Virus record (IMG/VR): IMGVR_UViG_3300008517_000126
Coordinates: 1-24,577 of that record
Reading direction: 5' to 3' (one strand)
Origin: a virus
Length of the DNA stretch: 24,577 nucleotides
Below are positions 1 through 24,577 of this stretch, piece by piece (position 1 is the first letter of the stretch; each line of letters opens with the position of its first letter). A model generated the notes under the pieces. The model did not search any database. It had not been told where the DNA came from and saw only the letters and a list, made by a program, of their open reading frames with translations. The position numbers and the translations under genes were made by a program.

Positions 1-71
1 AAGCAGAACTCTATCGGTCTGCCGTCTACTCGCTCCACTCGGTACTTGTCAGTGAGCCCTGGTTCTACCAT
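1..71 (-). CDS. 5' fragment of an unidentified phage protein (runs off window)
   Basis: Only the first 23 codons are inside the window. They begin at an ATG whose upstream sequence contains GAGGAGGG about 10 nt before the start, and the frame stays open to the window edge with reasonable codon use. The visible peptide contains KYRVERVDGRP, a hydrophilic beta-like opening often seen in short conserved phage proteins, but it is too short to assign a family. A competing ATG 5 nt upstream hits a stop after three codons. A promoter-like GGGGTATAGT lies about 65 nt upstream, between this gene and tRNA-Pro, so the gene probably has its own transcript in addition to read-through from the tRNA operon. 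Confidence 0.6.
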   Translation of the reverse strand, partial: MVEPGLTDKYRVERVDGRPIEFC

Positions 72-136
72 CGCATCTCGCCCTCCTCGGAACGAAACTA
101 CCGGCATCATGCTATGGTGGAAAGGTATTACATACA

Positions 137-142
137 ACTATA
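137..142 (-). promoter_or_regulatory. Promoter-like -10 element (GGGTATAGT class)
   Basis: The minus strand reads CCGGGGTATAGTTG between the end of tRNA-Pro and the next gene, whose start codon lies about 65 nt downstream. It is the most 3' member of a set of six GGGTATAGT sites in the window. No -35 match is visible. Promoter function is inferred from recurrence and position. Confidence 0.5.
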
Positions 143-167
143 CCCCGGTGGTGGATCTTTAGAGAGC

Positions 168-244
168 TGGTCGGGGCGGAGGGATTCGAACCCCCGATCA
201 CTTGGTCCCAGGCCAAGTGTGTTACCTGACTACACTACACCCCG
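168..244 (-). tRNA. tRNA-Pro (anticodon UGG)
   Basis: A 77-nt cloverleaf with acceptor stem CGGGGTG/CGCCCCG, discriminator A and encoded CCA (168-170). The anticodon stem CTTGG/CCAAG closes the loop CCTGGGA, giving UGG for CCA and wobble proline codons. Position 33 is C where U is nearly universal. It is the last gene of the tRNA cluster in transcription order. Confidence 0.9.
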
Positions 245-267
245 ACTACTATGGTTACCCTACAGGC

Positions 268-282
268 CCCTCCCGTGGAGGG
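268..282. repeat. Short inverted repeat between tRNA-Pro and tRNA-Leu(CAA)
   Basis: CCCTCC and GGAGGG flank a 3-nt loop in the 69-nt gap between two tRNA genes, which is unusually long for this cluster. There is no following T-run, so it is not a classical terminator. It may be a processing hairpin. The rest of the gap has no recognisable feature. Confidence 0.35.
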
Positions 283-313
283 TACCTCTGGGCGGTTCTG
301 GTGATTGATTTCA

Positions 314-391
314 TGGTAGCAGCGGTGGGAGTCGAACCCACAAGCCTTGAGGTTTGAGCTCAAGAGGTCTACCAGTTGCCGTCACGCTGCT
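314..391 (-). tRNA. tRNA-Leu (anticodon CAA), short variable loop
   Basis: A 78-nt cloverleaf with acceptor AGCAGCG/CGCTGCT, discriminator A and encoded CCA. The anticodon stem TTGAG/CTCAA encloses CTCAAAC, giving CAA (UUG codons). The D-arm has the Leu-like GGTAGAC element. Only about 5 nt (GGCTT) separate the anticodon stem from the T-stem, so the long class II variable arm expected in bacterial tRNA-Leu is missing. Confidence 0.8.
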
Positions 392-392
392 A

Positions 393-467
393 TGGAAGCT
401 CCGCGGGGACTTGAACCCCGGTCTCGTCTTTTGCAGAGACGCGCCTTACCAACTTGGCCACGGAGCT
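393..467 (-). tRNA. tRNA-Cys (anticodon GCA)
   Basis: A 75-nt cloverleaf with acceptor AGCTCCG/CGGAGCT, the U73 discriminator typical of tRNA-Cys and encoded CCA. The anticodon stem CGTCT/AGACG encloses CTGCAAA, giving GCA. The gene abuts the 48-bp repeat array on its 5' side, and only 1 nt separates it from tRNA-Leu(CAA). Confidence 0.93.
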
Positions 468-481
468 TTGTTGACTTCGCC

Positions 482-976
482 CTGTCCATTCGGACAGAAA
501 TTAGTGCGCGAAGTTGTGTCCACTCCTCTCTATAGACTCGGACAGACTCGAGTACTCGAAGTTGTAGGCAATAATCCCTATGGACCTGGACAGAAAACAT
601 TGCCGACAACTTCGAACGCTAATCCCTGTGGACTAGGACAGAACTTAGTCGGCGAAGTTTCGTCCACTCTTTTCTGTCCACCGTGACAGAGACTTTTAAC
701 CACTCTTTCGACCACTCTTCTCTGTCCGGGCCGACAGAAATTATCGGCCACTCTTTTGCCCACTACTTTCTCTCCGTCGTGACAGAAATCTTCGACCACT
801 CTTTCGACCGTTCCGCTCTGTCCGACCGCACAGAGATTAGCCGTCAAAGTTTCGCGTGTTCTGCTCTGTCCGCCGCGACAGATTTGAGTCATCGAAACTT
901 TGCCCACTACTTTCTGTCCCGCTGGACAGGCCCGAGTCGACGAAGTTATGCTGACTTCTTTCTATCAGCTAGACAG
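482..976. repeat. Array of 11 dyads (CTGTC-N6-GACAG) at exact 48-bp spacing
   Basis: Eleven imperfect 16-bp inverted repeats start at 482, 530, 578, 626, 674, 722, 770, 818, 866, 914 and 962, an invariant 48-bp period. The last copy is 1 bp short. The GACAG arm is intact in ten of eleven copies (CACAG in the eighth). The left arm varies (CTGTC, CTATA, CTATG, CTGTG, CTCTC, CTATC) without compensating changes, which favours a protein-binding DNA site over an RNA hairpin. The six inner bases are freely variable. The 32-bp spacers are related, with a loose consensus of A-rich start, CGAAGTTTCG-like middle and CCACTCTTT-like end. The array fills the whole gap between tRNA-Cys and tRNA-Leu(UAG). 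Its tail runs up to the latter, and no gene is credible inside it. Confidence 0.9.
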
Positions 977-999
977 AAACTTATCGACCACTTTCGCGC

Positions 1000-1085
1000 T
1001 GGTAGGGGCGACAGGACTCGAACCTGCAATGCCTTTCGACAGTAGGGTCTAAGCCTACCGTGTATTCCAATTCCACCACGCCCCT
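1000..1085 (-). tRNA. tRNA-Leu (anticodon UAG)
   Basis: An 86-nt class II tRNA with acceptor AGGGGCG/CGCCCCT, discriminator A and encoded CCA. The anticodon stem GTAGG/CCTAC encloses CTTAGAC, giving UAG. An extended variable arm is present, unlike in the neighbouring tRNA-Leu(CAA). Its 3' end borders the last unit of the 48-bp array. Confidence 0.93.
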
Positions 1086-1090
1086 ACGTT

Positions 1091-1165
1091 TGGTCCGGGT
1101 GGGGAGAGTCGAACTCCCGTCCCCGACATGGCAAGCCGGTATCTTAACCGCTGGACCACACCCGG
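1091..1165 (-). tRNA. tRNA-Gly (anticodon GCC)
   Basis: A 75-nt cloverleaf with acceptor CCGGGTG/CACCCGG, discriminator A and encoded CCA. The anticodon stem CCGGC/GTCGG encloses TTGCCAT, giving GCC. The T-arm GGGAG/CTCCC is regular. Confidence 0.92.
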
Positions 1166-1188
1166 AGATGTTCACTCTAACCAGCTGT

Positions 1189-1204
1189 TTCACCGATCGG
1201 TGAA
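1189..1204. repeat. Perfect 16-bp palindrome between tRNA-Gly and tRNA-Val
   Basis: TTCACCGATCGGTGAA is fully self-complementary and sits in the 48-nt gap between two tRNA genes. In a cluster where most gaps are 1-4 nt this gap is exceptional. It could be an operator or a processing hairpin. Nothing else is visible in the gap. Confidence 0.5.
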
Positions 1205-1213
1205 CACCAGATG

Positions 1214-1289
1214 TGGTAGGGGATGAGGGAATCGAACCCCCAACCTGGCGGGTGTAGACCGCCTGCTCTCCCAGTTGAGCTAATCCCCT
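1214..1289 (-). tRNA. tRNA-Val (anticodon UAC)
   Basis: A 76-nt cloverleaf with acceptor AGGGGAT/ATCCCCT, discriminator A and encoded CCA. The anticodon stem GGCGG/CCGCC encloses TCTACAC, giving UAC. One nucleotide separates it from tRNA-Phe. Confidence 0.93.
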
Positions 1290-1290
1290 A

Positions 1291-1365
1291 TGGTGCCGAG
1301 GAAGGGATTCGAACCCCTGCCGCGCGAATCTTCACTCCGCCGCTCTACCACTGGGCTACCTCGGC
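1291..1365 (-). tRNA. tRNA-Phe (anticodon GAA)
   Basis: A 75-nt cloverleaf with acceptor GCCGAGG/CCTCGGC, discriminator A and encoded CCA. The anticodon stem GCGGA/TTCGC encloses GTGAAGA, giving GAA. It lies 1 nt from each neighbour (tRNA-Val and tRNA-Ser). Confidence 0.94.
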
Positions 1366-1366
1366 T

Positions 1367-1454
1367 TGGCTGAAGGGGCGGGAGTCGAACCCGCGGGTCC
1401 CGAAGGGCCACTGGTTTAGCAAACCAGCCGGCATGACCGACTGCCATCCCTTCA
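1367..1454 (-). tRNA. tRNA-Ser (anticodon GCU)
   Basis: An 88-nt class II tRNA with acceptor TGAAGGG/CCCTTCA, the Ser-type discriminator G and encoded CCA. The anticodon stem CTGGT/ACCAG encloses TTGCTAA, giving GCU for AGC/AGU. The long variable arm is a clear hairpin with a TTCG loop. Confidence 0.95.
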
Positions 1455-1458
1455 ATGT

Positions 1459-1535
1459 TGGTGCCCCGCCGAGGACTCGAACCCCGAACCTAACGGTTAG
1501 GAACCGCTTGCTCTACTCCATTGAGCTAGCGGGGC
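1459..1535 (-). tRNA. tRNA-Arg (anticodon CCU)
   Basis: A 77-nt cloverleaf with acceptor GCCCCGC/GCGGGGC, discriminator A and encoded CCA. The anticodon stem AGCGG/CCGTT encloses TTCCTAA, giving CCU for the rare AGG codon. Confidence 0.92.
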
Positions 1536-1537
1536 AT

Positions 1538-1624
1538 TGGCTGAGGGGACAGGAGTTGAACCTGCATCGCCTTTCGACTTGCCGCTTTTCGAGAACGGCC
1601 GCTACGCCACATTGCCGCCCCTCA
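1538..1624 (-). tRNA. tRNA-Ser (anticodon CGA)
   Basis: An 87-nt class II tRNA with acceptor TGAGGGG/CCCCTCA, discriminator G and encoded CCA. The anticodon stem CCGTT/AGCGG encloses CTCGAAA, giving CGA for UCG. A long variable arm is present. Confidence 0.92.
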
Positions 1625-1625
1625 G

Positions 1626-1700
1626 TGGTCCGGGTAGGAGGATTCGAACCCCCACGTTCTGCTTGGAAGGCAGACATGCTGCCGTTAACATCACACCCGG
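1626..1700 (-). tRNA. tRNA-Gly (anticodon UCC)
   Basis: A 75-nt cloverleaf with acceptor CCGGGTG/TACCCGG, discriminator A and encoded CCA. The anticodon stem TCTGC/GCAGA encloses CTTCCAA, giving UCC. Its acceptor stem nearly matches that of tRNA-Gly(GCC) at 1091-1165. Confidence 0.93.
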
Positions 1701-1702
1701 AT

Positions 1703-1777
1703 TGGCGCCACCGACGGGAATCGAACCCGCTCCTCGTCCTTGACAGGGACGTATGCGAACCGTCACACCCCAGCGGC
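1703..1777 (-). tRNA. tRNA-Asp (anticodon GUC)
   Basis: A 75-nt cloverleaf with acceptor GCCGCTG/CGGTGGC (two G-U pairs), the Asp-type discriminator G and encoded CCA. The anticodon stem CGTCC/GGACG encloses CTGTCAA, giving GUC. Confidence 0.93.
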
Positions 1778-1780
1778 ACT

Positions 1781-1856
1781 TGGAGCCAGGGGCAGGCATC
1801 GAACCTGCGACTTCCGAGTTACGACGTCGGCGCTCTACCATCTGAGCTACCCCGGC
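1781..1856 (-). tRNA. tRNA-Thr (anticodon CGU)
   Basis: A 76-nt cloverleaf with acceptor GCCGGGG/CCCTGGC, discriminator U and encoded CCA. The anticodon stem CCGAC/CTCGG has one C-C mismatch next to the loop GTCGTAA, giving CGU for ACG. Confidence 0.88.
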
Positions 1857-1860
1857 ATGT

Positions 1861-1934
1861 TGGTTCCCGGGGAAGGATTCGAACCTCCGATTCACGGTCC
1901 AGGGCCGCGCGTCCTACCACTAGACTACCCGGGA
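1861..1934 (-). tRNA. tRNA-Gln (anticodon CUG)
   Basis: A 74-nt cloverleaf with acceptor TCCCGGG/CCCGGGA, discriminator A and encoded CCA. The anticodon stem CGCGG/CCGTG encloses CCCTGGA, giving CUG for CAG. Position 33 is C instead of U, as in tRNA-Pro of this cluster. Confidence 0.85.
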
Positions 1935-1935
1935 A

Positions 1936-2013
1936 TGGTACCGCGGGCAGGAATCGAACCTGCAATCTCCGGCTTATCAGGCCGGTGCGTTGGACCAGTT
2001 ATGCTACCGCGGC
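1936..2013 (-). tRNA. tRNA-Ile (anticodon GAU)
   Basis: A 78-nt cloverleaf with acceptor GCCGCGG/CCGCGGT (G1-U72), discriminator A and encoded CCA. The anticodon stem CCGGC/GCCGG encloses CTGATAA, giving GAU. It lies 1 nt from both tRNA-Gln and tRNA-Asn. Confidence 0.93.
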
Positions 2014-2014
2014 T

Positions 2015-2088
2015 TGGCTCCGGAAGCAGGTGTCGAACCCGCACTTCATGGTTAACAGCCAAGCGTGCTACCGCTACACTACTCCGGA
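2015..2088 (-). tRNA. tRNA-Asn (anticodon GUU)
   Basis: A 74-nt cloverleaf with acceptor TCCGGAG/TTCCGGA, discriminator G and encoded CCA. The anticodon stem CTTGG/CCATG has one T-T mismatch and encloses CTGTTAA, giving GUU. Confidence 0.9.
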
Positions 2089-2092
2089 GCAT

Positions 2093-2181
2093 TGGTGTAG
2101 AGGGCAGGATTCGAACCTGCGCGGGGGAGTTACCCCTGCGGTTCTACAGACCGCCGCCTTCATCCACTCGGCCACCTCTAC
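2093..2181 (-). tRNA. tRNA-Tyr (anticodon GUA)
   Basis: An 89-nt class II tRNA, as is normal for bacterial tRNA-Tyr. It has acceptor GTAGAGG/CCTCTAC, discriminator A and encoded CCA. The anticodon stem GCGGT/ACCGC encloses CTGTAGA, giving GUA. The variable arm is a GGGG/CCCC hairpin. Confidence 0.95.
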
Positions 2182-2203
2182 ACGTATGTAATTGTTAATG
2201 TTC

Positions 2204-2278
2204 TGGTAGCGGGTGGGAGGTTCGAACTCCCGTCACCAGGTTGAGAACCTGGCATCCTGACCACTAGACGAACCCGCC
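2204..2278 (-). tRNA. tRNA-Glu (anticodon CUC)
   Basis: A 75-nt cloverleaf with acceptor GGCGGGT/ACCCGCT (G1-U72), discriminator A and encoded CCA. The anticodon stem CCAGG/CCTGG encloses TTCTCAA, giving CUC for GAG. An AT-rich 22-nt gap separates it from tRNA-Tyr. Confidence 0.92.
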
Positions 2279-2282
2279 ATGT

Positions 2283-2358
2283 TGGTAGCGGGGGTGGGAT
2301 TCGAACCCACGACCTGCTGCTTATGAGGCAGCCGAGCTGACCACTGCTCTACCCCGCT
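2283..2358 (-). tRNA. tRNA-Met (anticodon CAU), initiator-like
   Basis: A 76-nt cloverleaf with acceptor AGCGGGG/CCCCGCT, discriminator A and encoded CCA. The anticodon stem GCTGC/GCAGC encloses CTCATAA. The D-stem GAGC/GCTC gives the A11-U24 pair of bacterial initiator tRNAs, and the D-arm is close to fMet tRNA. However, A1-U72 is paired and the three G-C pairs above the anticodon loop are absent. It may be an initiator derivative or an elongator. An Ile-type modified CAU is less likely. Confidence 0.85.
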
Positions 2359-2360
2359 AT

Positions 2361-2438
2361 TGGTACCCCTGGAGGGACTCGAACCCCCGACACCGTGGGT
2401 CGAAGCCACGTGCTCTGAATCCACTGAGCTACAGGGGC
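2361..2438 (-). tRNA. tRNA-Arg (anticodon UCG)
   Basis: A 78-nt cloverleaf with acceptor GCCCCTG/CAGGGGT (G1-U72), discriminator A and encoded CCA. The anticodon stem CGTGG/CCACG encloses CTTCGAC, giving UCG for CGA. Confidence 0.92.
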
Positions 2439-2439
2439 A

Positions 2440-2514
2440 TGGTGGAGGAGACTGGATTCGAACCTGCATCTTCCTGCTTGCAAGGCAAGAGCATTCCCAT
2501 TATGCTACTCCCCC
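2440..2514 (-). tRNA. tRNA-Ala (anticodon UGC)
   Basis: A 75-nt cloverleaf with acceptor GGGGGAG/CTCCTCC containing the G3-U70 pair that defines alanine identity, discriminator A and encoded CCA. The anticodon stem CTTGC/GCAGG encloses CTTGCAA, giving UGC. It is the first tRNA of the cluster in transcription order. Confidence 0.95.
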
Positions 2515-2527
2515 CAGAAATCGACAA

Positions 2528-2541
2528 GCTCCGTGCGGAGC
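2528..2541 (-). other. Hairpin between the last protein gene and the tRNA cluster
   Basis: GCTCC-GCAC-GGAGC on the minus strand lies between the stop codon of the small zinc-protein gene and tRNA-Ala. It overlaps a GC palindrome (GAGCCCGGGCTC). Only a weak T-rich stretch follows, so it is at best a partial terminator or a processing signal at the mRNA/tRNA boundary. Confidence 0.3.
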
Positions 2542-2547
2542 CCGGGC

Positions 2548-2790
2548 TCAGTTGTCAAACTGGCGGCGGGTGCCGCAGTTACGACATGTTTCGACCGTGT
2601 AGCCATTCCTCACGGGCACGGGCACTCGCCGGCCACTTTGAAAGGTCTCGGTCGGGGCATAGTAGGCGGAATCCACAAGTGAATGCCCGAGCCACAGGCA
2701 CCTCAGCCGCCTGAACGGCCACGTCAAGAAGTGCAGACGTGCCAGCCGATCGCAGATGATGTACCACAGACCGTCATTCCACATTCTCAA
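2548..2790 (-). CDS. Small putative zinc-binding phage protein (DUF1660-like)
   Basis: An 80-residue product from a TTG start whose TTGA overlaps the upstream stop codon. An ATG two codons later (2784) is an equally good start with AAGGTGA upstream. The centre has a C-x4-H motif (CLWLGH) and the C-terminus a CRNCG knuckle, the pattern of small zinc-ribbon phage proteins such as those grouped as DUF1660. The aromatic and basic N-terminal half contains two more possible Cys ligands. The function is unknown; nucleic-acid or host-protein binding is plausible for this fold. It is the last protein gene before the tRNA cluster and is probably served by the GGGTATAGT element at 2809-2814, about 20 nt upstream. 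Confidence 0.7.
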   Translation of the reverse strand: MRMWNDGLWYIICDRLARLHFLTWPFRRLRCLWLGHSLVDSAYYAPTETFQSGRRVPVPVRNGYTVETCRNCGTRRQFDN

Positions 2791-3086
2791 TCACCTTCCC
2801 TCTTAGATACTATACCCGTCTTCGTCTGGTCCTCGACCAGCGTACTCTTCACGCGACCGGCGCGTCGTCGTATCATCTCACGTATTGCCCGGGGGTTCGC
2901 TCGCCAGACCTTACCCACAGACCGCATCCTCAATCGTATATCGGTCCGCAACTTAAAGCGAGGTTGCCCATCCTTGGTTAGTCCGACCTGCTCCCAGATC
3001 ATCTGAAATGATGCGCGCTCGGGCCGGTCTGCTTCTATCCGGACCCGACTGATGACCTTCCTTGCTCCGGTCTTTCCTCTTGACAT
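2787..3086 (-). CDS. Small basic protein of unknown function
   Basis: A 99-residue, Arg/Lys-rich product from an ATG preceded by GGCGGAGA. It overlaps the upstream gene by 52 nt and the downstream TTG start by 4 nt, so it is translationally embedded in the operon. The high positive charge (for example the run REMIRRRAGRVK) suggests nucleic-acid binding, but no family is recognised. The last residues include G-I-V encoded by GGT ATA GTA. This is the same in-frame promoter-like motif found at the ends of the RNase HII and C5-methyltransferase genes, so part of its C-terminus may be dictated by the embedded promoter for the next gene. Confidence 0.65.
   Translation of the reverse strand: MSRGKTGARKVISRVRIEADRPERASFQMIWEQVGLTKDGQPRFKLRTDIRLRMRSVGKVWRANPRAIREMIRRRAGRVKSTLVEDQTKTGIVSKREGD
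2809..2814 (-). promoter_or_regulatory. Promoter-like -10 element (GGGTATAGT class)
   Basis: GACGGGTATAGTATC lies inside the 3' end of the basic-protein gene and about 20 nt before the zinc-protein start. A CTGGTC-GAG-GACCAG hairpin sits just upstream (2828-2842). No -35 is apparent. Confidence 0.55.
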
Positions 3087-3295
3087 CGATTGATCTCCGC
3101 CAGGTACTCCTCTGTAAGCATATCGTGAGCCTTTTCCTCGAGCAACTTCAATGTCGAGGAGGGTGACGGTCCCTCGTGTAGCAACCAGTTAATCAACCAG
3201 ATTGCCGAACGAAGATCCGGCCAGCGCTCACTCAAGCCTTCCAGCTTGGTCCGCTCCTCGCGTATTTCTTTCTGTGTTCGAAGCTTATGCTTCAC
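3035..3295 (-). CDS. Small helical protein of unknown function
   Basis: An 86-residue product. The GTG at 3295 is chosen because GGAGG stands exactly 7 nt before it. The longer reading from a TTG at 3343 has no ribosome site and would overlap the membrane-protein gene. The sequence is charged and mostly helical (KHKLRTQKEIREERTKLEGL, then WPDLRSAIWLINWLL). The second stretch is amphipathic to hydrophobic but too short and Trp-rich to call a membrane span. No family is recognised. It overlaps the downstream basic-protein gene by 52 nt. Confidence 0.6.
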   Translation of the reverse strand: MKHKLRTQKEIREERTKLEGLSERWPDLRSAIWLINWLLHEGPSPSSTLKLLEEKAHDMLTEEYLAEINRCQEERPEQGRSSVGSG

Positions 3296-3315
3296 AGCAG
3301 CGCCTCCAAGGAGGA

Positions 3316-3663
3316 CTACCGTCTCCGAGACTTTCGTCTCCAAATCAACGCAATCGCGAACGCCGCCAGCAACTGCGGCAGGTGCCCGAAGAACCCCGTT
3401 ACGAAGAACTTCGATGGCTTGTCACGGATCGCCTTGAACAGGCCCATCCAACCCCATGTCTGTTGCTTCCGCCGTACCTCAGAACCCAGAGCCATCGCGG
3501 TCCCAGCGCCGGCCAGCACGAAGAAGATGAAGGCTGCTAGGTCGGCGAAGGGCACCTTGAAGAACCACAGGACCAAACACAGGATACCGCTGGACGTGAA
3601 CGCCAGCGTCGGCGTCTGCATCAGATGGCTGATACTGAATGAGTTGTCCTGGGAGCTTGTCAT
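3316..3663 (-). CDS. Membrane protein with three predicted spans, holin-like architecture
   Basis: A 115-residue product from an ATG preceded by GGAGGCGAGG. Hydrophobic segments cover about residues 17-35, 38-60 and 89-108. A basic loop (RRKQQTW..) separates the second and third, and the C-terminus is strongly basic (RRKSRRR), predicting a cytoplasmic tail. Size, three spans and a charged tail fit class I holins, but no endolysin is adjacent, so lysis function is only one option. A generic phage membrane protein is equally likely. The gene has its own host-like promoter (TATAAT at 3684-3689). Confidence 0.7.
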   Translation of the reverse strand: MTSSQDNSFSISHLMQTPTLAFTSSGILCLVLWFFKVPFADLAAFIFFVLAGAGTAMALGSEVRRKQQTWGWMGLFKAIRDKPSKFFVTGFFGHLPQLLAAFAIALIWRRKSRRR

Positions 3664-3683
3664 GGGACCTCGCCTCCGGTCTA

Positions 3684-3712
3684 ATTATATCCCAGACCAG
3701 GGCATTTGTATA
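3684..3712 (-). promoter_or_regulatory. Host-like promoter upstream of the membrane-protein gene
   Basis: The -10 TATAAT (3684-3689) and a TATACA -35 (3707-3712, 4/6 match to TTGACA) are separated by 17 bp. The -10 lies within an inverted repeat (GGTCT/AGACC, 3679-3699) that could be an operator. It differs from the GGGTATAGT class and resembles a housekeeping-sigma promoter. Confidence 0.6.
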
Positions 3713-3714
3713 CG

Positions 3715-3966
3715 CTACTCCAAGGTCCCGCTGAGCTCCGTCTCGAGCTGTCGCGCTATGGCATCGCACTGGCTGATAAGCGCCAACTTCTGTGCATCGC
3801 CGAGAAACACGGTGATGTCAGCCTTGGGATAGATTGCGTCGCCGGCTTCCAGACTGAGCGCGCCCATTGAACTGAGGCACAACTTGACCTTGTGATGGTC
3901 CTGGTTTGCGTGCACGTTGATCGACACCGCTGGCCCAAACAACTGTGTCGGAGTGTGAAAGTCCAT
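3715..3966 (-). CDS. Small protein of unknown function
   Basis: An 83-residue product from an ATG with AAGGAG 8 nt upstream. The gene follows the preceding stop by 5 nt. The first 60 residues are predicted to be beta-rich with alternating hydrophobics (VSINVHANQ, KVKLCLSSM, ITVFLG). The end is a helix (KLALISQCDAIARQLETEL). No motif or family is recognised. It is the last gene before the host-like promoter at 3684-3712, so it closes a transcription unit. Confidence 0.65.
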   Translation of the reverse strand: MDFHTPTQLFGPAVSINVHANQDHHKVKLCLSSMGALSLEAGDAIYPKADITVFLGDAQKLALISQCDAIARQLETELSGTLE

Positions 3967-3971
3967 GATCC

Positions 3972-4463
3972 CTACTCCTTCATCCGATCGATATAGAGCC
4001 CAGGCGAGCGCGACTTGCGCGTCAAGGCACCCTGCTCGATCAGCACATCATAGTCAAGCACACCGGTCTCAACCAGCTTCTTGACCGCAGGCCCATCCAC
4101 GCCGAGTACCAGGCACTTCTTCTTCTGCGCCTTAGTCAGTAGAGGCTCCAATACCTCGGGATCGTAGATGTCGGAGAAGCCGAACTGAAGTCGTGCGGCC
4201 AACATGGTCTTCGGATCGGGGACTCGGTCGAGATGAGCGTCGAGCATGTGAGCCTTGAGCAGCGCGCGAATCTCCTGCTCACGTGTAACCAACGGATCCA
4301 CGCCGCGCTTCGCCAATTCCTTAGCGATATCAGCCAGCTCCTGGATCAGCCCGCGGCAGTACGTCACGTCACCCTCAGCATGCTCCTGCTCGAGCGTCTT
4401 CTCCTCGGCGTCCCCACCGAATTCAATACTTCCCAGATCCCCGTCTGCTGCTCGGTCACTCAT
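3972..4463 (-). CDS. Acidic protein of unknown function
   Basis: A 163-residue product whose ATG overlaps the clpP-like stop codon as ATGA, so the two are translationally coupled. The N-terminus is acidic and probably disordered. The middle is helical (RGLIQELADIAKELAKRGVD), and the C-terminal half (LTKAQKKKCLVLGVDGPAVKKLVETGVLDYDVLIEQGALTR, residues about 110-150, quoted only as an outline) looks like a small helix-rich fold. No catalytic motif or family is recognised. Coupling to the ClpP-like protease suggests an adaptor or substrate, but this is inference from position only. Confidence 0.65.
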   Translation of the reverse strand: MSDRAADGDLGSIEFGGDAEEKTLEQEHAEGDVTYCRGLIQELADIAKELAKRGVDPLVTREQEIRALLKAHMLDAHLDRVPDPKTMLAARLQFGFSDIYDPEVLEPLLTKAQKKKCLVLGVDGPAVKKLVETGVLDYDVLIEQGALTRKSRSPGLYIDRMKE

Positions 4464-5140
4464 GGTGCATCCTCCCTTAGATCCGAACTTGCCGGCGGTG
4501 GCTCAGCCGGCAATAAAGGCCGCATCCCTAGACAGTCATCAAACAGTGCACCCGAGGTAATGATCTCGTCCGCGAGCCCGTACCCGATGGCCTCCACAGG
4601 GGTCAACCACATTTCACGGTCAATGTCATTCAGAATCTCGGCGCGCGTCTTCTTGACACCGCATTCGATGTAGGCGTCCACCAGAGCGTCACGTACCCGC
4701 TCGAACTCCTGCGTGCGGATGGCGATCTCCCTGACGTCGCCCTGCGCAACGCCGGACGGCAGGTGAAGCATCACGCGTGCGTGCTGATAGAGAAAGCGCT
4801 TAACGCCAGCCGCCAAGAGCAATGTCGCTGCACTGGCGCATGCCTGGCCCACCGTGTAGACCGGAGCCTTGCTCATGCGGATCGTGTCGTACAGCGCAAA
4901 CGCCGTGTCGATGTCGCCGCCTCCGCTCTCGATGAACAGCCAGATCGGTGCCTTTCGATCGAGATAGTTGTAGGCGAGAATTGATTCACAGATCTGTGTG
5001 GGACCCAGGTAGTCCGCCCGCATAGGCGAACCGATGATAGGTCCGCGTAGCGAGATCCGACGGCACTCCCGGGCCATCAAGGACTCGGCGGTTTCAAACT
5101 GTTCAACTCTTGAGCCATCGGCACGCCTGACAACTAGCAT
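4460..5140 (-). CDS. clpP: ClpP-like serine protease
   Basis: A 226-residue product of the Clp protease (S14) fold. The crotonase-like core shows FIESGGGDIDTAFALYD (residues 69-85), the nucleophile region with Ser103 in CASAATLL, His126 in VMLHLPSG and the acid in NDID (Asp172 or Asp174) before MWLTPVEAIGYGLADEI. This is a complete triad. There is no obvious ClpX-docking partner nearby. Phage ClpP homologues act either in head maturation or, away from structural genes as here, in proteome control; the latter fits this location better. The ATG has AAGGAGG 7 nt upstream and overlaps the RNase HII stop by 7 nt. A GGGTATAGT promoter-like site lies about 22 nt upstream, inside the RNase HII gene. 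The C-terminal 30 residues are Pro/acid-rich and outside the fold. Confidence 0.9.
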   Translation of the reverse strand: MLVVRRADGSRVEQFETAESLMARECRRISLRGPIIGSPMRADYLGPTQICESILAYNYLDRKAPIWLFIESGGGDIDTAFALYDTIRMSKAPVYTVGQACASAATLLLAAGVKRFLYQHARVMLHLPSGVAQGDVREIAIRTQEFERVRDALVDAYIECGVKKTRAEILNDIDREMWLTPVEAIGYGLADEIITSGALFDDCLGMRPLLPAEPPPASSDLREDAP

Positions 5141-5802
5141 TGGTCGTCCTCCTTCTGCTCAACTATACCCTGATCGCGGTATTTTTGAAGTGGACCGAAG
5201 CTAAATCTGTGCAAGGGCGTCGGGCCTAGTCGTTCAATAGCGTCCCGATGCTCCTTGGTGCCATAGCCCACGTTTCGCTCCCAGCCATAGCCCGGGTTAC
5301 CCGTGGCGAGCGTCCCCATGATGTGATCACGGATGACCTTGGCTATGATTGACGCAGCGGCCACCGTATAGCTTTGCGCGTCAGCGTGGTCCAGATAACA
5401 GCTCGGCGGCGGCAACAGCCCACGCAAACTCCGTCCGTCCACGATCGCAGCAATACGTCTGTCCGGCAACTGTCCAAGCAGTCTCGCGTATGCTTCTGTC
5501 ATCGCACGATTGCGCGCCTCATAGACACCGAGCTCATCGATCTCACGCGGCCAGATGTCAACCGTTACCCAGGCCTCGGCTTCCCGTGCGATCACGTCGG
5601 CCAACGCCTCACGAACCGCACGCGTCAACTTCTTGGAATCATCGAGCCTATCGTACCACTCTTGATAGCGCGGCTCCAGGATGACACCAGCGACCATCAC
5701 CGGACCAGCGAATGCGCCCATACCGACCTCGTCGAATCCGGCCACGAGCTGTGTATTGGTGCGCCCTATCAGCCAGTCCTCGAGCTCAAATGTTGGGCTC
5801 AT
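5134..5802 (-). CDS. rnhB: Ribonuclease HII
   Basis: A 222-residue RNase HII, the usual length. It cleaves the RNA strand of RNA/DNA hybrids, removing primers or single ribonucleotides. The active-site acids are visible: Asp24-Glu25 in AGFDEVGMGAFAGPV, Asp141 in HADAQSY and Asp159 in IIAKVIRD. Conserved DSKKLT (residues 55-60) and the C-terminal GYGTKEHRDAIERLGPTPLHR element complete the family signature. The ATG overlaps the stop of the small zinc protein as ATGA. With primase, helicase, polymerase and SSB in the same window it belongs to the replication set. The C-terminal tail contains G-I-V encoded by the embedded promoter-like GGTATAGT. Confidence 0.95.
   Translation of the reverse strand: MSPTFELEDWLIGRTNTQLVAGFDEVGMGAFAGPVMVAGVILEPRYQEWYDRLDDSKKLTRAVREALADVIAREAEAWVTVDIWPREIDELGVYEARNRAMTEAYARLLGQLPDRRIAAIVDGRSLRGLLPPPSCYLDHADAQSYTVAAASIIAKVIRDHIMGTLATGNPGYGWERNVGYGTKEHRDAIERLGPTPLHRFSFGPLQKYRDQGIVEQKEDDQC
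5162..5167 (-). promoter_or_regulatory. Promoter-like -10 element (GGGTATAGT class)
   Basis: ATCAGGGTATAGTTGAG lies in the last codons of the RNase HII gene, about 22 nt before the clpP-like ATG, leaving room for a short leader with AAGGAGG. No -35 match is visible. Confidence 0.55.
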
Positions 5803-5987
5803 CGCCGTCTCCTCTCCGTCCGCAACCCCGGAAGCCGTGGCTCCCGCTTTCGCAGATCATCTCTGACATCTCGCGGTCGGGGTGGCGGTCGTAAGTACCA
5901 GATCTCACCGCACAGACACATCATGTCCCCGTCATACCAAGGTAGCAGGAAGGTACTTCCGCATCGTTTGCAAAATGGCTTAGCCAC
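5799..5987 (-). CDS. Small zinc-ribbon protein
   Basis: A 62-residue product from a GTG start with AAGGA about 9 nt upstream. Two knuckles, CKRCG (residues 6-10) and CLCGE (24-28), are 15 residues apart and form a compact zinc ribbon. The rest is Arg/Pro-rich (RPPPRPRDVRDDLRKREP) and probably binds nucleic acid. No specific family is recognised. It sits between a helix-turn-helix protein and RNase HII and is coupled to the latter by an ATGA overlap. Confidence 0.7.
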   Translation of the reverse strand: MAKPFCKRCGSTFLLPWYDGDMMCLCGEIWYLRPPPRPRDVRDDLRKREPRLPGLRTERRRR

Positions 5988-5991
5988 TGGC

Positions 5992-6234
5992 TCATGTCCT
6001 TCGATTCCTCAGTCCGGCCGCCTTCTTCGGATACCGTTTGAACGGCATCTTTAGGATCCCGCGCGCATCGGCTGCTTCGAGGATCTGTTTCACTCGCTCG
6101 CGACCGACTCCCACCTGCCGCGCGATTTCAGCCCGGGACCGATAGAGTCCCGATGCCGCCAGTGCGACCACGCGATGGAAGTTCGGCCCAAAGCGTCCGT
6201 TGTGCAGGATGCGCAACTGCTCTTCGGTCAACAT
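5992..6234 (-). CDS. Small helix-turn-helix DNA-binding protein
   Basis: An 80-residue product. Residues about 30-62 (LYRSRAEIARQVGVGRERVK and following) match a winged or resolvase-type helix-turn-helix: a helix starting RAEIARQVG, a GVGRE turn and a recognition helix VKQILEAA. The tail is basic (KRYPKKAAGLRNRR). A transcriptional regulator or accessory DNA binder is likely, with target unknown. The gene follows the metallophosphoesterase stop by 5 nt and is followed by the zinc-ribbon gene, all in one operon. Confidence 0.7.
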   Translation of the reverse strand: MLTEEQLRILHNGRFGPNFHRVVALAASGLYRSRAEIARQVGVGRERVKQILEAADARGILKMPFKRYPKKAAGLRNRRT

Positions 6235-6239
6235 GGTTA

Positions 6240-7247
6240 CTACCGCCTGTAGAACTCGCCCTCGGCGCGGAAGCCATCACGGTAGATCAGCACGGGTACC
6301 AAGTGAACCTTGTTGTTGTGCACGATACCATAAGTGAAGGCCTGCTGCCAATTCGGGAACGGCGCGTACTCCAGGTCGAACCGGGAGAGGCATCCGTTCT
6401 CAATGTAGCTGTGGCTTCCCCGGGCATCGGTCCACGCATAGATGCTGAATCGGTGTGAGTGCCCGCACAGCCCGGACGATCCCGTGCCGACCGCCATGTA
6501 ACGGCTCACGTTGACGGGGTAAGCGGTGGACGTTGACGTCTTGTAGCCATGCTCGATTCGATAACCCAGGAAGTCGATGACGCTCCTGTAGGGCAGGTGC
6601 TCGATTCCCATCTCGTCCAGACCCAGCAGCGCGTTGAGCTTAAGCGCCCGCAGACTCGCGACCTCGGGCCCCTTCTTTCGCAACCAGCGCCGCAACCGGT
6701 CCTCATGGTTGCCGTCATCGAGGATCCGCCGGGCCTCCGGATGGCGCACGACACGTCGCTCAAGCCATCCGCGCGTAACGTCCAACTCGTTCTGTAGGTT
6801 GAACGCGCGGGTAGGGTTCTTGTCGAAGACGCTGATGCTGTAGAAGTCAATCATGTCCCCGTTGAAGACCTCTAGGTCGGGCTTGAACTCGTTCCAAAAG
6901 TTCTCCACCGCCGTCAACGTCTTGGGGTCATGGAACGGAAACTGGAGGTCGTTGACGATGAGAATCTTGAAGCCATCTGGCGCGTCGGTGATACGCAGCT
7001 CCTCGAACTCATAGGGCTGCTCAAACAGCTCGATATCTCGCTCGAGTGACTGCGTTGAGCCGGAAAAGTGCAGGTTGCGCGCGCTGGCCATGTACTGGAT
7101 CGTACCGAACGTGATCCCGTAGCCCGGGAACTCGCCCGACAGGATGAGCGCGGTGTCGCGCATCGACTTGCCCTCCGTGGCTAGCATCGATACGCGCTGT
7201 TCGAATAGCTCCCGGGTCGCCGGCGCCATCGCTCTGATACTGGGCAT
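6240..7247 (-). CDS. Calcineurin-like metallophosphoesterase with N-terminal HTH-like region
   Basis: A 335-residue product. The dimetal phosphoesterase motifs appear in order: NDLQFPFHD (residues 99-107, replacing the usual DxH with DLQ..H), NGDMIDFY (129-136), DDGNHEDR (177-184) and LCGHSHRF near 260. Residues about 12-60 (LATEGKSMRDTALILSGEF, then YGITFGTIQYMASARN) look like a helix-turn-helix rather than part of the catalytic fold. Enzymes of this family include Mre11/SbcD nucleases, cyclic-nucleotide and protein phosphatases. Placement after RecA and two PD-(D/E)XK nucleases favours a DNA-end or repair nuclease role, which is inference. The ATG has AAGGAG 8 nt upstream. Confidence 0.8.
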   Translation of the reverse strand: MPSIRAMAPATRELFEQRVSMLATEGKSMRDTALILSGEFPGYGITFGTIQYMASARNLHFSGSTQSLERDIELFEQPYEFEELRITDAPDGFKILIVNDLQFPFHDPKTLTAVENFWNEFKPDLEVFNGDMIDFYSISVFDKNPTRAFNLQNELDVTRGWLERRVVRHPEARRILDDGNHEDRLRRWLRKKGPEVASLRALKLNALLGLDEMGIEHLPYRSVIDFLGYRIEHGYKTSTSTAYPVNVSRYMAVGTGSSGLCGHSHRFSIYAWTDARGSHSYIENGCLSRFDLEYAPFPNWQQAFTYGIVHNNKVHLVPVLIYRDGFRAEGEFYRR

Positions 7248-7251
7248 GTGA

Positions 7252-7770
7252 TTAGCTCCTTATCTCCATGCGACTCTCTTCGGCCCGCCGGGACTGCTCC
7301 CGGGACAGGGCCTGGTGATGAAAAATGTAGATACGCGCATAGGTGTCAAGTATGGCACGCACCGTGCGCAGCTCAATACGACGCTGTCGCAACGGCCGCA
7401 GCTCCTTGTGCGTGTATACCACGTGCGCTTCGCGTAGCTCCTTGTTCACTCGCCCGAGCTCCTCTCTTACCTTGAGCGCGTGCGTTTGAACGCGGCTATC
7501 ATACTCTGCATCTACGGCTACCAATTCGGCGTCGAGTACCCCCATCAATCGTAACACGTAACCGTACATTGCAGATAGCTTAAGCATCAGCTGACCGAGC
7601 TCTAGGCTCGACAGCAACGCCGGATCCTCGGGAAACTCATACTCCGCGACCCACTTCTTAGGTCTCTTGGGCACCGCCAACTTCTGTCGTGCGACACGAT
7701 TCAGTGCCCAGGAGTAGATTCCCTTAGCGTCTAGACCGACATCGTTGGTCGATTTCTCGGACGGTGTCAT
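7252..7770 (-). CDS. Helical/coiled-coil protein of unknown function
   Basis: A 172-residue product from an ATG with GGAGG 9 nt upstream, overlapping the Cas4-like gene by 47 nt. Residues about 55-150 are predicted to be continuous helix with heptad-like spacing (LSAMYGYVLRLMGVLDAEL, then REELGRVNKELREAH). The ends are basic. No family is recognised. Its position between a recombination nuclease and a metallophosphoesterase, close to recA, makes a structural partner in recombination possible (compare the helical mediator UvsY in T4), but there is no sequence evidence for that. Confidence 0.7.
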   Translation of the reverse strand: MTPSEKSTNDVGLDAKGIYSWALNRVARQKLAVPKRPKKWVAEYEFPEDPALLSSLELGQLMLKLSAMYGYVLRLMGVLDAELVAVDAEYDSRVQTHALKVREELGRVNKELREAHVVYTHKELRPLRQRRIELRTVRAILDTYARIYIFHHQALSREQSRRAEESRMEIRS

Positions 7771-8548
7771 AGTCCACGGCCTCCTCAGGCAGCTCCTTGC
7801 ACAGATAACGGCGCCAGCAGCGTTTGCACATCGGGTTTTGCTTGGTCTTTCGTGTTCGGGGGGCCACTAGATTCTGCCGCACGTACTTCCACGCCTCCGT
7901 GTGCGTCTTGATGATGGTCTGTACCAACTCGAGATCCACCTCGAGCCAGTAGATTGTACGACGTTGTGTGTTCTTCGACTCGAACAGAAGGAATCCGCGT
8001 AATCCGCCCTGGGAGTATGCGTACATGCACCACTGCGCGATGTAACCCCGGTACCCGGCATCGACCAACCGACACAAGGTCTCGTGCGGATCATCACTGG
8101 CATCCGGCAGCTGTTCAAATCGCTCTTCCTTAATGGACTTGATCTCACCGAGCAGCTTCTCCCCGGTGCCCGGGTCCTTGAGCAACACATCGTAGTGTCC
8201 GATGAGCGGCAAACTCTTAATGCTGCACTCATCCTGTGCGTCGAGCAAAATTCCGGTATCCGCCATCTCGTCCACGATCTCGTGCTCGATGGCCCGTCCG
8301 GTGGCAAAGATCCGCAGCACTCGTGGCGGATAGATCTGCGAATGGCCAAGTCCTTGCAGAGTAAGCGACCGTACACACGCATCGCCCGAGCCGCTCATGC
8401 GAAACTGATGAGGAATCGGCTCATGCCACAATACCTCGTGCGACATGATCGCATCGTTAAGACGCCTGAGCAACCAGTCAGCACCCGAGGCAGATCCCAT
8501 CCAGAGCTGCGCGACATGTGACCGCCGTCGTGGGTGAATTAGATCCAT
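7724..8548 (-). CDS. Cas4/RecB-like PD-(D/E)XK exonuclease with Fe-S cysteines
   Basis: A 274-residue product. The nuclease core shows GHYDVLL (Asp118) and LLGEIKSIK (Glu133, Lys135), followed by the QWCMYAYS helix that matches the QxxxY motif of the RecB family. Four cysteines are placed as in Cas4 and AddB: Cys58 near the N-terminus, then Cys239, Cys242 and Cys248 in CKRCWRRYLC, predicting a 4Fe-4S cluster. No cas1 or CRISPR array is near, so this is the phage recombination type that processes DNA ends for the adjacent RecA. It overlaps the upstream nuclease gene by 10 nt. Confidence 0.88.
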   Translation of the reverse strand: MDLIHPRRRSHVAQLWMGSASGADWLLRRLNDAIMSHEVLWHEPIPHQFRMSGSGDACVRSLTLQGLGHSQIYPPRVLRIFATGRAIEHEIVDEMADTGILLDAQDECSIKSLPLIGHYDVLLKDPGTGEKLLGEIKSIKEERFEQLPDASDDPHETLCRLVDAGYRGYIAQWCMYAYSQGGLRGFLLFESKNTQRRTIYWLEVDLELVQTIIKTHTEAWKYVRQNLVAPRTRKTKQNPMCKRCWRRYLCKELPEEAVDYDTVREIDQRCRSRR

Positions 8549-8895
8549 GGTAGCTTCGCCTTACAGCGCACGAGCCGTTGCTCCGCGGTCTGCATGTAGA
8601 TACTTATATGCGCGAGTAGTGCATACCGCAGCGAAGCCTGTTCAGTGATCGCCTCGTCTGTCACGTGAATCACCGGCAGATCATACAGCTCGAACAACCT
8701 TTCATCCCGTCTCTCGTCTGATCGACGATTGTGCTGAGGACCGTCGGCCTCGATGGCCACGTGCGCCTCGGGCACATAAATGTCAACTTGGAATGGCGGG
8801 AACGGAACCTCGTCCATTAGCTCGAGACCCCAATTTTGCAGCAACCGAGTCAACTCACGGTGCAGATCAGACATCTCTGTGACCGGTTCACTCAT
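8539..8895 (-). CDS. DUF559/Vsr-type PD-(D/E)XK endonuclease
   Basis: A 118-residue product. Residues 34-70 (FQVDIYVPEAHVAIEADGPQ and following) carry the Vsr-like core with Asp38, Glu49 and Asp51 plus the QH pair, then LFELYDLPVIHVTDEAI as the final strand. This family includes mismatch nickases and small endonucleases of unknown target. The ATG overlaps the recA stop as ATGA, so the two are made in fixed ratio, and the Cas4-like gene overlaps its end. A role in nicking recombination intermediates is a reasonable inference. Confidence 0.8.
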   Translation of the reverse strand: MSEPVTEMSDLHRELTRLLQNWGLELMDEVPFPPFQVDIYVPEAHVAIEADGPQHNRRSDERRDERLFELYDLPVIHVTDEAITEQASLRYALLAHISIYMQTAEQRLVRCKAKLPWI

Positions 8896-9920
8896 GGTGC
8901 CAACCTTATCAGTGCGGTCAACTGCTCGCGTAGCTCGTCATTCTCGCGCAACAGACGTTCAACCGCGTCTCGTCCGTGCACCTTCTTCTCGACCCCGGGC
9001 ACCGCATAATAGCCGGCCGTGACATCGATCACACGATGCTCGATGCCTAGGTTGACCAGTGCACCCGTCGGATCCACCTCGCCCGTGAAGTGGAACTTCA
9101 ATTCGGCCTCCTGCCACGGCGCCGCGAGCTTGTTCTTATCGGTGCGCAGTCGCAGCATGAACCCGACTCGCTTCGCGTCCTTCTCCTGTGCCAAAGCGGT
9201 AAAGTTCTCGTCATCGTGTTCAAAAGCGCCGGCCACGGAGGTCAGCCAGCGTCCGCGCCGCACGCGAACGATCGCTGTCACGTAGTGCTTGAGCGCCTTG
9301 CCCCCGGGCAGCGATTCGGGATTGCCAAACGTGACTCCCATCGACATCCGCAGCTGGTTGATAACCACGAGCGCCGTACCGTGATTCGCCGCGGTCGCCT
9401 TACCGATGCCCTCGGTAACCTTGCGCGGAAAGATGCCTCGGAAGTCCTGCTTCATCATCTCGGCCTCGACCTGCGTCTTCGGAATCAGCGCCGGCAGCGA
9501 GTCAACGACAATAATGGCCGGCTTGACCTGCTCCATCAGAGCGATGATCGCATCAAATGCTTCCTCAAGGTACAGTGGCCGCGCGATGATGAGCTTGCCC
9601 TTCTTTGTCTCAACACCGGTCGCCTCGAACCAGCGCCGGCTGTAGGTGTGCTCGGCGTCCATGTAGACCGCCGTCCCACCCTGCCGCTGCGCCGCCGCGA
9701 TGAATAGCTGCGCCAACAGGGTCTTGCCGCTTGACGGCTCGCCGATGATCATCGTGGTCCGACCGCGTGGCAGTCCACCACCCAGCATATCATCCACGGC
9801 CAGCATATCGAGCGTGATCAGCCCGGGCTCAAGCTCTTCGTCTTCCGGGTCGAAGAAAACCTGGCGCTTCGTGCGCTTGTTAAAACGCTCGCCAAAGGCG
9901 TCAAGCGGTACATCACCCAT
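8892..9920 (-). CDS. recA: RecA-like recombinase
   Basis: A 342-residue RecA/UvsX-family ATPase that pairs homologous DNA strands. Walker A is GEPSSGKT (residues 60-67). The catalytic Glu region is YMDAEHTY (about 87-94) and Walker B ends at Asp140 in AIIVVDSLPAL. The DNA-binding L2 region reads GNPESLPGGKALKHY, close to bacterial RecA. The N-terminal domain is short. The C-terminus ends in a helix (LRENDELREQLTALIRL) rather than the acidic tail of host RecA. The ATG has GGTAGGGGAGA upstream, and its GGGTATAGT promoter-like site directly follows the DNA polymerase stop codon. It heads a recombination operon of nucleases. Confidence 0.93.
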   Translation of the reverse strand: MGDVPLDAFGERFNKRTKRQVFFDPEDEELEPGLITLDMLAVDDMLGGGLPRGRTTMIIGEPSSGKTLLAQLFIAAAQRQGGTAVYMDAEHTYSRRWFEATGVETKKGKLIIARPLYLEEAFDAIIALMEQVKPAIIVVDSLPALIPKTQVEAEMMKQDFRGIFPRKVTEGIGKATAANHGTALVVINQLRMSMGVTFGNPESLPGGKALKHYVTAIVRVRRGRWLTSVAGAFEHDDENFTALAQEKDAKRVGFMLRLRTDKNKLAAPWQEAELKFHFTGEVDPTGALVNLGIEHRVIDVTAGYYAVPGVEKKVHGRDAVERLLRENDELREQLTALIRLAP

Positions 9921-9940
9921 GCGTGTTCTCCCCTACCTTT

Positions 9941-9946
9941 ACTATA
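9941..9946 (-). promoter_or_regulatory. Promoter-like -10 element (GGGTATAGT class) for recA
   Basis: AAGTAGGGTATAGTAAAG begins at the polA stop codon (TAG) and lies about 20 nt before the recA ATG. It occupies the only non-coding bases between the two genes. No -35 match is visible. Confidence 0.6.
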
Positions 9947-9948
9947 CC

Positions 9949-11760
9949 CTACTTCGCCGCGGCCCAGTTCGTCGTTGAATGCGTTACGCTGACTGTCACA
10001 GGTACGAGTAGATTGTAGGCTGTCATGGCCTCCTCAACGTCTCGTTCCTCTCGCGCGGATAGGCCATCGAGCCGTACTTCGTCGTGCACCTGCAATCGAA
10101 ATCCGTGCTCCGCGTTGGTCTCAACTATGCCGAGCCGGTCGATACGCACCATTGCGTCCTTGATGAGGTCAGCCGCCCAACCCTGAATGAGCGAGTTGAC
10201 CGCCTTGTAGGCTTCATCTGAGGTCAAGTGCCGCCGCCGTCCAAACTCGTTGTAGACGAAGTTTCGTAGCGCAACCGCACGCTGCACGCCGCTGAAGAGC
10301 TCCCGCGACCTGGGTGAGCGGTTGAAGAACGTGTCAATGATTGCACGCCCCTGCTTGGCATTTCGTCCGAGCTGCAGCCCGATGCGCCGACCGCTGGCTC
10401 CATAGATGATGGCCAGTCCCGTGGTCTTCGCCTTACGCCGCGTCTCCGTACCCTTCGGATGATCCTCAGGAGTCCCGCCCCAGATCCACGAAGCAACCTC
10501 AGAGTAGACATCCCTCTTATCGTGATACACCTGACACAGTCGCCGGTCCCCGGTATAGTGTGCATAGCCGCGCATCTCGATTTGGTCGTAGTCAAGCATG
10601 GTCATCGGAATCCCGGGGTCACAGATAAACGTCCGTCGTGCGACCAACGTGGTCGGATCCGCAACGTCCGGCCGCGTGACATTCTGAAGGTTCGGCTTTG
10701 AACAACTGAATCGTCCCGTGCGCGTCCCACACGAGAAGAAATCAGCGTGCACCCTGCCGTCCCACTGACTCCACTCGAGCGAGGAATTCACGTAGGATGA
10801 AAGCTGCTTGGCCACCGAACCGTAACGCAGGATCGGCGTCAGAATCTCGAGTTGTTCACCACCGGCGAGCAGCCACGCGAGCGTCTCAGCGTCCGTTGAC
10901 CACGCACCACCCCTGGTCTTCTTGTGCGTCGGCAGTCTCAAGTCTTCATAGAGCAACTTCCTGAGCTGCGCATCGGACCCGAGGTTGATATCCTTCTGTC
11001 CGGTCAACTTGGCCACAGTGGCCGTGATTTCCTCCAGCTCAGCGGTCATCGCAATCTGTTGCTGCTCAAGGAATTCTCGGTCGACGAGTACCCCGGCGGC
11101 CTCCATCTTGAGCAGGACCGTAGTCAGGTCTAGCTCCGTCTCGTAAAGGTCCCACAACGTTTGTCCCGCTTCGAGCTGTGGGGTCGCCTTGATTTGCGGC
11201 ACAAAAAGTTCGTCCAGACGCCACGTCAAGGTACAGTCCGTGCGGCAGTACGGCTCAAGCATCTCGTGTGGAATGTCGCCCCAGCACTTGACTCCGTCAG
11301 GCCGCGAACGCTTGTTAGCGCGGTTCGTCTTGATGTAGTCCTTGACCGCGGCTTCCTGCACATCGAGTGCCTCACCCGGAAACTCTGCAACTGCGCGCGG
11401 CTTCAATCCCTTGGGCTTGTTCTCATTGACGAGATGCGCCTGTGTCATCGTGTCGTGCACCCGTCGCTGATGGCGCACGCCGAATGACTTGCGCACCATG
11501 TGCAGGTCAAACTTAGCGTTGTGCGCGACCACACGCGGTCCGGTCGGTCCCAGCAACTCGCTGAGCAGCTCCTTCAGCCCGGGCGTCTTGGCGCGCACGT
11601 ATGCGCTTTGCTCGTAGGTAGGTCCCCACGCAAAACCCACGCTGACCACGTTGTCACGCAGCCACGATGGGCCGTCAGCACTGATCGGAGTGTCCGTCTC
11701 GGTGTCAAACGTGACGGTCTTAGCTGCCAGCAGCTTGCTTCGCAGCTGTGCGAGCTCCAT
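9949..11760 (-). CDS. polA: Family A DNA polymerase with 3'-5' exonuclease
   Basis: A 603-residue Pol I-type replicase without the 5' nuclease domain. The proofreading domain carries all DEDDy residues: Asp19/Glu21 in TFDTETD, Asp85 in HNAKFDLHMV and Tyr171/Asp175 in YCRTDCTL. Polymerase motif A is MLDYDQIEMRGYAH (Asp390), motif B is RRKAKTTGLAIIYG (Arg441 to Tyr453) and motif C is QVHDEV (His559-Asp560). The residue equivalent to E. coli Phe762 is Leu449. The ATG has GGAGG 4 nt upstream and overlaps the TS-family gene by 41 nt. A family A polymerase that tolerates modified cytosine would be required if the upstream operon makes it. Confidence 0.95.
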   Translation of the reverse strand: MELAQLRSKLLAAKTVTFDTETDTPISADGPSWLRDNVVSVGFAWGPTYEQSAYVRAKTPGLKELLSELLGPTGPRVVAHNAKFDLHMVRKSFGVRHQRRVHDTMTQAHLVNENKPKGLKPRAVAEFPGEALDVQEAAVKDYIKTNRANKRSRPDGVKCWGDIPHEMLEPYCRTDCTLTWRLDELFVPQIKATPQLEAGQTLWDLYETELDLTTVLLKMEAAGVLVDREFLEQQQIAMTAELEEITATVAKLTGQKDINLGSDAQLRKLLYEDLRLPTHKKTRGGAWSTDAETLAWLLAGGEQLEILTPILRYGSVAKQLSSYVNSSLEWSQWDGRVHADFFSCGTRTGRFSCSKPNLQNVTRPDVADPTTLVARRTFICDPGIPMTMLDYDQIEMRGYAHYTGDRRLCQVYHDKRDVYSEVASWIWGGTPEDHPKGTETRRKAKTTGLAIIYGASGRRIGLQLGRNAKQGRAIIDTFFNRSPRSRELFSGVQRAVALRNFVYNEFGRRRHLTSDEAYKAVNSLIQGWAADLIKDAMVRIDRLGIVETNAEHGFRLQVHDEVRLDGLSAREERDVEEAMTAYNLLVPVTVSVTHSTTNWAAAK

Positions 11761-12595
11761 ACTTCCTCCAAGCCGTAATCACGGGCTCCCATTGCGGCAT
11801 GTCATCAAGCACCTTGTCCGTGATAGCTCCGTAAGGAGACTCGCGTTCGAAGGCCAGCACTAGACGGGCAAACTCACGCGTTCCATTCATGCCCCCGTCA
11901 TAGCTGCCCACACATGGCAGCATATAGTTTCCCTCATCGACCGTCAGATCGAAGTGGCGATCGTAGACGTGACCGTTCCCAGCTACATGCGTGTATGTCC
12001 CGACATCAAGGTTGAGTGCCCGGGCCATGGCTAGCTGCATCGACACGAAGGCCGGAATGTCATAGGACAGTCCCCACACAAGGTCCCATGACCGCATGAA
12101 GACCTGCAACTCGAGCGCCTCACCACGCCGCTGAAACTGCCAGCCCAGCGTACAAACCATGTCGAGGTCCTTCGCGTACATCAGGTCCTCCGGACGTCCG
12201 ATATAGGCTAGCCCGCGCCGCGAGTCCTTGTCATGCCGCAGCTCATGCTCGATTTCGACCAACTGATTCCCGATACGCGGACCATAGAAGCCAAAGGCGT
12301 TGTTCATCTCGGCTGCCTTCGGTGAATACCGCGCCAGCAACTCATTGTCGTACTCGCCCGCCAGATATTGCGTGACCTCCATCCACATATACGCTCGGTT
12401 CATTCCCGGGCGCTTGACCACACACTTGTGCGGCTCGGTAAGCCGGACCACCATCGGTCGGGCCTCGCGAGTGTGGGTACCGCGCGGATGGGTCTCAACG
12501 CCGCGCACACAGATCTCCTCAAGCAAGGCTCCGTATGTGCACCTGAGGTCGCTCGTCTCAAAGACAAGCATGTTACCGAACCAGCTACTTCTCAT
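11720..12595 (-). CDS. Thymidylate-synthase-family enzyme, probable dCMP hydroxymethylase
   Basis: A 291-residue TS-fold protein. Residues 146-216 align without gaps to the TS catalytic half. They show nucleophile Cys148 in MVCTLGWQF, phosphate-binding Arg168-Ser169 and Asp171 in FMRSWD, and His209/Tyr211 in GHVYDRH. The base-reading Asn of TS (E. coli Asn177) is Asp179 (GLSYDI). In TS-family enzymes that Asp switches specificity from dUMP to dCMP, as in T4 dCMP hydroxymethylase, which also uses Cys148 and Asp179. The likely reaction is 5,10-methylene-THF-dependent hydroxymethylation of dCMP; methylation of dCMP is the alternative. It overlaps the kinase/glycosylase fusion gene by 11 nt and polA by 41 nt. 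GGAGG lies 9 nt before the ATG. Confidence 0.85.
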   Translation of the reverse strand: MRSSWFGNMLVFETSDLRCTYGALLEEICVRGVETHPRGTHTREARPMVVRLTEPHKCVVKRPGMNRAYMWMEVTQYLAGEYDNELLARYSPKAAEMNNAFGFYGPRIGNQLVEIEHELRHDKDSRRGLAYIGRPEDLMYAKDLDMVCTLGWQFQRRGEALELQVFMRSWDLVWGLSYDIPAFVSMQLAMARALNLDVGTYTHVAGNGHVYDRHFDLTVDEGNYMLPCVGSYDGGMNGTREFARLVLAFERESPYGAITDKVLDDMPQWEPVITAWRKYGARTAAKQAAGS

Positions 12596-13487
12596 TGTCC
12601 ATCGCCTCCTTGATCATCCGCACGTAGTTATCGAAGTCGTAGTAGGAGAATCGCTTCCACCACTGCGGGTGCGGAATAGCGGCCGCCGGTGTGATGCCTA
12701 GCTTTGCCAACGCTCGTTCCGCGTTGCGTCCCAGTGCAATGCATGGCTTATGAAACCAGCGGTCTAGTTGCTCGTGCGGCCGTACGGTTCCGTCCTCGTT
12801 CCAGAGCCATCCGTTGAGCACGTGATAGTCGTGCAGGCCTAACCCTGCCGCCTCGAGTGCTCGTCGTAAATAGTTCCCGCTCGATGACCTAAAGACCAAC
12901 GGGTTCTCGCACGCCGTGTCGCATCCACCATGACGATCTCCCACGAAGACGAAGCGTGGATCTGGTGATCCGATGCCCTCGTGTCCGAATGGCAAACACT
13001 GTACTATCGCAGGTAACCGCTTCAGTAGATGCGCGACGCTCTCCTCCGTGTAGTCATACTCGATGCGAGGCAGCTCAGACTGCCACGGTCGACCGAACTC
13101 CTTGTGTACTCGCCGCACCATCTTGGGATCCGCGTGGTGCAGCTTGCCCACGTCCTCCGCCGTGTTGTCGAGCACCGTCCTGAGCGGTGGATAACAGAGA
13201 ATGACGATCGGACCGTGCGCAATAAGCCAGCCCTCGAGTAACCAACGATCGAGCTGAGACAGCGCCGAGCCGTCGCGAAACAACGGTCCGTAGACATCCT
13301 CACTCCAGTGCATACGGTCGATGATCGTCGGTCCGCGCACGTCCTTGAACCGCGCGAGCCAGTACAGCAGCGGATCATCGGCCGGTCGCGGCACCGACAT
13401 GTGTACGTAGCCGAAGCCGCGAAGCATGAGCGTTTTCGCCAGCGTCGTCTTACCGCTGCCATCAGGCCCTTCTAGCAGAATGATCAT
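12585..13487 (-). CDS. dNMP-kinase-like domain fused to uracil-DNA-glycosylase-fold domain
   Basis: A 300-residue two-domain protein. Residues 1-165 form a thymidylate-kinase-like P-loop domain: GPDGSGKTT (7-15) and IIDRMHWSEDVYG (55-67), the DR motif that binds the acceptor nucleotide. Residues about 175-290 resemble the UDG superfamily: FVFVGDRHGG, NPLVFRSSSGNYLRRAL, YHVLNGWLWNEDG, CIALGRNAERAL and the terminal IPHPQWWKRF. Catalytic acids of classical UDG are not obvious in the first motif, so activity may be altered. With the TS-family gene directly downstream, the kinase domain is a candidate to raise modified dCMP to the diphosphate. The ATG follows the methyltransferase stop by 1 nt with no close ribosome site. 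Confidence 0.85.
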   Translation of the reverse strand: MIILLEGPDGSGKTTLAKTLMLRGFGYVHMSVPRPADDPLLYWLARFKDVRGPTIIDRMHWSEDVYGPLFRDGSALSQLDRWLLEGWLIAHGPIVILCYPPLRTVLDNTAEDVGKLHHADPKMVRRVHKEFGRPWQSELPRIEYDYTEESVAHLLKRLPAIVQCLPFGHEGIGSPDPRFVFVGDRHGGCDTACENPLVFRSSSGNYLRRALEAAGLGLHDYHVLNGWLWNEDGTVRPHEQLDRWFHKPCIALGRNAERALAKLGITPAAAIPHPQWWKRFSYYDFDNYVRMIKEAMDNEK

Positions 13488-13488
13488 A

Positions 13489-14598
13489 TCAGTTTACTAT
13501 ACCCTCCAGGGTCCGTTCATAGCGGCCCGGACTCCATGGCCGCGCTATCTTGCGATGGTCAACGACCCTGAACGCGCCGGACTCAGCCGCCCGGTTGTCG
13601 AAGCTATGCAGCATCAACTTCGCTAGATACTCACCCACCGGCGGCAGTACCGCCTGTGTTACGTCAGCCGAGCGAGCGTCATGTGTGCAGGTCTGTCGTT
13701 CAAGCAAAGCAAAAACGAAGTCGTCCGGGTAACCACAGAGTCGAGCGCCCTCACGCAGCGTGATTATCCGGTCCACCGTCGGGTGAACCACCGAACCGAT
13801 ATCCGCCATGGTCGATGACGGACAGTCATATCGAATGCGGTGCGCGATGTTCCGCCATCGCTTGGCCTCGAGTCCGGCAGCCCAGGCGCGAGTCACGCCG
13901 TCGTTGCAGGCCTCTCCAGGCAGTAGATTTTGAAACGTGTTCAAATCAAAGTGACTCGGTTGCTTAACCAGATGGTTGGGCAGCGTCGGCTTCTGACCGG
14001 TCCACCGCGCCGAGTGCTCGAGGTCACCGATGATGTCTCGCACCGTCGGCACATCCTTGATAGTCATGGTAGGTTCAGGAATGTCGAGCTCGTGCTTGTG
14101 CGCAATGAAGTGAAATCGCTCACGCCATTGCGATGCGCCCGTCAACAGCGCGTTGGTCAGGTAGACGGTTACCGCGTAACCAGCCCGCTGAAAGTCCTCG
14201 GCAAGCTCCGTGTAGAAATCCTGTCCACCGCTGGGCGACCATGCCCGGGGAACACTCTCAACAATGAGAGCCTGGGGCTTCAACTTGAGCGCCAGATCCA
14301 TCACGTTCCGTGTACATGACAGCCGCGGATCAGCCATCCCGAGCAGACCACCGGCACAGCTCCACGGTGCACAGGGCGGGTTCGCATAGATGAAATCAAC
14401 CGCTCCCACATGCGTGGCCACCGGCCAGTCCTCCAGCTTCAACGGGTGCGGTATGTCGGGAAAGTTCAAGTCAAATGTCGCAGCTCCCCACGGACCTTCC
14501 TCCCACTGACCGAGGATATAAAATTCACGGGCGACACCCAGTGTGAACGCACCGGAATAGATGTGGACGCCTAGTGCTGTCGGCTTCATGGACGCCAT
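13489..14598 (-). CDS. DNA C5-cytosine methyltransferase family protein
   Basis: A 369-residue product with the ordered C5-methyltransferase motifs: IYSGAFTLGVAREF (motif I, residues 13-26), ANPPCAPWS with nucleophile Cys76 (motif IV), LIVESVPRAW (motif VI, 111-120), QWRERFHFIA (motif VIII, 157-166), LREGARLCGYPDDF and AVLPPVGEYLAKLM (motifs IX-X). The target-recognition region is short. It should transfer a group to C5 of cytosine in DNA. Its presence beside a dCMP-hydroxymethylase-like gene is odd, because 5-hydroxymethylcytosine already blocks C5. It may act on residual cytosine or have a changed chemistry. An ATG at 14589, forming ATGA with the upstream stop, is an alternative start. Confidence 0.88.
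   Translation of the reverse strand: MASMKPTALGVHIYSGAFTLGVAREFYILGQWEEGPWGAATFDLNFPDIPHPLKLEDWPVATHVGAVDFIYANPPCAPWSCAGGLLGMADPRLSCTRNVMDLALKLKPQALIVESVPRAWSPSGGQDFYTELAEDFQRAGYAVTVYLTNALLTGASQWRERFHFIAHKHELDIPEPTMTIKDVPTVRDIIGDLEHSARWTGQKPTLPNHLVKQPSHFDLNTFQNLLPGEACNDGVTRAWAAGLEAKRWRNIAHRIRYDCPSSTMADIGSVVHPTVDRIITLREGARLCGYPDDFVFALLERQTCTHDARSADVTQAVLPPVGEYLAKLMLHSFDNRAAESGAFRVVDHRKIARPWSPGRYERTLEGIVN
13496..13501 (-). promoter_or_regulatory. Promoter-like -10 element (GGGTATAGT class), nearly leaderless
   Basis: GGAGGGTATAGTAAACTGAT precedes the ATG of the kinase/glycosylase gene. The last base of TATAGT is only 8 nt from the start codon, so a transcript from it would be leaderless or almost so. 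The element lies in the final codons of the methyltransferase gene. Confidence 0.5.
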
Positions 14599-15155
14599 CC
14601 CGCCTCGGTGAACAGCTTGGTGACCGCCTCGACCGACTGCTTGTAGTCAATGTGCACCACGCGGTCGCCGCGCATCTCAAACTTTCCGGCGAGTCGCTGA
14701 ATGAACCGATAGTGCGCGTGGACCTGGTCCTCGTGGATCGGCTTCCCGCCGTTGCGGTGTAGGATGCGCTGCACGCAAAGGTCGGGTGGCGTGTTGAGGA
14801 AGGCGAACACGAGCGCGCCGTACCCGAGCTCATCAGCCAGCTCCTCCCACCAGATCCGCGAGCTCGAGATGGTCAGCGATTCACCGAAGACGAATGGCTT
14901 GGTGGTCGCGTACTTGCGGATCAGCGCGTGAAACTTGTCACGCGTCTTGGACGTCAGGAAGCCGTCGAGCCCGCCCCCGGGAGCCGTATACCGCCCGAGA
15001 ACGACCAGCCCGCCCGGCAGTTCATAGCCGATCAGCTTGGGCTTCTGCTTGTTCCACGTGTCATCAAAGATCGGCACGTGCGGATATGCATCCAGCAGCG
15101 CGTGTCCCACATAGGACTTACCGCTGCCACCTGGGCCACGTAGACTTACGAACAT
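14586..15155 (-). CDS. P-loop nucleotide/nucleic-acid kinase
   Basis: A 189-residue P-loop kinase with GPGGSGKS (residues 7-14), a Walker B-like strand PFVFGESLTI and a LID-like VQRILHRNGG. The middle is unusual for a plain dNMP kinase and includes a Gly/Pro-rich stretch, VVLGRYTAPGGG. Similar small P-loop kinases in hypermodifying phages phosphorylate hydroxymethylated bases in DNA (5-hmdU DNA kinases), and the operon context makes that role possible here. A sugar, inositol or nucleotide kinase cannot be excluded. The ATG has GGAGG 4 nt upstream and overlaps the phosphatase gene by 10 nt. Confidence 0.78.
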   Translation of the reverse strand: MFVSLRGPGGSGKSYVGHALLDAYPHVPIFDDTWNKQKPKLIGYELPGGLVVLGRYTAPGGGLDGFLTSKTRDKFHALIRKYATTKPFVFGESLTISSSRIWWEELADELGYGALVFAFLNTPPDLCVQRILHRNGGKPIHEDQVHAHYRFIQRLAGKFEMRGDRVVHIDYKQSVEAVTKLFTEAGWRP

Positions 15156-15628
15156 GTTCCCTCCTCGATGTACCGCCTAAAGTACGGGTTGACCACAGCA
15201 TTCGGTCGCCGCGCCCGTACATGCTCAAGTGCCGCCCTGTCGTCGATACCCAACACCCGTGCAGTCACGAGCGTGGCGATTAGTCCCGCCCGGTCACGTC
15301 CCGCGTTGCAGTAGACGAGCACCTTCAGACCTAGCTTAACGGCGCCGGCCAGCTTATCAGCCAGAGCTTCCACCCCGCTAGAATCGCGCAGGTGTCCGTC
15401 GACTACTGGATTCCAGATAACCGTCAACGGATGCATAGTGCCGTCGATCATGACCGCCCAGTTGCAGTGTTCCCCCGGCTCGGCACCGAAGGCGAGGTCG
15501 GGCGTGCGCGTCAAGTTGACCAGAACATTGATGCCCAGCTGTCCCAGCTCGTCCAGGTACCAACGCGGGTCGTGCTTTCTGAACTTGCCCCGGATATAAA
15601 ACCCGGGTAGAATCTCATGTACCTTCAT
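15146..15628 (-). CDS. Dual-specificity (Cx5R) phosphatase-like protein
   Basis: A 160-residue product with the signature VLVYCNAGRDRAGLIATL: nucleophile Cys107 and Arg113 in a C-x5-R loop. The usual preceding His is Tyr. The N-terminal EILPGFYIRGKF and YLDELGQLGINVLVNLT elements match the opening strands of DSP domains. The family removes phosphate from proteins, RNA 5' ends, or inositol and nucleotide phosphates. Being four genes downstream of inositol-phosphate synthase, it could release free inositol, but protein or nucleotide substrates are equally compatible with the sequence. The ATG overlaps the upstream stop within TGATG. A GTG at 15637 is an alternative start. Confidence 0.82.
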   Translation of the reverse strand: MKVHEILPGFYIRGKFRKHDPRWYLDELGQLGINVLVNLTRTPDLAFGAEPGEHCNWAVMIDGTMHPLTVIWNPVVDGHLRDSSGVEALADKLAGAVKLGLKVLVYCNAGRDRAGLIATLVTARVLGIDDRAALEHVRARRPNAVVNPYFRRYIEEGTCS

Positions 15629-16638
15629 CAGTCCCACCTCACAGGATGTGCTAGATCCGTTGTCCGTGTGTAGTCGTACACCAGATCGCTCCAGTAGTAT
15701 CCGTGCTGCGCGATGGTCTCACCGACCTCCTTGCGAACCGCGTTCCAGCCATGCAGCTCACCGAGGCACCGACGATCCCACATCATGTAGCGCGTTATCA
15801 AGAACGCTGACGTGTGTCCGCTGTACTTCCAATACGGTTCTGTCTTCTTGTAACAGGCCAACTCAGAGTCATGCCCACGCCCAGGATACTTGGTCTTGAG
15901 CGACTGCCGATAATTGCACAATGACACCTCAAAGGTAAACGGATCGAGCGGCTGGGGTCGTCCGATGAACGGATTCATCTCGGTACGCATGTCCTCAAAG
16001 ATGTCGAGAACCTCCGCCAGTGTCTCAGCGCTGTTGCCTCCGTTCAACACGGCGTCCTTGTCCGGTCTGAGAAAAGAGAGCGTCAGCCGAGGACTCCATG
16101 CTCCATCGGGCCGAAGGTCCGGCAGAGCCGCGGATACCACTTCGAGACGCCGCAATACCTCGAGTACCTTGATCGTCGAGTAACGCCCTGAAAAGTGAAT
16201 GTGCTCCCGGGCGCTGTTCCAGATTGCCTCATAGTCGGCGCGGTCAAGCTCAAACAGCTCGTCGTTGATCCAGTCCCTAAACGAACTGAGAAACCTGGTC
16301 AGTCGTGGCGCGCTCATGATAGCGCGGCGTTCCATTCTGATCGTCAGCAACGGCCACACCTTGTCGACCGCTGCACGAATCTCCTTGTCGCTGACGGTAG
16401 ACGGAAGCTCCTTCCAGAGCATCTCTCCGCATGCTACCGTGTAGATGGAGACCCAGCAAGCTGCTCGCCATGCACGCTCGGCCAGGTCCCACGTGCTGTC
16501 CTTGATCATGCGCACGATCAGTGATACCTGCGGATCGGGTCCGCCCAGATCCATCTCAAGGTTGACCCAGTCCCTGAAGCCGTTGCGATGATGTTCGACA
16601 TCGGCCGCGCAGAGACTGATTGTCGTGTGCTTAGACAT
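15628..16638 (-). CDS. Unknown 336-aa protein of the modification/inositol operon
   Basis: A 336-residue product from an ATG with AGGAGG 7 nt upstream, overlapping the oxidoreductase stop by 8 nt. A longer in-frame reading from 16710 is inside the oxidoreductase gene and has no ribosome site. The N-terminal two thirds are helical and rich in Trp and charged residues (WAERAW-type helices, RFLSSFRDWINDELFELD). The C-terminal 100 residues have a distinctive aromatic/Cys pattern: FTFEVSLCNYRQSLKTKYPG, ELACYKKTEPYWKYSGHTS and YMMWDRRCLGELHGWNAVRK. No known family is recognised. Position between cyclitol enzymes and the phosphatase, kinase and methyltransferase suggests a pathway-specific enzyme, possibly the transfer step. 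Confidence 0.75.
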   Translation of the reverse strand: MSKHTTISLCAADVEHHRNGFRDWVNLEMDLGGPDPQVSLIVRMIKDSTWDLAERAWRAACWVSIYTVACGEMLWKELPSTVSDKEIRAAVDKVWPLLTIRMERRAIMSAPRLTRFLSSFRDWINDELFELDRADYEAIWNSAREHIHFSGRYSTIKVLEVLRRLEVVSAALPDLRPDGAWSPRLTLSFLRPDKDAVLNGGNSAETLAEVLDIFEDMRTEMNPFIGRPQPLDPFTFEVSLCNYRQSLKTKYPGRGHDSELACYKKTEPYWKYSGHTSAFLITRYMMWDRRCLGELHGWNAVRKEVGETIAQHGYYWSDLVYDYTRTTDLAHPVRWD

Positions 16639-17560
16639 CTGGATACCTCCTCGCCTCATCGAGCAGTGCGACCGCCGCATATCCATCATCACCGACATGC
16701 GGCGCGCCACGCAGCTCCTTGAGAATGTCCAGCCACTCTCGCGCCCAGATATCTACCAGTGCGAATGTAGTATCTCCGTCCTCGAGCGTCAACCGCTGTG
16801 GACCATAACGCGCTTCGAGTCCGGACAGTGAACACCGTGCCTTAGTCCCGATCAACTTGACCGAGAACCGCGCCGGCCAGCAGACCCAGCTCGCGTGCAT
16901 GTTGACCAGTCCTGACTTTACGTCCAACAGCACGCGTGCGTCGTCCTCAATTTTGTCACTAAGTGCCCTCGTGTTATGAACCTCGGACTTCTGAACCGTT
17001 GCCTCACCCAGCAACCACCAGATGAGGTCAAGCACATGAATGCCCTGGTCCACCAGAACCCCGCCACCCGAGATGATGGGATCGCAACGCCACGAATCCG
17101 CAAAGCCCGCGACGCGCTGACTGCCGTACTCGACGGTCGTATAGACAACCGTACCGAGGTCGTCGTTCTGTATCATCTCACGTAACCGCTGCACGCCCGG
17201 GTAATGCCGCATATGAAAGCCTGAGCGCAACATTAAGTTTGCATCAGCCGCCGCGATGGCCAGCTCCAGGGCGTCATCACCGTTGAGCGCCAACGGCTTC
17301 TCACAGAGCACGTGCTGTCCACGTGACAGCGCCTCTCGCACGAGGTCGACGTGTGTAGCATTGGGCGTGGCTATGACGACAAGGTCGACATCGGAGGGCG
17401 GCTGTGTAAGCAACATACAAGATTGCCGCTCAGCAAACGCACGAGCCTTCTCAAAGTCCGTGTCGTAGATGCCAGCGAGCTCTATCCCGGGGGTCCGCCG
17501 CGCAGCCTCGGCGCGCCGCGTTCCCATGATGCCGGCACCGATGATTCCTACCTTGAGCAC
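16631..17560 (-). CDS. Gfo/Idh/MocA-family oxidoreductase (inositol dehydrogenase-like)
   Basis: A 309-residue NAD(P)-dependent dehydrogenase. The Rossmann loop is GIIGAGIMG (residues 5-13), the conserved EKPLAL at 87-92 supplies the catalytic Lys88, and GGGVLVDQGIHVLD (165-178) supplies the Asp171/His175 pair typical of inositol 2-dehydrogenase and glucose-fructose oxidoreductase relatives. Substrates in this family are cyclitols and sugars or sugar nucleotides. Two genes downstream of inositol-phosphate synthase, oxidation of an inositol to an inosose is the simplest guess. The GTG start has GGAGG 7 nt upstream and overlaps the SDR gene by 13 nt. Confidence 0.88.
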   Translation of the reverse strand: MLKVGIIGAGIMGTRRAEAARRTPGIELAGIYDTDFEKARAFAERQSCMLLTQPPSDVDLVVIATPNATHVDLVREALSRGQHVLCEKPLALNGDDALELAIAAADANLMLRSGFHMRHYPGVQRLREMIQNDDLGTVVYTTVEYGSQRVAGFADSWRCDPIISGGGVLVDQGIHVLDLIWWLLGEATVQKSEVHNTRALSDKIEDDARVLLDVKSGLVNMHASWVCWPARFSVKLIGTKARCSLSGLEARYGPQRLTLEDGDTTFALVDIWAREWLDILKELRGAPHVGDDGYAAVALLDEARRYPDV

Positions 17561-18282
17561 TGCACGTCCTCCTCGAGATAGAGTAGCTTCGGTTGCGGAT
17601 CATTGAGAACTATCGTAACCAGTCGCCCCACGTCCCAAGAGTTGGACCCGCCCCGAGTCCGCCTCGGCGCACTTACCTCGTGCATGTCTAGGTACTCTGC
17701 ACCGATGTCGCCGATGGAGATCACCCTGTTGCGCGCGTACATCGTCAGGTATTTCCCAGGCTCAATCAACGACACGTTGATCCCGAACGGTTCAACCTCG
17801 ACCGCCAGCGTCTCGGTGAGCGCCCTGAGCGCAGCCTTGCTCGCCGCGTATAGACCGGCGCCGAGCTTCGGCGTTACCGTCGAACCGATGTTGACCACGC
17901 GTCCGTGACCCTGTTCACGCATGCCCGGCAGCACAGCCTGGGTCACGCGCAGCGCGCCTAACACGTTGACCTCAAACTGTCGACGTGCCTCGTCAATGCT
18001 AACGGCCTCGACCGGGCCCCACAGCGCGTAGCCGGCGTTGTTCACGACCGCATCGAATGGCCCTAGCGTTTGAATCCGCGAGGTGATGCTGGGACTGGTC
18101 ACGTCAAAGCGATCCAACACCATTATGTTTAGACTGAGCGAACCGGCGATACTGTTGAGACAGATCGCGTCCTCGGTCTTTCGCACCGTCGCACAGACGG
18201 CCCAGCCTTGTGATTCCAGCGCGAAGGCGATGGTCCTACCGAACCCACTGGAACAGCCAGTGACAAGTACACGTCTACGCAT
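17548..18282 (-). CDS. Short-chain dehydrogenase/reductase
   Basis: A 244-residue classical SDR. It has cofactor motif TGCSSGFG (residues 8-15), NNAG (81-84), catalytic Ser134 in NIGSTV, Tyr145-x3-Lys149 in YAASKAA and the PG turn in LIEPGKYL. Arg33-34-type residues after the second strand (ATVRK) favour NADP(H). The substrate is not predictable from sequence; a hydroxyl or keto group on a cyclitol or sugar fits the neighbours. The start at 18282 is an ATG overlapping the ino1 stop by 8 nt with AAGGA upstream. The frame is open 12 codons further upstream without a better site. Confidence 0.9.
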
Positions 18283-19348
18283 CGCGAATAAATCCTTCCA
18301 GATCCTCACACGCCTCATCGTCGCTGAGCGGTTGCATGGGAGGTGACTTCATAAAGTACGCGGACGGGGCGACCAGCGGGCCCGACAGCCCGCGGTCGAG
18401 TCCCAGCTTGGCACAGCGGATAGCGTCGATGATCACGCCGCCCGAGTTGGGACTGTCGACAACCTCCAGCTTGAGCTCAAGGTTGACCGACGACCTGCCG
18501 AATCCGGTGCCCTCGATTCTGATGTGACACCACTTGCGATCCTTGAGCCAGGGAATGTGATCGCTGGGTCCAACGTGGATGTCGGTCTCTGGTAGATCAT
18601 AGTCCAGCTGACAGGTGACCGCCCGGGTCTTTGAAATCTTCTTTGATACGAGCCGCTCTCGTTCCAGCATGTTGAGAAAGTCGGTGTTGCCGCCGAAGTT
18701 GAGCTGGTAGGTACGGTCAATCTGCACACCGCGGTCCATGAAGAGCCGCGCTAGGACCCGGTGCAGAATGGTCGCGCCCACCTGCGACTTAACGTCGTCA
18801 CCGATGATCGGCAGCCCGGCCTTGACAAATCGGTCGGGCCAGTACTCGGTCGGGTCAGATGCGATAAACACCGGTATACAGTTGACAAAGGCACAACCGG
18901 CCGCGAGCGCCTGCTCCACGTACCACTTGGTGGCTTCCTCACTGCCGACCGGCAGATAGTTGAGAACAACGTCTGCGCCCGTCTCTTGCAATATCTCAAC
19001 GACGTCCGCACTCGCCCCCGGTGCCTTCTTGATGACCTGCTTGAGATACTTGCCCAGACTGTCGAGCGTTCTGCCGCGCGCCACGGTCACCCCGGTCGAC
19101 GGCACAGCACAGAACTTGGGCGTGTTATTGGGCGCCATAAAGATGGCCTCAGCCAGGTCCTTACCGACCTTGTTCTTGTCGATGTCGAAGGCGGCCACGA
19201 ATTCGATGTCGTTGATGTGATAGCCACCGAGGTTCGCGTGCATGACGCCGGGAATGGACTCGCCGTCCTCCACATCCCGGTAGTACCGCACCCCCTGAAT
19301 GAGCGCCGAGGCGCAGTTGCCGGCGCCGATGATCGCTACCCTGATCAT
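18275..19348 (-). CDS. ino1: myo-Inositol-1(3)-phosphate synthase
   Basis: A 357-residue NAD-dependent cyclase converting glucose 6-phosphate to inositol 1(3)-phosphate. The Rossmann motif is [14 protein letters not shown] (residues 6-19). The hallmark catalytic and tetramerisation segments are present: [49 protein letters not shown] with [11 protein letters not shown], and the C-terminal [18 protein letters not shown]. Length and motifs match the short actinobacterial/archaeal form rather than the longer eukaryotic one, which points to an actinobacterial source. The ATG is preceded by AAGGAG and GGGGGA. The gene heads the cyclitol part of the operon. Confidence 0.95.
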
Positions 19349-19353
19349 TCCCC

Positions 19354-20001
19354 CTACATCTCCTTCTTATTTGTACCCTCGCGCAACCGCGCAAAGTTCT
19401 TCAGGTGTACCGCGTGTACCGCGTCCATGATATCACTCTCTTGCAAGCCCGCGACGGCCAGGACGTTGAGCGCAAAAACGAATAGGTCTCCGAACTCTTC
19501 AGCTAGGTTGCCCACATTGATGTCATCGTTGTCGTACACGCGATGCCACTTCCAGGGCGCCGCCTCGAGCAGCTCACCGACCTCTTGATACATGCGCAAC
19601 ACGTTGCGTCGAATATGCTCAACACGCATCGCATCGGTCAGACCATTGTACTTGATTCCCAAGCACAGCTGATAGATACGCTGCACCATGAAAACCATCC
19701 CGATGAATCCGATGTCACGGATCACGAGCAGTTCTTTGTCGGGGTTCTCCGCGACGAAGGCCGTCAACTTTCCGAGCGCGTACGCGGTTGCATAGCCCTT
19801 GACCTCAACGAAGCATTGCGCTTCTTCAATCCAGAAGTCGGGCACGTAGCCACCGGCCGATGTACGAAACAGCTCGGGCTCGTAGGTCCAAGTCAGTCCC
19901 AGATCGTCAAAGACACGCGCGACCTTGACCTCCCACGAGCTATGCATCTGGATCTGGCCGCAAGGACCGTTATATGGGTAGCCCTTAGTCCTCGGACTCA
20001 C
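19354..20001 (-). CDS. PD-(D/E)XK nuclease fused to MazG-like NTP pyrophosphatase
   Basis: A 215-residue fusion. Residues 8-70 form a small PD-(D/E)XK domain: [12 protein letters not shown] (Glu24), YVPDFWI (Asp55) and CFVEVKGYA (Glu66, Lys68). Residues about 105-205 are an all-alpha NTP pyrophosphatase of the MazG/dUTPase-2 type: YQEVGELL (Glu140, Glu143) and [15 protein letters not shown] (Glu168/169, Asp172). The start is placed at a GTG with GAGG 7 nt upstream because conserved residues begin before the first internal ATG. It overlaps the upstream gene by 17 nt. The pyrophosphatase half could hydrolyse dCTP or dUTP, feeding dCMP to the TS-family enzyme as T4 dCTPase does. Confidence 0.82.
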
Positions 20002-20509
20002 CCTTGAGCCTCTTGCGAAGTGGCGTCCTCTTCTCCTCGGACTTAGGCTTCTCCACGGGATCGTCGTCGCCGCCAGCATCCTCAGACTGCTTCTCAGCCT
20101 TCGGCGCCTTCTCAGCCTTCGGTGGCTTCTCAGGCTTCTCAGCCTTCGGCGCCTTCTCAGCCTTGCCGGCTGGCTTGCTACCGGACACCTGTTCCAAGAC
20201 GTCCTTATGACGCTTGACCTCGTGCGCGATCTTCATGATGGCCGTCTGCGCCTGCTCCTTGAACGCCGCGAACTCCTTGACCAACCCGGTACCCTCAACA
20301 GCCAGCCCGGTCGTGTCAGCAACGGTCTGCGCCAGCGTCTTCTCCGAACGTTCGGCTGTCTGGAGCGCAACCTCATCGCACTTCTTGAGCTGGGTTTCGA
20401 CATCGCCTTCCGTGTCGATGTCGGTGTATCGGATCTCGAGCTTGACCATCCCGTACTGCTGCCCGGGGATCGGCAGGGTCAATCCTGTCATCACCGAGAT
20501 CTTCGCCAT
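19985..20509 (-). CDS. Unknown protein with Lys/Pro/Ala-rich repeat tail
   Basis: A 174-residue product from an ATG with GAGGAGA upstream, starting 17 nt after the 3' end of tRNA-Trp. Residues 1-35 are beta-like (YGMVKLEIRYTDID) and 36-105 helical. From about 112 the chain is low complexity with KAEKAPKAEKPEKPP units, followed by an acidic stretch (EDAGGDDDPVE) and a basic end. This is probably a disordered, charge-blocked tail. No family is recognised. It follows the putative ssDNA-binding protein gene, so a DNA-linked role is possible. Confidence 0.75.
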   Translation of the reverse strand: MAKISVMTGLTLPIPGQQYGMVKLEIRYTDIDTEGDVETQLKKCDEVALQTAERSEKTLAQTVADTTGLAVEGTGLVKEFAAFKEQAQTAIMKIAHEVKRHKDVLEQVSGSKPAGKAEKAPKAEKPEKPPKAEKAPKAEKQSEDAGGDDDPVEKPKSEEKRTPLRKRLKGESED

Positions 20510-20525
20510 CCTAGGTCTCCTCTCT

Positions 20526-20599
20526 TGGCAGGCGCTGGAGGAATCGAACCCCCGCCTCCTGATTTGGAGTCAAGCGGTCTACCACTAGCCTAAGCGCCC
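20526..20599 (-). tRNA. tRNA-Trp (anticodon CCA), isolated from the main cluster
   Basis: A 74-nt cloverleaf with acceptor GGGCGCT/AGCGCCT (G1-U72), discriminator G and encoded CCA. The anticodon stem CTTGA/TCAGG encloses CTCCAAA, giving CCA. Its first base is the last base of the upstream TAG stop codon, and the next start codon is 17 nt after its CCA, so it is embedded in an mRNA. Confidence 0.94.
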
Positions 20600-21399
20600 T
20601 AGTAACCGGGAGGGCCCGATCCCCACGGCATGTCGTCGGGATCGAAGTCTCCCTCTTCCTTCTCCTGTGTTACCTCGGCCGGTTGTTCGGGTGACTTCTC
20701 TTTTTCCTCAGTACCAACGTCGACCACCCGCTTGTCCGCAGGCGGTGCCGCGGTCTTCTTCTTCTCACCGACAGCCTGGCCATCAAGCGTCCTGACCTTA
20801 CCGTGAGCGATATCCTCGAGCGCGGGCAGTTCCTTACGTAGCAGAACCAGCTTCTCGGACAACTCGGAAGGATCACCTACCGGCTCCAACATGTAGGTCG
20901 GCCGGTTGGTACCCCTGGGTCCCGTGCGGATCCACTCGTAATCCCGGTCGGTCAGCGTACCGAGACGCTGTAGCCGCATCTCGATGCTGCCCTTGTGCAT
21001 GTGCGAGTACCGCATAAGACGTGGTTCGTCGTTGATCTCCTCGTAGCGGATCAGTCCGTTCACGTCCACCTGACGCGAACCCTCGACCTGCTTGGCGTGG
21101 TACATCTTGTACTGCCAGACCCAAGCAAGAAACTGGGTGCCGGCGCTGATCTCCTCGCGACAGAGTTCACAGGCCTGACCCAACTCTTCAAGACAGAAGA
21201 CGCTGTCCCACCACTCGCGACCCGTGGACGTGCGCTTCTTCACGCGGTGAAACGGACCCCAGAAAACGTCGTCGGCGTCGGTCAGGAACCTGATGATGGC
21301 GCTCTCTTGATCTTCATAGAGGCGCACGTGTTTAATGAACTCGCCACCCGTCCCCATACCGGCGGTGGCTTCGCCCATCTGCTTAAATCCATGAGGCAT
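20599..21399 (-). CDS. Putative phage single-stranded DNA-binding protein
   Basis: A 266-residue product. The first 170 residues include aromatic/basic elements suited to ssDNA binding (FWGPFHRVKKRTSTGREWW) and a possible metal site (Cys69, Cys77, Cys80 in ACELC), reminiscent of T4 gp32-type SSBs. From about 210 the chain is Lys/Glu-rich and disordered, ending in an acidic tip, FDPDDMPWGSGPPGY. That tip resembles the DDxPF partner-binding tip of bacterial SSB. Assignment rests on this architecture and location, not on a clear family match. The ATG has GAGGAGGG 8 nt upstream and a GGGTATAGT promoter-like site. The stop codon overlaps tRNA-Trp by one base. Confidence 0.72.
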   Translation of the reverse strand: MPHGFKQMGEATAGMGTGGEFIKHVRLYEDQESAIIRFLTDADDVFWGPFHRVKKRTSTGREWWDSVFCLEELGQACELCREEISAGTQFLAWVWQYKMYHAKQVEGSRQVDVNGLIRYEEINDEPRLMRYSHMHKGSIEMRLQRLGTLTDRDYEWIRTGPRGTNRPTYMLEPVGDPSELSEKLVLLRKELPALEDIAHGKVRTLDGQAVGEKKKTAAPPADKRVVDVGTEEKEKSPEQPAEVTQEKEEGDFDPDDMPWGSGPPGY

Positions 21400-21423
21400 T
21401 CGTTCAGGCCCTCCTCTCGGTCT

Positions 21424-21429
21424 ACTATA
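21424..21429 (-). promoter_or_regulatory. Promoter-like -10 element (GGGTATAGT class) for the SSB-like gene
   Basis: GACTAGGGTATAGTAGACC starts at the TAG stop codon of the sigma-like gene and lies about 25 nt before the SSB-like ATG. No -35 match is visible at any usual spacing. Confidence 0.6.
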
Positions 21430-21431
21430 CC

Positions 21432-21908
21432 CTAGTCGTATAGGTGCGTCCGCAACTCTTCGGTGGCGTCCGTCAGCTCATCGGTGGAGAGATACTCGCG
21501 CCATTGCGCCTTGGCGGTCAGCCCGCGGTCTAGGATCAACCGCACTAGCTTGAGCGCCGGCGGACTCAGTCCCGCCTCAAGCTCGACTCGGTCAAAGCCG
21601 GATTCCCTGATGGACGGCGTCACGTCATCAAGTGATGCTCTCATCGTGGGTGGAACCCGCTTCTTGCGTTGTGGCCTGCTGGCCAACTGACCCATACGGT
21701 TCTGCATGGCCCGGTACAGATAGTGCAGGAAGCCGCTCTCCCCCCGGTCTGGGTCGTAGTTCTTCTGGGCCTTAGCCAGAACGATCCGCATTTCCTGCGC
21801 GATGTCGTCTGAGTCTATACCGAAGATCGGCCAGTGGGAAAACTTGGCAATGAGAGGTCTGAAGCGCTTCTCGAGGTCGTTGAAGGAAAGGCTCTTGATG
21901 TCAGTCAT
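21432..21908 (-). CDS. Small sigma-70-like factor
   Basis: A 158-residue product. Residues 12-75 match sigma region 2: FRPLIAKF, then DSDDIAQEMRIVLAKAQ, YDPDRGESGF and LHYLYRAMQNRM, the part that binds core polymerase and melts the -10. A classical region 4 helix-turn-helix is not evident. Residues 114-158 are helical (LSPPALKLVRLILDRGLTAK) but lack a clear recognition helix. This resembles T4 gp55, a phage late sigma that reads only a -10-type element. The ATG has GGAGGTGA upstream and a host-like extended -10 promoter. It is a plausible reader of the GGGTATAGT sites. Confidence 0.78.
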   Translation of the reverse strand: MTDIKSLSFNDLEKRFRPLIAKFSHWPIFGIDSDDIAQEMRIVLAKAQKNYDPDRGESGFLHYLYRAMQNRMGQLASRPQRKKRVPPTMRASLDDVTPSIRESGFDRVELEAGLSPPALKLVRLILDRGLTAKAQWREYLSTDELTDATEELRTHLYD

Positions 21909-21928
21909 TCGTCACCTCCATTGCGTCC

Positions 21929-21958
21929 ATTATATCACAAAAGCGTATTCAATGTACA
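21929..21958 (-). promoter_or_regulatory. Host-like extended -10 promoter of the sigma-like gene
   Basis: The perfect -10 TATAAT (21929-21934) has the TG extension one base upstream. A TGTACA -35 (21953-21958, 4/6) lies 18 bp further. It sits in the 66-nt gap between primase and the sigma-like gene, with GGAGGTGA and the ATG just downstream. Confidence 0.72.
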
Positions 21959-21974
21959 GGGGTCTGTAAAGGCA

Positions 21975-22922
21975 TCAGAGGTCGCTGGGAAGTATCAGTT
22001 GTCTCGCCTCTGAAACGACACTCGGGATGTCCTGCGGCTCCATTTCTTGGATGTCTTTTACCCCGGCGGGCAGCCGCGCTACCCACACATTATGGTCGCA
22101 GACCAACTTCTTCACGAGTGTCTTCGTCGACAGTCGACCCGCTGCATCATTGTCGAGACAGAGCATGACCCGAGTCGCATGCGCCCGCAGCCAAGCTCGC
22201 TGCTCGGGGATCATGTCACCACCCAACATCGCCAACCCGTTCTCATAACCGCACTGGTGCAGCCACATGGCGTCAAGCGGTCCCTCAACCAACAGCGGCG
22301 TGTCGCCACGGTATAGATGCTGCGGAAAGAGTGTCCGTCGAAAGCCAGAAGGGTAAAGGTATTTACGCGCGAAGGGAAGCCCGCGGTCTACGCGTCTACG
22401 TACGAAGCCCACGAGGTTAGCGCGCTCATTACGCACGGGAAAGATGATGGAGTCGTCGTCCTCATCGTATCGCACCTCGAACTTACGCATGGTCGCGACC
22501 GTAAACCCACGGCTGAAGAAGTACTGTTCCATCTTGGTCGGCGACAGCGCATCATAGACCAGTGACCACTCATGTAGCGCCTCGGCTGCGTTGTTGTCAC
22601 CACCAGTGACCGCAAACAGACGGCTCAACAGCGCCGGAGTAGATTCGACCAGTCCGACCTTGTGCTCGCGCAGCCAGCTGATCGCGCCGGCACGGTCGAC
22701 CTCGAGCAGTGTGGCAACCAGAGTGATCAGTCCGCCGGTCTCGCCCGTGTGCCGATCAATCCAACCCCCATGCTCCCTGTTCACGCTGAAGCTCGGATTA
22801 GTCTCGGGATGGAATGGACAGAGCACATCGAACCATGTACCGCGCGTTCGCCCGGTAAGCTCGAGACCCAGTTCCTCCAAAACCTGGGCGACATCTACTT
22901 CTGCGTCAGCGATCAGTGCCAT
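21975..22922 (-). CDS. DnaG-type primase
   Basis: A 315-residue TOPRIM primase that makes RNA primers for the helicase-coupled fork. The N-terminal motif LCPFHPETNPSFSV has Cys35/His38 of a CHC2-type zinc site, but the second ligand pair is replaced by WIDRHTGETGG, so the zinc site looks degenerate. The TOPRIM core is intact: Glu213 in LLVEGPLDAMW, and Asp257/Asp259 in VMLCLDNDAAGR. The protein ends shortly after TOPRIM, without the DnaB-interaction domain of bacterial DnaG. It starts 9 nt after the helicase stop with only a weak ribosome site, so translational coupling is likely. Confidence 0.9.
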   Translation of the reverse strand: MALIADAEVDVAQVLEELGLELTGRTRGTWFDVLCPFHPETNPSFSVNREHGGWIDRHTGETGGLITLVATLLEVDRAGAISWLREHKVGLVESTPALLSRLFAVTGGDNNAAEALHEWSLVYDALSPTKMEQYFFSRGFTVATMRKFEVRYDEDDDSIIFPVRNERANLVGFVRRRVDRGLPFARKYLYPSGFRRTLFPQHLYRGDTPLLVEGPLDAMWLHQCGYENGLAMLGGDMIPEQRAWLRAHATRVMLCLDNDAAGRLSTKTLVKKLVCDHNVWVARLPAGVKDIQEMEPQDIPSVVSEARQLILPSDL

Positions 22923-22931
22923 ATCGTGTGC

Positions 22932-24224
22932 CTAGTACTTGGGAGTTTCCAACGGAGGCAGCTCATCATGATCCTCCTCCGTCTCGCCCGTCTCACTGAT
23001 GAAGCCATGATCCACATCGAAGTGTAGCCGGCGCCGCACGCGGACCTTCTGTCCACTGCGCAGCTTCTTCACAATGTAGACCCGCTTGGACTCGTCCTTC
23101 TTATCGTATGCCAGCGAGATCACCTCATCGGCCGTCTGTCCAATGCTGTAGCCATAACTGATCTGTGACAGACCCGGAGGCTTCGTTCCCTCGCGCCCAG
23201 CACTGCGATCAGCCTGATGCGCGGCGAGCACAACGACCCGCTCGCGCAACGCCATCGCCTTGAGCAGCTCGGTCCCCGCCTTGAGGACCTCCCAGCCAGC
23301 CTTGCCCCGATCCTTCGAACCGAGCAGATGCAGACCGTCGATCACAACCTCATCCGGCCGATGTTCAGACGTGAGCGACCACACTTCGTCGAACGTGAGT
23401 GAACGCGCCTCCTCTGACGAATCGATACAGACAAAGTGCGCTCTATCGGTCAGGGATTCTAGGTGCTTAACGTACTTCTCGCGATTCTCCAAACCCTGCG
23501 TGATGCCAATGTTTGAAAGCTCCGGGCGTTCCAATAAACACGCCACGATCACGTCGAAGCGCGCGCCCTGTTCGTCCTTTGTCATCTCAGGCGAAATCAG
23601 CAGGATCTTCTTACCGGCAGCCCAGGCCTCCACCGCCATCCGCATCACCAACCACGACTTACCGACCTCCGTGTTACCCAGCACGACGACCAGCTGTCCC
23701 GGACGCAGGCCCACATTGTTGGAATCAAGCAGCTTGAGTCCGGTCGGTATGCCGATGAACTCACCAGCCTCCCGGGCCTTCTTCATCTCGTCAAATGCCT
23801 TGAGCCGTCCAAGCGCATCCCTGTCGAGGTACGACTGTCGCTGCACGCGTCCCAACCGTAGCTGTGACAGATCGTTGATGAGACCGGAGATGCTCTCCCC
23901 GGGCTTGCTGTCAAGCTCGGCTCCGCGGTGCCACAGCGCCTGTCGCGTCTCTGAGATGACCTGACGTTCACGTACGCGCTCAACGTACTTCTCGAGATCT
24001 CCCGACTCCGTGGTCTCAAATCCGAACAGCGACTGAAGATCACTCGAGCTGGGTGCCTCGCCGCGCCGTCGCCGGATGTGCTCAACGATGTAACTCCAGA
24101 CCTGCGCGTGGTTATCGTCAGCCGTAAAACTGTCAGCCGTGATGCCCAGCTCCTCGCACAGCCGCACATCGGCAGCCGTCCGCACGCTTGACAGCAGGTT
24201 AGCCTCGAGCTGTGCTGGATTCAA
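22932..24224 (-). CDS. DnaB-like replicative helicase
   Basis: A 430-residue hexameric helicase. The N-terminal DnaB-like helical domain covers about residues 5-70 (LEANLLSSV, LGITADSFTADDNHAQVWSY). The RecA-like motor carries Walker A GNTEVGKS (183-190), ISPEMTKDEQGARF, Walker B PDEVVIDGLHLL and the sensor VVLAAHQADRS. The end is acidic. The start is a TTG overlapping the previous stop as TTGA, with GAGGGA 9 nt upstream. The frame extends further upstream only as an Arg-rich shadow of the preceding gene. It is paired with primase directly downstream. Confidence 0.92.
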   Translation of the reverse strand: MNPAQLEANLLSSVRTAADVRLCEELGITADSFTADDNHAQVWSYIVEHIRRRRGEAPSSSDLQSLFGFETTESGDLEKYVERVRERQVISETRQALWHRGAELDSKPGESISGLINDLSQLRLGRVQRQSYLDRDALGRLKAFDEMKKAREAGEFIGIPTGLKLLDSNNVGLRPGQLVVVLGNTEVGKSWLVMRMAVEAWAAGKKILLISPEMTKDEQGARFDVIVACLLERPELSNIGITQGLENREKYVKHLESLTDRAHFVCIDSSEEARSLTFDEVWSLTSEHRPDEVVIDGLHLLGSKDRGKAGWEVLKAGTELLKAMALRERVVVLAAHQADRSAGREGTKPPGLSQISYGYSIGQTADEVISLAYDKKDESKRVYIVKKLRSGQKVRVRRRLHFDVDHGFISETGETEEDHDELPPLETPKY

Positions 24225-24541
24225 CGTCCCGCTTCCCTCAGCAGCTCCTCGAGATAGTGCAGCTTGAACGGATCGGGCGCCGAGCGTCGTTCCAACAGCC
24301 TGGGCTCGATCGCCGTGAGCTTCTCCTCCACGTGTCGCACCGTCTCGTAGTTGATCACCTCGAACTCGGTCAGCTCGTCCTCGAGTCGTCCGAGCCAGAA
24401 CCGACAATAGTCAGCTTCCTTCTCCGTTGTGCACAGCCGTGAGAGCCACACGTGTCGCCAATAGGCCGTGTTCCGCCGCGTGATGTTGCGGATCGGTTCA
24501 AGCAACAGGTGGATCCGAGCGCAACGCCAAGGGTCAACCAT
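24221..24541 (-). CDS. Unknown protein upstream of the helicase (start uncertain, may extend past window)
   Basis: At least 106 residues from the ATG at 24541. The frame stays open to the window edge (codons ALADAVVLGEEV before the Met), with good codon use, so the true start may lie outside. GGTGAGGAGG precedes the ATG but very closely. The sequence is helical and Arg/Glu-rich with several Trp and Cys (WRCARIHLLLEPI, YWRHVWLSRL). No family is recognised. Its stop overlaps the helicase TTG start. A loader or accessory for the helicase is conceivable from position only. Confidence 0.65.
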   Translation of the reverse strand: MVDPWRCARIHLLLEPIRNITRRNTAYWRHVWLSRLCTTEKEADYCRFWLGRLEDELTEFEVINYETVRHVEEKLTAIEPRLLERRSAPDPFKLHYLEELLREAGR

Positions 24542-24577
24542 GACCTCCTCACCGAGCACGACCGCGTCGGCCAGTGC

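Follow-up and report, generated by a model that had tools for sequence, protein, structure and literature searches.

The array and its flanks

The stretch of DNA analysed here, called the window, is a 24,577-bp IMG/VR viral fragment. One cluster in it comprises 21 tRNA genes, each on the minus strand, and genes for replication, nucleotide and inositol-phosphate functions lie on the same strand. The gap between the tRNA-Cys and tRNA-Leu genes is filled by an array of eleven palindromic units, an arrangement that the initial annotation had described and that the predicted tRNA boundaries bear out. Since all tRNAs are co-oriented, co-transcription of the array with them is a plausible prediction from gene orientation. 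The features are as follows.

393..467, minus strand: tRNA-Cys (gca), called by ARAGORN and Rfam; one flank of the array
474..985, no strand assigned (as for all dyads below): the complete array; each of its eleven 48-bp units consists of a 12-bp half-site, N8, the half-site inverted (12 bp) and a 16-bp spacer; lag-48 identity 0.59
482..497: dyad 1, CTGTCCATTCGGACAG, perfect; full palindrome 474-505
530..545: dyad 2, two mismatches
578..593: dyad 3, two mismatches; together with unit 4 it gives the best match (570-649) of model R2, whose training set excluded the window
626..641: dyad 4, one mismatch
674..689: dyad 5, perfect
722..737: dyad 6, perfect
770..785: dyad 7, one mismatch
818..833: dyad 8, one mismatch
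866..881: dyad 9, perfect
914..929: dyad 10, perfect
962..976: dyad 11, CTATC-N5-GACAG; start in register, 1-nt deletion inside the dyad
1000..1085, minus strand: tRNA-Leu (tag), called by ARAGORN and Rfam; other flank of the array

All eleven dyads start every 48 bp from 482 to 962, as initially reported. The accompanying statement that the series contains no indel holds for units 1-10 but not for the eleventh dyad, which has lost one nucleotide internally. Measured against CTGTC-N6-GACAG, dyads 1-10 comprise five perfect copies, three with one mismatch and two with two mismatches, and the mean identity among units is ~56%. Self-identity of the array is 0.589 at lag 48, 0.555 at lag 96 and 0.528 at lag 144, and no other lag between 5 and 149 exceeds 0.36. 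The longest run of sites 48 bp apart is 10 in the window, versus 1 across 100 first-order Markov versions. The whole window holds 24 sites with at most two mismatches against an expected mean of 15.6, a count that is only marginally unusual by itself; the extraordinary feature is the regular spacing, not the number of sites.

Dyad symmetry runs past the 5-bp arms, and comparison with relatives reveals a conserved half-site of 12 bp, about ACAGAAATTAGT; two inverted copies enclose N8, and a 16-bp spacer completes the unit (12 + 8 + 12 + 16 = 48). The half-site consensus in the window is ACAGAGATTAGT. These half-sites are AT-rich, with a GC content of 0.396 versus 0.629 for N8 plus spacer in the array and 58.7% for the record. 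The half-site being 12 bp and not 5, the distance between half-site centres is 20 bp inside a dyad and 28 bp from one dyad to the next, which corrects the earlier description of centres about one helical turn apart. Because 48 bp corresponds to ~4.6 helical turns, neighbouring dyads would, by arithmetic, lie on roughly opposite faces of the helix.

A protein-coding repeat was rejected, with 3-8 stops in every frame and a 3-periodicity (p=0.054) that matches no open frame; a 16-residue peptide in frames of the related contigs L154 and L153 is a mere translation of the palindrome. Elsewhere in the window, genes for a Gfo/Idh/MocA oxidoreductase, a short-chain dehydrogenase and a myo-inositol-1-phosphate synthase lie consecutively (16631-19348), and the synthase has many close viral relatives (identity up to 75%). 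A ribonuclease HII gene (5134-5802; Pfam PF01351, E 2e-30) adjoins a ClpP-like protease gene, and 9/18-bp tandem repeats within an ORF (20090-20164) encode a lysine-/proline-rich repeat (KAPKAEK-like).

Relatives in other replicons

The array almost certainly belongs to a real family. Its architecture and half-site are common to the window and five other replicon groups (six in all), namely the contigs L151/L154/L167, the contig L153, the Bacteroides phages BU183P1 and BU183P2, an Altererythrobacter MAG contig (L155) and a gammaproteobacterial prophage (L212). L151/L154, L153 and L155 came from scanning viral and cellular contigs for a pattern of fixed period, and a further pattern scan brought in L167 along with a second L153 array. 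A blastn query with the L154 array picked up BU183P1 and BU183P2 at E 0.002, weak evidence if taken alone; the window array had no blastn match among phages. BU183P1 and BU183P2 are isolates with complete genomes, and the other array-bearing viral contigs are fragments.

Two models were used to search for the array. R1 was trained on units of the window, L151, L153 and L155, leaving BU183P1 outside the training set, and over 86 sources (1.54 Mb) all of its matches at E<1 fell inside array loci, BU183P1 included. R2 was built without any window sequence, and among 32 sources it matched only the window (E 0.004) and BU183P1. A genome search with R1 across ~1,150 genomes of three classes, under strict filters that make the counts lower bounds, returned at least 1/385 in Alphaproteobacteria (an already-known MAG), 0/395 in Bacteroidia and 1/369 in Gammaproteobacteria. 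The gammaproteobacterial array in L212 (9062-9337) was newly found and is a diverged array of about six units. Given sampling by narrow patterns, the family is probably larger than sampled. In the open-access literature we found no description of it, which does not by itself prove novelty, and a sequence-text search of papers returned only unrelated chance strings.

Whether the period persists in relatives had been proposed as a check, with frequent indels between units as the outcome that would speak against a phased array. Period and half-site are kept, at 48 or 49 bp, and indels are occasional: BU183P1 has a 49-bp period, L155 mixes 48 and 49 bp, and L153 and L212 carry insertions of +10 and about +5. 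Copy number varies among near-identical relatives, with ~6 units in L151, ~5 in L154 and ~2 in L167. The spacer centre in L153, L151 and L212 is often TTATAA, CTATAG or CAATAA, giving a second weak dyad centre 24 bp away. L153 also carries a CRISPR-like array (9529-9963) of seven 29-bp repeats at 59-67 bp spacing, on the same contig as its two palindrome arrays and near a TnpB-like ORF (10166-11533).

The relatives also bear on the idea of an operator array or repressor sponge, composed for example of LexA-type boxes or of stoperator-like phage repressor sites. The CTGT-N8-ACAG core of the window array equals the gammaproteobacterial LexA box pattern. However, the half-site is 12 bp long and the shared motif extends to AAATTAGT, with arms longer than those of a LexA box; the CTGT core is altered in relatives (AGAGAAACTAAG, GCACAAATTAAC) and is not kept in BU183P1 or L212, and no comparable sites were found elsewhere in the window. 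A LexA box cluster was rejected on this evidence. Each sequence examined has array sites at only one or two loci, which makes the sponge, one of the roles first listed, less likely; an operator function of any such kind is very unlikely.

Two similar-looking features proved to be different things. The 48-bp periodicity in G001, the closest colinear relative of the window, is a 16-residue protein repeat and not an array; it is coding (L184 10697-11359, equal to G001 30697-31359), with QASWAELEVPT-like repeats in a structural gene region. The CTGTC-N6-GACAG pairs in viral contigs L037-L052 belong mostly to TGTCA-type dyads whose spacing is different or irregular. Distinct clusters of ACTGTCA..TGACAGT-type dyads occur in L041, L042, L048 and L050, with starts mostly 21-26 bp apart, and in L043/L044, with starts 24-36 bp apart.

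Selection, and recognition as DNA or RNA

The half-sites are under selection. Among the units of the window array, divergence is 0.064 in the CTGT/ACAG core versus 0.439 overall, a degree of core conservation that none of 1,000 trials of neutral repeat simulation reached, with a tree and with a star alike. Column variance exceeds the neutral expectation in the same two settings (P 0.001 on the tree and <0.001 on the star). About 131 substitutions were inferred among units 1-10 (FastTree; 2.73 per site over 48 sites) against zero indels, although how improbable this is depends on the assumed indel rate.

A rival to recognition at the DNA level is that the array acts as RNA, with 12-bp hairpins in a tRNA or late mRNA transcript that protect, process or space the transcript. 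The arrays sit in gaps between co-oriented genes, and the window array folds far more stably than dinucleotide shuffles (z -10.6 on the minus, tRNA-coding strand and -7.1 on the plus strand). However, column-shuffled arrays that keep the palindromic consensus fold equally well (z -0.4 and -0.7), so the stable fold is fully explained by that consensus. An arm does not pair better with its own partner than with arms from other units: the window has 72 Watson-Crick pairs versus 75 expected from between-unit pairing (p=0.88), in agreement with the original observation that arms mutate without compensation, and the same comparison gives p=1.0 in BU183P1 and a marginal signal in L153 (p=0.044). Across loci, some pairs have changed on both sides and 0/500 shuffles reach the arm covariation score, but the score is confounded by related and overlapping rows, and the same signal is expected from palindromic protein sites drifting between phages. 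In the Rfam search only tRNAs reached the gathering score, and the array matched no family, with nothing credible in 482-976. A giant nested hairpin joining distant units was rejected separately, the half-unit pairing matrix having no anti-diagonal.

Because the arms do not covary and the fold is explained by the consensus, DNA-level recognition is favoured as the simpler reading, and a role as RNA is unlikely. The array is probably a DNA-level site of some kind. The initial proposal of geometry-constrained dyad sites for a multimeric protein, and not RNA hairpins, is supported by core conservation beyond neutral simulations, by the lack of arm covariation and by a period and half-site kept in unrelated phages.

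Terminase neighbours and a proposed packaging role

Flanking genes were called by PHROG and Pfam scans. Four loci have readable flanks, the L155 array being cut off where its contig stops, and at each of the four (4/4) the array neighbours TerS, TerL or portal genes. The order is TerS, array, TerL in both L154 and BU183P1, and TerS, TerL, array, portal, array, head gene in L153. In BU183P1, whose laboratory host is Bacteroides uniformis, the array spans record positions of about 34,648 to 240 and gene 49 encodes TerS. In L212, which R1 found blind to flanking genes, the array directly follows two TerS-like ORFs (phrog_309, 1.8e-16; phrog_1206, 5.9e-6) and a head morphogenesis gene. These two ORFs are consecutive (8098-9057) with no TerL seen nearby, and L212 is perhaps a decayed prophage. 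By our own estimate, taking 2-4 of ~50 gaps per phage to adjoin terminase genes, the chance of 4/4 terminase linkage is of the order of 1e-5 to 1e-4, or ~1e-4 to 1e-3 if L153 and L212 are counted once, these two of the four loci sharing TerS and head-gene families (phrog_309 and phrog_241 are common to both). No TerS similarity was detected between L154 and BU183P1 or between L153 and BU183P1. With no TerS similarity detected and half-sites nevertheless agreeing, either TerS specificity has converged, or the array has been swapped between phages, or another factor reads it.

The window record itself contains no terminase gene, and the layout around its tRNA cluster has to be read from relatives. 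G001 is colinear with the replication region of the window (51-75% amino acid identity for most shared genes), and its contig breaks off within the polymerase gene, short of the tRNA cluster. G001 in turn shares a structural module with G002 (about 37-77%). The order in G002 is phosphoesterase, tRNA cluster, ClpP-like protease, TerS candidate, TerL and portal. The last three are found ~7-8 kb downstream of the G002 tRNA cluster (68.4-70.2 kb), TerL at ~8 kb, and the TerS candidate is named from position and sequence, having no PHROG hit. Phosphoesterase, ClpP-like protease and tRNA cluster are all present in the window, the tRNA cluster last. Terminase genes are therefore expected not far beyond its left end, a prediction drawn from one relative. 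R1 detected no array in G002.

These neighbours weigh on two further explanations. The array could be a replication origin or a partition (centromere-like) site for a phage initiator or segregation protein. Regular iteron-like arrays are typical of such sites, and a restriction to one or two loci per sequence fits them. Yet terminase, portal and head genes surround the four readable arrays, no replication or partition gene adjoins any of them, and no ParA/ParB was found among the window proteins scanned; we consider this reading improbable. A selfish or neutral palindromic tandem repeat, spreading between phages and growing or shrinking by slippage, would account for the variable copy number in near-identical L151, L154 and L167, for a half-site common to unrelated replicons and for the absence of an array from G002. 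It does not sit well with a strongly conserved core amid diverging spacers, with AT-rich half-sites kept in a GC-rich genome or with a position that recurs at terminase genes, and we regard it as similarly improbable.

Among the roles initially listed, terminase linkage favours a packaging site, and our main reading is that the array is a pac-like terminase-loading region that marks the phage genome for packaging (probability roughly 0.45). In this model a dimer or ring of HTH domains would bind successive dyads cooperatively, the array being an extended cis-acting DNA element with its sites at a constant 48-bp spacing. The protein loading onto it may be a small terminase or an accessory packaging factor that partners it, and two units (96 bp) come close to the ~100 bp of bendable DNA proposed to wrap a TerS ring (PMC4737164). 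The loaded array would then present nearby DNA to TerL for the first cut, after which the head would be filled.

Several observations count against packaging. The window carries no terminase gene and G002, the only guide to its layout, lacks a detectable array; L153 has two arrays around the portal gene; and half-sites that agree despite no similarity among the TerS compared are odd for TerS-specific sites. Known TerS-pac binding is mostly weak and non-specific (PMC9611059, PMC4737164). A variant that we consider rather unlikely is a portable packaging signal, in which a shared factor, either encoded by the host or co-transferred, would recognise the array and bring the genome to the terminase, hence the same half-site and 48-bp lattice in unrelated tailed phages with unrelated TerS. 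How small terminases pick the viral genome from cell DNA is unsettled. If the arrays beside terminase genes are true packaging sites, they would provide a strong recognition substrate that lends itself to testing, along with a sequence feature by which to locate packaging sites in uncultured phages, and BU183P1 and BU183P2 are isolates in which the packaging idea can be tested.

Among known systems, lambda cosB and P1 pac contain several repeated recognition elements for the small terminase or Pac protein near the cut site; these are fewer, shorter and unevenly spaced compared with the array, at which no cohesive-end site was identified. The stoperators of cluster A mycobacteriophages also repeat a phage DNA-binding site many times, as asymmetric copies scattered over the genome, whereas the sites here are palindromic, in tandem and confined to one locus. 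A CRISPR array was rejected, since units only ~56% identical with related spacers contrast with near-identical repeats and unrelated spacers. TIGR stem-loop arrays (PMC12045711) are also regular viral palindrome arrays of 5-15 units, but here the palindrome is the conserved part and the spacers are not independent guides, being nearly identical between L151 units and slowly diverging in the window. A TIGR-Tas array was rejected because there are no two variable spacers per unit and no Nop domain (PF01798) occurs in the window record, in G001, in the phage records with arrays or in the G028 MAG, several of which are fragments. The headful start site pac of SPP1/SF6 is likewise a non-coding cis site with repeats at terminase genes. 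The SPP1 pac region bears direct repeats, grouped in three sets, at the TerS gene, with weak TerS-repeat specificity (PMC4737164), whereas the arrays described here consist of 5-11 palindromes on a 48-bp lattice as putative binding sites for TerS.
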